Below, piece by piece: positions 1 to 50,780 of a stretch of 50,780 bases of DNA. The first letter of the stretch is position 1, and every line of letters begins with the position of its first letter. The notes below the pieces were generated by a model. That model made no database searches. It was not told the DNA's origin and worked only from the letters and a program-made list of their open reading frames with translations. Source of the stretch: Oscillospiraceae bacterium (GTDB lineage: Bacteria; Bacillota; Clostridia; Oscillospirales; Oscillospiraceae); NCBI GenBank assembly GCA_017395935.1, contig JAFQNL010000044.1, forward strand, positions 1 to 50,780. The letters are read 5' to 3'. The translations under genes were made by a program, and so were the position numbers.

Positions 1-246
1 ATCGTCGTCGTCATCATCTTCGCTCTCGAGGATAGCCTCTTCAATATCAGCGACGACATCGTCCAGTTCGTCCAGCTCATCAGCCAGAGCGGACAGAGAC
101 TCATTGTTCTCCTCCACGTTCTCAGCCAGATCGGCCAGCACGTCCAGGATTTTGATCAGCATTTTCTGTTCCTTGGAGTTTTCCTCCCGAATATCCATGC
201 CGTCGGCCAGACCGCGCAGATAGGCTACCTTTTCCGTCAGAGACAT
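1..246 (-). CDS. CD1247-type N-terminal domain protein (3' end outside window)
   Basis: The first 82 codons of a gene that runs off the left edge of the window. The protein opens MSLTEKVAYLRGLADGM, continues as a Leu/Glu-rich helical segment likely to form a coiled coil, and becomes a run of Asp/Glu at about residues 70-82. This start matches the CD1247 N-terminal domain family of Clostridia, whose function is unknown. The ATG at 246 is preceded by AAGGAG nine bases upstream. It lies downstream of efp on the same strand, 29 bases past the efp terminator hairpin, so expression may depend on read-through. The family call rests on the N-terminal motif only; the C-terminal part is not visible. 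Confidence 0.75.
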   Translation of the reverse strand, partial: MSLTEKVAYLRGLADGMDIREENSKEQKMLIKILDVLADLAENVEENNESLSALADELDELDDVVADIEEAILESEDDDDDD

Positions 247-269
247 ACTATTCAGCTCCTTTTCTTAGT

Positions 270-305
270 AAAAAAGTCCCACCACACCGTTGGGCATGGT
301 GGGAC
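270..305 (-). terminator. Rho-independent terminator after efp
   Basis: A 9-bp perfect stem (GTCCCACCA at 276-284 pairing with TGGTGGGAC at 297-305) is followed on the minus strand by a run of six T. It sits 14 bases past the efp stop codon. Confidence 0.85.
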
Positions 306-318
306 ATGGAATACAGAT

Positions 319-885
319 TTACTTGCAGCGGGACAGATACTCGCCGGTACGGGTGTCGACAGTGATGCGGTCGCCGATGTTGATGAACAGGGGGACACGG
401 ATCTCAGCGCCGGTTTCCAGAGTAGCGGGCTTCAGGGTGTTGGTGGCGGTGTTGCCGGCCAGACCGGGCTCGGTCTCGGTGACTTCCAGATCGATGAAGT
501 TGGGAGCTTCGATACCGAAGACGCTGCCCTTGTAGGACAGGACCTTGCACTCGGTGTTCTCCTTGACAAAGCGGAAGGCTTCACCCAGCTGATCAGCGTT
601 CAGGGGAATCATGTCATAGGTCTCGGTGTCCATGAAGTAGTACAGATCGCCGTCGGAGTAGCTGTACTCCATGACGCGGCGCTCAACGAAAGCGGACTCG
701 AACTTGGCAGAGGGGTTGAAGGAGTTTTCGGTGACAGCGCCGGTAATGACGTTTCTCATCTTGGTGCGCACGAAAGCGGCGCCCTTGCCGGGCTTAACGT
801 GCTGGAACTCGACGACCTGCATAACCTTGCCTTCATACTCAAAGGTGACGCCATTTCGGAAATCGCCTGCAGTGATCATAGCCAT
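319..885 (-). CDS. efp: Translation elongation factor P
   Basis: EF-P, 188 aa, binds between the P and E sites of the ribosome and relieves stalling at polyproline stretches. The N-terminal KOW-like domain carries the loop [12 protein letters not shown] (Lys34 at the tip, the position modified in many bacteria), followed by two OB-fold domains; the length is normal for the family. The start chosen is the ATG at 885 because GGAGG lies 8 bases upstream; an in-frame ATG further upstream has no such site. It lies downstream of the Spo0A-like gene on the same strand but has its own promoter (947-975) and a strong terminator. A modification enzyme for Lys34 is not seen nearby. Confidence 0.97.
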
Positions 886-946
886 ATTGGTAGCCTCCAT
901 ATCTTTTCTATTAGGGCATAATAGCCCCATTCACATTCGCAGGTTT

Positions 947-975
947 ATTTTATCCCATTTCACAGCCTATTGCAA
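947..975 (-). promoter_or_regulatory. Sigma-A promoter of efp
   Basis: Read on the minus strand: -35 TTGCAA (975-970), 17-nt spacer, -10 TAAAAT (952-947), about 60 bases before the efp start codon. Confidence 0.65.
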
Positions 976-1022
976 GAGGATTTTCCCCAAAAGTTGAAAC
1001 GCGGACGGTAATTCGGTCCATT

Positions 1023-1769
1023 TTAGCCCCACATTCGTTCCCGTCCGGCCAATTGCTGGGACAGGACGGCAACAAAGACGGAGTTACTGGGACAGCGCCC
1101 TTCCCTTGCCTGATGAGGGAAAAGACGGCACAGCTGGGCCAGATTGCCTTCGACCCAGACTCTGCCGACGGCATGGCGGATGGTTCGCTCCACGGCCCCC
1201 GCGCTGGTTCGGTGTCTCCGGGCAATCTGAGGATAGACCACCTTGGTAATCCCGCAGACAGCCTCAGGGTCCTCCAGCGCAATGACCAGCGCGTCGGTCA
1301 GATAGTGGTATCCCTTGATATTGGGCTGAAGGCCCAGATTCCATAGCAGACGCCCGGCCCGATAGCGCAGGCTCTCTTCCGCAGGGATGCCCATCTGCTC
1401 TCCCGCGGCCAGACGGATATGCTCAGCCAGCGCCATAGGCGCAATGGGCTTGATCATAAAATAGTCCGCACCCCGCTGGACCGCTCCGGTTACCAGGCCC
1501 CGGTCTCCAAACAGAGAGCAGGCAAGGACCTTCACCCTGTCTCCCAGCTCGCCCCGAACTGCCTCCAGCACTTCCAGCCCGTCTCCGCCCCGAAGAGCCA
1601 TCTCCATAACCAATACCTGCGCCTCTGTCTGCCGTATCAAAGGCAGAACCTGATCGGCCTGACCGGTTATGGCCGCGATATGAATATCTTCCTGCTGCTC
1701 CAGTTCCTCTGCAAGGGCTCTGCACAGTTCCTCGTCAAAGTCCGCCATCACCACTCTGATCTTTTCCAC
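1023..1769 (-). CDS. Spo0A-like response regulator lacking the phospho-acceptor Asp
   Basis: A second Spo0A-type protein, 248 aa, essentially the length of the genuine Spo0A at 49392-50141. It has an N-terminal receiver domain (about 1-125) and the Spo0A C-terminal DNA-binding domain (about 140-245). The recognition-helix region reads SAGAVERTIRHAVGRVW against [15 protein letters not shown] in Spo0A. In the receiver the block [13 protein letters not shown] of Spo0A is VLVMEMALRGGDG, so Asp56 is Glu56 (codon GAG). The first pocket Asp and the Lys of FMIKP remain. The start is taken at GTG 1769 (GGACGGTGA five bases upstream) rather than GTG 1778. The protein probably binds Spo0A boxes without phosphorylation, or competes with Spo0A (inference). 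It has its own promoter at 1802-1830. Confidence 0.88.
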   Translation of the reverse strand: MEKIRVVMADFDEELCRALAEELEQQEDIHIAAITGQADQVLPLIRQTEAQVLVMEMALRGGDGLEVLEAVRGELGDRVKVLACSLFGDRGLVTGAVQRGADYFMIKPIAPMALAEHIRLAAGEQMGIPAEESLRYRAGRLLWNLGLQPNIKGYHYLTDALVIALEDPEAVCGITKVVYPQIARRHRTSAGAVERTIRHAVGRVWVEGNLAQLCRLFPHQAREGRCPSNSVFVAVLSQQLAGRERMWG

Positions 1770-1801
1770 GCAAGTCACCGTCCGGTAAATAAATTTGTCT
1801 T

Positions 1802-1830
1802 AGTCTATCACACTCCAAGTTTTTTCGCAA
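1802..1830 (-). promoter_or_regulatory. Sigma-A promoter of the Spo0A-like gene
   Basis: On the minus strand, -35 TTGCGA (1830-1825), 17-nt spacer, -10 TAGACT (1807-1802). The nearest Spo0A-box-like site starts 10 bases upstream of the -35 hexamer. Confidence 0.55.
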
Positions 1831-1839
1831 TCAGAACTA

Positions 1840-1887
1840 TGTCGAACCGATCGTTTTTTATTCGACTCTCTTCGACATGACTCGACA
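1840..1887. promoter_or_regulatory. Cluster of four Spo0A-box-like sites
   Basis: TGTCGAA at 1840-1846, TTCGACT at 1861-1867, TTCGACA at 1871-1877 and CTCGACA at 1881-1887. The core TGTCGAA (or its complement TTCGACA) is the known Spo0A-box core. The last three share one orientation and repeat every 10 bp, one helical turn; the first is inverted. The cluster lies between the promoter of the Spo0A-like gene and the leuA promoter, so it could act on either. Confidence 0.6.
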
Positions 1888-1909
1888 TCTGCCGTTTTCA
1901 AAATCCTGA

Positions 1910-1938
1910 TTGACAAAGGAACAGTTTACCGCTATACT
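1910..1938 (+). promoter_or_regulatory. Sigma-A promoter of the leuA T-box transcript
   Basis: Consensus -35 TTGACA (1910-1915), 17-nt spacer, -10 TATACT (1933-1938). Transcription should start near 1945, just before the T-box leader. Confidence 0.85.
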
Positions 1939-1944
1939 GAATTC

Positions 1945-2226
1945 ACTTGTTAAAGACGTGGAAGGGAAAAAAGATCAGGACGCCCTTTTCAGAGAGTTGG
2001 CGGCTGCTGCGAGCCAACATGGTGCCCCTGATGGATAACTGTTCCCGGAGTCGACGCCCTGAACCGCCCTCTGTAAAGGGTGCAGTAGGGACGTACGGGA
2101 GGTCCCGTTACAGACCACGGCCTTGTCAGAGGCCAATGAGGGCAGATATGTGAGTATCTGCTGAACCAGGGTGGTACCGTGTATGAATTTTACACCCCTG
2201 ACCGATAACATCGGTCAGGGGTTTTT
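1945..2226 (+). ncRNA. T-box riboswitch leader (probably tRNA-Leu sensing)
   Basis: A T-box leader that couples uncharged tRNA to read-through into leuA. The hallmark T-box AGGGTGGTACCG is at 2168-2179. Stem I contains AGAGAG (1991-1996) and a distal GTTGGC/GCCAAC helix (1996-2001 with 2013-2018). Flanking helices ATCAGG/CCTGAT (1974-1979 with 2027-2032) and GGGAA/TTCCC (1964-1968 with 2042-2046) frame an internal loop whose 3' side contains CTG at 2039-2041, a plausible leucine specifier. The regulated terminator is an 11-bp hairpin at 2195-2221 followed by T5. The T-box call is firm; the specifier triplet is an inference from the folding and the downstream gene. Confidence 0.9.
2195..2226 (+). 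terminator. T-box-regulated terminator
   Basis: CCCCTGACCGA (2195-2205) pairs with TCGGTCAGGGG (2211-2221), followed by TTTTT. This is the terminator that the T-box antiterminator competes with. Confidence 0.9.
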
Positions 2227-2266
2227 CTCTTGCCTCTGACCGGATACGATCAAGGAGGCAGCAAAT

Positions 2267-3967
2267 ATGAAAGGTTACGAGAAATATATCCCCTTTGTCC
2301 CCCAGCCCATCCAAAACCGGACCTGGCCGGACAAGGTCATTACCAAGGCCCCCAGATGGTGCTCGGTGGATCTCCGGGACGGCAATCAGGCGCTGATCGA
2401 CCCCATGAACGTGCAGGAGAAGCTGGATCTGTTCCACTGTCTGGTAGATATCGGCGTCAAAGAGATTGAGGTAGGATTCCCCTCAGCCTCGGACACCGAG
2501 TATCTCTTCCTGCGCACGCTGATCGAAGAGGGCCATATCCCCGACGACGTATATATTCAGGTACTGGTACAGGCCCGGCCTCATCTGATTCGCCGGACCT
2601 TTGAGGCCATCAAGGGCTGTCGTCATGTGATTTTCCACTTCTACAACTCTACCTCCACCCTCCAGCGGAAGGTCGTCTTCCAGACCGACGTGGAGGGGGT
2701 AAAGAAGATCGCTGTGGACGCAGCCGAGATGATCTACGAGATGAGCCAGCCCTATCTGGCCGATGGCATGGATCTGATCTACGAATACTCTCCCGAGTCC
2801 TTCATGGGCACCGAGATGGATGCGGCTGACGAGATTTGCGCCGCCGTTTTGGACGCCCTTCACGCCGACGAGGAGCACAAGGTCATTCTTAACCTGCCCA
2901 CTACGGTGGAAAACTGTATGCCCAACCAGTTTGCCGATGAGTTGGAGTACTTTATCCGCAATCTCCCCGGCCGGGAGCGGGCCATTATCTCCCTGCATCC
3001 CCACAACGACCGGGGCACCGGCGTGGCGACAGCCGAGCTGGGCATGCTGGCCGGCGGCGAGCGGATTGAGGCCACCCTCTTTGGAAACGGTGAGCGGACG
3101 GGCAACGTGGACATGGTAACGCTGGCCATGAATATGTACACTCAGGGCATCGACCCCCAGCTGGACTTCTCCGAGATCAACAAGATCCGGGACGTCTACG
3201 AGCGGGTGACCAAGATGCGGATCGGTGAGCGCCAGCCCTATGTAGGCAAGCTGGTCTTTACCGCTTTCTCCGGCAGCCATCAGGACGCCATCAACAAGGG
3301 CACCCAGTATATGCGCCAGTCGGGCACCGACAAATGGGAGGTTCCCTATCTGCCCATTGACCCGGCCGACGTGGGTCGGGCCTATGAGCCCATTATCCGG
3401 ATCAACAGCCAGTCGGGTAAAGGGGGCACTGCCTTTGTTATGGCCCACAACTTCGGTTTCAATCTGCCCAAGGCCATGCATCCCGAGTTTGGCGCCGTGG
3501 TCCAGCAGGCCTCGGACGCCTATGGCAAGGAGCTGCTGCCTCAGGCTATCTATCATCTCTTCGAGGAGGAGTACCTCAATGTGGACGGCCCTTACAAGCT
3601 GCTGAGCCACAGTTTCCAGGACTTCACTCAGAACGGCGAGAGCCACGTCTCCTTCCAGGGCACCATCCAGCACACGGATACCATTTTCCAGGTTTCCGGC
3701 GTGGGCAACGGCCCCATCGACGCCTTCTTCAACGCCATCAAGGGAGAGAAGATGAGCCGCTATACCTTTGCCGACTACTCCGAGCACGCCATCAATACCG
3801 GCTCCAACGCCAAGGCCGTGGCCTATATCCATCTGAAGACCCCCGAGGATCGGGACGTCTTCGGCGTTGGTATCCACAGTAATATCTCCATGGCCTCCAT
3901 TAAAGGCATTATGTGCGCCATTAACCGGGCCAAGATCATGGAGAAGCGGATGAAGGCGACAAACTGA
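2267..3967 (+). CDS. leuA: 2-isopropylmalate synthase (alpha-IPM synthase)
   Basis: Condenses acetyl-CoA with 2-oxoisovalerate in the first step committed to leucine. The protein is 566 aa, in the size class of the yeast-like LeuA type. The HMGL-like TIM barrel begins near residue 28 with WCSVDLRDGNQAL, which carries the metal and catalytic residues, and includes HPHNDRGTG; the last ~130 residues form the LeuA dimerisation/regulatory domain expected to bind leucine. The ATG at 2267 has AGGAGG about 8 bases upstream. The gene stands alone behind a T-box leader and ends at a strong hairpin, so it is controlled by charged tRNA and probably by feedback inhibition. leuBCD are not in this window. 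Confidence 0.96.
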   Translation: MKGYEKYIPFVPQPIQNRTWPDKVITKAPRWCSVDLRDGNQALIDPMNVQEKLDLFHCLVDIGVKEIEVGFPSASDTEYLFLRTLIEEGHIPDDVYIQVLVQARPHLIRRTFEAIKGCRHVIFHFYNSTSTLQRKVVFQTDVEGVKKIAVDAAEMIYEMSQPYLADGMDLIYEYSPESFMGTEMDAADEICAAVLDALHADEEHKVILNLPTTVENCMPNQFADELEYFIRNLPGRERAIISLHPHNDRGTGVATAELGMLAGGERIEATLFGNGERTGNVDMVTLAMNMYTQGIDPQLDFSEINKIRDVYERVTKMRIGERQPYVGKLVFTAFSGSHQDAINKGTQYMRQSGTDKWEVPYLPIDPADVGRAYEPIIRINSQSGKGGTAFVMAHNFGFNLPKAMHPEFGAVVQQASDAYGKELLPQAIYHLFEEEYLNVDGPYKLLSHSFQDFTQNGESHVSFQGTIQHTDTIFQVSGVGNGPIDAFFNAIKGEKMSRYTFADYSEHAINTGSNAKAVAYIHLKTPEDRDVFGVGIHSNISMASIKGIMCAINRAKIMEKRMKATN

Positions 3968-4040
3968 CATACCCTGCTCCGGCCGTTTTTCCGGCAGCCG
4001 TAGCTTGACATTCCGGACCCCGGATCGGCTTCGGCAAGCA

Positions 4041-4082
4041 AAAGGCCCTGCCGCTGGTAAAGCGGCAGGGCCCTCTTTCTTT
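4041..4082. terminator. Bidirectional terminator between leuA and the kinase gene
   Basis: An 11-bp stem, GGCCCTGCCGC (4044-4054) with GCGGCAGGGCC (4062-4072), is followed on the plus strand by CTCTTTCTTT. It separates leuA from the convergent kinase gene that ends at 4081. Confidence 0.8.
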
Positions 4083-4911
4083 ATCCTTCTTCTGTCAGCA
4101 TCCCCAGAGCCCGTTCAAAACGGACGCCGTAGCTGTGTTCCGGTTCGGTAGCCAGAATCGCCCGGCTGACCACCGCTCCTGCCATGTCCGCTGCCTGCTC
4201 CAGCGTCGCTCCCCGCATGAGCCGGCCCAGCAGCGCAGCAGCAAAGAGATCTCCGGTTCCGTGATAGCGGCCGGGAAGCCGCTTCCGCCAGAGAATGCTC
4301 TGGCTGCCGTCGGCGTCACAGATCAGATTGCCCGTCATTCCTTCCCGGCAGTCCAGACCGGTGATTACCACCGTTTTGGGACCCAGCTCCAACAGCTGCC
4401 AGGCCAGGTCCCGGCAGCTGGCCTCCTCCCAGACCTCTGGCACCGGCTGCCCCAGCAGAAAGCAGCTCTCAGTCAGGTTGGGCAGCAGAATATCACACTT
4501 GGCGCACAGTCCTCTCATGGCCTGGGCATAACTCTCGTCAAAGCCGGAGTAGTACTTCCCATTGTCCGCCATGACCGGGTCCAGCAGGACCAGCGTCCCC
4601 TCTCCTCCCAGAGTATCCAGCAGGTCGGAGATATGGTCAATCTGTCTCTTTGAGCCCAGATAGCCAACAGAGACAGCGTCAAAGCCGATGCCCTGCTCCG
4701 CCCAACTCCGGGCAATGAGGGGAATGTCCTCGGTCAAATCCCGGAAGGTGGGCCGCTGAAACTCCGGACCGGTATGGGTGGAGAGGATAGCCGTGGGCAG
4801 CACCGCGCACTCCACGCCACAGGCTGACAGCACCGGCAGCGCCACCGTCATGGAGCACTGACCCAGACAGGAGATATCCTGTATGGTGAGTACCCGCTTA
4901 TGCTCCTTCAT
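4081..4911 (-). CDS. Pyridoxal/pyridoxamine kinase, ribokinase-like fold
   Basis: Phosphorylates B6 vitamers to feed the pyridoxal phosphate salvage pathway. The protein is 276 aa, typical of PdxY/PdxK-like kinases. Visible motifs are VLTIQDISCLGQCS at the N-terminus (substrate loop), LLDPVMADNGKYY in the middle, and YHGTGDLFAAALLG near residue 225, which holds the catalytic Asp and anion hole. The ATG at 4911 is chosen because the family motif begins immediately after it and AGGCGGAG precedes it. It follows the exonuclease III gene by 13 bases and probably shares its promoter. A hydroxymethylpyrimidine kinase is a less likely alternative. Confidence 0.85.
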   Translation of the reverse strand: MKEHKRVLTIQDISCLGQCSMTVALPVLSACGVECAVLPTAILSTHTGPEFQRPTFRDLTEDIPLIARSWAEQGIGFDAVSVGYLGSKRQIDHISDLLDTLGGEGTLVLLDPVMADNGKYYSGFDESYAQAMRGLCAKCDILLPNLTESCFLLGQPVPEVWEEASCRDLAWQLLELGPKTVVITGLDCREGMTGNLICDADGSQSILWRKRLPGRYHGTGDLFAAALLGRLMRGATLEQAADMAGAVVSRAILATEPEHSYGVRFERALGMLTEEG

Positions 4912-4924
4912 GCTCCGCCTCCTC

Positions 4925-5680
4925 TCAGAGATCCAGCACCAGTCCCACCGGGCAGTGGTCACTGCCGGTGATCTCAGGATAGATATCCGCCTGTAAAATC
5001 TTCTCCCGCAGCCGGTTAGAGACAATAAAGTAGTCAATTCGCCATCCGGCATTGTTCTTCCGGGCGTTGAAGCGGTAGCTCCACCAGGAGTAGGCTCCCG
5101 TCCGATCCGGATAGAGCCAGCGGAAGGTATCGGTAAAGCCGGAATCCAGAAGAGTCCGCAGCTTCTCCCGCTCCTCGTCAGAGAAGCCGGCGTTGCCCCG
5201 GTTGGGGCCCGGGTTCTTCAGGTCGATCTCCTCTTTGGCTACATTCAGATCGCCGGTATAGACCACAGGCTTTTGCCTGTCCAGCTCCAGCAGATAAGCC
5301 CTCAGGTCGTCCTCCCAGATCATCCGGTAGTCCAGACGTTTGAGCTCGTTCTGGGCATTGGGCGTATAGCAGCAGACGAAGTAGAACTGATCAAACTCCA
5401 GCGTAATAAGCCGGCCTTCGTGGTCATGCTGGTCAATACCCATACCGTAACGGACAGAGATGGGCTCATACCGGGAGAAAACAGCGGTGCCAGAGTAGCC
5501 CTTTTTCTCCGCGCTGTTCCAGAACTGATGGTATCCGGGGAGGTCCACCTGCGCCTGATCGGGCTGCATTTTGGTCTCCTGCAGACAGAAAATATCGGCG
5601 TTCAGGGCGTAAAAGGCCTCTTCAAAGCCTTTTTTCAGACAGGCCCGCAGGCCGTTTACATTCCATGAAATCAATCTCAT
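4925..5680 (-). CDS. xth: Exodeoxyribonuclease III (AP endonuclease)
   Basis: A base-excision repair nuclease that cuts 5' to abasic sites and degrades 3' ends. The protein is 251 aa, the usual size. Motifs of the endonuclease/exonuclease/phosphatase fold appear in order: ISWNVNGLRA at the N-terminus, FCLQETK near residue 32, GDLNVA near 148, WWSYR near 210 and GSDHCPV near the end (catalytic Asp-His pair). The start at ATG 5680 lies directly before the conserved MRLISWN opening and has an AAGGGAG site. It is the first gene of a two-gene unit with the vitamin B6 kinase. Confidence 0.96.
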   Translation of the reverse strand: MRLISWNVNGLRACLKKGFEEAFYALNADIFCLQETKMQPDQAQVDLPGYHQFWNSAEKKGYSGTAVFSRYEPISVRYGMGIDQHDHEGRLITLEFDQFYFVCCYTPNAQNELKRLDYRMIWEDDLRAYLLELDRQKPVVYTGDLNVAKEEIDLKNPGPNRGNAGFSDEEREKLRTLLDSGFTDTFRWLYPDRTGAYSWWSYRFNARKNNAGWRIDYFIVSNRLREKILQADIYPEITGSDHCPVGLVLDL

Positions 5681-5717
5681 AACGGGGTTTCTCCCTTCTT
5701 TTGCTGGTTTTTTCCCT

Positions 5718-5746
5718 ATTATAATACATCCTCCCCCAGCTTGCAA
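5718..5746 (-). promoter_or_regulatory. Sigma-A promoter of xth and the kinase gene
   Basis: On the minus strand, -35 TTGCAA (5746-5741), 17-nt spacer, consensus -10 TATAAT (5723-5718). Confidence 0.75.
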
Positions 5747-5783
5747 ACCCATGTACATTTCGTAAATTTCCTTTGAAACTCGG

Positions 5784-5812
5784 TTGAATCTTCCCCGGGC
5801 TTATGTTAAAAT
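5784..5812 (+). promoter_or_regulatory. Sigma-A promoter of the P-loop protein gene
   Basis: -35 TTGAAT (5784-5789), 17-nt spacer, -10 TAAAAT (5807-5812), about 50 bases before the start codon. Confidence 0.6.
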
Positions 5813-5864
5813 ATCTACACAGATATTCCACCGTAACAGGTGTAAATAAAAGGAGTGACTACCC

Positions 5865-6275
5865 ATGGTTAGAGTCATTATGAACCCCAAAGGTTCCGGC
5901 AAAACGAAGCAGCTGATCGAAATGATCAACTCCGCTATCCTGTCCGAGCACGGCAACGTGGTCTGCATCGAGTGGGACCGTGAGCTGATGTATGATATCC
6001 ATTATCAGATCCGACTCATCGAGGCCAGCGACTTCCGTCTGCCCAGCTTTGAGGCTCTGAAGGGCTTTATCTGCGGCCTGTATGCAGGCAATTACGATAT
6101 CACCCACATTTTTGTGGATAACCTCTGCAAGATCGTCCGCTGCAAGGACTTCGCTCTTGTGGAAGACTTCCTTGACTGGATGGAGAACTTCTCTGAGAAA
6201 AACGGCCTGAAGTTCACTGCCACCATCTCCGCTGAGCCGGAAGAGGTGACCGACGGCATCGCCAAGTACCTGTAA
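5865..6275 (+). CDS. Small P-loop protein of unknown function
   Basis: 136 aa, cytoplasmic, with no signal or membrane segment. The N-terminus VRVIMNPKGSGKTKQLIEMIN carries a Walker A/P-loop motif (GSGKT, residues about 11-15). A hydrophobic strand ending in Asp (THIFVDNL, about 82-89) may be the Walker B equivalent. Similar short proteins in Clostridia are often labelled PilT-like, but nothing here ties the gene to pili. AAGGAGTGA lies upstream of the ATG. It is a single-gene unit with its own promoter and a clear terminator, so it is regulated separately from its neighbours. It is probably a nucleotide-binding protein; its role is unknown. Confidence 0.85.
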   Translation: MVRVIMNPKGSGKTKQLIEMINSAILSEHGNVVCIEWDRELMYDIHYQIRLIEASDFRLPSFEALKGFICGLYAGNYDITHIFVDNLCKIVRCKDFALVEDFLDWMENFSEKNGLKFTATISAEPEEVTDGIAKYL

Positions 6276-6306
6276 TTGCACAGACCGACTGTCCATAGAT
6301 ATTCAT

Positions 6307-6336
6307 AGAAGGGATCCTGCGGGATCCCTTCTTTTT
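6307..6336 (+). terminator. Terminator of the P-loop protein gene
   Basis: An 11-bp stem, AGAAGGGATCC (6307-6317) with GGATCCCTTCT (6322-6332), followed by a T run. Confidence 0.9.
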
Positions 6337-6345
6337 GCCCACGCA

Positions 6346-6376
6346 GAAAAAAACGGACGCCCGGAGGCGTCCGTTT
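6346..6376 (-). terminator. Terminator of the foldase-like lipoprotein gene
   Basis: AAACGGACGCC (6351-6361) pairs with GGCGTCCGTTT (6366-6376). Seven T follow on the minus strand. It is 30 bases past the lipoprotein stop codon. Confidence 0.85.
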
Positions 6377-6405
6377 TCTGTTTTCGCTCGGTCTGTCGGG
6401 CTCTC

Positions 6406-7632
6406 TCAGCCCACAGCCTCCTCGCCGCTCTCAGCAGCCTCGACCTCAGCCTGGGCAGCGGTGATCTGGTTGGCGATGGTGGACTGCATCAGGCTCAGCC
6501 GCTCATAGACCTGGCTGGCGTCCAGGCTCAGCAGAGCCCCACCCACTTCGATCTCAGCCTCGTCCATCCACTGGCTGATCTGAGTATCATAGGCGGTGTT
6601 GGTGTAGTCGGCCTTCAGACTCTCCAGATCGGTGGGCAGACGGAGGATGACGAAGTAACCGTAGTCGGTCTCGTCGGTCAGAACCAGCTGACCCTCTTCA
6701 ATCTCAGCCACCTTCTCACGGAAGCCGCTGACCAGAGAGGAGTCCTCGTTGAAGACGAAGGGCTCGGTATTGCCGTCGTCATTCCACTCGCCCTGCAGCT
6801 CGATAAAGCGCGCTTCCACTTCCTCGGCGCTCAGAGCGGACAACTCATCATAGAGCTCTTTGGCCTTGTCAGCCTTGGCCTGCCGGCCGTCGGCGTCATC
6901 CTCCTCCAGCTCATCGGTCCGCTGGAGGATATAGCGGCAGGTATAGGTGCCGTTGGCCTCGGCAAAGTCAGCCAGCGTGTCCTCGGTAGGAGCCAGTTCA
7001 CCGCCCTCGCCGTAGTAATAGCTCTGCAGGTTGGCAGCGTAGCAGGTACTGACGAAATTCTTCTCCAGAGCCTGAATGGTAGTAGCGTAGTAGAGGATGG
7101 TCTCCTCGTCATAGCTCTCCACCACAGCGGCACGGTTGGCCTCCTGCTCGTCGGTCAGCTGGATACCGGCCTCTTCTGCCTTATCGTAGAGCAGAGCGTA
7201 CATCTCAGCGTACATACTGGCCTGCTCCAGCATAAAGTCGCCCACAGTAGTGCCTTCCTCGTCCAGCACTTCGTTGACGTCCAGAGTCATGCCGTAATAG
7301 TAGTAGTTATACAGCAGCTGGGCATAGTCAAAGGCTACCCAGTAGAAGTACTCCTCGGCGGTGATCTCCTCGCCGTTGATGGTGATGACCACATCACCCT
7401 TCTTAACGGCGCCGTCAGTCAGATAGGCTACAGGATCCTCATAGGCCTCAGGGGGAAGGGGCTCAGTCTCAGTCTCAGCCTCAGCCTCGGCCTCGCCGGT
7501 CTCATCACTCTCGGCAGTCACATCGCTCTCGGCGGGCTCCTCCGCGGCAGGAGCGCTTGCCTCACCGCAGCCGGTCAGCATGGCCAGCATCATAGCCAGA
7601 GCCAGCAGCAGAGCGGTCAGTTTCTTGCTCAT
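6406..7632 (-). CDS. PrsA/SurA-like foldase lipoprotein
   Basis: 408 aa, secreted and lipid-anchored. A signal peptide (residues 1-21) ends in the lipobox LTGC with Cys22, followed by an acidic low-complexity linker (about 24-60). A SurA N-terminal-like chaperone region begins at KKGDVVITINGEEITAEEYFYW (given in part as GDVVITINGEEITAEEY). The parvulin-like C-terminal half runs from YTCRYILQRTD to GYFVILRLP (about 225-335). The protein should help exported proteins fold outside the membrane; peptidyl-prolyl isomerase activity is inferred from family only. It lies downstream of mfd, as in many Firmicutes, but has a separate promoter (7700-7728) and terminator. The family call is good; the exact substrate is unknown. 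Confidence 0.85.
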   Translation of the reverse strand: MSKKLTALLLALAMMLAMLTGCGEASAPAAEEPAESDVTAESDETGEAEAEAETETEPLPPEAYEDPVAYLTDGAVKKGDVVITINGEEITAEEYFYWVAFDYAQLLYNYYYYGMTLDVNEVLDEEGTTVGDFMLEQASMYAEMYALLYDKAEEAGIQLTDEQEANRAAVVESYDEETILYYATTIQALEKNFVSTCYAANLQSYYYGEGGELAPTEDTLADFAEANGTYTCRYILQRTDELEEDDADGRQAKADKAKELYDELSALSAEEVEARFIELQGEWNDDGNTEPFVFNEDSSLVSGFREKVAEIEEGQLVLTDETDYGYFVILRLPTDLESLKADYTNTAYDTQISQWMDEAEIEVGGALLSLDASQVYERLSLMQSTIANQITAAQAEVEAAESGEEAVG

Positions 7633-7699
7633 TGTCCATCAGTTCCTTTCTTTCAAGCAAACGGGCCCGCTTCTCCCAGGAAGCAGGGCATCAACGGTC

Positions 7700-7728
7700 A
7701 TTGTAGCAGATCTGTCCGGGAAATACAA
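7700..7728 (-). promoter_or_regulatory. Sigma-A promoter of the foldase-like lipoprotein
   Basis: On the minus strand, -35 TTGTAT (7728-7723), 17-nt spacer, -10 TACAAT (7705-7700). Confidence 0.65.
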
Positions 7729-7760
7729 TGGACATTCTCTTAACTTTTTCCCGCAACAGG

Positions 7761-7796
7761 AAAACCGCTGCTTTTTTTCGGAAAAGCAGCGGTTTT
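7761..7796 (-). terminator. Terminator of mfd
   Basis: A 15-base inverted repeat, AAAACCGCTGCTTTT (7761-7775) with AAAAGCAGCGGTTTT (7782-7796), immediately after the mfd stop codon. Confidence 0.75.
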
Positions 7797-7801
7797 ATTC
7801 C

Positions 7802-10800
7802 TTATTTTGTCTCTTCCGGCTTGGCCAGTTTTTCTCTGATTTTGGTATACTCCTTGACCAGTCGCTCACACCAGGCCAGTACATTCTCTCCCGGCCGGAG
7901 CCGAAGGCTGAGGATTACCTTTTCTCCCGGGGAGAAGAGGAGCCGTCCCTTAAACAGGCTCTCCGAACAGAGCCGGGCGATGCCGGGCAGATCCGCTTCC
8001 CGCATGGTAAAGCTGATCACGGTGCCCTTCTGAGCCACGTCGATAAAGCCCACCTGAGAGGCGGCCGACCGGAGCAGGGCCACCGAGATCAGATTGTTGA
8101 CCGCCTTGGGCGGCTCGCCGTAGCGGTCCAGCAGCTCGTCCACCATATCATCGGCGTCTTCCTCTGTCCGGATCCGGGCGATTCGGCGGTAGAGATCCAT
8201 CCGCTGCTCGGCCGAGGGGATATAACTCTCGGGAAGGTTGGCCGACACGGCCAGATCCGCCGTCACCTCTTCCGTCCGAACGGGCTTTTCTCCCCGTTCC
8301 TCCAGAACGGCCTCCTCCAGCAGTTTGAGATACATATCATAGCCCACAGTCATCATAAAACCCGACTGCTCCGGGCCCAGCAGATTGCCAGTGCCCCGGA
8401 TCTCCAGATCCCGCATAGCGATCTTGAAGCCGGCGCCAAACTCGGCAAATTCCCGAACGGCGGACAGTCGCTTGGCAGCCACCTCACTGAGCACCTTGCC
8501 CCGCCGGTAGGTCAGATAGGCAAACGCCCGCCGGGAGGAGCGGCCCACCCGCCCTCTGATCTGATGGAGCTGGGCAAGGCCCATCCGGTCGGCGTCCTCA
8601 ATGATAAGGGTATTGACGTTGGGAATGTCAATGCCGGTCTCGATGATGGTGGTGCAGACCAGCACCTGAATCTCGCCCTCCACCACCTTGCTCATAACGG
8701 CGTGGAGCTGATCCTCGGTCATCTTGCCATGGGCATAGGCCACCTTTACATCCTCGCCCAGCATTCCCTGAATACGCATAGCCACAGCGGCAATGGACTC
8801 CACCCGGTTGTGGAGATAGTAGACCTGACCGCCACGGCCAATCTCCCGGCCCATGGCGTCGGCCAGCATGGACCAGTTATGCTCCAGCACATACGTCTGG
8901 ACAGGCTGCCGGTCCATTGGCGGCTCCTCCAGCGTGGACATATCCCGAATACCGGACAGCGCCATATTCATAGTCCGGGGGATAGGCGTCGCCGAGAGGG
9001 TAAGCACATCCACCTGACGGGCCATCTCCTTGAGCCGTTCCTTCTGGCTGACGCCGAAGCGCTGCTCCTCGTCCACCACCAGAAGGCCCAGATCCTTGAA
9101 CTGAATGTCCTTGGAGAAGAGCCGGTGGGTGCCTACCAGCACGTCGATCAGGCCCTTTTCCAGATCCTTCAGAATAAGTTTCATCTGATGCGGCGTCTGG
9201 AAGCGGCTGACCACGGCAATCTTCACCGGAAAGCCCTGAAAGCGCTGGACGGCAGTCTGGTAGTGCTGGTTGGCAAGAACGGTGGTAGGCGCCAGAATGG
9301 CCGCCTGTTTGCCCTCCATAACGCACTTCATCACCGCCCGAAGCGCTACCTCTGTCTTGCCGTAGCCCACGTCGCCGCAGAGGAGCCGGTCCATGGGGAC
9401 AGGCTTTTCCATGTCAGCCTTGATCTCCCGGACGCAGCGGAGCTGATCCTCGGTCTCCTGATATTCAAATTTATCCTCAAACTCCTGCTGCCAGGGGTCA
9501 TCCGGATGAAAGGCATAGCCGGGCTGGCGCTGGCGCTGGGCATAGAGCTGAATCAGCCCCTTGGCCAGCTCTTTGGTGGCCTTTCTTGCCCGGAGCTTTG
9601 CCTTGGCCCAGTCGGTGCCGCCCAGCTTGGACAGCCGGGTCCGCTCATTGGCCTCCTCGCCGCCGCCGATATACTTGCTCACCAGATCAAGCTGGGTGGC
9701 CGGGACATAGAGCGTATCCGAGCCGGAGTAGGCCAGTTTGATATAGTCCTTCTCCGCTCCGTCCACCTTCATCTTGACCAGCTCTACGAACCGGCCGATA
9801 CCGTGAGTCTCATGGACCACCAGATCTCCGGGAGACAGGTCGGTAAAGCTCTGGAGCTTCTGCCGGTTGGTGGCCTTCTTCTTGCCCGACGACTGTTCCC
9901 GCCGCTCGGGCAGCGGGACGCCCTCGGTAAGCACGGCAAAGCCGGGATATTCCATGCCGGCGGACAGACCGCCCACCGTCAGGAAAATCTGACCCCTGTC
10001 CGGCAGACGGGTCAGGTCCAAATCAATGGCCGCTGTCACTCCCTGCTCCTGAAGCAGGTTCCAAAGAGCCTTAACTCTGCCCTGGGAGACGCAGAGGATG
10101 ACCGTCGCCGTCCCCTCCCGCTGGTAGTGGACCAGGTCGGAGACCGCCGTCTCAAGGCTGGCACCGAAGGAGGGCAGCTGCTTGCAGCTGATGGCCAACG
10201 CAGCCACGGGATCGCTGGGACAGGAGGAGGTGAGGAAATGGTCCAGATAGACATTGGGATAATTCTTCACCAGATAGCCCACCAGATCCTCCCACTCAGG
10301 AGCAAAGCAGGGGCCGGCAGCGCGGAGGACACCGCTTTCCGCCAGAGTCTGGAGATCCTCTGTCAGCCGCCAAAGATAGTTCTCTCCCGACTGACGGCAG
10401 CGGGTGCTGTCGGCCCAGAGGAGCAGGGCGTAGTCAGGCAGATAGTGGGCAGCGCAGGCAAAACGGGGATAGATCAGGTCCAGATACCGGTCTGCCGCCG
10501 GGAAGCTGGCCAGCTGGGCCAGCTTTTCGCTGTCCTGACGGAGGGTGGTCTGGAGCTGCGCAAGGCCGGCTGCCTTGGAACGGGACTTTTCAAGCCGCAG
10601 CAGCTCCCGCTCCAGTGTCTCCGTCAGTCCCAGCACCCCACCGGGGGCCAGCTGAGGCAGTGTCTCGGCCGCGGGCAGCAGGACAGCCTCACTCACATTG
10701 TCTGTCCGGCGCTGGTCAGCCGGGTCAAAGAGACCCATGGTGTCCACCTCATCGCCCCAGAACTCGGCCCGGACAGGCGCCTCCATACCGGGAGAATAGA

Positions 10801-11341
10801 CATCCAGAATGCCGCCCCGGAGAGAGAACTGGCCGGGACCCTCTACCTGCTGGCAGCGGCCATAGCCCATGGCGATAAGCCGGTCGGTAAGCTCCTTGAG
10901 CGGAATACTATCGCCCACCGAAAGTCTGACCGACGCCCGGTCCAGCGTCTCAGGCGGCAGTGTCCGCTGCATCAGGCCCTCTACCGTGGCAATCAGGAAG
11001 GAAAAGTTTCCCTCCCGGAGCCGGTACAGGGTGCGCAGCCGCTTATGCTCCCACTGGTGGGAGATGGTGGCATCATGGAAGGTGTATTCTCGTCCCATGA
11101 GCATCAACGGTTCCTGTCCGGTCAGGCTATGGATATCTCCGGCCAGTCTCCTGCCCTCGTTCTCATCGGGGCAGAGTACCACCACCGGCGCCTCCAGATC
11201 GGCGGACAGGGCGGCGGCCATATGGGCCCGATGGACGCCGGAGAGACCAGAGACCTCTACAGGCGAGCGTCCCCCGTCCAGTTTGGCACACAGTTCCCGA
11301 TACTCAGGCAGTCGGCTCAGGATCTGAGTCAGTTGTTTCAC
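7802..11341 (-). CDS. mfd: Transcription-repair coupling factor
   Basis: An ATP-driven translocase that removes RNA polymerase stalled at lesions and recruits UvrA. The protein is 1179 aa, standard for Mfd. Seen in order: UvrB-like N-terminal domains; the RNA-polymerase interaction domain opening DLSPGDLVVHETHGIGRF (about 500); Walker A GDVGYGKTE (about 655); the DEEQ box; motif III SATPIPRT (about 785); motif VI QIRGRVGRS (about 930); and the C-terminal TRCF domain. The start is GTG at 11341 with AAGGAGGG 9 bases upstream. It lies downstream of pth with a 36-base gap, within the prs-pth-mfd order common in Firmicutes. Confidence 0.98.
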   Translation of the reverse strand: MKQLTQILSRLPEYRELCAKLDGGRSPVEVSGLSGVHRAHMAAALSADLEAPVVVLCPDENEGRRLAGDIHSLTGQEPLMLMGREYTFHDATISHQWEHKRLRTLYRLREGNFSFLIATVEGLMQRTLPPETLDRASVRLSVGDSIPLKELTDRLIAMGYGRCQQVEGPGQFSLRGGILDVYSPGMEAPVRAEFWGDEVDTMGLFDPADQRRTDNVSEAVLLPAAETLPQLAPGGVLGLTETLERELLRLEKSRSKAAGLAQLQTTLRQDSEKLAQLASFPAADRYLDLIYPRFACAAHYLPDYALLLWADSTRCRQSGENYLWRLTEDLQTLAESGVLRAAGPCFAPEWEDLVGYLVKNYPNVYLDHFLTSSCPSDPVAALAISCKQLPSFGASLETAVSDLVHYQREGTATVILCVSQGRVKALWNLLQEQGVTAAIDLDLTRLPDRGQIFLTVGGLSAGMEYPGFAVLTEGVPLPERREQSSGKKKATNRQKLQSFTDLSPGDLVVHETHGIGRFVELVKMKVDGAEKDYIKLAYSGSDTLYVPATQLDLVSKYIGGGEEANERTRLSKLGGTDWAKAKLRARKATKELAKGLIQLYAQRQRQPGYAFHPDDPWQQEFEDKFEYQETEDQLRCVREIKADMEKPVPMDRLLCGDVGYGKTEVALRAVMKCVMEGKQAAILAPTTVLANQHYQTAVQRFQGFPVKIAVVSRFQTPHQMKLILKDLEKGLIDVLVGTHRLFSKDIQFKDLGLLVVDEEQRFGVSQKERLKEMARQVDVLTLSATPIPRTMNMALSGIRDMSTLEEPPMDRQPVQTYVLEHNWSMLADAMGREIGRGGQVYYLHNRVESIAAVAMRIQGMLGEDVKVAYAHGKMTEDQLHAVMSKVVEGEIQVLVCTTIIETGIDIPNVNTLIIEDADRMGLAQLHQIRGRVGRSSRRAFAYLTYRRGKVLSEVAAKRLSAVREFAEFGAGFKIAMRDLEIRGTGNLLGPEQSGFMMTVGYDMYLKLLEEAVLEERGEKPVRTEEVTADLAVSANLPESYIPSAEQRMDLYRRIARIRTEEDADDMVDELLDRYGEPPKAVNNLISVALLRSAASQVGFIDVAQKGTVISFTMREADLPGIARLCSESLFKGRLLFSPGEKVILSLRLRPGENVLAWCERLVKEYTKIREKLAKPEETK

Positions 11342-11377
11342 AGAGAATCACCCTCCTTCCCGGCCTTCAGGGCCCGG

Positions 11378-11980
11378 TCACTTACAATTATACAGGTTCA
11401 TTGCCTGATCTATGCCTTTGGTAATGATACACTCAATGGCCTCACAGGCATTGTCGGCAGCCTTGCCGATCAGTTTCTGGTCCTCGGGAGAGAACTTACC
11501 CAGCACCCAGTCGGCCAGATCATAGTCGGGATGGGGCTTCTTGCCAACTCCCATCTTGATCCGGGGGAAGTTCTGAGATCCCAGCATATTGATAATAGAC
11601 TTCAGACCGTTGTGGCCGCCGGCAGAGCCGCTGCGGCGCAGGCGAAGCCGGCCCGGATCCAGAGAAACGTCATCCGCCACCACCAAGCAGCGCTCCGGGG
11701 GCACCTTATAGAAGGCGGCAGCCTCCTGCAGGGCAGTGCCGGAGAGGTTCATAAAGGTATTGGGCTTCATGACCAGCACCTTATGGCCTTCCAGCTCCAG
11801 TGTTCCGGTCAGGGACTTGAAGCGGATGCGCTTGATATCCGTCCGGTACTTCTCTGCCAGCCGGTCGGCAGTGAGAAAGCCCACGTTGTGCCGGCTGTTG
11901 TCGTACTGGCGGCCGGGGTTGCCCAGACAGCAGACAATCCACTCGATACCGGAAGTCTTTTTGCTTTTCAGAAAGAACAT
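11378..11980 (-). CDS. pth: Peptidyl-tRNA hydrolase
   Basis: Releases tRNA from peptidyl-tRNAs that fall off the ribosome. The protein is 200 aa, slightly longer than the usual ~185-195 because of an N-terminal segment MFFLKSKKTSGIE before the core. Conserved blocks are CLGNPGRQYDNSRHNVGF (catalytic His), VMKPNTFMNLSG (substrate Asn), DDVSLDPGRLRLR (catalytic Asp) and GGHNGLKSI. A Shine-Dalgarno-like AAGGAAG lies upstream of the ATG at 11980. It sits between prs and mfd on the same strand and is probably co-transcribed. Confidence 0.97.
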   Translation of the reverse strand: MFFLKSKKTSGIEWIVCCLGNPGRQYDNSRHNVGFLTADRLAEKYRTDIKRIRFKSLTGTLELEGHKVLVMKPNTFMNLSGTALQEAAAFYKVPPERCLVVADDVSLDPGRLRLRRSGSAGGHNGLKSIINMLGSQNFPRIKMGVGKKPHPDYDLADWVLGKFSPEDQKLIGKAADNACEAIECIITKGIDQAMNLYNCK

Positions 11981-12010
11981 AGTCGTCTCTTCTTCCTTTC
12001 TCCACGGGCA

Positions 12011-12040
12011 ACAGGGGATGCCGGCACCGGCACCCCCTGT
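12011..12040. other. Hairpin between prs and pth
   Basis: ACAGGGGATGCCGG (12011-12024) can fold with CCGGCACCCCCTGT (12027-12040), with one mismatch. There is no T run on either side, so it is more likely a processing or stability element than a terminator. Confidence 0.4.
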
Positions 12041-12069
12041 CTGTGTTTCATTGAGTTGTTTCGTCCGGA

Positions 12070-13062
12070 TCAGACATAGAGAGAGGAGATGGAAACCTCG
12101 TTATAGATCCGGCTGATGGCGTCGCCGAACAGATGGGCAACGGAGAGATACTTCAGCTTCTTGCTGTCCTTGGCAGCGGCAGGAGCGGGAATGGTATCCA
12201 GGAAGACCATCTCATCCAGCACGGAGTTCTCGATCCGCTCCAGAGCGGGACCAGACAGGACGCCGTGGGTAGCGCAGGCAGAGACGCTCTTGGCGCCGCC
12301 CTCTTCCACAAGAGCGCGGGCTGCACCGCAGAGAGAACCGGCGGTATCCACCATGTCATCCAGCAGGATTACGTTCTTGCCGCGGACATCACCGATAATA
12401 TTCTTGACCTCGGACTGGTTGGCCTTCTGACGGCGCTTGTCAACGATGGCCAGAGGCAGGTTCATCTTCTGGGCGAAGGCACGGGCCCGGGCCACAGAAC
12501 CAACGTCGGGGGAGACGACGACAGTCTCGTTCTCCAGGCCGGCAAAGCGGTCATGGAAATACTTGACAAAGAGAGGAGAGCCGGGCAGGTTGTCCATGGG
12601 GACGTCGAAGAAGCCCTGGATCTGAGAGCAGTGGATATCCATGGTCAGAACATGGTCAGCGCCGGCGCTCTCCAGCAGATTGGCAGTCAGCTTGGCAGAA
12701 ATGGGATCACGGGGCTTGGTCTTTCGATCCTGACGGGCATAGCCATAGTAGGGCAGGACGGCGGTAATCCGGCCGGCAGAAGCCCGGTGGCAGGCGTCGA
12801 TCATAATGCACAGTTCCATCAGATGATCGTTGACAGAACGATAGCCGGGAGTACCCTTGACGCCAGTAGCGCAGGTGGACTGGATCAGGAAAACGTCGCT
12901 GCCACGAACAGTTTCATACAGAGAGACAAAGCTCTCACCGTCAGAGAACTGACCGCATTCAGCATTGCCCAGAGGCACGTTCAGGTGCTCGCAGATGGCC
13001 TTTGCCAGCTTGGGGTTGGAGTTGCCGGTGAAAATTTTGATGTCCTTGCCATGTGAAATCAT
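12070..13062 (-). CDS. prs: Ribose-phosphate pyrophosphokinase (PRPP synthetase)
   Basis: Makes PRPP from ribose 5-phosphate and ATP for nucleotide, His and Trp synthesis. The protein is 330 aa, near the usual ~315-320 with a short N-terminal tail. Motifs: FTGNSNPKLAKAI at the N-terminus, the flexible-loop/catalytic region VLPYYGYARQDRK (about 110), DMHS-type metal site TMDIHCSQIQGFF, and the PRPP-binding loop VILLDDMVDTAGSL (about 230). The start at ATG 13062 is preceded by AGAGGAGAG; longer in-frame extensions lack such a site. It is the first gene of the prs-pth-mfd block. Confidence 0.97.
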   Translation of the reverse strand: MISHGKDIKIFTGNSNPKLAKAICEHLNVPLGNAECGQFSDGESFVSLYETVRGSDVFLIQSTCATGVKGTPGYRSVNDHLMELCIMIDACHRASAGRITAVLPYYGYARQDRKTKPRDPISAKLTANLLESAGADHVLTMDIHCSQIQGFFDVPMDNLPGSPLFVKYFHDRFAGLENETVVVSPDVGSVARARAFAQKMNLPLAIVDKRRQKANQSEVKNIIGDVRGKNVILLDDMVDTAGSLCGAARALVEEGGAKSVSACATHGVLSGPALERIENSVLDEMVFLDTIPAPAAAKDSKKLKYLSVAHLFGDAISRIYNEVSISSLYV

Positions 13063-13177
13063 AGTTCTTTTCTCTCCTCTGATGGATGTCATCAATCGCT
13101 TCTTATGCTTCAAACAGATTTGCAATGTCTGATTCTCGGGGTTAACATAGTGACAGTTTGTTTCATGTCACGAATCC

Positions 13178-13207
13178 ATTATAACAAATGAAACTTGAAA
13201 ATCCAGA
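13178..13207 (-). promoter_or_regulatory. Sigma-A promoter of prs, with an inverted repeat in the leader
   Basis: On the minus strand, -35 TCTGGA (13207-13202), 18-nt spacer, consensus -10 TATAAT (13183-13178). Just downstream, GTGACA (13150-13155) and TGTCAC (13166-13171) form a 6-bp inverted repeat around the expected transcription start; it might be an operator. Confidence 0.6.
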
Positions 13208-13272
13208 CTCTTTTGATAGTTTTTTCATCTTTTGATCGCTAATTTCCCTCTTGCACAAATTCAGACCCCTCT

Positions 13273-13292
13273 TTCGACAGAAAATGGTCGAA
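13273..13292. promoter_or_regulatory. Pair of Spo0A-box-like sites between prs and rplU
   Basis: TTCGACA at 13273-13279 and the near match TGGTCGAA at 13285-13292, in opposite orientations. They lie about 66 bases upstream of the prs -35 and 70 bases upstream of the rplU -35. Two near matches alone are weak evidence. The rest of the 415-base gap (13063-13477) holds the two promoters and the rplU leader; no gene is seen. Confidence 0.35.
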
Positions 13293-13361
13293 ACGACAGC
13301 CAGTCTTTCTTTCCTGCCGTGTTTTTTCCAGAAAATCTTTCCATATTTTTTGTTTTTTCCG

Positions 13362-13390
13362 TTGACAAGCAACTATATTGCTGATAAAAT
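13362..13390 (+). promoter_or_regulatory. Sigma-A promoter and leader of rplU
   Basis: Consensus -35 TTGACA (13362-13367), 17-nt spacer, -10 TAAAAT (13385-13390). The ~85-base 5' leader (13391-13477) is GC-rich and could hold an L21-type autoregulatory leader, but I cannot match a consensus fold by eye. Confidence 0.8.
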
Positions 13391-13477
13391 ATAACAGCCG
13401 CTTTGAAAGGGTCGTAAGTCGGAGCAATCCGCGCCCGGGATAGCGAGCCCGTATTAAAGGAAAGAGGTGCAAATTGC

Positions 13478-13792
13478 ATGACCGCTATCATCGTGACCGG
13501 CGGCAAGCAGTACAAGGTGGCAGAGGGCGATACCCTGTTCATCGAAAAGCTGCCTGTCGAAGCCGGCGAGAACATCGTCTTTGATCAGGTTCTGGCCATC
13601 CTCGATGGTGAGACTGCTACCTTCGGTACCCCCGTCGTTGAGGGCGCCAAGGTCGAGGCTTCCGTGGAGAAGAACGGCAAGGGCAAGAAGATCCGCATTC
13701 TGAAGTACAAGCCCAAGCGTGGTTACAAGCGTTCTCAGGGCCATAGTCAGCCTTACACCAAGGTGACCATCGGCAAGATCATCGCTGGCTAA
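13478..13792 (+). CDS. rplU: 50S ribosomal protein L21
   Basis: Binds 23S rRNA in the large subunit. The protein is 104 aa, the normal length. It contains the opening AIIVTGGKQYKVAEGD and the C-terminal signature KRRRG-like KPKRGYKRSQGHSQPYTKV. GAGGTG lies upstream of the ATG. It is the first gene of the rplU-prp-rpmA operon; its TAA stop overlaps the ATG of prp by one base. Confidence 0.98.
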   Translation: MTAIIVTGGKQYKVAEGDTLFIEKLPVEAGENIVFDQVLAILDGETATFGTPVVEGAKVEASVEKNGKGKKIRILKYKPKRGYKRSQGHSQPYTKVTIGKIIAG

Positions 13793-14121
13793 TGACCACA
13801 GTCGCATTTCATATGGAGGGTTCCCGGATCGTCAGCGTTGACGTCCGAGGCCACAGCGGCTTTGCCGAAGAAGGTGCAGACCTCATCTGCAATACAGTTG
13901 TGAGTGCGCTTCAGGTGCTGGAATGCACGGTAAATGACGTTCTCGGTCTGGCAGCAGCTGTCAAGATCGAGCCCGAAGAGCCCCACATCTCCCTCCATCT
14001 TCCTGGCGGTTTGTCCGAGCTGGACGAATATACCTGCCAGAATCTCCTGACGGGCATGATGGTCTATCTGACCGGGCTCCGTCAGCAATACCCCGATTAT
14101 CTCACTGTTATGGAGGTGTAA
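13792..14121 (+). CDS. prp: Ribosomal-processing cysteine protease Prp
   Basis: Removes the N-terminal extension of ribosomal protein L27. The protein is 109 aa. The catalytic pair is visible as His21 in [12 protein letters not shown] and Cys33 in [10 protein letters not shown]. The gene sits between rplU and rpmA, with its ATG overlapping the rplU stop (TAATG) and its own stop five bases before rpmA, which is the conserved Firmicutes arrangement. The substrate site is present in the adjacent rpmA product (SLQFF before AHKKGGG), so enzyme and substrate are matched here. Confidence 0.95.
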
Positions 14122-14126
14122 TACCA

Positions 14127-14411
14127 ATGCTGAACATTTCTCTCCAGTTCTTCGCCCACAAGAAGGGCGGCGGTTCCACCAAGAACGGCCGTGACTCCGA
14201 GTCCAAGCGCCTGGGCGTCAAGCGTGCCGATGGCCAGTTCGTTCTGGCAGGCAACATTCTGGTCCGTCAGCGCGGCACCAAGATCCACCCCGGCACCAAC
14301 GTGGGCAAGGGTAAGGACGACACCCTGTTCGCTCTCAAGGACGGCACCGTCAAGTTTGAGCGCAAGGGCAAGGACCGCAAGCAGGTCTCCATTGTCGAGC
14401 TGGCTCAGTAA
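14127..14411 (+). CDS. rpmA: 50S ribosomal protein L27 precursor
   Basis: L27 reaches the peptidyl transferase centre with its N-terminus. The protein is 94 aa and starts MLNISLQFF followed by [15 protein letters not shown]. The first nine residues are the Firmicutes-type extension that Prp removes between Phe9 and Ala10 to expose the functional N-terminus. The rest follows the family closely ([27 protein letters not shown]). It is the last gene before a terminator hairpin at 14424-14459. Confidence 0.98.
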
Positions 14412-14423
14412 GAATTGACCCCA

Positions 14424-14459
14424 AAACGCTCTGGACATACGCTGTTCAGAGCGTTTTTT
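14424..14459 (+). terminator. Terminator after rpmA
   Basis: AAACGCTCTG (14424-14433) pairs with CAGAGCGTTT (14447-14456), followed by T. A second GC-rich hairpin (CGCCCGGTC region, 14462-14486) lies directly before the obg ribosome binding site. Confidence 0.8.
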
Positions 14460-14504
14460 ATCGCCCGGTCTCCTCTCCGACCGGGCAGAAAGGAGATTGC
14501 TCCT

Positions 14505-15791
14505 ATGGCTTCTACTTTTGTTGATACCGCCAGAATCACCGTCAAGGCCGGCAAGGGCGGCAACGGCGCCGTAGCCTTCCACCGGGAAAAGTATGTGGCT
14601 GCCGGCGGTCCCGACGGCGGCGACGGCGGCCGGGGCGGCGATGTGATTCTGGTCGCTGACAACCATATGACCACCCTGATGGACTTCCGTTACCGCCGGA
14701 AGTACTCGGCCTCCAACGGCTCCGACGGCTCCGGCGCCCGCTGCACCGGCAAAGACGGCGAGGATCTGACCATTAAGGTGCCCACCGGCACCGTGGTCCG
14801 GGACGCCGAGACCGGCGAGGTCATCCGGGATATGTCCGACGGCAAGCCCTTCGTGCTGGCCCGGGGCGGTCGGGGCGGCTGGGGCAACCAGCATTTTGCC
14901 ACGCCCACCCGTCAGGTGCCCCGCTTTGCCAAGCCCGGTCTTCCCGGCGAGACTAAGGAGGTCATTCTGGAGCTCAAGCTGCTGGCAGACGTAGGTCTGG
15001 TAGGATTCCCCAACGTAGGCAAGTCCACTCTGCTGTCGGTCGTCTCCAAAGCCCATCCCAAGATTGCCAACTACCACTTTACCACCCTGATGCCCAATCT
15101 GGGCGTGGTCTGGGTGGAGGAGGGCGTCAGCTTCGTTATGGCCGACATCCCTGGCATTATCGAAGGCGCCAGCGAGGGCGCCGGTCTGGGCCACGACTTC
15201 CTCCGGCATATTGACCGCTGCCGTCTGCTGGTTCATCTGGTGGATGTCTCCGGCAGCGAGGGCCGAGATCCCATCGAGGACTTTGACACAATCTGCGAGG
15301 AGCTCAAGCAGTATTCTCCCGAGCTCGCCTCCCGCCCTATGATCGTGGCCGCCAACAAATGCGACCTGTGCTATGATCGGGAACAGGTGGAGCTGTTCAA
15401 GGAGTATGTCCAAAGCAAGGGCTTTGACTGCTATGAGATCTCCGCTGCCGCCCATCAGGGTGTCAGACAGCTGGTCTGGAAGATCGCTCAGGAACTGGAA
15501 AGCCTGCCTCCCGTTCGCTACTACGAGCCCGAGTTTGTCCCCCGTCCCAAGGAGGTTACGGTGGACACCACCGGCGAAGTGGAGATCTGGGAGCACGACG
15601 GTGTCTGGTACGCCGAAGCCGCCTGGCTGGATCAGCTCATGGAGTACGTCAACTTCAGCGACTACGAGTCCCGGAACTGGTTCGACCAGAAGCTCCGGGC
15701 TTCCGGTCTGTTTGAAAAGATGGAGGCCGCCGGCATCAGCGACGGCGACACCGTAGACCTATACGGCCTGCAGTTTGAATATCAGAGCTGA
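14505..15791 (+). CDS. obg: GTPase Obg
   Basis: An essential GTPase acting in large-subunit assembly and stress or sporulation signalling. The protein is 428 aa. The N-terminal Obg fold is rich in Gly (VKAGKGGNGAVAFHREK, GGDGGRGGDV). The G domain shows P-loop GFPNVGKSTLL (about 165), switch/G3 DIPGIIEGA and G4 NKCD (about 285). The C-terminal ~75 residues form the OCT domain, which not all relatives carry. The ATG at 14505 is chosen because MASTFVDTARITVKAG is the conserved opening and AAAGGAG lies upstream. The conserved order rplU-prp-rpmA-obg supports the call, although a terminator precedes obg. Confidence 0.98.
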   Translation: MASTFVDTARITVKAGKGGNGAVAFHREKYVAAGGPDGGDGGRGGDVILVADNHMTTLMDFRYRRKYSASNGSDGSGARCTGKDGEDLTIKVPTGTVVRDAETGEVIRDMSDGKPFVLARGGRGGWGNQHFATPTRQVPRFAKPGLPGETKEVILELKLLADVGLVGFPNVGKSTLLSVVSKAHPKIANYHFTTLMPNLGVVWVEEGVSFVMADIPGIIEGASEGAGLGHDFLRHIDRCRLLVHLVDVSGSEGRDPIEDFDTICEELKQYSPELASRPMIVAANKCDLCYDREQVELFKEYVQSKGFDCYEISAAAHQGVRQLVWKIAQELESLPPVRYYEPEFVPRPKEVTVDTTGEVEIWEHDGVWYAEAAWLDQLMEYVNFSDYESRNWFDQKLRASGLFEKMEAAGISDGDTVDLYGLQFEYQS

Positions 15792-15816
15792 CCGCTTCCC
15801 CCGAAAGCAGCAAAAG

Positions 15817-15849
15817 GTCCGAAGAGAGCCATCGTCTCTCTTCGGACCT
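15817..15849. terminator. Terminator between obg and the convergent reductase gene
   Basis: A 13-bp stem, AGGTCCGAAGAGA (15817-15829) with TCTCTTCGGACCT (15837-15849), with T-rich sequence after it on the plus strand. Confidence 0.85.
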
Positions 15850-15860
15850 GTTTTCTTTTC

Positions 15861-16778
15861 TCAGACGTATTGGGCCTCGATCTCTTTAACCTGCTCGTAG
15901 AGCCACTGATTGACCGGTGTGGGAACATTGTGCTCCCTGCCCATGGCTATAATCATTCCGGCGAACATTTCCACCTCCGAGGGTCTCCGGTTGATCCGAT
16001 CCTGGCCCATAGAGGGCGTTCCGTTGGGCGCCAGCGTCCGAATGAGCCGGTCGTACTCCTCCAGATCGGCTCCGGTCAGCGTGATCCCTTTGGCTCCGGC
16101 CACGGCGATAACCTCTTCCATGGCGCCCAGCATGGTCTGACGCTCTTTTCCCTCCCGCCAGACGTCGCTGAAGGTGCAGGAGAAAACCATGCAGGTCTGG
16201 TTAACGCCCACATTGAGCATGAATTTGCCCCAAAGCCGGTGAAGGATGTCCTCATCCACCTGGTAGGGGACCTGCGCCCGGTCAAAGAAGCGGGTAAGCC
16301 GCTCCAGCTGTCCCTTCATTTCCGGCCGGTCGGTGCCCAGAGCCAGCATACCCATCTTGGTGTAAGTAAGCCGATCGCCGAAGCGCATGGCGTCCATACC
16401 TACGGCCACCGAGTAAAGCACCCGGTCCCATCCGTATCGGCGGGCGATGATCTCCTCGCTGGAGATACCATTGAGGACGGAGATAATGACCGTGTCCTCG
16501 CCCACGCAGCCGGCCATGACGTCAAGGGCCGCTTCCAGTCCGGTATACTTGACGGCCACCACCACCAGATCGGCGGGCTTAGCCTCCTCCGGGGTGAGGC
16601 AGTTGAAGACGAGGGGCTGGTCATTGCAATAGACCGCCTTGCCCCGGCTCCGGAGGCAGCGGGCCTCGTCCATGACGTAGCTCACGTTTTCAAAACCGAT
16701 CTGTTCTGCCATCCGGCTGCCAAAGAGGATACCCAGAGCACCCATACCCACAATGGCCACTGTCTTAATCTCTTTCAT
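15861..16778 (-). CDS. Ketopantoate reductase family protein
   Basis: NADPH-dependent reductase of the PanE/ApbA family, 305 aa, normal length. The Rossmann fold opens with VAIVGMGALGILFGSRM (GxGxxG). The family Lys residues are in VAVKYTG and in the C-terminal-domain motif LWGKFMLNVGVNQT, and the substrate-binding end ...GTPSMGQD.NRRPSEVE is present. PanE makes pantoate for coenzyme A, but many paralogues reduce other 2-keto acids and no other pan gene is nearby. The start is set at ATG 16778 because AAAGGAG is 7 bases from it but only one or two bases from the alternative ATG at 16784. Confidence 0.85.
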   Translation of the reverse strand: MKEIKTVAIVGMGALGILFGSRMAEQIGFENVSYVMDEARCLRSRGKAVYCNDQPLVFNCLTPEEAKPADLVVVAVKYTGLEAALDVMAGCVGEDTVIISVLNGISSEEIIARRYGWDRVLYSVAVGMDAMRFGDRLTYTKMGMLALGTDRPEMKGQLERLTRFFDRAQVPYQVDEDILHRLWGKFMLNVGVNQTCMVFSCTFSDVWREGKERQTMLGAMEEVIAVAGAKGITLTGADLEEYDRLIRTLAPNGTPSMGQDRINRRPSEVEMFAGMIIAMGREHNVPTPVNQWLYEQVKEIEAQYV

Positions 16779-16951
16779 GGTCATTCTCCTTTTGCCCGCT
16801 CGGGGCGGCTTTCTTCCATTATGATACCACCTCTCCCCCGGTCCCGTCCACTGTCCCCTTCGCTTTTTTCCGCACCAAAGAGGCTCCCGGGGTATAGGAT
16901 GGAGCAGGAATGGCATTCTAAGGCCAGCCGCCCCGGCATCCCGGAGAAGGC

Positions 16952-16960
16952 TTCGACAAA
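16952..16960 (+). promoter_or_regulatory. Perfect Spo0A box upstream of the kinase gene
   Basis: TTCGACAAA is the exact complement of the Spo0A box TTTGTCGAA. It lies four bases upstream of the -35 hexamer of the kinase promoter, a position typical of Spo0A-activated promoters. Confidence 0.6.
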
Positions 16961-16964
16961 TTTC

Positions 16965-16993
16965 TTGTTTTTTTAACACTTGTTTGCTATACT
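16965..16993 (+). promoter_or_regulatory. Sigma-A promoter of the kinase gene
   Basis: -35 TTGTTT (16965-16970), 17-nt spacer, -10 TATACT (16988-16993). The -35 is imperfect, as expected if an activator bound at 16952-16960 assists. Confidence 0.65.
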
Positions 16994-17035
16994 GTGACTG
17001 ATCAAAAATCCGATCATCCCGCTTGGGAGGCGTCT

Positions 17036-18109
17036 ATGAGCAATTGGAACCTGACGGCAGACGCTGCTTTTGACCGGCTGCCATCCCCCATCCTCGGCAT
17101 CAAAGACAATCAAATTATCTACCGCAATCCCGCCGCCGTGCAGGCACTGCCTCTGCTTATCCGGGAGGCTGTTCTCCCCGATGAACTCTGTCAGCTGAAG
17201 GCGGATCAATCCACCGTCCTTCAGTTGGAGAATCGGCAATGGTCGATTCTGCGCTGGCAGGCAGGAGAGATGGATTTCATCCGGCTGGAATCTACGGGCG
17301 ACAGCCATATCCTGCCCGATTACCGAATCCCCCAGTTCACCCGGCAGCTGCGCTCCCCCCTTTCGGCCCTGCTCTATTGCAGTGAGTCGATAGAGGCCGC
17401 CATCAGCCAAAATCGCCCTGAACATGCTCAGGCCGCCATCGTCCGGGAGCGAAAGGCTCAGATGCGTCTGCTTCGTATGATCCGCTCGCTGGAACTGGCC
17501 GCCCTTCCGGACGGGGAAGCGCCCTACGACTTTCATCCTCAGGTGGTGGATCTCTCCGGTCTCCTCCAGAGTACCCTGCGTCAGCTGGAGACTCCCCTGA
17601 AGAGCGCCGGCTGCCATCTGGAGTGGCGCAACCACACCCGCAATCTGTGCGCCCGCTGCGACGACGTGCTGATCCAGACGATGATCTACCATCTGGTGAG
17701 CAACGCTGTCCGCTCTGCCGGTCAGGGCGGCACCATTGTCCTCTGTCTGGAGCGGCGAAAGGATATGGCCTTCTTCTCGGTGGAGGATGACGGCCCGGGG
17801 ATCTCCCCCCAGGCGCTCTCCTCCCTCTTCTCCCCTTCCGAAGGAGGCACCACTCTGTCCGATCCCTTCCACGGGCTGGGGCTGGGCATCACCGTCTGCC
17901 GGAAGATTGCCCTGCTGCACGGCGGCTCCGTCCTGCTTTCCAATCTGCCTCAGCGGGGCGTTCGGGCCACCTTCTCTCTCCCCCTCTGTCCCCCCGGAGC
18001 CCCTATGGTCCTCCGCTCTCCCCGACTGGCCGACTCGTCCAACAGTCTGCCGCTGGTACTGCGGGAGCTGAGCGACGTGCTGCCCGAGCAGTGCTTCCGG
18101 CTTGAGTAA
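17036..18109 (+). CDS. Histidine-kinase-like protein with Arg in place of the H-box His
   Basis: 357 aa, soluble, with no membrane segment. A PAS-like N-terminal region (about 10-90, ILGIKDNQIIYRNPAA) is followed by a helical dimerisation region and an HATPase domain. The ATP-binding boxes are intact: N box MIYHLVSNAVRSA (about 222), G1 VEDDGPGIS (about 250), G2 GLGLGITVCRKI (about 282). The H box reads FTRQLRSPLSAL where kinases have SHELRTPL; residue 103 is Arg (codon CGG), so the usual phospho-acceptor is missing. The start at ATG 17036 is set by GGGAGG five bases upstream. It is a single-gene unit with a Spo0A box and a terminator. It could be a pseudokinase, an accessory ATPase or a kinase phosphorylating another residue (inference). 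Confidence 0.85.
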   Translation: MSNWNLTADAAFDRLPSPILGIKDNQIIYRNPAAVQALPLLIREAVLPDELCQLKADQSTVLQLENRQWSILRWQAGEMDFIRLESTGDSHILPDYRIPQFTRQLRSPLSALLYCSESIEAAISQNRPEHAQAAIVRERKAQMRLLRMIRSLELAALPDGEAPYDFHPQVVDLSGLLQSTLRQLETPLKSAGCHLEWRNHTRNLCARCDDVLIQTMIYHLVSNAVRSAGQGGTIVLCLERRKDMAFFSVEDDGPGISPQALSSLFSPSEGGTTLSDPFHGLGLGITVCRKIALLHGGSVLLSNLPQRGVRATFSLPLCPPGAPMVLRSPRLADSSNSLPLVLRELSDVLPEQCFRLE

Positions 18110-18125
18110 TCTCGCGTCTATGACA

Positions 18126-18156
18126 AACACCGCTGACAGACGTCAGCGGTGTTTTT
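18126..18156 (+). terminator. Terminator of the kinase-like gene
   Basis: A 12-bp perfect stem, AACACCGCTGAC (18126-18137) with GTCAGCGGTGTT (18142-18153), followed by T. It also lies next to the stop codon of the convergent AAA gene. Confidence 0.9.
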
Positions 18157-18160
18157 TCTC

Positions 18161-19651
18161 TTATTCCGACGCTTCCTCAGGCTCTTCGCCGGTCTCGTCT
18201 TTCTCTGCCTGCTGAAAATCTTCCAGCGTAATCTTCATCAGATCCTCCCGGCTGGGCGCCTCCATAAGCGCTACCCGGTTGGCCTGGATGGAAACCAGCT
18301 TTTCGAACAGGTTACGCACGTCACGGGCATTGCCGAAGTTCTCGTCCCTGGTTTCGTACAGGCTGTCAAAAAAGGCGGGCAGCTGCTTTTGAAGAGCCTC
18401 GTCAGCCTCATAGCCGTTCTTTTTACAGGTGGACAGGAAGATGGCGTAAAGGTCCTTGCCCTCGTAGTCGTCAAAGTAGATATACTTATTGAACCGGGAT
18501 TCCAGACCGGGGTTGGAGTTGATGAATTTCATCATCAGGTTGGTGTATCCGGCCACAATGACCACCAGTTCTTTCCGGTGATCCTCCATGGCCTTGAGGA
18601 TGGTATCAATGGCCTCCTGACCGAAGTCGTTGGTGCCCGGAGCGCTGGCAAGCGCATAGGCCTCGTCGATAAACAGGATACCGCCCATAGCCGACTGAAT
18701 TACCTTCTGAGTCTGGATCGCCGTCTGACCTACATAGCCGGCCACCAGGCCCGACCGGTCCACCTCTACCAACTGCCCCTTAGGCAGCACGCCGATGGCC
18801 CTGTAGATGCCGGCCAGCAGTCGGGCAACTGTGGTCTTGCCGGTACCGGGATTTCCCATAAAGACCAGATGGAGGCTCATGGCGGGAACGGGCAGTCCCT
18901 GCTCCTCCCGGAGCTTGCGGATCTTGACCAGATTGACCAGTCCCCGGACATCTTTCTTTACCTTTTCCAGACCGCACAGCTCATCCAGCTGGGCCATCAG
19001 TTCTTCCAGAGAGGGCTGCGGCTCTTCCGGCTGGCTCTGCTGCTGACCATCTGCCGGCTGAGCGACGGCGCCGGAGGGGGCGGGAGCCGCGTCCTCCGGG
19101 CGGGCAGGTCCGGCTTCTGGCCAGTTGGGCGGCAGGTCCAGGTCAAGATCTGCCGCGGGACCCGACTCCTTACCGCTGTCGGCACCGCTCTCGATCATCC
19201 GGCGCAGACGGCTGACATAGTCCCGGGCCAGCGCTACCGGCTGGGCCCGGACAGGCTCCTCTATCGAGGCTATGAGCAGCAGCAGCATCTCCGCCAGCTG
19301 GCAGAACCGCTCTGCCCGCTGCCGGCCGGTTCCCCGGTCAGCAGCTACCAGCTGGCTAAAAAAGCCGGGCGGAGCAAAGTCCGGGGCAGCAGAGACGGCA
19401 GCACAGAGCTCCAGATAGAGGATCCGGGCCGAATGGTTGTCGCCGGAGCAGATTCCGTTATAACAGTCCACATGGTCCTGATTCAGTTCTCGCCCTTTCT
19501 TCCAGATCGCCAGCGCGCAGCGCCGAAACCAGGCGTCGGCCTCCTGCTCAAAGGCCAGACGGAGATGGCCGGCAGGGAGCTGGCGGCGGAAGAGGGTAAT
19601 TGCGGCCTGATATTTTTTGCCAAAGCCGCCGGTTGGATTCTTTTTCGCCAC
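18161..19651 (-). CDS. AAA+ ATPase, SpoVK/CbbX type
   Basis: About 496 aa. The N-terminal ~190 residues are an uncharacterised helical region, followed by a low-complexity linker rich in Pro/Ala/Glu. The C-terminal ~290 residues form a CbbX/SpoVK AAA module: HLVFMGNPGTGKTTVARLL (Walker A, about 275), a YVGQT pore-type loop, GGILFIDEAYAL (Walker B), a sensor region VVIVAGY and the arginine-finger region GLESRFNKYIYF. Members act as ring ATPases; SpoVK is linked to sporulation in Bacillus, but the substrate here is unknown. GTG 19651 is preferred over GTG 19658-19660 because GGAAGG lies 8 bases upstream. It is monocistronic with its own promoter. Confidence 0.85.
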   Translation of the reverse strand: MAKKNPTGGFGKKYQAAITLFRRQLPAGHLRLAFEQEADAWFRRCALAIWKKGRELNQDHVDCYNGICSGDNHSARILYLELCAAVSAAPDFAPPGFFSQLVAADRGTGRQRAERFCQLAEMLLLLIASIEEPVRAQPVALARDYVSRLRRMIESGADSGKESGPAADLDLDLPPNWPEAGPARPEDAAPAPSGAVAQPADGQQQSQPEEPQPSLEELMAQLDELCGLEKVKKDVRGLVNLVKIRKLREEQGLPVPAMSLHLVFMGNPGTGKTTVARLLAGIYRAIGVLPKGQLVEVDRSGLVAGYVGQTAIQTQKVIQSAMGGILFIDEAYALASAPGTNDFGQEAIDTILKAMEDHRKELVVIVAGYTNLMMKFINSNPGLESRFNKYIYFDDYEGKDLYAIFLSTCKKNGYEADEALQKQLPAFFDSLYETRDENFGNARDVRNLFEKLVSIQANRVALMEAPSREDLMKITLEDFQQAEKDETGEEPEEASE

Positions 19652-19686
19652 AGGGATCACCTTCCTGTTTCCTGTTCGTTTCCCTC

Positions 19687-19715
19687 ATTATAGAGGAAAA
19701 GCCCCAGCCGGTCAA
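19687..19715 (-). promoter_or_regulatory. Sigma-A promoter of the AAA ATPase gene
   Basis: On the minus strand, -35 TTGACC (19715-19710), 17-nt spacer, consensus -10 TATAAT (19692-19687). Confidence 0.8.
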
Positions 19716-19771
19716 GGCAGAGCCACCGGGGCGGATCTGTGTGCTATTTTGCCGAATTTCGGGGGTGGGTG

Positions 19772-19800
19772 TTGACGAAAGAACAAAAGCAGGGTATGAT
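19772..19800 (+). promoter_or_regulatory. Sigma-A promoter of the Ig-like membrane protein gene
   Basis: -35 TTGACG (19772-19777), 17-nt spacer, -10 TATGAT (19795-19800). Confidence 0.75.
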
Positions 19801-19867
19801 AAGGTGTAAACTCGTATACTGCGGACTTCTGTCCGTCCCCATAAGTTTGATGAAAGGACGTATCATA

Positions 19868-21211
19868 ATGGCCGATGAAATGAAAGGCGGACGCCGGCTG
19901 AGCGGCAATCGCCCCAGCTCCCCCTCCAATGACTTCTCTGTGGAAGAGGCATTGAATTTTGTCCGTTCTTCCACCGTCACCTCTCCCAGCGCCGCTGCCA
20001 GCCCCAAGGTAGACGACTCTCTGGTAGACGAGATTCTCCGCTCCATCTCTGACCAGAGCGAGACTCCCGTCCCTCAGGCCACCCGGCGGACGCCTGTAAC
20101 GCCTCCTCAGGGCGACAGCGCCTCCCCCGCTTCCAACTATTACCGCACCCCCTCCAACAGCTACGAGGCTGCTGCCCGCAACTATCAGGCTCCCGTTCAG
20201 AACACGCCTCCCAAGGCCGCTCCCAAGGCTGCCGGCCATCACACCACCGGCCCTCTGCCCGATCCCGGCTACTACGCGATGCGTGATCCCTCCCAGACTC
20301 AGTCTTTCCAGCCTGCCCGCCCCACCCAGCGCAACACCGACCGGCTGCCCACCATCGTGGAGGAAAAGCCCAAGCCCAAGAACACTGTGGTAGGCAAGAT
20401 CCTCACCTTTATCGTGGCCATTCTGGTTATCGTAGCTCTGGTTCTGGGCGTCAAGATGCTCTATATCCTCGCTCCCTCTCTGGGGCTGGATCTGCCCGAT
20501 CTGACCAAGCTGCCCGGCATCTCCACTCTGGTGGATATGCTCCCGGACGAGGAACCGGCTGATCTGGAAGAACAGATTCCCGAAGATGTGACCCCCGACG
20601 TGGAAGAGGAGCCTGTCCCCGACGTCCCCGTCCAGATCCCCACCTCGGTCACGCTGGACTTTGAAGAGATCACTTTGGACGAGAACCAGTCCGTCATCGT
20701 CACCGCCTCTCTGGACGTGGAAGGCTGGGATGGCGATATTGCCTGGGCCACCAACGACAAGAACGTCGCCACCGTCACCGAGCTGGATAACTACACCGCT
20801 CAGGTCACCTGGGTAGGCGAAGGCCGCTGCTGGCTGGCCGCCGTTGTCTCCGTCCCCACCGACAACGACTCTGACCGTCCCTCCGTCACCTGCAGCATCG
20901 TCTGCAATGCCCCCGCCGTTGTGGAGGCCCCTGAGGTGGAAGAGCCTGTGGAAGAAGCTCCCCCCGCCGAGCACGTGGAGATCTCTCTGAACACCTACCG
21001 CAACAGCGGCGAGTTCAGCCTGACTGTCGGCGCCGTCCACACCCTGCTGGACGAGCCCAACGACAAGATCACCTTCTCCTCCTCCAACGAGTCCGTCGCT
21101 ACTGTGGCCGCTGACGGCACCGTAAAGGCCAAGGGCGCCGGCACCTGCACCATTACCGCCACCGATCCTGACGGCTGTAAGGTAGAGGCCATCTGCCGGG
21201 TTACCTGGTAA
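19868..21211 (+). CDS. Membrane-anchored protein with bacterial Ig-like domains
   Basis: 447 aa. A long polar, Pro/Ser-rich cytoplasmic N-terminus (1-170) precedes one hydrophobic segment (KILTFIVAILVIVALVLG, about 176-195). After an acidic, Pro-rich spacer come two Ig-like (Big_2-type) repeats, about 258-350 and 374-447; the second shows the classic ITFSSSNESVATVAADGTV and GAGTCTITATD pattern. This makes it a type II-like surface protein with adhesive or scaffold domains outside. AAAGGA precedes the ATG at 19868. It is monocistronic with its own promoter and terminator. No catalytic domain is visible; the function is unknown. The cytoplasmic motif DFSVEEALNFVRSS may be a regulatory handle (inference). 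Confidence 0.85.
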   Translation: MADEMKGGRRLSGNRPSSPSNDFSVEEALNFVRSSTVTSPSAAASPKVDDSLVDEILRSISDQSETPVPQATRRTPVTPPQGDSASPASNYYRTPSNSYEAAARNYQAPVQNTPPKAAPKAAGHHTTGPLPDPGYYAMRDPSQTQSFQPARPTQRNTDRLPTIVEEKPKPKNTVVGKILTFIVAILVIVALVLGVKMLYILAPSLGLDLPDLTKLPGISTLVDMLPDEEPADLEEQIPEDVTPDVEEEPVPDVPVQIPTSVTLDFEEITLDENQSVIVTASLDVEGWDGDIAWATNDKNVATVTELDNYTAQVTWVGEGRCWLAAVVSVPTDNDSDRPSVTCSIVCNAPAVVEAPEVEEPVEEAPPAEHVEISLNTYRNSGEFSLTVGAVHTLLDEPNDKITFSSSNESVATVAADGTVKAKGAGTCTITATDPDGCKVEAICRVTW

Positions 21212-21232
21212 TCCCCCTCTTAAATTAATATC

Positions 21233-21266
21233 ACCCGCCTGTACCAAAGTGTACAGGCGGGTTTTT
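21233..21266 (+). terminator. Terminator of the Ig-like protein gene
   Basis: A 12-bp stem, ACCCGCCTGTAC (21233-21244) with GTACAGGCGGGT (21251-21262), followed by TTTT. Confidence 0.9.
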
Positions 21267-21279
21267 CCGTCAAAAGAAG

Positions 21280-21308
21280 CAGCCCGTCCGCAGACAGCAG
21301 ACGGGCTG
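21280..21308 (-). terminator. Terminator of the polyamine transport operon
   Basis: CAGCCCGTC (21280-21288) pairs with GACGGGCTG (21300-21308). On the minus strand the stem is followed by CTTCTTTT. Confidence 0.65.
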
Positions 21309-21315
21309 TTTGTTC

Positions 21316-23241
21316 TTATTCTTCCGAGTCGGGATCCACCGCTTCTACACCGGCAGCCTCGTCGCTGTAGGCCAGGATCTCGAGCCAGCTCTCGTTGTAG
21401 ATCTCCTCTACCTCGTCGCCCAGCCAGGTGAAAACCTCGCAGCGTCCCATGGTAGCCTCGTCGGCAAAGACACCGGGATCGTTGACGATCTCCTCGTCCA
21501 GCTCGGCAATGACCGCCGTATTGGGAGAGGCATAGGTGATATACTCAAAGTTCATCATGGCAATGTCGGGGCGGCAGAGGAAGTTGATCCATGCCTCGGC
21601 ATTTTCCTTGTTCTCGGCGTTCTTGGGGATTACCCAGCAGTCAAACCAGACGCAGGAGCCCTCATCAGGAACCACATAGGCCAGATCCGGATTCTCATCG
21701 TGGCAGTAGAGATACTCGCCAGAGTAGATCACGCCCATAGCGGCCTCGCCGCCAATCATCTTGTCCCGAACCTGATCGACCACATAGGCCTGAACCAGAG
21801 GCTTCTGGGCCATAAGCAGGTCCCGGGCAGCCAGAATCTCCTCCGGATCGGTGGCATTGATGGAGCTGCCCTGATAGGCCAGCGCCACAGCAAAGGCGTC
21901 CCGGACCGACTTCTGCATCAGAATCTCGTTGTCGTACCGCTCATCCCAGAGGATAGACCAGCTGTTGGGCACCTCGTCCATGAGCTTGGTATTGTAGAGG
22001 ATGCCAACGGTACCCCAGGTATAGGGAACAGCATACTCGTTATTGGGGTCAAAGCTCCGGCAGGCCTGGAGATAGTCCTGTCCAATGTACTCCAGATTGG
22101 GCACGTTAGAAAAATCAATGGGGGTAAGCAGATCGTTGGCGATCATTTTCTGGATCATATAGTCCGAGGGGCAGACCACATCATAGACCGCCTGGCCCTG
22201 CTCGATAATGGGATACATTGCCTCCAGCGTCTCGAAGGTATCGTAGACCACACGGATGCCCGTCTCCTCTTCAAAGATATCAATGACAGCCTCGTCGATA
22301 TACTCGCCGCAGTTATAGACGTAGACTACCTCTTCCTCCTTCTCCTCTCCGCCGGGGACGATCAGAAGGATCAGCGCGGTCACTGCCAGCACGCCGGCAG
22401 CCACCATGACCCACTTTCCGCCCCCTTCGTCGCCGCCTTTAAGCGAGCGCTTCTCATGGAGCTTCCGGGTCAGCTTGTCCAGCTTCTGAGGCAGGAAGTT
22501 CTGTGCCAGCAGGAAAACCAGCACGGCCAGGAAGATAACGGTGGACAGGGCGTACATGGTGGGCACAATACCCCGGCGGACCTGAGAGTAGACCAGCGTG
22601 GAGATGGTATTGATGCCCCGGCCACGGGTGAAGTAGCTGATGACAAAGTCATCCAGACTCATGGTAAAGGCCATGAGGAAGCCGGAGAGGACACCGGGCA
22701 TCAGGTCGGGCAGCACTACCTGAAAGAAGGCCTGCAGTGGAGTGGCGCCCAGATCCTGAGCGGCCTCATAGGTGGCGGTGCTGGTCTGCTTGAGGCGGGG
22801 CATAATGCTCAGAATCACATAGGGGATACAGAAGGCCACATGGGAGACCAGAATTGTACCGTAGCCCAGAGAGACACCGAAGACGCCGAAGCAGATCATC
22901 AGCGACAGACCGGTGACGATCTCGGCGTTGAGCATGGGAATATTGTTCAGCGTCAGGCAGATGGTCTTGGGGCCCTTGCGCATGGCATTGATACCGATAC
23001 AGGCCAGCAGACCGATAACCGTAGAGATGACCGCCGAGAAGAGGGCAATGGACAGGGAGTTTCCCAGAGCGTCCATAATAACCTCACTGGAGAGCATCTC
23101 GCTGTACCACTGGGTCGTAAAGCCGCCCCAGTTGGCCCGGCTCTTGGAGGAGTTGAAGCTCAGCACGATCAGCGTGGCGATCGGCGCATAGAGGAAGAGG
23201 AAGATAATGGCCAGATACAGCCGTTCAATGGCTTTTTTCAT
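21316..23241 (-). CDS. potCD: PotC-PotD fusion: polyamine ABC permease joined to its binding protein
   Basis: 641 aa. Residues 1-262 are a PotC-type permease with about six membrane segments and the EAA loop YEAAQDLGATPLQAFFQVVLP. A charged linker and another membrane segment (WVMVAAGVLAVTALILL, about 280-297) lead into a PotD-type periplasmic binding domain (about 308-641: VYNCGEYIDEAVIDIFEEETG, YDVVCPSDYMI, AYVVPDEGS, VWFDCWVIPKNAEN). The binding protein is thus tethered to the permease rather than free or lipidated. The ATG at 23241 directly follows the potB stop codon, so the two are translationally coupled. Polyamine specificity is inferred from family and operon; the fusion itself is directly visible as one open frame. 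Confidence 0.93.
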   Translation of the reverse strand: MKKAIERLYLAIIFLFLYAPIATLIVLSFNSSKSRANWGGFTTQWYSEMLSSEVIMDALGNSLSIALFSAVISTVIGLLACIGINAMRKGPKTICLTLNNIPMLNAEIVTGLSLMICFGVFGVSLGYGTILVSHVAFCIPYVILSIMPRLKQTSTATYEAAQDLGATPLQAFFQVVLPDLMPGVLSGFLMAFTMSLDDFVISYFTRGRGINTISTLVYSQVRRGIVPTMYALSTVIFLAVLVFLLAQNFLPQKLDKLTRKLHEKRSLKGGDEGGGKWVMVAAGVLAVTALILLIVPGGEEKEEEVVYVYNCGEYIDEAVIDIFEEETGIRVVYDTFETLEAMYPIIEQGQAVYDVVCPSDYMIQKMIANDLLTPIDFSNVPNLEYIGQDYLQACRSFDPNNEYAVPYTWGTVGILYNTKLMDEVPNSWSILWDERYDNEILMQKSVRDAFAVALAYQGSSINATDPEEILAARDLLMAQKPLVQAYVVDQVRDKMIGGEAAMGVIYSGEYLYCHDENPDLAYVVPDEGSCVWFDCWVIPKNAENKENAEAWINFLCRPDIAMMNFEYITYASPNTAVIAELDEEIVNDPGVFADEATMGRCEVFTWLGDEVEEIYNESWLEILAYSDEAAGVEAVDPDSEE

Positions 23242-24066
23242 TTACAGCACCGTCCCTTCCCCGTCTTTGTCAAAGATATTGATCAGGGCCATGCTCAGCA
23301 GCACGAAGATCATCAGCACGATAGACAGACCCGCGCCGGTGTTCCAGTCGTAGCTGACGGTGAACTGCTGCTCAATGATATTGCCGATCAGCAGAATCTT
23401 GGAGCCGCCCAGAATGTCCGAGATAACGAAGGTAGTCAGGGCGGGAACAAAGACCATGGTGACGCCGCTGATAATACCGGGCACGCTCAGCGGCAGGATG
23501 ACCCGGACGAAGGTCTGCAGCCAGTTGGCACCCAGATCGTGGGCGGCGTTGACTACGTTATCGTCGATCTTAGCCAGACAGTTATACAGGGGCAGGATCA
23601 TAAAGGGCAGGAAGTTGTATACCATACCCAGCACGATGGCTGCCGGGGTGTTGATAATATCAATGGTGGGCAGATGCAGGGCGGTAAGGATACCGTTGAT
23701 CACGCCCTCCTTCTCCAGCAGAGACTGCCAGGCAATGGTCCTGAGCAGGAAATTCATCCACATGGGAAGAACGAAGAGAAAGACGATCACGCTGTTGCTG
23801 TCGCCCATTTTCCGCAGGATCATGGCCAGCGGATAGGCCAGAAGCAGGCAAATCACTGTGCTCATCAGCGACAGCTGGAGCGACAGGATCAGAGCCTGGA
23901 TATTCATCTCGCTGCCCATGGCGAGAATATTCTCCAGGGTAAAGGCTCCATCCGCGGTGGTAAAGCCCTTGATGCCCATCAGGATGAGCGGAATGATGGT
24001 AAAGGCCACCATCCACAGCAGGAAGGGCCCTGCCAGGAGCTGCTTTCCCAGACGCTTACTCATCAT
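23242..24066 (-). CDS. potB: Polyamine ABC transporter permease PotB
   Basis: 274 aa inner-membrane permease with about six membrane segments (e.g. [37 protein letters not shown]). The ATPase-contact EAA-like loop reads [20 protein letters not shown] (given here up to 20 residues). It pairs with the PotC half of the next gene to form the channel for spermidine/putrescine. Its start overlaps the potA end: ATG at 24066 (or 24063), with GAGGAGG inside potA about 9 bases upstream. It ends immediately before the potCD start. Confidence 0.93.
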
Positions 24067-25129
24067 TGGCAATGGCCTCCTCGTCCTCAGAGGCGGGTTT
24101 GTTCATGATCTGGATATTCTCCGGTCTGACCGAGATGCCTACCTTGGAACCCACAGGGCTCAGGCTGGTGCTGTGAACCAGCCAGGTAAAGCCGCCGGCC
24201 TCCACTTCCATCTCGTAGTGAACGCCCTTGAAAATCAGATGGCTGACCACGCCATTGAGCCCGTCGGGGGTGGGGAGGGTGAGCTCCACGTCCTCGGGAC
24301 GGATGACCACGTCGACAGGCTTATTGCGGCCAAAGCCGGTGTCGATACAGGGCAGACGGACGCCGCAGATCTCCACCACCAGATCCTGGATCATGGTGCC
24401 GTCGATGATATTGCTGTCACCGATGAAGTCGGCCACGAAGGCGTTCTCCGGCTCATTGTAGATCTGCTCAGGGGTACCCATCTGCTGGATATAGCCCTGA
24501 TTCATGACCACAATCTTGTCGGACATGGTCAGCGCCTCTTCCTGATCGTGGGTAACGTAGATAAAGGTAATACCCAGCTCATTCTTCAGGCGGATGAGCT
24601 CATACTGCATATCCTGCCGCAGCTTCAGGTCCAGCGCGCCCAGAGGCTCGTCCAGCAGAAGAACCTTGGGCTCGTTGACGATGGCCCGGGCGATGGCAAT
24701 CCGCTGCTGCTGGCCGCCGGAGAGCTGGTCAGGCATCCGCTTGCCGTAGCCGTCCAGATTGACCAGCTTGAGAGCGTAGTCAATCTTATCCTTGATATAC
24801 TGACGGCTCTTTTTCTTGATCTTCAGACCGAAGGCAATGTTCTCTTCAATATTCAGATGGGAGAAGAGGGCGTACTTCTGGAAGACAGTGTTGAGCTGGC
24901 GCTTATGAGGGGGAACGCCGGAGATCTCCTTGCCTTCAAAAAAGAGCTGGCCCTTGTCGGCCTGCGTGAAGCCGCCAATGATACGCAGAGTCGTTGTTTT
25001 GCCGCAGCCCGAAGGGCCCAGCAGGGTCATAAATTCATTCTCCTGAATGGAGAGGTTCAGATCATCCAGTACCAGTGTATCGTCAAACTGCTTGGTGATC
25101 CCCACCAGGTCGATCAGCGGTGCGCTCAT
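24056..25129 (-). CDS. potA: Polyamine ABC transporter ATP-binding protein PotA
   Basis: 357 aa ATPase that drives uptake through PotB/PotC. All ABC motifs are intact: Walker [10 protein letters not shown] (about 38), Q loop TVFQKYALF, signature LSGGQQQR (about 135), Walker [13 protein letters not shown], and switch VTHDQEEA. The last ~120 residues form a TOBE-type regulatory domain. The start is ATG 25129, because GGAGG lies 8 bases upstream of it, while the in-frame TTG at 25144 has none. Its end overlaps potB. It is preceded by the regulator gene with a 61-base gap. Confidence 0.96.
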
Positions 25130-25190
25130 ACCCGATTCCTCCAATTTTAATGGCCAGCGGCCGGAATTTCTCTCTCTTTTACCTGTCGCC

Positions 25191-25724
25191 TCAGAAGCTG
25201 GGCGGTGTACTCACCCAGAGGACGGTACAGCCGCCTCTGCTGGTGAGGTAGTGCTGGGCCTCCGGGGTGAAGTAGAAGGACTCGCCCTTCCTGGCCACCG
25301 CCGTACGCCCACCTACGTGGATGGTTACCGATCCCTTCAGGACGTAACCAAACTCCTCTCCCTCGTGGGGATTGTCCGGATAGGTGGATCCTCCCGGCTC
25401 CAGCGTCAGCCGGATGGGCTCCATCATGTTCTTCTGCGCATTGGGAATGATCCATTCAATGGTGTTCTTCAGCTCCGGATCGGTCTTTTCAAAGTAGTCC
25501 TCGCCGCCGAATACCATCTGCTCCTCGTGCTTTTCCCGGAAGAACTCTCCGGGGGTAGTGCCCAGGCACTGGAGGATATCAATGAGGGTCGTGATGGAAG
25601 GGGAGGTCAGATCCCGCTCCAGCTGAGAGATAAAGCCCTTGGAGAGCTCAGACCGGTCTGCCAGTTCTTCCTGGGTCAACCCTTTCATCATCCGCAGCTC
25701 GCGAATTTTCTTTCCGATCTCCAT
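25191..25724 (-). CDS. HTH-cupin regulator of polyamine transport
   Basis: 177 aa. An XRE-type helix-turn-helix (about 5-60: [35 protein letters not shown]) is fused to a C-terminal cupin domain (about 105-175: [33 protein letters not shown]). This PuuR-like architecture often senses small ligands such as polyamines. It is the first gene of the pot operon. Two palindromes lie between its promoter and start codon (25743-25793), consistent with autoregulation. Ligand identity is an inference from the neighbours. Confidence 0.9.
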
Positions 25725-25742
25725 GGTCTTCCTCCTTTCTCC

Positions 25743-25793
25743 TTAGTGTCTCTATAAACTTTTATCAAAAGTTTACCAACACTAAACTAGTTT
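25743..25793 (-). promoter_or_regulatory. Operator candidates of the pot operon
   Basis: A perfect palindrome with 8-base arms, AAACTTTT/AAAAGTTT around ATC (25756-25774), and a second, AAACTAGTTT (25784-25793). An outer inverted repeat TTAGTGT (25743-25749) / ACACTAA (25779-25785) encloses the first. All lie immediately downstream of the -10, where repressor binding would block initiation. Confidence 0.65.
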
Positions 25794-25794
25794 G

Positions 25795-25822
25795 ATTATA
25801 TCAGTATTTCCGTTTCTGTCAA
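25795..25822 (-). promoter_or_regulatory. Strong sigma-A promoter of the pot operon
   Basis: On the minus strand, consensus -35 TTGACA (25822-25817), 16-nt spacer, consensus -10 TATAAT (25800-25795). Confidence 0.85.
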
Positions 25823-25913
25823 CGTGCTTTCCGCCATTTGTCCAAATATGTCGAGTCGTCGCTTTTTTAATCGTTTTATCCTGCACCTTTGTATCAAATG
25901 CACAAAACACTTT

Positions 25914-25957
25914 GCTGTAAAAAAGAGCGGCAGTCCCCGCCTGGGAAGGACTGCCGC
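25914..25957 (-). terminator. Terminator of the phage-tail-like gene
   Basis: GCGGCAGTCC (25927-25936) pairs with GGACTGCCGC (25948-25957); on the minus strand CTCTTTTTT follows. Confidence 0.85.
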
Positions 25958-26012
25958 CTGTTGAATATGTTTTTATTTCGGTTTAGGAACTTCTTCCTTT
26001 TTTCCCGCCAGG

Positions 26013-28064
26013 TCAGTCGATAACCGCCAGCCATCCCACGTTGGCGCTCAGGGTTCCGCTGGAGGCGTAGCTGTAGACCGTGCCGGTAAAACCGGTCGCC
26101 GAGCGACTTTTCACCTTATAGTCAAAGCGGACGGTGCTGTTATGCTGAAGGGTAAGAAAGATATCGGGCGTGGCATCAAAGGCCTGAGGGAAGGTAACGG
26201 TAAAGTCCGTATTGGACGATCCTGACGCCGACACCGTCAGCCGTCCCCGCTGAACCCGGGGCAGAGGAAAGGTCCCGTTGTACAGGCCATCCTCAGCCCA
26301 GAAGCTGCCGCCGCTGCATCGAATGCCGCCCCCCTCCTCCGCGCTCTTGCGTAGCAGCATACCGACCACCGGATCGCCCACCTCCATCTGGCCCGGATTC
26401 ATAAAGATCAGCTCCCCGGTTCGAACCACAGGGGCGGCCAGCCGGGCATAACTGTCCAGATAGAAGACGTCAGGATCCTCCGTCTCGGTGCTGACAATCT
26501 CAAGGACCCGTCCACCCTCTCCGGCAGGACGAAGGGCGATGGCGCAGTTTTCTCCCTGCCAGACCAGCCCTTCCTCCTGAATCTCCCAGCCGCCAATCTC
26601 TCCCCGTGTACCGGAGAGGGTGATACCCCGGATGGTGCCGGTGGCGGTGATATCCTGCGCGAAGAGGTCGGTGACGTTGATCCGGTCGGCCGTCACCGAG
26701 CCTGCCGCCAAAACGGAGCCATCCAGCTTCTCCCGGCACTGTTCCCCGCTCAGTTCCTCCGCGCTCAACTCGCCGCCCCGGGCATTGAGCTGGTAGAAGA
26801 GGCCGTCCTCCCCTTCCAGAATAATGGATTTGGCCGAGAGGGTATCCGCCTTGACCAGATCGCCCACAATGGTGACGCCGGTGATGTATTTGCTGGCATT
26901 GACGGTGACGCCGCTGAGCTCGCCGGTGACCAGCCCGGAGCGAACCAGCAGCGTATCAATGTCCGCCGTTCCCACGTTCAGAAGGTCAATGTCCGCTTTC
27001 TCCGCCTCCAGCCGGTCCATCCGGGCATTGGAGGCGGTCATATACTCGGCCGCCAGATGGTCGGCGTCCGCCACCCGAATCGCCAGCCGATCCAGACGTT
27101 GAGTGACTCCGCCGGCAGAGGAGCTGCCCACTGCCCGGTCTCCCTCGGGAGCCGAGGCCTTGATTCCAGTCTTCAGGCCGCCGTCCCAGCTCTGCTCCAG
27201 TGTCATCACCGGGAGCACGCCGGTCCGTCCGGTCCGATCCGTTACCTGAACAAGGTCTCCCGCCTCCAACCCGGGCTGACCGTAGCAGCTCACCTCCCCC
27301 GGCCGATAGATCAGTCCGGCGGCCCGGTCCAGCAGCAGTTCCAGTCGCTGGGCAGTCATAAAGGGATTTTCCAGCTCCGCCGGATCGGTCAGCTCTCCCG
27401 CCGTCAGCGTCTCTTCCCCCTCACAGCTCTGACAGACCAGACCGGTCACCCGACTCTCTCTGTCCTCCAGCTTCAATCCACCCTCATAGTAGAGATCTGG
27501 GCCGATTGTAATCCCTGTCTCCTGATACCAACCCAGCGCCAGTCTCCCTTCCCGGTCCACATAGGCCCAGCAGCCCAGCAGTCCGGCCATATAGCCAGCC
27601 ATCTCCCGGCAGGTATAGCCCTTGTCCAGTCCGGTAACCGGCAGGTCGGCAAAGCCGGCCTCCACCGCCCCCAGTGTCAGTCCCGCCTGCTCCGCCGCCT
27701 CCCGCAGTACCGAAAGGGCGGTAGACGTCTCTTCTCCCGGCTGATAGAGAGCGGCCTCCATGGCCCATGTCATGGCATCGTAGGCTTCCAGCCGGGTTGT
27801 CCCCTCCTGCTCCTCTGCCGAGGTTACCCGAAAGGTGCCCATTGGCACTCCGTCCAGCGTGAGGGAAAAGGTCTCGTGCTTCCAGCTTCGGTCGCTTTGG
27901 ACCAGCGTCAGCTTTACCCAGGCCGACAGGGCACAGCCCAGACCCAGGCCGCCCCGGTCTTCTCCCCGGGACGCGGTATACTGAACGGACAGCACCTCGG
28001 CCGGGATCTGCTGCTGATCCATAAAGAGGACTGCTCCTCTGGTGTCTTCTTGTCGTTGAATCAT
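26013..28064 (-). CDS. Phage tail tip/receptor-binding-like protein
   Basis: 683 aa, cytoplasmic by sequence (no signal peptide). The N-terminal ~330 residues resemble phage tail-associated hub/tip proteins (baseplate-type start VLFMDQQQIPAEVLSVQY; late ETGITIGPDLYYEGGLK and VQVTDRTGRTGVLPV). The middle is a repetitive beta-rich shaft (SVTADRINVTDLF, GTIRGITLSGTRGEIGGW). The final ~65 residues resemble an H-type lectin head (FPQAFDATPDIFLTLQHNS... SANVGWLAVID). The start is ATG 28064, with AGGAGGAG upstream; the ATG at 28082 overlapping the previous stop has none. It is co-transcribed with the Com-like gene. No capsid, portal or terminase genes are nearby, so it is an isolated tail gene. Confidence 0.75.
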   Translation of the reverse strand: MIQRQEDTRGAVLFMDQQQIPAEVLSVQYTASRGEDRGGLGLGCALSAWVKLTLVQSDRSWKHETFSLTLDGVPMGTFRVTSAEEQEGTTRLEAYDAMTWAMEAALYQPGEETSTALSVLREAAEQAGLTLGAVEAGFADLPVTGLDKGYTCREMAGYMAGLLGCWAYVDREGRLALGWYQETGITIGPDLYYEGGLKLEDRESRVTGLVCQSCEGEETLTAGELTDPAELENPFMTAQRLELLLDRAAGLIYRPGEVSCYGQPGLEAGDLVQVTDRTGRTGVLPVMTLEQSWDGGLKTGIKASAPEGDRAVGSSSAGGVTQRLDRLAIRVADADHLAAEYMTASNARMDRLEAEKADIDLLNVGTADIDTLLVRSGLVTGELSGVTVNASKYITGVTIVGDLVKADTLSAKSIILEGEDGLFYQLNARGGELSAEELSGEQCREKLDGSVLAAGSVTADRINVTDLFAQDITATGTIRGITLSGTRGEIGGWEIQEEGLVWQGENCAIALRPAGEGGRVLEIVSTETEDPDVFYLDSYARLAAPVVRTGELIFMNPGQMEVGDPVVGMLLRKSAEEGGGIRCSGGSFWAEDGLYNGTFPLPRVQRGRLTVSASGSSNTDFTVTFPQAFDATPDIFLTLQHNSTVRFDYKVKSRSATGFTGTVYSYASSGTLSANVGWLAVID

Positions 28065-28078
28065 CCGATCTCCTCCTG

Positions 28079-28303
28079 TCATTGCTTCGCCATAGAAAAA
28101 GCGCCGGCAGTCCGGGGCTCTCCCCGTCTGTCGGCGCTCTCTCCGGCGCTCTTGGTCTCGTCAGCCCATCTTGCCATGGGCCGCTGCTCGGTATTGATTT
28201 CGATTGTCCTTTTGCACTTCCGGCACTTGGTCTCCGCCTGACCCCGCAGGCGCATCAGCAGTCCGCCGCAGCCGGGACAGCGGACCGGTCTGAGTTGCTC
28301 CAT
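28079..28303 (-). CDS. Com-like zinc-finger protein
   Basis: 74 aa. The N-terminal half has two CxxC pairs, RCPGCGG (Cys9, Cys12) and KCRKCKR (Cys27, Cys30), spaced as in the phage Mu Com family, where the zinc finger binds mRNA to activate translation of the mom DNA-modification gene. The C-terminal ~40 residues are polar and unconserved in appearance. AAAGGAGG precedes the ATG. Its TGA stop is 12 bases before the start of the tail gene, so the tail gene may be its regulatory partner; no mom-like gene is present. A simple rubredoxin-like zinc ribbon is an alternative. Confidence 0.65.
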   Translation of the reverse strand: MEQLRPVRCPGCGGLLMRLRGQAETKCRKCKRTIEINTEQRPMARWADETKSAGESADRRGEPRTAGAFSMAKQ

Positions 28304-28334
28304 AGTTTCCGGCCTCCTTTCCTGTCTGTGCCGG

Positions 28335-28363
28335 ATTATACCATATTTGGCCTATTTCTTCAA
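28335..28363 (-). promoter_or_regulatory. Sigma-A promoter of the Com-like/tail unit
   Basis: On the minus strand, -35 TTGAAG (28363-28358), 17-nt spacer, consensus -10 TATAAT (28340-28335). Confidence 0.7.
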
Positions 28364-28392
28364 TGCAAGTAAACTTTTACCTTGAAAAAGCG

Positions 28393-28436
28393 AAAAAAAC
28401 GCCTTCTTACAGGCTCATTGTCCCATAAGAAGGCGT
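28393..28436 (-). terminator. Terminator of the 63-aa gene
   Basis: ACGCCTTCTTA (28399-28409) pairs with TAAGAAGGCGT (28426-28436); a run of seven T follows on the minus strand. Confidence 0.85.
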
Positions 28437-28451
28437 CTCAAGATCCGCCTG

Positions 28452-28643
28452 TCAGGTCCGATCCAGCCCAACGCAATGATCCATCTCCCAGCAGGCCCGC
28501 TGCCATGCCCAGTCGCCCATTTTGCAGATGGTCTCCCCAAGCAGCTCCAGAGGCTGGAGCCAGCGCTCCTCAATGGCCGACCAGCCCAGCAGGCAGCCGA
28601 GGATCCGCTCCCGAAGTTCGGTTCGATTGATCTCGGCATTCAT
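28452..28643 (-). CDS. Small Trp-rich protein of unknown function
   Basis: 63 aa, starting MNAEINRTELRERILGCLLG. Five Trp residues fall within about 35 positions, along with several Cys and Met. There is no signal peptide or clear membrane span; it looks like two amphipathic helices. The frame is chosen because AAGGAGG lies upstream of ATG 28643; an overlapping frame starting at ATG 28639 has a less suitable spacing. A 17-nt-spaced promoter (28674-28702) and a strong terminator flank it, making it a complete transcription unit. It sits between the phage-derived genes and the tRNAs. I do not recognise the family. Confidence 0.6.
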   Translation of the reverse strand: MNAEINRTELRERILGCLLGWSAIEERWLQPLELLGETICKMGDWAWQRACWEMDHCVGLDRT

Positions 28644-28673
28644 GTTCAGCCCCTCCTCCTTCTTTTTTCCCTC

Positions 28674-28702
28674 ATTTTAGCACGGCCCCAGTCCCCATCC
28701 AA
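28674..28702 (-). promoter_or_regulatory. Sigma-A promoter of the 63-aa gene
   Basis: On the minus strand, -35 TTGGAT (28702-28697), 17-nt spacer, -10 TAAAAT (28679-28674). Confidence 0.6.
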
Positions 28703-28763
28703 TCTACTTCTCCTCCCATTTTCTCCTTTCCGGTTTCCATTTTTTATTATTCGAAAATAATGC

Positions 28764-28792
28764 TTGACAAGCCGTTGCCTGAGTGCTATACT
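28764..28792 (+). promoter_or_regulatory. Sigma-A promoter of the tRNA pair
   Basis: Consensus -35 TTGACA (28764-28769), 17-nt spacer, -10 TATACT (28787-28792), 24 bases before tRNA-Leu. Confidence 0.85.
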
Positions 28793-28816
28793 ATCTTAGC
28801 AGTCGAGAGACGGCTT

Positions 28817-28900
28817 GCCGGAGTGGTGGAATTGGCAGACACCAGGGACTTAAAATCCCTTGGGAGCGATCCCGTACCGGTTCGAGCCCGGTCTCCGGCA
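28817..28900 (+). tRNA. tRNA-Leu (anticodon UAA)
   Basis: An 84-base class II tRNA without encoded CCA. The acceptor stem GCCGGAG pairs with CTCCGGC, the anticodon stem AGGGA/TCCCT holds TAA at 28851-28853, and a long variable arm and GGTTCGAGCC T arm are present. Confidence 0.97.
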
Positions 28901-28907
28901 TCTATAT

Positions 28908-28981
<74 letters not shown>

Positions 28982-28987
28982 CTCAGT

Positions 28988-29025
28988 AACCGCTGATTTC
29001 GTCAGAAATCAGCGGTTTTTCTTTT
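28988..29025 (+). terminator. Terminator of the tRNA operon
   Basis: A 13-bp stem, AACCGCTGATTTC (28988-29000) with GAAATCAGCGGTT (29005-29017), followed by T runs. Confidence 0.95.
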
Positions 29026-29080
29026 TCCGGCTGCCGTGATCGCCTCTGTCCTCTTCTTTCCCGGCCACCGGTCCGGCGCA

Positions 29081-29121
29081 AAAGAAGTCCGTGCCGCCGG
29101 ATTCGATTCCGGGGCACGGAC
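29081..29121 (-). terminator. Terminator of the thiolase operon
   Basis: GTCCGTGCC (29087-29095) pairs with GGCACGGAC (29113-29121), extended by CCGG/CCGG inside; TTCTTTT follows on the minus strand. Confidence 0.75.
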
Positions 29122-29186
29122 CCGCTGTATATCAGGAAATCTGGCTCCTGTTTCTCTTTCCAACGTCCGGTGGCCCGGATCTCTTC

Positions 29187-30398
29187 TTATTCCGGCAGCA
29201 CCTCGATCAGCACGCCATCTCCCTGAGCCAGTCCGCCGCACAGGCAGGCGATTCCCCGGCCGCCGCCCCGTCTCCGCAGCTCATACATCAGTGTCATAAT
29301 CAGCCGCGCGCCGGTAGCACCCATAGGATGGCCAATGGCGATGGCTCCGCCGTTGACGTTGGTAATGCTCCGCAGGTATTCCGTCAGCTCAGGATCCCCC
29401 TTGGCCACCAGTTTGGTCGAGACCAGAGGCATTGCCGCAAACGCCTCATTGATCTCCAGCAGCGTCAGTTCTTCCGCCCGCATATGGTTTCGCTCCAATA
29501 GCGACTCAATGGCCATGGCAGGCACAACGGGAATATTCTCATAGTCCGAGGCCACCGTGGTGGCATCCAGCACATAGGCCAGCACCTTCAAGCCATACTC
29601 CCTTGCCTTCTCCTCTGTCATCATTAAAATAGCGCAGGCACCCGCGTTAAGACCGGGCGAGTTACCCGCCGTAATCGACTGGGTCCCGTAGACGCTTTTC
29701 AGGGTGGCCAGTTTCTCGTAGGTTGTGTCGGGCCGGGCGCCCTGGTCTTCGCTGATAGTCAGCTCTCCCTTTCTGGTATGAACGGTATAGGGAACGATCT
29801 CATCCCGAAAACGGCCTTCGGCAAGGGCCTCCTGATAGCGTGTCTGGCTGCGGAGCGACCAGCGATCCATTTCTTCCCGGGTGATTCCCTCCCGCTTTGC
29901 CACGTGGTCCGTATCCACAGAGACCGGTCCGAAGCCGGGATAGTTGAAGCCCGCGTTGACATCGTATAGCTCGAAGCCGCCAATTTTTTTGCCCCAGCGC
30001 AGGCCCTGAGCCAGATGGGGTACACGGCTCAAATTTTCGGCGCCGGCAGCAATCACCACTTCCGCCTCCCCTGCCCGAATCTCTCGGATACCGGCAGTAA
30101 AGGCCGCCATAGAGGAACAGCATGCCCGGTCTACCGTGAGTGATCTCGTGGAGGATGGGAATCCCGCCCTCAGCAGCGCCTGACGTACGGGGACGTTGAC
30201 GTCAGGTGCGATCTCAGCATGGATCGTCGTGCCGTAAAAGATATAGTCCACCTGATCTTTGGCCAGTCCTACCCGGTCCACCACGCCCGAGAGCACCTCG
30301 CCGGCCAGATCAATGCTTCGAATATCCCGCATGACTCCGCCATATTTGTCAAAGGGGGTCCGAAGGGCGCTTACAATCACGATTTTCTTATCATTCAT
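29187..30398 (-). CDS. Thiolase (acetyl-CoA C-acetyltransferase family)
   Basis: 403 aa. Catalyses reversible condensation or cleavage of acyl-CoA and acetyl-CoA. The active-site residues are in VDRACCSSM (nucleophilic Cys, about 91), NEAFAAMP (about 330), [11 protein letters not shown] (His) and [11 protein letters not shown] (second Cys). The start at ATG 30398 has GGAG about 9 bases upstream and opens [15 protein letters not shown]. It is the last gene of a MaoC-CoA-transferase-thiolase unit. Substrate chain length cannot be told from sequence by eye; a beta-ketothiolase for short-chain acids fits the context. Confidence 0.92.
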
Positions 30399-30445
30399 CA
30401 CACTTCTCTCCTTCCCGCCGTATGGATGGTCTCTTCCGCTGGCCA

Positions 30446-31756
30446 TCAAAGGCTTCGATGGATCTTGGTCCAGAACTCCCGGTCCAGCTGCTCGCGGAAA
30501 TCGGGATGGGCAATATTGATCAGCTGTTTGGCCCGTTCGTCATTGTCCTTGCCCCACAGGTCGGCAACACCGTACTCGGTGACAACATACATAACGTCAC
30601 AGCGGGTGTCGGTCACGGCGGTCCCTTCCGCCAGATTGCAGACGATCCGGGAGGCTTTTCCCCGGGCAGCCGTGGAGGGCATACAGAGGATCGATCTGCC
30701 CCCTTCGGACATCATGGCACCCCGGAGGAAGTCCAGCTGCCCTCCAATGCCGCTGTACTGCTTTCCCCGGATCATCTCGGCGTTCACCTGACCGAACAGG
30801 TCAATCTCAATGGCCGAGTTCATGGCCACCATATTTTTCTGCCGGCAGATGGTGGCGGGGCTGAGCACATAGGAGGATCTGCGCAGCTGGAAGCTGTCGT
30901 TATGATCCACATAGCGATAAAAATCGCCGGTTCCGCCCATCAGCGTACAGACCACTTTCCCCGCGTCCACCGTCTTCCGGCTATTGTCGATCACGCCCTT
31001 TTCCATCAGGCGCATCACGCCGGTGGAACACAGCTCGGTATGAACGCCCAGATGCTGATGGTTGGAGAGGAACTGGAGAACTGTGTCCGGGATTGTACCT
31101 ACACCGGTCTGGAGGCAGTCTCCGTCCCGGATCAGTCCGGCAATATTCATGGCAATCTTCCGGTCCACCTCGGAAACCTTGTCCATCGTGACCTCCGGAA
31201 TCTCCGGAATCTCGGTGTCCGCTTCAATAAAGGCAGTGAACTTCTCCACCGGCACCTCGGTATCTCCCTTCGTCCAGGGCATATTGGGATTGACGTGAGC
31301 GAGAACGATGGGGCAGACATCCACCATCGCCCGGGTAAAGTCACAGCTTACACCCATACTCACATAGCCTTCTTCGTTGGGCGGCGTCACCTGGGTGAAG
31401 AGGATATTCGGCTTCCAGCTTGTAAACACCCGCTCCATCTGGGAGAAGTGCATGGGCACAAAGGAGGCCCGTCCTTCCCAGTGGGCCTGCCGTGTCTGAG
31501 CGGTATTGAACATAGAGACATGGCGGAAATGACCTTCATATTCAGCCCCGCAGTGGGGAGAAGGGGTCATATTATAGCCCGTGGCCAGTCTGACATCGCT
31601 CAGCTCCTCTGCCCGCTTCATCAGCGCCGGGCCAAAAATGGGAGATCTGCCGTGTCCATGGCCATCAATAATAATGTCTCCGGACTTGACGAGGGACACT
31701 GCCTCCTCTACAGTCATCAAATGGTCTTTATAGTACTGTTTCCAATTCTCGCTCAT
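30446..31756 (-). CDS. Acetyl-CoA hydrolase/transferase family CoA-transferase
   Basis: 436 aa. It belongs to the family of 4-hydroxybutyrate and butyryl-CoA:acetate CoA-transferases. The catalytic Glu is in GVHTELCSTG (Glu241), and the CoA-binding glycine motif is around QTGVGTIPD. Also seen are FTQVTPPNEEGYVSMG and the C-terminal YVVTEYGVADLWG. Such enzymes exchange CoA between an organic acid and acetyl- or butyryl-CoA in anaerobic fermentation. AGGTGA precedes the ATG. It is the middle gene of the unit. The exact acid is unknown. Confidence 0.9.
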   Translation of the reverse strand: MSENWKQYYKDHLMTVEEAVSLVKSGDIIIDGHGHGRSPIFGPALMKRAEELSDVRLATGYNMTPSPHCGAEYEGHFRHVSMFNTAQTRQAHWEGRASFVPMHFSQMERVFTSWKPNILFTQVTPPNEEGYVSMGVSCDFTRAMVDVCPIVLAHVNPNMPWTKGDTEVPVEKFTAFIEADTEIPEIPEVTMDKVSEVDRKIAMNIAGLIRDGDCLQTGVGTIPDTVLQFLSNHQHLGVHTELCSTGVMRLMEKGVIDNSRKTVDAGKVVCTLMGGTGDFYRYVDHNDSFQLRRSSYVLSPATICRQKNMVAMNSAIEIDLFGQVNAEMIRGKQYSGIGGQLDFLRGAMMSEGGRSILCMPSTAARGKASRIVCNLAEGTAVTDTRCDVMYVVTEYGVADLWGKDNDERAKQLINIAHPDFREQLDREFWTKIHRSL

Positions 31757-31860
31757 CTGTTCTCACCTTTCTTTTCTTCCGGCCGGCCCCAGCGCAGCCG
31801 GTCCAATCCTTTCCGGACAGGAGGGCTCCCGTCCCTGCCGGCAGATGATATCCTTTGCTA

Positions 31861-32265
31861 TCACTCTTCAGGAAGAAGCACAGCGGCCTCTCCGGTCGCC
31901 ACAAGTCTCCCGTCCTGATTCACCGCCTCTGTTTTCAGTACAGCTCCTTTTCCTTCCCGCTCCAGCCGCAGAATCTCTACTCTGGCGGTAATCGTGTCTC
32001 CAATATAGACCGGAGAAAGGAATTTCAGCGTCTGACTGAGATAGATCGTCCCGGCGCCGGGCAACCGCGTTCCCAGAACAGCCGAGATCAGTCCGGCCGT
32101 CAGCATCCCATGGGCGATCCGCCGTCCAAACCGTGTCCCCCGGGCGTAGGGCTCGTTGATATGCGCCGGATTCAGATCCCCTGTAATGCCCGCGAAGAGA
32201 TATACATCGCTTTCTGATATCGTTCTGGTCATCTGAGCCTGCTGCCCGATCTCATAGTTTTTCAT
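31861..32265 (-). CDS. MaoC-like (R)-specific enoyl-CoA hydratase
   Basis: 134 aa hot-dog-fold protein of PhaJ length. The hydratase motif is TGDLNPAHINEPYA (Asp and His catalytic pair) followed by RIAHGMLTAGLIS. It hydrates enoyl-CoA to (R)-3-hydroxyacyl-CoA. GGAGGGGAGGGG lies upstream of the ATG at 32265. It is the first gene of the unit with CoA-transferase and thiolase and is divergent from the AraC regulator. No 3-hydroxyacyl-CoA dehydrogenase is nearby, so the pathway is incomplete within the window. Confidence 0.9.
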   Translation of the reverse strand: MKNYEIGQQAQMTRTISESDVYLFAGITGDLNPAHINEPYARGTRFGRRIAHGMLTAGLISAVLGTRLPGAGTIYLSQTLKFLSPVYIGDTITARVEILRLEREGKGAVLKTEAVNQDGRLVATGEAAVLLPEE

Positions 32266-32373
32266 GTCGGCCCCTCCCCTCCATTTTTCTTCACAATAGC
32301 ACTGTCAGCCGGAAGGAAACAGAGACAGAACGATACTCCCGCCCAATTCGGTACACTTTTTTAAGACGCCGAC

Positions 32374-32403
32374 TCGACCAGAACCTTTTGCCCGTGCTAT
32401 AAT
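32374..32403 (+). promoter_or_regulatory. Promoter region between the MaoC and AraC genes
   Basis: The 345-base gap 32266-32610 holds a plus-strand promoter: -35 TCGACC (32374-32379), 18-nt spacer, consensus -10 TATAAT (32398-32403). Downstream, CAAAACA (32461-32467) and TGTTTTG (32480-32486) form a 7-bp inverted repeat that could be an operator. No gene is seen in the gap. Confidence 0.55.
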
Positions 32404-32610
32404 GGAAAGGAAGTTCGGAGCTGGCCCGGGTTACGCTCCATCTCTTAAACAGCAGATTATCAAAACAACCCTTTTGTACTGTTTTGTCCTTTCTTTCGGA
32501 ACGAAAATCATTTAATATCAGTTGTGATCCCGTTTCCTCTCCTTCCAGTCGGCCTTCACAGGAAGGGCCGCCTCTCTCGCCTCATTTTGCTGTATGCAGA
32601 AAGGAACGCA

Positions 32611-33495
32611 ATGGATAAGCAAGAGCGAATCATCAATGTCCCGGGCGGCGCCAAGCAATTAAATCTCAGCGACTGGACCCTCTGCGACGCCGGCTTACAG
32701 GCCGGCTTGACAGACCGGCTGCCGGACGTCTTTTTCGACTGCTTTCGGGTTGTAACCGATATCGAGGTGGTAGTCCGGGTTCCTGTGAATAAAGATTCCA
32801 TGCTGTACTGGATGCGCCGGACCAACCACGGGCTGATGTTCCAGCTCTCCGGGCAGATGAAGTACTGCTACGGCGATCAGGAGTTTATCGTGCGGGAGGG
32901 GGATATTTTCTACTTCCCAAAGGGCAAGAAGTATCGGGGTATTCCGGTCACTCCCTCCGCCGTCTGTCTCTGCGTCAACTTCCAGGTCAGCGAAGAGCTC
33001 TTCTGTCAGCCGCAGGTATACCGTTGGGAGTGCAGTCGGAAAGTCGAGGGTCTGTTTGAGCAGCTCAATATCACCTGGCTCCAGCAGGGAAACAGCTTCC
33101 AGTGTATGTCTCTTCTCTACGAGATCATGTCCCGTGTCTATACCGCCCATCACGCCAACTATGCCTCTCCGCAAAAGAAGGCCCGTTTTCTGAAGGTACG
33201 CAACTATATCGACAATCATTTTACCGAGCCCGATCTCTCTGTGACCTCCATCTCCAACGCCGTGGGTATCAGCTCGGTCTATATCCGCAAGCTCTTCTCC
33301 GAATTTGCCCTCATGTCCACCACCGAGTACATCACCTTCCTGCGAATCAACTATGCCAAAGGTCTGCTTCAGGAGGGGACGATGACTATTACCGAGGTGG
33401 CCGAGGCCGTGGGATACAGAGACTGCGGCCATTTCAGCAAGCGCTTTAAGTCAGCAACCGGACGCCGGCCCAACGACTTCCGGGCCCTGCCGTAA
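32611..33495 (+). CDS. AraC-family transcriptional regulator
   Basis: 294 aa. The N-terminal half (about 30-150) is a cupin-like ligand domain (LMFQLSGQMKYCYGDQEF, VREGDIFYFPKGKKYRG). The C-terminal ~100 residues carry two helix-turn-helix motifs, LSVTSISNAVGISSVYIRKL and the AraC signature ITEVAEAVGYRDCGHFSKRF. It typically activates neighbouring genes on binding a sugar or metabolite. AAGGAA precedes the ATG at 32611. It is divergent from the MaoC operon and convergent with the glycyl-radical enzyme operon; the first is the more likely target. Confidence 0.93.
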   Translation: MDKQERIINVPGGAKQLNLSDWTLCDAGLQAGLTDRLPDVFFDCFRVVTDIEVVVRVPVNKDSMLYWMRRTNHGLMFQLSGQMKYCYGDQEFIVREGDIFYFPKGKKYRGIPVTPSAVCLCVNFQVSEELFCQPQVYRWECSRKVEGLFEQLNITWLQQGNSFQCMSLLYEIMSRVYTAHHANYASPQKKARFLKVRNYIDNHFTEPDLSVTSISNAVGISSVYIRKLFSEFALMSTTEYITFLRINYAKGLLQEGTMTITEVAEAVGYRDCGHFSKRFKSATGRRPNDFRALP

Positions 33496-33508
33496 TCTCC
33501 GTAAAGGC

Positions 33509-33543
33509 AAAACGGACAACTGATATTCAGTTGTCCGTTTTTT
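33509..33543. terminator. Bidirectional terminator between araC-type gene and glycyl-radical enzyme gene
   Basis: AAAACGGACAACTGA (33509-33523) pairs with TCAGTTGTCCGTTTT (33527-33541), with T or A runs on both sides. Confidence 0.9.
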
Positions 33544-33555
33544 GCTGCCGCGGCC

Positions 33556-35769
33556 TCAGAGCAGCTGAGCCTGCGCGATATATTGTTCCTGTTCCGACAG
33601 TGGCAGATTGTTCCAGAGCACATTCCATCCGCAGACCCGGACCTGGAGATCCTCATATTTTTCCGGATGCTTCTGGGCGTCCCGGAGCACTTCCACGTCC
33701 ATAACATTAAAGTGGATCGCCAATCCGCCCCGGTCGCTGTAGGTCTGGATCAGCTGCTTCATCGCCGCCAGTCCCTCTTCTCCCTGCGCCGCCGAAGGAT
33801 GGAGCATAACGTCCAGCGGGAAGTCACCCAAAAACTGAGTGGTATTCAGCTCGGTTACCGACTCAATGAGCGCTGTCGTTCCTGCCCAGTTGGTCCCCAT
33901 GGCAGCAGAGATATTCTTGGAGTATTCCTCTCCTCTCTTTCTGCCCTCCGGACTTGCCGCCGAGCGTTTGCCCATTTCGATAAACTGACGGGCACAGTGG
34001 AGGCTGGTAATATAGTAGCCGTTGTTCTGGCTGGGCTTCATATTGATCTGATTGGCCACGAAGGAGGCGATTGCCGCTCCATAGCGGTCGGACAATGCCT
34101 GATGGTTGCCAAACTTCTCATGGCTGCGTTTCATCCGCAGACGGAGCCGATCGTGTCCCTCCCAGTCCTTTTCGAGGATCTCGTTGAGCTGGGTAAGGGT
34201 ATACTCGCCGGTATCATAGACCAGCTCCTTAACCGCCATCAGAGCATTGACGGCGGAGGCCACGTTGCAGACCAGAATGCTGGTAAACATATACTTGCAG
34301 CCGCCGGCATAGGCATCTCTGCCCTGCTGTACGCTGTTGTATACAGTAGAGGAGAACATAGGGGCCGGGTTAAGCTCCAGAAAATGTCCCTCCACGCTGC
34401 CGGAGATGGTCAGCGCCTCCTGCGTGAGAAAGCGGATCTGCTTCAGATAGGCCTCGTAAAAGGCGTCAAAGGAGGTAAACTCCTCCAGACCACCTGTCTC
34501 GACGCCGATCATCTGGCCGGTCAGGGCATCCCGTCCGTTGTTGAGGACCATCTCTACGCCTTTGGCCATGTTGATATGGCCCGCCGCGGTCTGCGTACTG
34601 TTTCCTGCCACCTGCACCTCGTAACAGCCGGAAACTACGCATTCCTGCGCTTCCCGCTCAGTTACGCCAAAGCTCATCATCGCTTTGATTACATTTGGCA
34701 TGCAGACAATGGCAATGCTGTTATGGCCTCTGCGGATCATGTCCAGCACCTGATTCACAAACGCTTCCGGAAGCGCTTTGTCCCATTTTATCTGGATCTT
34801 TGGGTCATAGAGGCCCATCCGATCAAACTCTTCCAGAATCAGATAGCTGACCGGATTGATCAGCGTTTTTCCTGTTTCATCACTGCCGCCCAGATAAAGA
34901 GGATGGCCCCAGTAATGATGCATCACATGGGCCTGCTGGAGGAAATAGGACACCAGCTCCCGAATCTGACTGTCCGTAAAGACGCCCTCCTGAAGGTCCT
35001 TCTGATAGAAGGGATAGAGCATCTGGTCCAGATTACCAAAGGAGCGGACCTGCAGGCCGTCAAAGTATTCGGCAATAAAGAAAAACAGATAATCCAGCTG
35101 GAGCATCTCGTAGCTGTTGGTGGGCGCTCCCTCCATCAGCGTCTTCAGACACTTTGCCGTCATGGCGCAGCGGGGGTACTGCCTGCCCTTCTCTTCCGCC
35201 TGAGCCTGCAGTCGGGCCAGGAATCTCAGAATGGCTGCGTACTCCGTCTCGATGGCATCGTAGTAGATCTCCCGTTCAGCCGTCAGCGTTCCCGCTTCCC
35301 GGTGCCGCTCCCGGCAGTCTTTCGCCCGCTGCCGAAGACCGGGAAAGCCCAGCTTCAGAACAGCCTTCCAGTCGGGGACGCTGTGGTCATAGTCAGGCCA
35401 GATACTCAAGCTGCCGCAGGCGTTGTGGATCTTCATTCTCCGCCGCTCTTCCGAGGCATACTTCTGATAAACCTCCTCCTGCCACTTCATAATGATCGTT
35501 TTATGCACCATCCGGTCCCGGAGAAATCTCCAGCCGTCAATGCCTACAAACCAGTCATGGGGACTTACGTTGATACGTACATGATCCAGCACATAGGCGA
35601 CCGCCATTGCTTTGACCGTGGGGTGAGGCAACGCCCGTGTGTCTGCGTAGATCTTCTCCAATCCAGCCAGCAGTTCCTCTGCGCTCAGGCCGGTATTGGG
35701 ATCAAATGTGGGATTTAAGTACTTGCTCTCCAAATATGGCTTGTCCTGTTCAAAGGTATTCCACATCAT
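33556..35769 (-). CDS. Glycyl radical enzyme, pyruvate formate-lyase-like superfamily, substrate unknown
   Basis: 737 aa, cytoplasmic and oxygen-sensitive by family. The C-terminal glycyl-radical motif is RVCGWNV with the radical Gly at 714. The thiyl-radical Cys is Cys382 in SGCYE, followed two residues later by Glu384. The variable GCVE of the dehydratase/decarboxylase branch is GCYE here, and the Cys-Cys pair of true pyruvate formate-lyase is absent, so PFL activity is unlikely. Other family blocks include HYWGHPLYLGG and GRKRGEEYSKN. The start is ATG 35769, set by AGGAGG 8 bases upstream. The activase gene is 31 bases upstream. Upstream sugar genes suggest a polyol or sugar-derived substrate (inference). 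Confidence 0.88.
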   Translation of the reverse strand: MMWNTFEQDKPYLESKYLNPTFDPNTGLSAEELLAGLEKIYADTRALPHPTVKAMAVAYVLDHVRINVSPHDWFVGIDGWRFLRDRMVHKTIIMKWQEEVYQKYASEERRRMKIHNACGSLSIWPDYDHSVPDWKAVLKLGFPGLRQRAKDCRERHREAGTLTAEREIYYDAIETEYAAILRFLARLQAQAEEKGRQYPRCAMTAKCLKTLMEGAPTNSYEMLQLDYLFFFIAEYFDGLQVRSFGNLDQMLYPFYQKDLQEGVFTDSQIRELVSYFLQQAHVMHHYWGHPLYLGGSDETGKTLINPVSYLILEEFDRMGLYDPKIQIKWDKALPEAFVNQVLDMIRRGHNSIAIVCMPNVIKAMMSFGVTEREAQECVVSGCYEVQVAGNSTQTAAGHINMAKGVEMVLNNGRDALTGQMIGVETGGLEEFTSFDAFYEAYLKQIRFLTQEALTISGSVEGHFLELNPAPMFSSTVYNSVQQGRDAYAGGCKYMFTSILVCNVASAVNALMAVKELVYDTGEYTLTQLNEILEKDWEGHDRLRLRMKRSHEKFGNHQALSDRYGAAIASFVANQINMKPSQNNGYYITSLHCARQFIEMGKRSAASPEGRKRGEEYSKNISAAMGTNWAGTTALIESVTELNTTQFLGDFPLDVMLHPSAAQGEEGLAAMKQLIQTYSDRGGLAIHFNVMDVEVLRDAQKHPEKYEDLQVRVCGWNVLWNNLPLSEQEQYIAQAQLL

Positions 35770-35800
35770 TGCGTCAACCTCCTGTCTATTCTCGTTCATC

Positions 35801-36703
35801 CTAACCGGAAACAGCGTTCACACCCATTTGACGCAGCTGTTCAACTGCCGCCCTCATCTCGTCGGAAGTCGGCGTATCTACCCGAGGCATGGTATCTTCC
35901 GCTCCCAGCGCTGCGTATTTCGCCCTTGCCATGGAATGATAGGCAAGGACCTTGACCCGCTCAATATGCAGGCCGGACAGAAATACCCCCATTTGGGCGA
36001 TCTGCTCCATGTCATCATTGCATCCCGGCACCATGGGGAAGCGCACCTCGATACGGGCGCCCAGCTCCGAGAGCCGGATCAGATTGGAGAGGATCCGCTC
36101 GTTGCTTCTTCCTGTCAGCTGCCGGTGCTGCCGCGGGTCCATATGCTTGATGTCATAGAGGAACATATCCGTGCAGGGCAGGACTTTTTCCACCTTCTCC
36201 CAAGGCACACAGCCGCAGGTATCTACCGCCGTATGGATGCCTCTCGCCTTCAGCGCTGTCAGCAGTTCGGCCACAAACTCGGCCTGCAGCAGTGGCTCGC
36301 CGCCGGAGACGGTAACGCCGCCGGTACTTCCGTAAAAAGCCGCGTCTTCCAGCGCAATGGCAAGCGCCTGCTCCAGATCAACAGTCCGGCCATAGCGCAG
36401 CATAGCCTCTCCCAGACAGACCTCCGCGCAGGCGCCGCAGGCAATACACCGCTCTCTGTCAAAGCTGTGTCTCCCCTCTTCCGTCATCGTCTGAGCGCCC
36501 GTCGGGCAGACGCTGACGCATTCGCCGCAGTCAATACATTTATGGAGATAGTAGGCCATCTGGGGCTTTGGCCAGATCCCTTCCGGATTATGGCACCAAA
36601 CGCACTTGAGCGGGCAGCCCTTCAGAAACAGAGTGGTCCGGATCCCCGGCCCGTCGTGGATCGCAAAGCGCTTTACATCCATCAGCATTGCTTTGTACTT
36701 CAC
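35801..36703 (-). CDS. Glycyl-radical enzyme activating protein (radical SAM)
   Basis: 300 aa. Uses S-adenosylmethionine and a 4Fe-4S cluster to place the radical on its partner. The radical-SAM motif is Cys30-Cys34-Cys37 (GCPLKCVWCHNPE). An inserted ferredoxin domain has two further clusters (Cys56/59/62/66 and Cys86/89/92/96), typical of activases for dehydratase or decarboxylase GREs rather than of PflA. TVSGGEPLLQ and DIKHMD are present. The start is GTG 36703 with GGAG nine bases upstream. It lies directly before the enzyme gene; together they form an activase-enzyme pair. Confidence 0.95.
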   Translation of the reverse strand: MKYKAMLMDVKRFAIHDGPGIRTTLFLKGCPLKCVWCHNPEGIWPKPQMAYYLHKCIDCGECVSVCPTGAQTMTEEGRHSFDRERCIACGACAEVCLGEAMLRYGRTVDLEQALAIALEDAAFYGSTGGVTVSGGEPLLQAEFVAELLTALKARGIHTAVDTCGCVPWEKVEKVLPCTDMFLYDIKHMDPRQHRQLTGRSNERILSNLIRLSELGARIEVRFPMVPGCNDDMEQIAQMGVFLSGLHIERVKVLAYHSMARAKYAALGAEDTMPRVDTPTSDEMRAAVEQLRQMGVNAVSG

Positions 36704-36845
36704 AACTCATCTCTCCAAACACTTTTTCAGAAAACGGACAGCTCGTTCTCTCTGTCAGTTATACCATTGCTTCCCTCCGGACTGAATGACCATTTCGATA
36801 TGGCCGGCCAAAACGATACACGACCGCTGATTGACAGAATCTTTT

Positions 36846-37820
36846 TCAGCCGGCGTCGGCCGATCCAATACCCAGCGCTTTCAGTGCCCCTGTCAGACGT
36901 TCTGCCAGTATGCGATGGCTCTCCCGACCCGGATGCAGAGGTTCCGGAGAGATCCAGCCCTTTGTCCGGATCAGCTCAAGCGATCTGCCCCGCTCTGCCG
37001 TGAATCTGTCCCGCAGCAGCTCCAGTTCCTGCTCAAACGCGCCGCAGAACGGCGCCAGCAGGATCAGTTTGGACTCCGGATTGTGGTCGGCCACCAAATC
37101 CAGCAGCCTTCTGTATTCCCTCAGAAACTCTTCCGCGCTGTGCTCTCTGTCATTGGCGCCATAGTTCATCAGAATATAGTCCGCATTGGAGTAGGCGATC
37201 GGCGTCCCGGAAAAGCAGCAGGGATACATCTCCGCCGCCTTTGGTACATTGCCGCCGGGTTGGGTGACTCCCACGCCGCCGTAGGCCGAGATCACTGGCT
37301 CCAGCCCCAGCTCACAGGCAGTCAGCCAGGCATAGGTAGCCGTCACGTCGTCCTGATAGGGTCTGCCCAGCCAGCCCAGGCCTTCTCCCAGCTCATTGTC
37401 TACAAACACGCCCTCGGTAATAGAGTCGCCTACAAACTCTATCGTCTGCTTTTTCTCCTTCGGCAGACAGCCCGGACTGCCATCCCAGCCGACAAACTCC
37501 ACCCGTCCGTTCATGGGCGGATGCCAGCGGTGGCCGTATGTGATTGAGCTTTTCAGGATCACTTCCGCGATATGGTTTCCCACCGTTCCCGCTTGAAGGC
37601 GCAGATGGCGGTCTATCGGCACTTCGATCCTGGCTCCGTCGTCTACCGAGATCCACAAATGGGGCGGCGGTGACGAGATAAACTCGATATCAAAATGGAG
37701 CACAATGCTGTGACCGGAAAACGCCAGCTGAAACCGGGAGCCGGGAGCGGTGGCAATCGCGCTTTGCTCCGTTACATACCAGCGTCCTGTATATCGAATA
37801 TTCTCTGTATTTGCTCTCAT
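36846..37820 (-). CDS. SGNH/GDSL-family carbohydrate esterase
   Basis: 324 aa, with no signal peptide, so cytoplasmic. The N-terminal ~125 residues are a beta-rich jelly-roll-like domain. The SGNH hydrolase domain follows, with FVGDSITEG (Ser133), the NYGANDR block (Asn-Asp) and catalytic His in LHPGRESH near the C-terminus. The two-domain layout resembles CE2-type acetyl esterases that remove acetyl groups from sugars. It lies one base after the end of the epimerase gene and belongs to the sugar operon. A 142-base gap follows before the activase gene, with a weak possible promoter. Confidence 0.85.
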   Translation of the reverse strand: MRANTENIRYTGRWYVTEQSAIATAPGSRFQLAFSGHSIVLHFDIEFISSPPPHLWISVDDGARIEVPIDRHLRLQAGTVGNHIAEVILKSSITYGHRWHPPMNGRVEFVGWDGSPGCLPKEKKQTIEFVGDSITEGVFVDNELGEGLGWLGRPYQDDVTATYAWLTACELGLEPVISAYGGVGVTQPGGNVPKAAEMYPCCFSGTPIAYSNADYILMNYGANDREHSAEEFLREYRRLLDLVADHNPESKLILLAPFCGAFEQELELLRDRFTAERGRSLELIRTKGWISPEPLHPGRESHRILAERLTGALKALGIGSADAG

Positions 37821-37821
37821 T

Positions 37822-38703
37822 CTAGATTTCTCCTATCCGGATACTCCAGCAGTTGGTGTATCGCTCCTTCGGCTTCAGCGCGATCAGATCCGGCTGGCGC
37901 TCAAACTCAGCGATCTCGTCCTGAATGCTGGGCAGTGAGCACCATGGCTCCAGACAGATGTAGGGCGCCGTTTTTCCGGGCCAATGCCACAGGCCCAGAT
38001 AGTCCATCCCGGGGAAGGAGACAGTCACGCTGTGGCCGTCCTTCTCCGTCTCCAGTGTAACCTGACGGGCTATATGCTTCAAAACGATGGCGTCCTCGTC
38101 AAACAGGTCATGCTTCAGGCAAAGCACCTGCCCATCTTCCAGCGGAAAATCGCTCTCCTCCCCGTTTCGGAAGCACTGCTCGGTAAATCCTACCCGTCTG
38201 GGCTGGCAGGGGTCGGAAAAGCGCAGCCGGTAATCTTCAAATCCGACCCCTTGCGCCAGCGGCACCCGAAAGCCCGGATGCCCACCCAGGCCGAAGTACA
38301 TCGTCCGCCGGTCCCGGTTGTCTACCTGATAGGTGATCTCCAGGCTGTTCTTCCGTAGCTCGTAGATAACCCGGAAGTCAAAGTGTCGGGGGTACTGCCG
38401 GTAGGTTTCCCCGTTGTCTGTCAGCAGGAACACCATCCGTTCACGGGTCTGCTCCTCCAGCTGAAAGGACAGATAAGGGGCCAGTCCATGGATGTCCATT
38501 TGATAGCGCCGGCCATCCAGATAGTAGCTCCCTTCCGTGAGCCGGGCCACATAGGGGAAGAGATTTGGCGCCCGGTCCCCCCAATAGGCAGTGTCTCCCT
38601 GCCAGAGATACTCCGTCCCGTCACTGCCCAGAATAGACTGCAGCTCCGCCCCCCGTTCTGTGGCCGTAACGGTAAGCAGTTCATTCCCGATCGTGTAATT
38701 CAT
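37822..38703 (-). CDS. Aldose 1-epimerase family protein
   Basis: 293 aa. Interconverts alpha and beta anomers of aldoses. It has the beta-sandwich family features: a first His in MDIHGLA, a catalytic His in LGGHPGFRVPL, and the catalytic Glu in YICLEPWCS near residue 250. It is of the LacX-like branch. It is four bases after PfkB and one base before the esterase gene, so all three are probably one transcript. Substrate preference is unknown. Confidence 0.9.
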   Translation of the reverse strand: MNYTIGNELLTVTATERGAELQSILGSDGTEYLWQGDTAYWGDRAPNLFPYVARLTEGSYYLDGRRYQMDIHGLAPYLSFQLEEQTRERMVFLLTDNGETYRQYPRHFDFRVIYELRKNSLEITYQVDNRDRRTMYFGLGGHPGFRVPLAQGVGFEDYRLRFSDPCQPRRVGFTEQCFRNGEESDFPLEDGQVLCLKHDLFDEDAIVLKHIARQVTLETEKDGHSVTVSFPGMDYLGLWHWPGKTAPYICLEPWCSLPSIQDEIAEFERQPDLIALKPKERYTNCWSIRIGEI

Positions 38704-38706
38704 CTG

Positions 38707-39660
38707 TCAGCCGATCCTTTTCATCACATCGTCATAGGACGGAACACTGGAGATCCCGCCGGCTTTGGTAGTGGAAAGGCCGGCGCTGGCACAGGCAAAG
38801 CCCACCACATCCCGCAGTTCCGCTTCGCTCAGTGTCTCAGGGGTCTTTCCCAGCTTCAGCAGCTTCCAGAGGGCGCTGCCGCCGAAAATATCCCCGGCCC
38901 CGGTGGTGTCCACCACCTCAATCTCCCCGAGCCCGGGCACCCAGCCCTCAGCCACGGCATTCTTAAACCAGCAGCCTTTGGCCCCGCAGGTGACAAAGAC
39001 CAGCTTCACACCGCAGGTCTCCAGAATACGCTTCGCTCCCATCTCGGCGTCCAGCCCGTAGAGGAACTCGACCTCATCATCGCTGATCTTAACCACATCC
39101 GCCTGACCAAGGCTCCAGAGCATCTGCTCCTTCGCCTCCTCCAGACTGGACCAAAGCGGCTTTCGCAGATTGGGATCGCAGGTAATCAGCTTGCCCTGTC
39201 TTCTGGCATAGGCGACGGCCTGAACCGTAGCGTCGCGGGCAGGCTCACTTGTCAGAGAAAGGGTGCCGAAATGAAACACCTTTGCCTCGTCAATGAGGGA
39301 GAGATCCAGCTCGTCAAAGCGGATACAGGTATCCGCTCCGGGCTTCCGGGAAAAGGAAAATTCCCGGTCTCCCGTTTCGTCCAGCGTGACGAAAGCCAGC
39401 GTTGTAAACACCTGATCGTCAGTGACCAGCCCTCTGGTCTCAATTCCAGCTCCCGTCAGCGTAGCGCGCAGCATCCTGCCGAACGCGTCGGCGCCCACCT
39501 TGCCCAGCAGGGCGGTTTTTGCGCCGAACTTACTCAGAGCGGCCAGAAAATTCGCCGGAGCGCCGCCGGGATGGGCAGCCATAGTGGGATATCCATCCGG
39601 ATCTGTGCTCTGACAGGTAAAGTCAATAAGTAATTCTCCCAGTGCGGCAACGTCGATCAT
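38707..39660 (-). CDS. PfkB-family carbohydrate kinase (fructokinase-like)
   Basis: 317 aa. Phosphorylates a ketose with ATP. The N-terminal PfkB signature is HPGGAPANFLAALSKFG (about 30-46), the central block GKVGADAFGRML, and the C-terminal catalytic motif DTTGAGDIFGGSALW (Asp base) near residue 255. It follows the D-lyxose isomerase-like gene by eight bases, which suggests that it phosphorylates the ketose made by that isomerase (inference). Confidence 0.92.
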   Translation of the reverse strand: MIDVAALGELLIDFTCQSTDPDGYPTMAAHPGGAPANFLAALSKFGAKTALLGKVGADAFGRMLRATLTGAGIETRGLVTDDQVFTTLAFVTLDETGDREFSFSRKPGADTCIRFDELDLSLIDEAKVFHFGTLSLTSEPARDATVQAVAYARRQGKLITCDPNLRKPLWSSLEEAKEQMLWSLGQADVVKISDDEVEFLYGLDAEMGAKRILETCGVKLVFVTCGAKGCWFKNAVAEGWVPGLGEIEVVDTTGAGDIFGGSALWKLLKLGKTPETLSEAELRDVVGFACASAGLSTTKAGGISSVPSYDDVMKRIG

Positions 39661-39668
39661 CTTCTACC

Positions 39669-40355
39669 TCACTTTGCGGCCGGATACTCATTGCACAGCA
39701 GCCGGTAGGGCGGCTCATCCTCCTCAATCTCGGGGAAACGGCCCATAGGGGGATTGAACCGGTTGTCCGTGTTGTCGTCGTTGCACTGACTCACCTCGCC
39801 CAGCAGAACAGCGCCGGTCCCCTCTTCCACCGAGAAGTCGTGGTAGAGATACTGCTGCACATGAATGCTCTCGCCGGGAGTCAGCCGGATCTGAGTGCCG
39901 GCGGGGACGGTATAGGTGCGGCCGTCGGTATGGACGGTGACGTCAGACTCGTAGTCGATCTCCTCATTGGGCAGACTGTTGTAGACACGGATCAGCACAT
40001 TACCGCCGCCGCGATTGATAATATCCTCAGTTTTATACCAGTGGAAATGGTTGGGGGCGTACTGACCTTCCTTCAGGTAGAGCAGCTTCTCGGCGTAAAC
40101 CTTGGGATACTTGTCTGCCATGGCACGGTTGCCGTTGCGGATGGTGATCAGGGAGAAGCCGAACTTGTCAAAGTTTCCCTGACCGTAGTCGGTAATGTCC
40201 CAGCCCAGCATGCAGTCACGGACTTCATCGTATTCGTGACCGATTTCCTGCCACTGTTCGGGAGTAAAATGGCAGAAGGGGGGCAGATAGCAGTGCTCCC
40301 GCTCACACATAGCCTCCAATTCCCGGAGGGCTTTATTGATCTCAGAACGTTTCAT
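39669..40355 (-). CDS. D-lyxose ketol-isomerase-like cupin protein
   Basis: 228 aa, matching the D-lyxose isomerase family that converts D-lyxose to D-xylulose and D-mannose to D-fructose. The cupin metal ligands fit: His103 and His105 in NHFHWYKTED, Glu110, and His172 in YLYHDF. The start at ATG 40355 has AAAGGAG upstream; the stop of the preceding fragment gene overlaps it (ATGA). It lies between transporter and kinase genes, so the operon may bring in an aldose, isomerise it and phosphorylate the ketose. Confidence 0.88.
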   Translation of the reverse strand: MKRSEINKALRELEAMCEREHCYLPPFCHFTPEQWQEIGHEYDEVRDCMLGWDITDYGQGNFDKFGFSLITIRNGNRAMADKYPKVYAEKLLYLKEGQYAPNHFHWYKTEDIINRGGGNVLIRVYNSLPNEEIDYESDVTVHTDGRTYTVPAGTQIRLTPGESIHVQQYLYHDFSVEEGTGAVLLGEVSQCNDDNTDNRFNPPMGRFPEIEEDEPPYRLLCNEYPAAK

Positions 40356-40663
40356 ATATTTTGCTCCTTTTGATATGACAGCAGACTCTGCAATTCCTGC
40401 CAACCCTGAAAATATCGCTTTCCAAACTCCCGCTGGGACCTGGCATCAAAATGGATACCGTCATCCATGATCTTCCGTCCTTTGGCAGAAACCACACTGG
40501 ACAGAGAAACCTCTCTGGCAATCTTTTGGAACGTCTCGTTCATCCGCTCCGGCAGATGAGGAAGCAGTTCCCAGCGCTCACAGTCCATGCCGAGAGACCG
40601 TTCTCCCATAATGACCGGCCATCCCGAAGATGGATACCATCTTTCGGAATCATATGTCTTCAC
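40352..40663 (-). pseudogene. C-terminal fragment of a sialate O-acetylesterase-type carbohydrate esterase
   Basis: 103 codons, starting at GTG 40663. The last ~45 residues, DDGIHFDARSQREFGKRYF, match the C-terminal catalytic His block of SASA-family (DUF303-like) carbohydrate esterases; WPVIMGERSLG fits the strand before it. The catalytic Ser domain and two-thirds of a normal protein are missing, and the permease gene lies where it should be. Yet the fragment keeps AAAGGA before its GTG, begins two bases after the permease stop and overlaps the next gene by ATGA. It is either a decayed gene maintained for translational coupling or a short functional derivative. Confidence 0.65.
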
Positions 40664-40664
40664 C

Positions 40665-41492
40665 TTATCCTTTCACAGCACCGGCCGTAATACCGTTGAC
40701 AAACTGCTTCTGCAGCAGCAGGTAGAGCGCGATAACAGGAATGGACTGCACCACCATGGCCGCGCAGACGCCGGACCAGTTCGTGGTATACTCGGAGACG
40801 AAGGCCAGCATGGAGGTAGAGATCAGCTTCATATTGGCGTCGGAGACGACAATGATATTGATATAAAAGTCCTTCCAGATGGTCAGGCCGCTGAGAATGC
40901 TCACCGTCGTGATAATCGTTTTGGAGAGAGGCAGCGCCACCTTGAGATAGGCGCCGAAGGAGGAGCAGCCGTCAATCTCGGCAGCTTCCAGCAGCTCTTT
41001 CGGCAGGTTCCGGTAGAAGCCGGCGTAGAGCATGGTTGCCATAGGAAGGCCCATGCCGGAATAAACCAGTGCCAGACCAAAATAGGTATTCAGCAGGCCC
41101 AGAGCGGACATGGTATTGTACAGAGGAAGCATCAGAGCCTGAACGGGAATGAACATACCGGCCAGGACCACATAGTACATGGTATTGCTGAAGCGGGTAT
41201 CGAACTTTTTGATGGAATAGGCCAGCAGAGAGGCACTGACATTGGTCATCAGCAGGCTCATGACCAGAACGATCAGGGTGTTCTTGAAGTAAAGGCCCAT
41301 CTTACCTACTTCCCACGCCTCTACAAAGTTCTGCCACTGGGGACCGGTCTCAAAGATACTGAACACGTCCTTCTGGAAGGCAGACCAGTCGCTCAGAGAC
41401 ATGAGCACGACCAGACTCAGAGGTACAACAACGACCAGAACGGCGACCATGACCACCAGATAGCAAAATACTCTAGCAGGATAGTTTTTCAC
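40665..41492 (-). CDS. Carbohydrate ABC transporter permease (MalG type)
   Basis: 275 aa inner-membrane protein with about six membrane segments. The ATPase-contact motif is EAAEIDGCSSFGAYLKVALP (about 190-209), and the C-terminal VVQSIPVIALYLLLQKQF is typical of MalG/UgpE-type permeases. Its ATG overlaps the end of the MalF-type gene (ATGA at 41489-41492). It works with the adjacent permease and binding protein; no ATP-binding subunit is encoded in the operon, so a shared MsmK-type ATPase elsewhere is likely. Confidence 0.93.
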   Translation of the reverse strand: MKNYPARVFCYLVVMVAVLVVVVPLSLVVLMSLSDWSAFQKDVFSIFETGPQWQNFVEAWEVGKMGLYFKNTLIVLVMSLLMTNVSASLLAYSIKKFDTRFSNTMYYVVLAGMFIPVQALMLPLYNTMSALGLLNTYFGLALVYSGMGLPMATMLYAGFYRNLPKELLEAAEIDGCSSFGAYLKVALPLSKTIITTVSILSGLTIWKDFYINIIVVSDANMKLISTSMLAFVSEYTTNWSGVCAAMVVQSIPVIALYLLLQKQFVNGITAGAVKG

Positions 41493-42388
41493 ATCTCCAC
41501 CTCCCTGGAACGCAGGACCTTAGTCTGGACAATACCCACGATGGCTACGACCACAAACAGAACGCAGCTAATGGCAGAGCCGTAGCCATACTGGCCCTGG
41601 CCAAAGGCAGTATTATACATATAGGTCGCCAGCGTCTCGGTCGCATGGTTGGGTCCGCCGCTGGTAACGATATAGACATATTCAAAGCACTTCAGGCAGC
41701 CGATCACGTTCAGGAACATATTGGTGGTGATCGAAGGCATAATCAACGGCAGCGTCACACGGAAGAACATAGCAATCGGTCCGGCGCCGTCAATCTTGGC
41801 CGACTCGTAGAGCTCTTCAGGGACAGAATTCAGGCCGGCGGTATAAATGAGCATATTGTAGCCCACATACTGCCAGACCATGATGAAAATAATGGCATAG
41901 AGGGCGGTGCTCTCCTTTGCCAGCACATTAAAGTCTCCCCGATTGGTCACTTCCAGCGCCTTCAGCAGCATGGCAAAGGGGCCCCGGACCGGGCTGAGCA
42001 GCAAGCGCCACATACTGCCCAGAACCATCGTAGCGATCAGGGTGGGGATAAAAATGATAGACCGGGCAATCTCTCTGCCCCGGAAAAACTTCTGATTCAG
42101 GATGGTAGCCAGAAAGAGGCTGAACGCGTTCTGCAGAAAAGAGACGAAGAATGTAACGATGAGCGTATTTTTCGCGGCCTTCAGGAATACGCTGTCCTGA
42201 AACACCCGAACATAGTTCAGCAGTCCGACAAAGTTTTTCTCCAGATTGATGCTCTTCCAGTCGGTTAGCGAATACAGGAAGCACTGAACCAGAGGAATAG
42301 CAACAGCAAAGACAAAGATCAGCAGGATGGGCAGCGCGTACAGAACTGACTCGATCCTGCTTCTGGTGCGTCGTGTAAGTGCATACAT
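41489..42388 (-). CDS. Carbohydrate ABC transporter permease (MalF/UgpA type)
   Basis: 299 aa with about six membrane segments. The EAA-like motif reads ELYESAKIDGAGPIAMFFRV near residue 195. The block FEYVYIVTSGGPNHATETL is typical of sugar permeases. The start is ATG 42388, with AAAAGGAG ten bases upstream; in-frame upstream codons are not part of the conserved protein. Downstream of the binding-protein gene by 131 bases, overlapping the MalG-type gene. Confidence 0.93.
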   Translation of the reverse strand: MYALTRRTRSRIESVLYALPILLIFVFAVAIPLVQCFLYSLTDWKSINLEKNFVGLLNYVRVFQDSVFLKAAKNTLIVTFFVSFLQNAFSLFLATILNQKFFRGREIARSIIFIPTLIATMVLGSMWRLLLSPVRGPFAMLLKALEVTNRGDFNVLAKESTALYAIIFIMVWQYVGYNMLIYTAGLNSVPEELYESAKIDGAGPIAMFFRVTLPLIMPSITTNMFLNVIGCLKCFEYVYIVTSGGPNHATETLATYMYNTAFGQGQYGYGSAISCVLFVVVAIVGIVQTKVLRSREVEM

Positions 42389-42519
42389 AATTTTCGCACT
42401 CCTTTTCGGAGGGTTTTTTTCAGAGCACAATGGCGTGCGCACCACAAAGGGCGGCACGCCATTGCGTTTCATGGCTTCAGACAGCTGGGGGTGCTGTCCG
42501 GTCAGTCAGGATAGCGGAA

Positions 42520-43821
42520 TTAGCCAATGGCAGCGGCCAGACGGCTGTCCAGATCTTCCAGACCGTCGGTAGCGGAGCCTCCGGTCAGAACACCCTGAGT
42601 CCAGGCTTCCAGATCCTTCTGGATCAGAGAAGTCTCACGGACATAGGGCAGTGCGGGATACTTGCCGCACTCGTCAAAGATCCAGGAATAGGGAGCCCAG
42701 TCCTCCGCCTCGCCGGCATAGGCCATGGGACGGCCGGAAATGGCTGCGTATTCCTGCCAGTGGGTCACATAGAAGTCCATGTACTCCATGGCCACCTCTA
42801 CGTTCGCGCTCTTGGCATTGACCATGATGGTGGCGCCAGAGGTAGCGGCAAGGACATGAGGCTCGCCCTCATAGTTGTAGGGAGCGGGGACAACGCCTAC
42901 TTCGAACTCGGGGGTAACAGGACCGTAGTTCTGGTCAGCGTAGAAGGAAGCGCCGGTCATCATGGCAGCTTCGCCCTGAGTGAACAGTTCCCAGGCTTCC
43001 ACATGGGTAATGCCGTTGGACAGATCGGAGAGATAGCCGCTCTGGACGATCTGCTCCAGATAGCCAGCGGCCTTGACAAAGATATCGTCAGTGAACTTGC
43101 TCTCGCCGGCAGCCAGTCCCTTGACCCACTCAGCGCCGCCTTCCTGAGCGGTGACAATGCAGATGGGCTCGAAGGGAGCGCGCTTCAGATGGTTGGCTTC
43201 ACCGTTGCCGTGGATCAGAGGAGTGATGCCCAGATCCTTGAGCTGCTGGCAGACAGCCAGGAACTCATCCATATTCTGGGGAACGGCAATGTTATTTTCT
43301 TCGAAGATCTCCTTGTTGTAGAACAGAACGTTTACATAGGAGATATTCTCGTTGATACCGTAAACCTTGCCTGCGCCTTCTTCCTTGGCGGCATTCAGGT
43401 AGTTTTCATTGACATTGCTCAGGAAGGAGCAATCGGACAGATCCATAGCGTAGCCGGCGCTGATGTACATCTGAGTGGCGTCGGCGTTGTAGGCGTAGAA
43501 CAGGTCGGAGCCGGTTTCGCCCTGAAGGCGGGTGGTCATAATGTCAAAGTAGTTCTTGCTCTCCACCTGCTCGTACTCAATCTTGATACCGGTCTCTTCC
43601 AGCACATAGGCTTCCCACTCGGGGAAGGGCTCCAGCCAACAGCTCACGGTAACAACTTTTTCACCGGCGGGCTCTTCGGCAGGCTCTTCAGCAGGCTCCT
43701 CAGCGGGCTCTTCGGCAGCAGGTTCTTCTGCAGGCTCCTCGGCGGGGGCGTCACCGCTGCCGCAGGCAACCAGAGACAGCGTCATCAGCAGAGCCAGAAG
43801 CAGGGCTAACAGTTTTTTCAT
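42520..43821 (-). CDS. Carbohydrate-binding lipoprotein of the ABC importer
   Basis: 433 aa extracellular binding protein, lipid-anchored at Cys20 (LSLVACGSG lipobox). A spacer of EEPA units (about 27-53), encoded by degenerate 12-base repeats, separates the anchor from a bacterial solute-binding fold (type 1, MalE-like): VSCWLEPFPEWEAY, YGINENISYVNVLFYNK, HGNGEANHLKRAPF, EAAMMTGASFYADQ. AGAGGAGG precedes the ATG at 43821. It is the first gene of the sugar operon. The ligand cannot be inferred; the neighbours suggest an aldose or acetylated sugar. Confidence 0.93.
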   Translation of the reverse strand: MKKLLALLLALLMTLSLVACGSGDAPAEEPAEEPAAEEPAEEPAEEPAEEPAGEKVVTVSCWLEPFPEWEAYVLEETGIKIEYEQVESKNYFDIMTTRLQGETGSDLFYAYNADATQMYISAGYAMDLSDCSFLSNVNENYLNAAKEEGAGKVYGINENISYVNVLFYNKEIFEENNIAVPQNMDEFLAVCQQLKDLGITPLIHGNGEANHLKRAPFEPICIVTAQEGGAEWVKGLAAGESKFTDDIFVKAAGYLEQIVQSGYLSDLSNGITHVEAWELFTQGEAAMMTGASFYADQNYGPVTPEFEVGVVPAPYNYEGEPHVLAATSGATIMVNAKSANVEVAMEYMDFYVTHWQEYAAISGRPMAYAGEAEDWAPYSWIFDECGKYPALPYVRETSLIQKDLEAWTQGVLTGGSATDGLEDLDSRLAAAIG

Positions 43822-43867
43822 AAGTTCGTTCCTCCTCTGATTCGTTTGTAGTGGTTCCAGTTCTGCA

Positions 43868-43928
43868 GCCGATCGCGCGCATCGGCTACGGGTAAATATA
43901 GCATAGCGGAAGGCCGAAAAACAAACAA
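43868..43928 (-). promoter_or_regulatory. Promoter and operator candidate of the sugar operon
   Basis: On the minus strand, -35 TTGTTT (43928-43923), 17-nt spacer, -10 TATGCT (43905-43900). Just downstream, GCCGAT (43868-43873) and ATCGGC (43881-43886) form an inverted repeat with a 7-base centre, placed where a repressor could block transcription. The divergent gap 43822-44196 otherwise holds only the promoter of the CapA-type gene. Confidence 0.5.
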
Positions 43929-44086
43929 GGTCAAAATCGCTACCAGTTGTTGGATTCGATACTTCTTTTCTCAATCTGATTTCCGTATCCCCCTTTTCCC
44001 GGCAGCGGCAGGCATACTTCCGTCCGGCATATCCGCTTCGCCGGACCGGCAGAGCGAAGCGGACGACAAGCGCTTTCTCCTTCCCG

Positions 44087-44115
44087 TTGCATATTCTGCA
44101 TAAATATGGTAAGAT
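44087..44115 (+). promoter_or_regulatory. Sigma-A promoter of the CapA-type gene
   Basis: -35 TTGCAT (44087-44092), 17-nt spacer, -10 TAAGAT (44110-44115), about 80 bases before the start codon. Confidence 0.6.
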
Positions 44116-44196
44116 CCTTTTATAAACATTCATTTTGACGTACTGCCAAGTTAGATTGCCGGTTCGTCCCCGTCTCAGCAAAGGAGAGAACTGACC

Positions 44197-45357
44197 ATGA
44201 AGAAATCGAAAACCTCCATCGTATTTACCGGCGATATCGGTTTTGACCGCTATATGGATCAGCGCTGGCTGGATGACCAGCTGCTGTCCAAGCCTGTACT
44301 GGACTTTTTTCACAGCGCCGATCACACCGTGGCCAACGTGGAAGGCGCCCTCATCGACGCCGCGGATGACGGCTCCCGGGGCATCTTTTTCCACAGTATG
44401 AATCCGGAAGCCACCCGGGTGCTCCGGCAGATGGGCGCTGATATCTGGGCCATCGGCAATAACCATACGATGGATGCCGGCGTAGAGGGCGTGATCAGCA
44501 CCAAGAAGATCGCCGCGGACATGGGCTGTCTGACCATCGGCGCCGGTCTGAACGAGGTCGAAGCCTCCGAGCCCATCTATCTGGACGAGGCCGGCGGAAT
44601 CGGTATGTTCTGCGTCGCTTATCAGGCCGAGTGCATCCCCGCCACGGCTACCGAGCCGGGCATCTTCCGCTGGGACGATATGGACTATATCGCCAAGCGG
44701 ATTGCCGAGATCAAGGCCAAATGCAGATGGTGCGTAGTGGTCTCCCATGGCGGAGAGGAGTTTACCAGTCTGCCCAGCCCCTATACCCGGGACCGGTATC
44801 TGAAGTATCTGGAGATGGGTGCCGACGTTGTGGTAGGCCATCATCCTCATGTGCCGGAGAACTACGAGCTCTTTGACGACGGCAAGGCCATCTTCTACTC
44901 GCTGGGCAACTTTATCTTTGACACCGACTATCAGCGCGTCCACCTGTATACCGATATCGGCGTTCTGCTTAAGCTCATCTTCACCGAGGAGAAGCTGGAC
45001 TTTGAGGCCATCGGTATTCAGATCGTCCGGGGAGACGAGCGGATTGACATCGCTCCTCTGCCCGCCGTGTTCACCAATATCCCCGCCGAGGAATATGAGC
45101 TGCTGGCCCCCCTGTCGGCCAAGGCCTTTGTGGTAGAGGATATGCGCAAGATGATCTATCTGGAGCCCAAGCGCTTTACCGACGCCCCTCAGGAGGTCTG
45201 GGACGGCTACTTCTTCAGCGAGGAGCCGGACGGCTACTTTGAGGGTGCTCATATGGATTTCCATATTATTGTCCCCTTCTCGAAAAAGGCGGACGAGGGA
45301 CATTGGAAGAAGAGCAAGCTGGAAGCCGTGAAGGAATACATCCTGCGTCAGCTGTAA
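44197..45357 (+). CDS. CapA/PGA_cap metallophosphatase-type protein
   Basis: 386 aa. The calcineurin-like PGA_cap fold shows IVFTGDIGFDR at the N-terminus, AIGNNHTMDAG (about 86), VVVSHGGEEF (about 180), VVVGHHPHVPE (about 212) and FYSLGNFIFD (about 230), which together supply the metal ligands. CapA family members take part in poly-gamma-glutamate or capsule synthesis, but here there is no signal peptide or membrane anchor and no capB or capC nearby, so a cytoplasmic phosphoesterase role is equally possible. AAGGAGAG precedes the ATG. It is monocistronic with its own promoter and strong terminator. Confidence 0.88.
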   Translation: MKKSKTSIVFTGDIGFDRYMDQRWLDDQLLSKPVLDFFHSADHTVANVEGALIDAADDGSRGIFFHSMNPEATRVLRQMGADIWAIGNNHTMDAGVEGVISTKKIAADMGCLTIGAGLNEVEASEPIYLDEAGGIGMFCVAYQAECIPATATEPGIFRWDDMDYIAKRIAEIKAKCRWCVVVSHGGEEFTSLPSPYTRDRYLKYLEMGADVVVGHHPHVPENYELFDDGKAIFYSLGNFIFDTDYQRVHLYTDIGVLLKLIFTEEKLDFEAIGIQIVRGDERIDIAPLPAVFTNIPAEEYELLAPLSAKAFVVEDMRKMIYLEPKRFTDAPQEVWDGYFFSEEPDGYFEGAHMDFHIIVPFSKKADEGHWKKSKLEAVKEYILRQL

Positions 45358-45381
45358 GGCCGGGTTCCCCGCCCAGAACTG

Positions 45382-45423
45382 AAACGCCCCCATACGAAAC
45401 GGCTCGTATGGGGGCGTTTTTCT
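45382..45423. terminator. Terminator after the CapA-type gene
   Basis: A 16-base perfect inverted repeat, starting AAACGCCCCCAT at 45382 and ending GGGGGCGTTT at 45419, followed by T. It also ends the convergent unit from the minus strand. Confidence 0.9.
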
Positions 45424-45427
45424 CTCT

Positions 45428-45704
45428 TCAGCGTTCAGGCAGGGTAATTGGGAAATCAAAGTACCGGTCGGGATAGGGCTCTTCTCTCAGAGTAAAGTGC
45501 CACCATTCTGTGCTGATGGCTTTGAAGCCGTGGTCGGCCATGGTCTCTCTCAGCAGTGTCCGGTTCTCCTTTTGCTCCTCGGTCAAGTCCGGCCTGAAAG
45601 CCCTGCTCATAGCTGTCCTGTCCGCAACCTGCAAGGAACAGGCTGAGAAGGGCTCCGACAAGGAAGAGGCCTGCCCGTGAAGGCGTCCTTCTGTTCGTTT
45701 TCAT
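45428..45704 (-). pseudogene. Decayed lipoprotein with a VanX-type dipeptidase tail
   Basis: From ATG 45704 (GGAGGTGGCG upstream) one frame encodes a signal peptide and lipobox, LLSLFLAGCGQD, then continues out of frame. A second frame, which could start at an internal ATG near 45661-45610, encodes FRPDLTEEQKENRTLLRETM, then DHGFKAISTEWWHF, the C-terminal zinc-site block of D-Ala-D-Ala dipeptidases (VanX/M15 family), ending at 45428. The middle of the peptidase (first zinc ligands) is missing and the two parts are in different frames. It looks like an exported M15 peptidase gene that lost its core and shifted frame. Confidence 0.7.
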
Positions 45705-45744
45705 CGCCACCTCCATACTCCAGTCCAAAGCCGGCAGAGGCCTG

Positions 45745-46749
45745 TCACTCCTCCGGATGGCATCGGAGCTGTTCCAGTACCAGGGGGCTGTCCAGCCGGT
45801 AGAACGGCGCCGGCCCCTCAAACTCGTTGTCGTCGATGGTCATGTCGGCCCGGATGGCGCTGGCATAGACGCTCTTTCCCAGGACAGGAACGGGAATCCG
45901 GGCAAGGGCGGTAAGAAATTGGGCGTGGTAACGGATCTCGGCGGCAAAACTGTGAAAGCTCACGTTGCCCGTATGGGTGGCAAGAAGGGCCAGCTCCTCC
46001 CAGACGCTGAGCGAATCGGCCCCGGTCAAAAAGATCCTCTCCTGATCGCAGACAATCCTGCCGGCAGCCTGATTATTGGCCCGGATAAAGTCGGGCAGCC
46101 GCCGAGTCTTCTTCTTTGCCCCCGGTTCCTGGCTGAGCGCCCAGATTCGGCGGTAGTGATCGGGTACCATCAGACTCCCCTCCCGGGCAAAGGAGGCCAG
46201 ATGGCGGACATAGAGCCGGGCAATCAGATAGGGGGCCTGAGCGTTGGGGGAGATAAAATAGGCCTTCAGCGCCGGGTCATGCCGCTGGCCCTGCCGGGCC
46301 ACCACCCGGTCGATCTCCCGGTTCAGCCGGCTCATCCGCTCCTCCGTCCCCTGTCTCAGGCAGTCCAGCAACAGCCGCTCATCAAAGCGGATAAAGCAGA
46401 CGGTGACGCCCGGCGTATCGCCATCGGCGATCAGACCCTGCTCCAGCTCGTGCTCCTGCTCCCGAAGCTTATAGAGGCTGCAGATCCAACCGCTCTCCCC
46501 CTTCAGGGCGTACAGATACCAGTCGTCAAAGAAGAGGTCGCAGCGCCGTTCCTCCCCCCGGTCATTATGAAAGGCGGTGATCCCCCGCCCCTTCAGCAAA
46601 TCGGACAGGGAAACCCGAGCCGTCCAGAAGCCATCCTCCGTTTTCAGCAGCCGTTCCTCTTCGACCAACCCCCTCTCCAGCAGGTCCCGGAAACAGTCCG
46701 GGGCGCGATCCAGATCGCGCCCGGCGGAATAGCGCCGGATCAAATCCAT
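45745..46749 (-). CDS. Conserved-looking protein of unknown function
   Basis: 334 aa, soluble, with no signal peptide or membrane segment. Rich in Arg and Leu; visible pieces are RRYSAGRDLDRAPDCFRDLL at the N-terminus, a central FFDDWYLYALKGESGW and the block HRRIWALSQEPGAKKK-type basic loop near residue 240. I recognise no catalytic motif. The start at ATG 46749 has GAGGTGG upstream. A good promoter (46783-46811) drives it, and the VanX-type remnant lies 40 bases downstream, so the two formed one unit. It might be a regulator or nucleic-acid-binding protein, but there is no direct evidence. Confidence 0.75.
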   Translation of the reverse strand: MDLIRRYSAGRDLDRAPDCFRDLLERGLVEEERLLKTEDGFWTARVSLSDLLKGRGITAFHNDRGEERRCDLFFDDWYLYALKGESGWICSLYKLREQEHELEQGLIADGDTPGVTVCFIRFDERLLLDCLRQGTEERMSRLNREIDRVVARQGQRHDPALKAYFISPNAQAPYLIARLYVRHLASFAREGSLMVPDHYRRIWALSQEPGAKKKTRRLPDFIRANNQAAGRIVCDQERIFLTGADSLSVWEELALLATHTGNVSFHSFAAEIRYHAQFLTALARIPVPVLGKSVYASAIRADMTIDDNEFEGPAPFYRLDSPLVLEQLRCHPEE

Positions 46750-46782
46750 TTCATGCCACCTCGTTTCTTCTGTATGAGCCTC

Positions 46783-46811
46783 AGTATACCTGCTCTGTTC
46801 CCCCTCGTCAA
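46783..46811 (-). promoter_or_regulatory. Sigma-A promoter of the unknown 334-aa gene
   Basis: On the minus strand, -35 TTGACG (46811-46806), 17-nt spacer, -10 TATACT (46788-46783). Confidence 0.75.
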
Positions 46812-46829
46812 TTGCCGCGGAAAACAGAC

Positions 46830-46859
46830 TGCCCCATCCGCCTGTCGGCAGATGGGGCA
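46830..46859 (-). terminator. Terminator of galK
   Basis: TGCCCCATC (46830-46838) pairs with GATGGGGCA (46851-46859); GTCTGTTTT follows on the minus strand. Confidence 0.7.
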
Positions 46860-46896
46860 CAGGTCGCTGTATTGGTTCTTGCCGGAGCGCAGAGAC

Positions 46897-48111
46897 TTAG
46901 CCGATCTCCATCTCCACACCACCCTGAGGCCGGATAGAGAGCACGTGGCAGGCACCCTGGCCCAGTACGGCGTCCATTCCTGCCCGGAAGTCTTCCAGCA
47001 GGTCCATAGGGACAAAGGCCTGAATGGTACCGGCAAAGCCGCCGCCGTGGACCCGGCTGGCGCCTCGGCCCTGAAGCAGATGCTCGCACAGGGCGAGGGC
47101 AAGGGCCACGTCCTGATGGCGCTGATAACCGGAGGGAATCACGTTCTGAAGATACATATAGGAAGAGTGGCCGCTCTGGTGGATCAAGCTGAGGAAACGA
47201 TCAAAGTCACCTGTCTCCAGCGCCTCCACCTGCTGGGGCACCCGGGCGTTCTCCTGATAAAAGTGGATGGCCCGGACAACTGCCCGGTCGCCGCAGCTCT
47301 GGCGGAGCTGGGGAATGGCAGCGTAGAAGTCGGCCTCCTCCACCTGGGTCAGCACTTCCTTGCCAAACCAGCCGGAGACCGCCTTGAGCTCGTTGGGAAT
47401 GGCGGCGTATTCGTCCGTCAGGTCAGCGTGGCTGGCCTGAGTGTCGATAATGCACAGGGCATGGCCGAAGGAGGCAAAGTCCACCTCTACCGGACGGATA
47501 ACCGGCCGCTGCTTATCGAAGAAGTCGATGGTCACCAGATTACCCACAGCAGAGGCCATCTGATCCATCAGACCGCAGGGCTTTCCAAAGAAGACGTTCT
47601 CAGCGTACTGGCCAATCTGGGCGATCTCAGGCTGGCTGGCCTTTCCGTCAAAGAAGAGGCCGTTGACAATTGTGCCCATCAGTACCTCAAAGGCGGCCGA
47701 GGAGCTCAGTCCGGAGCCAGGCAGGACGGTGGATCGGCAGTAGGCGTCAAAGCCCCGGACCGGGCAGCCCATCTGGCTGAATCGGGCGGCTACGCCCCGG
47801 ACCAGCGCCGGCGTGGTATTGATCTCCTCTGCCACCGGCTCCAGCCTGCTTAGATCTACCTCGCACATGGGATAGCCTTCAGAGAGGATTCGAATCCGAT
47901 CGGTTCCGTTGATCCGGACCGCGGCCACCGTATCCAGATCCACGGCGGCAGCTAGGACCCGGCCCCGCTGATGATCGGTATGGTTACCGCCAATCTCAGT
48001 ACGGCCGGGGGCGGAGAAATAGCGTTGGGGGGCAAGGCCGAATACGCCAATAAAGCCGGCGTCCAGTTCCTTGCGCAGCGACTGAGAAAGGATCAGCTTG
48101 GGTGCGGACAT
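46897..48111 (-). CDS. galK: Galactokinase
   Basis: Phosphorylates galactose at C1 in the Leloir pathway. The protein is 404 aa, near the usual ~390. The galactokinase signature APGRTEIGGNHTDHQRG (about 37-53), GHMP ATP-binding motif PGSGLSSSAAFEVL (about 135) and C-terminal GGGFAGTIQAF (about 355) are all intact. The start at ATG 48111 has GGAGG upstream. It is monocistronic with its own promoter and terminator; galT and galE are not nearby. Confidence 0.96.
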   Translation of the reverse strand: MSAPKLILSQSLRKELDAGFIGVFGLAPQRYFSAPGRTEIGGNHTDHQRGRVLAAAVDLDTVAAVRINGTDRIRILSEGYPMCEVDLSRLEPVAEEINTTPALVRGVAARFSQMGCPVRGFDAYCRSTVLPGSGLSSSAAFEVLMGTIVNGLFFDGKASQPEIAQIGQYAENVFFGKPCGLMDQMASAVGNLVTIDFFDKQRPVIRPVEVDFASFGHALCIIDTQASHADLTDEYAAIPNELKAVSGWFGKEVLTQVEEADFYAAIPQLRQSCGDRAVVRAIHFYQENARVPQQVEALETGDFDRFLSLIHQSGHSSYMYLQNVIPSGYQRHQDVALALALCEHLLQGRGASRVHGGGFAGTIQAFVPMDLLEDFRAGMDAVLGQGACHVLSIRPQGGVEMEIG

Positions 48112-48142
48112 GGCAGCATCCTCCGTTCTTGTTCTTTGCTCT

Positions 48143-48171
48143 ATTGTACATCCCCGGCCGGTAAAAAGCAA
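48143..48171 (-). promoter_or_regulatory. Sigma-A promoter of galK
   Basis: On the minus strand, -35 TTGCTT (48171-48166), 17-nt spacer, -10 TACAAT (48148-48143). Confidence 0.65.
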
Positions 48172-48232
48172 ACAGCCCCGGTCTTTTTTCCGTGAAAAAG
48201 TTTTCTTCTCCGACCCTGTCCGCCTCTGTCCG

Positions 48233-48262
48233 TTGACAGCGGGGCAGACTGTGGCCTATACT
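48233..48262 (+). promoter_or_regulatory. Sigma-A promoter of the small membrane protein gene
   Basis: Consensus -35 TTGACA (48233-48238), 18-nt spacer, -10 TATACT (48257-48262). Confidence 0.75.
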
Positions 48263-48297
48263 GCTGATAAGCAAGCTCTGACAGGAGGTCTCCTATT

Positions 48298-48804
48298 ATG
48301 AAAGAGAGCCGAAACATCGCCTTTGGCGGTATGCTGGCAGCCCTGAGTGTGGTCATTCTGCTGCTGGGCGCCTCCAGCGGTATCGGCACCTACGCCGCTC
48401 CTATGATGGCCGCTCCTCTGCTGGCCCCGGTAGGCCGGAAAATGGGCCGGCGGTGGCATATTCTGCTCTGGCTGACGGTAAGTCTGCTGGGCTTTCTGCT
48501 CATTGTCGATCTGGAACAGAATCTGATGTATCTCTGTCTCTTCGGGCCCTATCCTATCCTTCGCCCGTGGTTTGAATCCAGAAACCAGCCCCAGAGGACG
48601 CTCTTCAAGCTGCTCTGGTTCAACGCCGTTACGGCAGCGCTGGAATGGGCGGTTATGACTCTGCTGATCCCGGAAGTCTCCAGTCTGTGGATGAATCTTT
48701 TGCTGCTGGGGCTGGGCAATGTGGTCTTTTTCTTCTATGATCGGATCATTCCCCGTCTGGAAGGTATGATCCTCCATTATCTGGGCCGGGCTCTCAAGCT
48801 TTGA
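48298..48804 (+). CDS. Small polytopic membrane protein of unknown function
   Basis: 168 aa with four or five hydrophobic segments (e.g. MLAALSVVILLLGASSGIG, ILLWLTVSLLGFLLIVDL, MNLLLLGLGNVVFFFYD). The opening MKESRNIAFGGMLAAL resembles that of ECF-type substrate-binding membrane proteins, but I cannot confirm this. CAGGAGG precedes the ATG. It is monocistronic with its own promoter and a hairpin after it. Function unknown. Confidence 0.8.
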   Translation: MKESRNIAFGGMLAALSVVILLLGASSGIGTYAAPMMAAPLLAPVGRKMGRRWHILLWLTVSLLGFLLIVDLEQNLMYLCLFGPYPILRPWFESRNQPQRTLFKLLWFNAVTAALEWAVMTLLIPEVSSLWMNLLLLGLGNVVFFFYDRIIPRLEGMILHYLGRALKL

Positions 48805-48824
48805 CCAGCGTCCCGGACAACACA

Positions 48825-48856
48825 ACAGGCACAGCGGTTTTCCGCCGTGCCTGTTT
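48825..48856 (+). terminator. Terminator of the small membrane protein gene
   Basis: AACAGGCAC (48825-48833) pairs with GTGCCTGTT (48848-48856), with T-rich sequence after it. Confidence 0.65.
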
Positions 48857-48865
48857 TCCGTTTTT

Positions 48866-49181
48866 TCAGCTCTTGCCCAGCTTACACAGCCGGTTGCGCT
48901 CGATAAGGGCAGTTCGGGTCTGAAGGGCCAGCCGGCGGGCCAGCTCCTTGCCCAGATACGCTTCCCTGCGTTCCGTGTCCTGATCCAGCGCCCGTTCAAA
49001 GTGCTCGGCGGTCTTCTCAAAGCTGCCGTCCTCCAGAACGAACTTGCCCCGGGTCACCTGGGCCTGCGCGCTGGGAACAGTCTGACGAGTCCCGCAGCAT
49101 ATCTTTTGGGATCCGCAGAGAGGTCACGGTAGACTCTCCGGTATACTTCTTGGGTCTGATCCGCAGTTTGCTTTCTTCCAC
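48866..49181 (-). pseudogene. Broken ribbon-helix-helix-type regulator gene
   Basis: From GTG 49181, with GGGGAGG eight bases upstream, the frame encodes KLRIRPKKYTGESTVTSLRI then PKDMLRD, the N-terminal arm and first strand/helix of small Arc-like repressors common in Clostridia. The frame then loses similarity and stops at 49017. Another frame, open from about 49057 to 48866, encodes a charged helical peptide (FEKTAEHFERALDQDTERRE). The gene is probably frameshifted or truncated, so the second part may be its former C-terminus or a separate remnant. A perfect operator-like palindrome lies just upstream (49223-49244). Confidence 0.55.
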
Positions 49182-49222
49182 AGTTCACGCCTCCCCAATT
49201 GTATTTCACCTTTCGAAACAGT

Positions 49223-49244
49223 TGTATTTTATCCCTAAAATACA
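49223..49244 (-). promoter_or_regulatory. Perfect inverted repeat upstream of the broken regulator
   Basis: TGTATTTTA (49223-49231) and TAAAATACA (49236-49244) around TCCC, in an AT-rich stretch unlike its GC-rich surroundings. A -35-like TTGACT lies upstream on the minus strand. This would suit the operator of the adjacent ribbon-helix-helix gene. Confidence 0.6.
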
Positions 49245-49319
49245 CTATATAGATTCATATATAAGTCAACAGGTTATAACTACATTTGTATTCTCTTCTA
49301 CTGAAGGCATCTTCAGGCA

Positions 49320-49365
49320 AAAGAATACCCCCGACCCGGCAAATCTGCTCCGGGTCGGGGGTATT
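49320..49365 (-). terminator. Terminator of spo0A
   Basis: A 16-base stem, AATACCCCCGACCCGG (49324-49339) with CCGGGTCGGGGGTATT (49350-49365); CTTTTG follows on the minus strand. Confidence 0.85.
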
Positions 49366-49391
49366 GCTATGAAATGGGCAGTAGGGGCTTT

Positions 49392-50141
49392 TTACTGCTC
49401 CTTGCGCTGGAGACGGAGGCGATCGGAGATCATGGCGATGAACTCGGAATTGGTAGGCTTTCCCTTGGCGTTGGAGACGGTATAGCCGAAGTACTTCTGG
49501 AGCGTTTCCAGATCTCCCCGGTCCCAGGCCACCTCAATGGCATGGCGGATGGCCCGCTCTACCCGGCTGGCGGTCGTCCCGTAGCGCTTGGCCACCTCGG
49601 GATAGAGAACCTTGGTGACGGCGTTAATGACCTCCATATCATCGACGGCGATCATAATAGCCTCCCGGAGATACTGGTAACCCTTGATATGGGCCGGAAC
49701 ACCGATCTCATGAATAATGGAAGTAATGAGTGTCTCCAGATTTTGATAGGCCTTGGGCGTCACCGAGGCACTGCTGCGCAGCAGCCGGACCCGCTCCACC
49801 ACTGCCTGTCCCTGATTGGGTTTGGTCAGGAAGTAGTCGGCTCCCAGCTCGGCTGTCCGGGCGGCCACTCCGCCGGCCACAAAGCTGGAATAAACCAGGA
49901 TGCCCGGCTTTCTGGCCTCCTGTGTATTGATCTGGCTGAGCAGATCCAGTCCGTCCATGCCATAGAGGACCAGATCGGTAATCAATACATCGGCTCCCGT
50001 CTCCCGAAGCAGACCGATCACCTTCGCTCCTTCTCCTACTGCGCCGACCACCTGAATATCTCCCTCGGCAGAGAGGATCTCCGCCAGAGCCTGACGGCTC
50101 TCCTCGTCGGCATCGGCAATGACCACTTTGATCAGATTCAT
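49392..50141 (-). CDS. spo0A: Sporulation master regulator Spo0A
   Basis: 249 aa response regulator that commits the cell to sporulation when phosphorylated. The receiver domain (1-125) has the acidic pocket in [10 protein letters not shown], phospho-acceptor Asp56 in [13 protein letters not shown], and the conserved Lys in YFLTKP. The DNA-binding domain (about 140-245) carries [35 protein letters not shown] and the recognition helix [15 protein letters not shown]. The start at ATG 50141 gives the normal length. Two Spo0A-box-like sites lie upstream (50281 and 50328). spoIVB, the usual upstream neighbour in Firmicutes, is not found; a serine recombinase end is there instead. Confidence 0.97.
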
Positions 50142-50280
50142 AGTTCTCTTCCCCTTCAGTTCAGAATTATCATCCAAGGCCGGTCACCAGCCTCGCTGAT
50201 TGACTGTACACAATTTAGCACATCCAATCGCCGCCCGCAACGCTTTTCCGCCTAAATAGTTTCATTTTTTATCGTCACTC

Positions 50281-50334
50281 TTCGACTAATTGCATTTTTA
50301 TTTCAAAAAAGTTATAATGTCAGTTCTTTCGACA
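50281..50334. promoter_or_regulatory. Spo0A-box-like sites upstream of spo0A
   Basis: TTCGACT at 50281-50287 and the perfect core TTCGACA at 50328-50334, about 140-190 bases before the start codon. The 434-base gap 50142-50575 contains no gene; I could not assign a convincing sigma-A or sigma-H promoter. Confidence 0.5.
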
Positions 50335-50558
50335 GCCGATTCCGACCGGTTTCCCCCTCCTTCTTCCTCCTGTCTGTCCCTTTGCGGGTCCGGGGGATTT
50401 TTCGTCTTTTGTCGCCTCTTTTCCTCCTTTTCCATCCACTGGAAAAAATGACAATATCTGGAAGAAGAGATCTAAAAAGAAAGCCCGTCCTCCGAGCCGG
50501 AAAAAAGCGGCCCACCGAAGGGCGGTCCAATAAAAACAGTTTCACAATTGTTTTCGGG

Positions 50559-50586
50559 AAACGGCATGATTTCGGTCATGCCGTTT
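50559..50586. terminator. Hairpin at the end of the recombinase gene
   Basis: AAACGGCATGA (50559-50569) pairs with TCATGCCGTTT (50576-50586). The recombinase stop codon lies inside the stem. T-runs are stronger on the plus strand. Confidence 0.6.
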
Positions 50587-50780
50587 TTCCGTTTTGTAAA
50601 TCATAGAGTAATGTTGCAGGAAGAATCCCAATGTAGTTGTAGCTGATTTCCACATCCTGCACCCGGTGTCCGCTGGAATTGTCCGGGGCATGGACATAGA
50701 CCGCTTTGACCAGATCGTTCAGCACTGCGGGAGTCAACTTCTCCAGATGCAGATACTTCTTCGCCTGACAGATAAACTTA
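50576..50780 (-). CDS. C-terminus of a large serine recombinase (5' part outside window)
   Basis: The last 67 codons of a gene that enters from the right edge. The sequence KFICQAKKYLHLEKLTPAVL, followed by LVKAVYVHA and VEISYNYIGI, matches the C-terminal DUF4368-type domain of large serine recombinases (Tn4451 TndX-like) of Clostridia integrative elements: the run L-T-P-x-x-L followed by V-x-V-H and a final I-x-x-x-Y-x-x-I-G. The catalytic domain is not visible. Its place directly upstream of spo0A suggests an integrated element there. Confidence 0.75.
   Translation of the reverse strand, partial: KFICQAKKYLHLEKLTPAVLNDLVKAVYVHAPDNSSGHRVQDVEISYNYIGILPATLLYDLQNGKTA

Follow-up and report, generated by a model that had tools for sequence, protein, structure and literature searches.

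Spo0A is usually viewed as a single, phosphorylation-gated master switch. A diverged second Spo0A of a spore former was described in Clostridium thermocellum as Clo1313_0637, which is 56% identical to the first copy (PMC4890492). Receivers lacking the acceptor aspartate form a known class in which Glu is the commonest substitute (26%), and an Asp-to-Glu exchange alone is often insufficient, Spo0A being named among the cases (PMC4395418). ChxR, RitR, and CmrT share a receiver fold without acceptor Asp (PMC4395418, PMC12632262), and for CmrT control by expression level, through transcription, was proposed (PMC12632262). The isolated DNA-binding domain of Spo0A was reported to bind its targets bypassing phosphorylation; the known core of the 0A box is TGTCGAA, with contacts at G2, C4, and G5 (PMC3485338), and autoregulation of spo0A via 0A boxes is known (PMC12090719). 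Searches of the open-licence literature yielded neither a Spo0A with a D56E exchange nor a description of a Spo0A copy that has Glu56 or phased boxes at its own promoter; the second Spo0A encountered there was the C. thermocellum case. The available parts of PMC6136694 and PMC11210211 held nothing on Spo0A paralogs.

The window analyzed here is a stretch of 50,780 nucleotides from an Oscillospiraceae bacterium. It carries a canonical spo0A and a paralog that resembles Spo0A as defined by TIGR02875 (B. subtilis, C. difficile) in its receiver and Spo0A_C architecture, its length, its recognition residues, and its 0A boxes. It differs in lacking the phospho-acceptor Asp and Asp11, in scoring under the equivalog cut-off, and in diverging very fast. 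Like Clo1313_0637, as far as the available text describes it, it is a diverged second Spo0A; the two DNA-binding domains in the window are, however, only 36% identical to each other. In the cited passages, ChxR, RitR, and CmrT are not described as regulators with a Spo0A_C domain, and two congeners of the organism have dropped the receiver of the paralog altogether.

The paralog, its receiver pocket, and its surroundings

Features of the locus are collected in Table 1. The first-pass annotation had placed the gene correctly, the strand (minus) being added here, and the Glu codon that it had read opposite Asp56 of the copy at 49392..50141 was confirmed by sequence. The residue limits of the Response_reg match were moved by 2 to fit the 248-aa numbering.

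Table 1. Positions of the features discussed, numbered from the first nucleotide of the window.
Feature	Position	Strand	Basis or remark
Spo0A2 paralog, CDS	1023..1769	-	GTG start at 1769; 248 aa plus stop
Pseudo-receiver domain (Response_reg, PF00072)	1413..1748	-	Pfam match, predicted fold, 5wq0 match
Codon 56, GAG (Glu), replacing the phospho-acceptor Asp	1602..1604	-	sequence read
Spo0A_C DNA-binding domain (PF08769)	1050..1349	-	Pfam; E213, R214, R217, H218 (B. subtilis numbers) kept
Weak sigma-A-like promoter, TTGCGA-17-TAGACT	1802..1830	-	8/12 matches, by eye
Inverted consensus 0A box, TGTCGAA on + strand (TTCGACA)	1840..1846	+	sequence match
0A-type box 3, AGTCGAA	1861..1867	-	10 bp from box 2
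0A box 2, TGTCGAA (consensus)	1871..1877	-	10 bp from boxes 1 and 3
0A-type box 1, TGTCGAG	1881..1887	-	10 bp from box 2
Canonical spo0A, same genome	49392..50141	-	Asp56; TIGR02875 278.6 bits
TGTCGAA upstream of canonical spo0A	50328..50334	-	sequence match
Presumed efp (elongation factor P), downstream neighbor	319..930	-	ORF list
Separate promoter-like site before efp, TTGCAA-17-TAAAAT	947..975	-	promoter scan
Presumed leuA-like gene, divergent neighbor	2267..3967	+	ORF list
T-box leader of the divergent leuA-like gene	1950..2202	+	sequence scan

Both domains of the paralog were recovered by Pfam, Response_reg at E 3.9e-12 and Spo0A_C at E 1.5e-26. Using TIGR02875 with its cut-off of 200 bits, the canonical copy passed and the paralog (154.9 bits) did not. 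No other Spo0A_C gene was found in the genome (97% complete) at E <= 0.001. All four recognition-helix positions listed in Table 1, which we take to be the base-contacting residues of Spo0A, were kept in the paralog.

In the receiver pocket, Asp10, Ser85, and Lys107 were retained. Where Spo0A is marked by Asp56 and the acidic pair Asp10-Asp11, the paralog reads Glu56, Asp10, and Phe11, so that the earlier description of a well-kept acidic pocket and Lys applies to the three retained residues and not to Asp11. Loss of Asp11 alone does not indicate decay, since related canonical-type Spo0A proteins often lack it too, position 11 being Ala in 22 of 34 such rows from related genomes. Being a predicted receiver fold without acceptor Asp, the protein would belong to the Asp-less receivers or pseudo-receivers. 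An AlphaFold model of the paralog (five rows) had a mean pLDDT of 86 and a pTM of 0.53. Its receiver superimposed on the Spo0A receiver structure 5wq0 with an rmsd of 1.3-1.6 and its C-terminal part on Spo0A 1fc3 with an rmsd of 2.1. The top structure matches by E-value were full-length regulators, for example DesR and VraR, and these fitted poorly overall, so the relative placement of the two domains in the model is unsure.

The neighboring ORFs, judged by their sequences, are presumably efp and a leuA-like gene. Linkage to efp was dropped as a mark of the family: the gene lay directly upstream in 5 of 29 efp neighborhoods, some of which end at contig ends (e.g., G011 and G021), and other clade members were located elsewhere. 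In genome G026, a small stand-alone Spo0A_C gene lay about 2 kb from efp. A small ORF at 1975-2211 (minus strand) was dropped as a conserved gene, as it is antisense to the leuA T-box. Elsewhere in the genome, SpoIVA scored above its cut-off and matches to SpoIIE and SigG stayed below the curated cut-offs; spore formation is therefore likely, not certain.

A clade of Spo0A duplicates in the genus

Following a peptide-pattern search of a genome contig collection, which gave three loci and no close relative among them, congeners were used instead. Spo0A_C was present in 92 of the 98 genomes searched as relatives, the own genome included, and 27 of the 32 genomes of the genus had at least two matches. 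In at least 16 of these 32 genomes, by our count and excluding prophage-type stand-alone domains, one Spo0A_C copy lacks the acceptor Asp or the entire receiver. Loci L091 to L093 were missed by the domain search. ORFs shorter than 190 aa were kept out of the full-length alignment, and rows without enough receiver were excluded (2 of 32 full-length paralogs, 1 of 35 canonical-type proteins).

The name Spo0A2 was coined here for a genus-level clade of Spo0A duplicates from 13 genomes. In the receiver tree (29 rows), nine second copies, that of the window included, formed one clade (support 99/97) adjoining seven canonical Spo0A receivers of the own subclade (90/90), and Spo0A2 therefore looks like a late duplication. 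The 13 Spo0A2 rows also grouped in the DNA-binding-domain tree, which comprised 58 of 60 rows after exclusion of two (80/87). Both trees were flagged for some long branches that meet, and the join of locus L086 with group A, a set of five closely related Spo0A2 genes, is among those carrying this warning. The two trees, built from separate domains, thus both place the gene in one clade of genus-level spo0A duplicates. The Spo0A2 DNA-binding domain of the window genome was 32-42% identical to those of other genomes (12 comparisons), against 93-96% for the canonical domain (10 comparisons).

Conservation of Glu56 in relatives had been put forward in the first-pass annotation as a check, with Asp in close relatives as counter-evidence, and the outcome was divided. 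Position 56 is Glu in six of the nine Spo0A2 receivers (those of the window, of G010, and of G005, G015, G021, and G023, which make up four of the five group A genes), Asp in two (G007 of group A, and G012), and Asn in one (G011); in G003 and G018 there is no receiver. The six Glu56 rows and G007 formed a weak clade (81/58). Across the 30 receiver-bearing paralog rows, the acceptor position was Asp in 14, Glu in 7, Gly in 7, Ser in 1, and Asn in 1. Lys108 (B. subtilis number) was kept in 7/7 Glu56 rows, 10/14 Asp56 rows, and 0/9 rows with Gly, Ser, or Asn, these rows being related; one of the seven Glu56 rows comes from outside the genus. At position 10, the Glu56 rows have Asp once (the window protein), Glu four times, and Val twice, and none of the seven has an acidic residue at position 11. 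Among canonical-type Spo0A proteins of order-level relatives, the acceptor was Asn in 5 of 34 rows, three of which have Met or Leu replacing the pocket Lys; four of these loci (L004, L008, L015, and L020) represent two families with two genomes apiece, and the fifth (L038) is the additional Spo0A copy of a genome that has two.

In G003 and G018 the receiver is gone, and a lone DNA-binding domain lies at the same leuA-efp site, starting at its own ATG after an RBS-like stretch. The EF-P proteins closest to that of the window are those of the same two genomes (94% and 93%, respectively); the tree of canonical Spo0A receivers did not pick them out as nearest to the window genome.

Proteins of about 110 aa that consist of a lone Spo0A_C domain ("minis") were seen in congeners near ORFs for phage-type lysozyme or peptidoglycan-binding endolysin in six of eight loci, as judged by eye (L059, L060, L062, L063, L066, and L077; not L065 and L072), directly upstream in four. 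Several of them are preceded by TGTCGAA or TGTCG units spaced 10 or 20 bp. The minis of L059 and L080 match PHROG_24603 (111 aa, function not known), which the window protein matched at E 1.1e-19. The phage minis share the Spo0A_C domain, which stands alone in them; they differ in lying mostly beside phage-type lysis genes and in forming a separate clade in the DNA-binding-domain tree. In a viral contig collection, nine loci matched Spo0A, two of which were used, as alignment rows only; no relative of the minis was confirmed there.

Ratios of dN/dS were computed separately for the receiver and DNA-binding halves, split approximately at 55% of the alignment. In group A (10 pairs), they were 0.21-0.40 and 0.05-0.27, respectively; in canonical Spo0A (45 pairs), 0.07-0.48 and 0-0.07. 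Group A is thus constrained in both domains; its DNA-binding half is less constrained than that of Spo0A, and its receiver half is within the range of Spo0A. In group B, whose seven genes have Gly56 and fall outside the Spo0A2 clade, the ratios were 0.35-0.74 and 0.12-0.54 (21 pairs). The earlier argument against simple decay accordingly gained purifying selection in both domains of the Glu56 group A from several genomes, that is, in genes other than the one in the window.

Phased boxes and the recognition helix

Upstream of the window gene, three 0A-type boxes are spaced at 10 bp, followed by an inverted consensus box (Table 1). The weak promoter assigned there by eye was not reported by the promoter scan. 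In the whole genome, the arrangement TGTCGAA-N0-30-TTCGACA occurs at one place, upstream of this gene. A predicted link of the paralog to 0A boxes agrees with the sequence, in that consensus boxes were found at its own promoter and the recognition residues are kept. Two simpler signals were rejected: a lone TGTCGAA, which occurs 6 times in the window with 4.8 expected, and TGTCG-N5-TGTCG by itself, with 5 genome matches against 6 for the reversed-pattern control.

A direct pair of TCG[AG] units 10 bp apart was present within 170 bp upstream in 10 of the 11 Spo0A2 genes for which this sequence could be read; five of the ten belong to group A, whose members are close relatives and therefore not independent. 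This count omits G008 and G025 (contig ends), and the start in G010 was placed by alignment rather than at a start codon. The exception, the Spo0A2 gene of G011, has a canonical recognition helix and no phased pair. Among the other ORFs of the fetched loci, the same pair was found upstream of 18 of 1215, and control spacings gave 17 (9 bp), 6 (11 bp), 16 (12 bp), and 1 (8 bp); this background has overlapping loci and may include Spo0A_C genes that went unrecognised.

In 55 paralog regions, five of them nearly without upstream sequence and still counted, TCGA pairs were most frequent at spacings of 10 bp (20 pairs) and 20 bp (12 pairs), and each remaining spacing from 4 to 45 bp gave 0-5. The 816 background blocks, mostly coding, held one pair at 10 bp and one at 20 bp. 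By our count, 24 of the 55 regions have a phased TCGA pair, that of L044 possibly lying inside the ORF. The 35 canonical-type spo0A regions had 9 pairs at 10 bp and 5 at 20 bp, in line with the autoregulation of spo0A described in the available part of PMC12090719.

The sequence of the boxes was compared with that of the helix. The window gene and group B (with E, R, R, and H in 6/7) have TGTCGAA or TGTCGAG boxes. In group A, R214 is replaced by Gln and H218 by Ser in 5/5, and CTCGA pairs were found in 5/5; box position 2 is therefore C, not G. In L058 (Ile at 218) and L086 (Ala at 213, Glu at 218), box position 1 is C or G. The units read TGTCGG in L078 and in the gene of G018, which carry yet other residues at 218 (by eye). 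There are exceptions: the prophage-type minis keep TGTCGAA although position 218 is Thr in them (by eye); an additional TGTCGAA is present once in L075 of group A; and in L055 the helix reads E, R, R, H but a pair is absent. This co-variation of box and helix suggests that the proteins may bind their own promoters.

Some further arrangements were noted. Group B (L046 to L052, seven congeners) represents second Spo0A copies with Gly56 and no pocket Lys, and upstream of all seven lies an ATCGAA-TGTCGAA-type pair 10 bp apart (TGTCGAG in L049). Tandem TGTCGT-type boxes 10 bp apart occur beside very divergent Spo0A_C-like ORFs in L090, L091, and L093. In the own genome, locus L123 has three TGTCG units 10 bp apart around position 1501 of contig C30 (G000); they are not an obvious promoter, as they lie between two seemingly convergent ORFs.

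Regulation of the paralog

On these data, the paralog is probably a Spo0A-derived regulator that is independent of phosphorylation and is dosed by transcription through 0A-type boxes. Control by amount rather than by phosphorylation is probable because the phosphate site is lost, the receiver can be dropped, and the gene has its own promoter with phased 0A-type boxes. The sequences favor independence from phosphorylation, best seen in the loss of the receiver, together with control at the promoter. The receiver would no longer take phosphate in the usual way and would act as a fixed module for dimerisation or scaffolding, its pocket possibly held in an active-like state by Glu56 and Lys107. 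The DNA-binding domain would be active once the protein is made, binding DNA without phosphate, and activity would follow the amount of protein, set by transcription from the promoter with helically phased 0A-type boxes. These boxes could be occupied by Spo0A~P, by the paralog itself, or by both. The product, which may activate or repress, would be a partner, by feed-forward or feedback, in the program of sporulation and stationary phase, and it probably shares sites with Spo0A, since recognition residues and boxes are here still of the canonical type. From the first-pass proposal of a constitutive or competing Spo0A-box binder, a Spo0A-derived predicted DNA-binding protein without the usual acceptor is upheld; control at the promoter goes beyond it.

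The retention of Lys108 in every Glu56 row, one from outside the genus, the canonical residues checked in the recognition helix, and the place of Glu as commonest substitute in Asp-less receivers (PMC4395418) would also suit a phosphomimic or competitor at Spo0A boxes, in which Glu56 holds the protein in its active form, so that the Spo0A regulon is constitutively switched on or else blocked. We consider this unlikely. Glu alone is often insufficient, with Spo0A named as a case in the available text of the same paper, the clade includes members with Asp, Asn, or no receiver, and the Glu56 rows vary at position 10 and are never acidic at position 11. Competition for standard Spo0A boxes is unlikely as a shared function, because the boxes at several relatives' own promoters differ from TGTCGAA. 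That difference, which accompanies changes of the helix in group A, L058, L086, L078, and the G018 gene, would instead fit a copy that has parted from the Spo0A regulon, with the protein of each species reading its own diverged boxes at its own promoter and a few targets. Such a role is rather improbable: the independent groups are few, the prophage minis, L075, and L055 depart from the pattern, and the boxes and helix of the window gene are still canonical.

A redundant spo0A drifting toward loss, with Glu56 one among several neutral losses, would account for the very fast divergence of the Spo0A2 DNA-binding domain relative to the canonical one, the mixed acceptor residues, the missing receivers, and the receiver dN/dS of up to 0.74 in the unrelated group B. 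It is nevertheless highly improbable, given that the Spo0A2 genes that were read have open frames, purifying selection acts on group A, the receiver-less versions retain an RBS-like stretch and an ATG, and phased boxes precede nearly all Spo0A2 genes with upstream sequence. The reading preferred here remains that of a regulator independent of phosphorylation and dosed at its promoter. A wider scenario is possible, though we put it forward as tentative: a duplicated master regulator may have shed phosphate control and given rise to private self-binding switches whose helix and boxes change together by species, prophages may carry receiver-less versions behind TGTCGAA, and host and phages may contend over the Spo0A box code.

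A second Spo0A and Asp-less receivers were known already; a Glu56 copy whose own promoter carries phased boxes appears, from the literature searched, to be new. The locus opens a test of how pseudo-receiver regulators are controlled, here seemingly by transcription, and of how a duplicated regulator diverges from its parent in DNA specificity. Should the copy share the sites of Spo0A, models that explain sporulation entry in these bacteria solely by Spo0A phosphorylation would not be complete.
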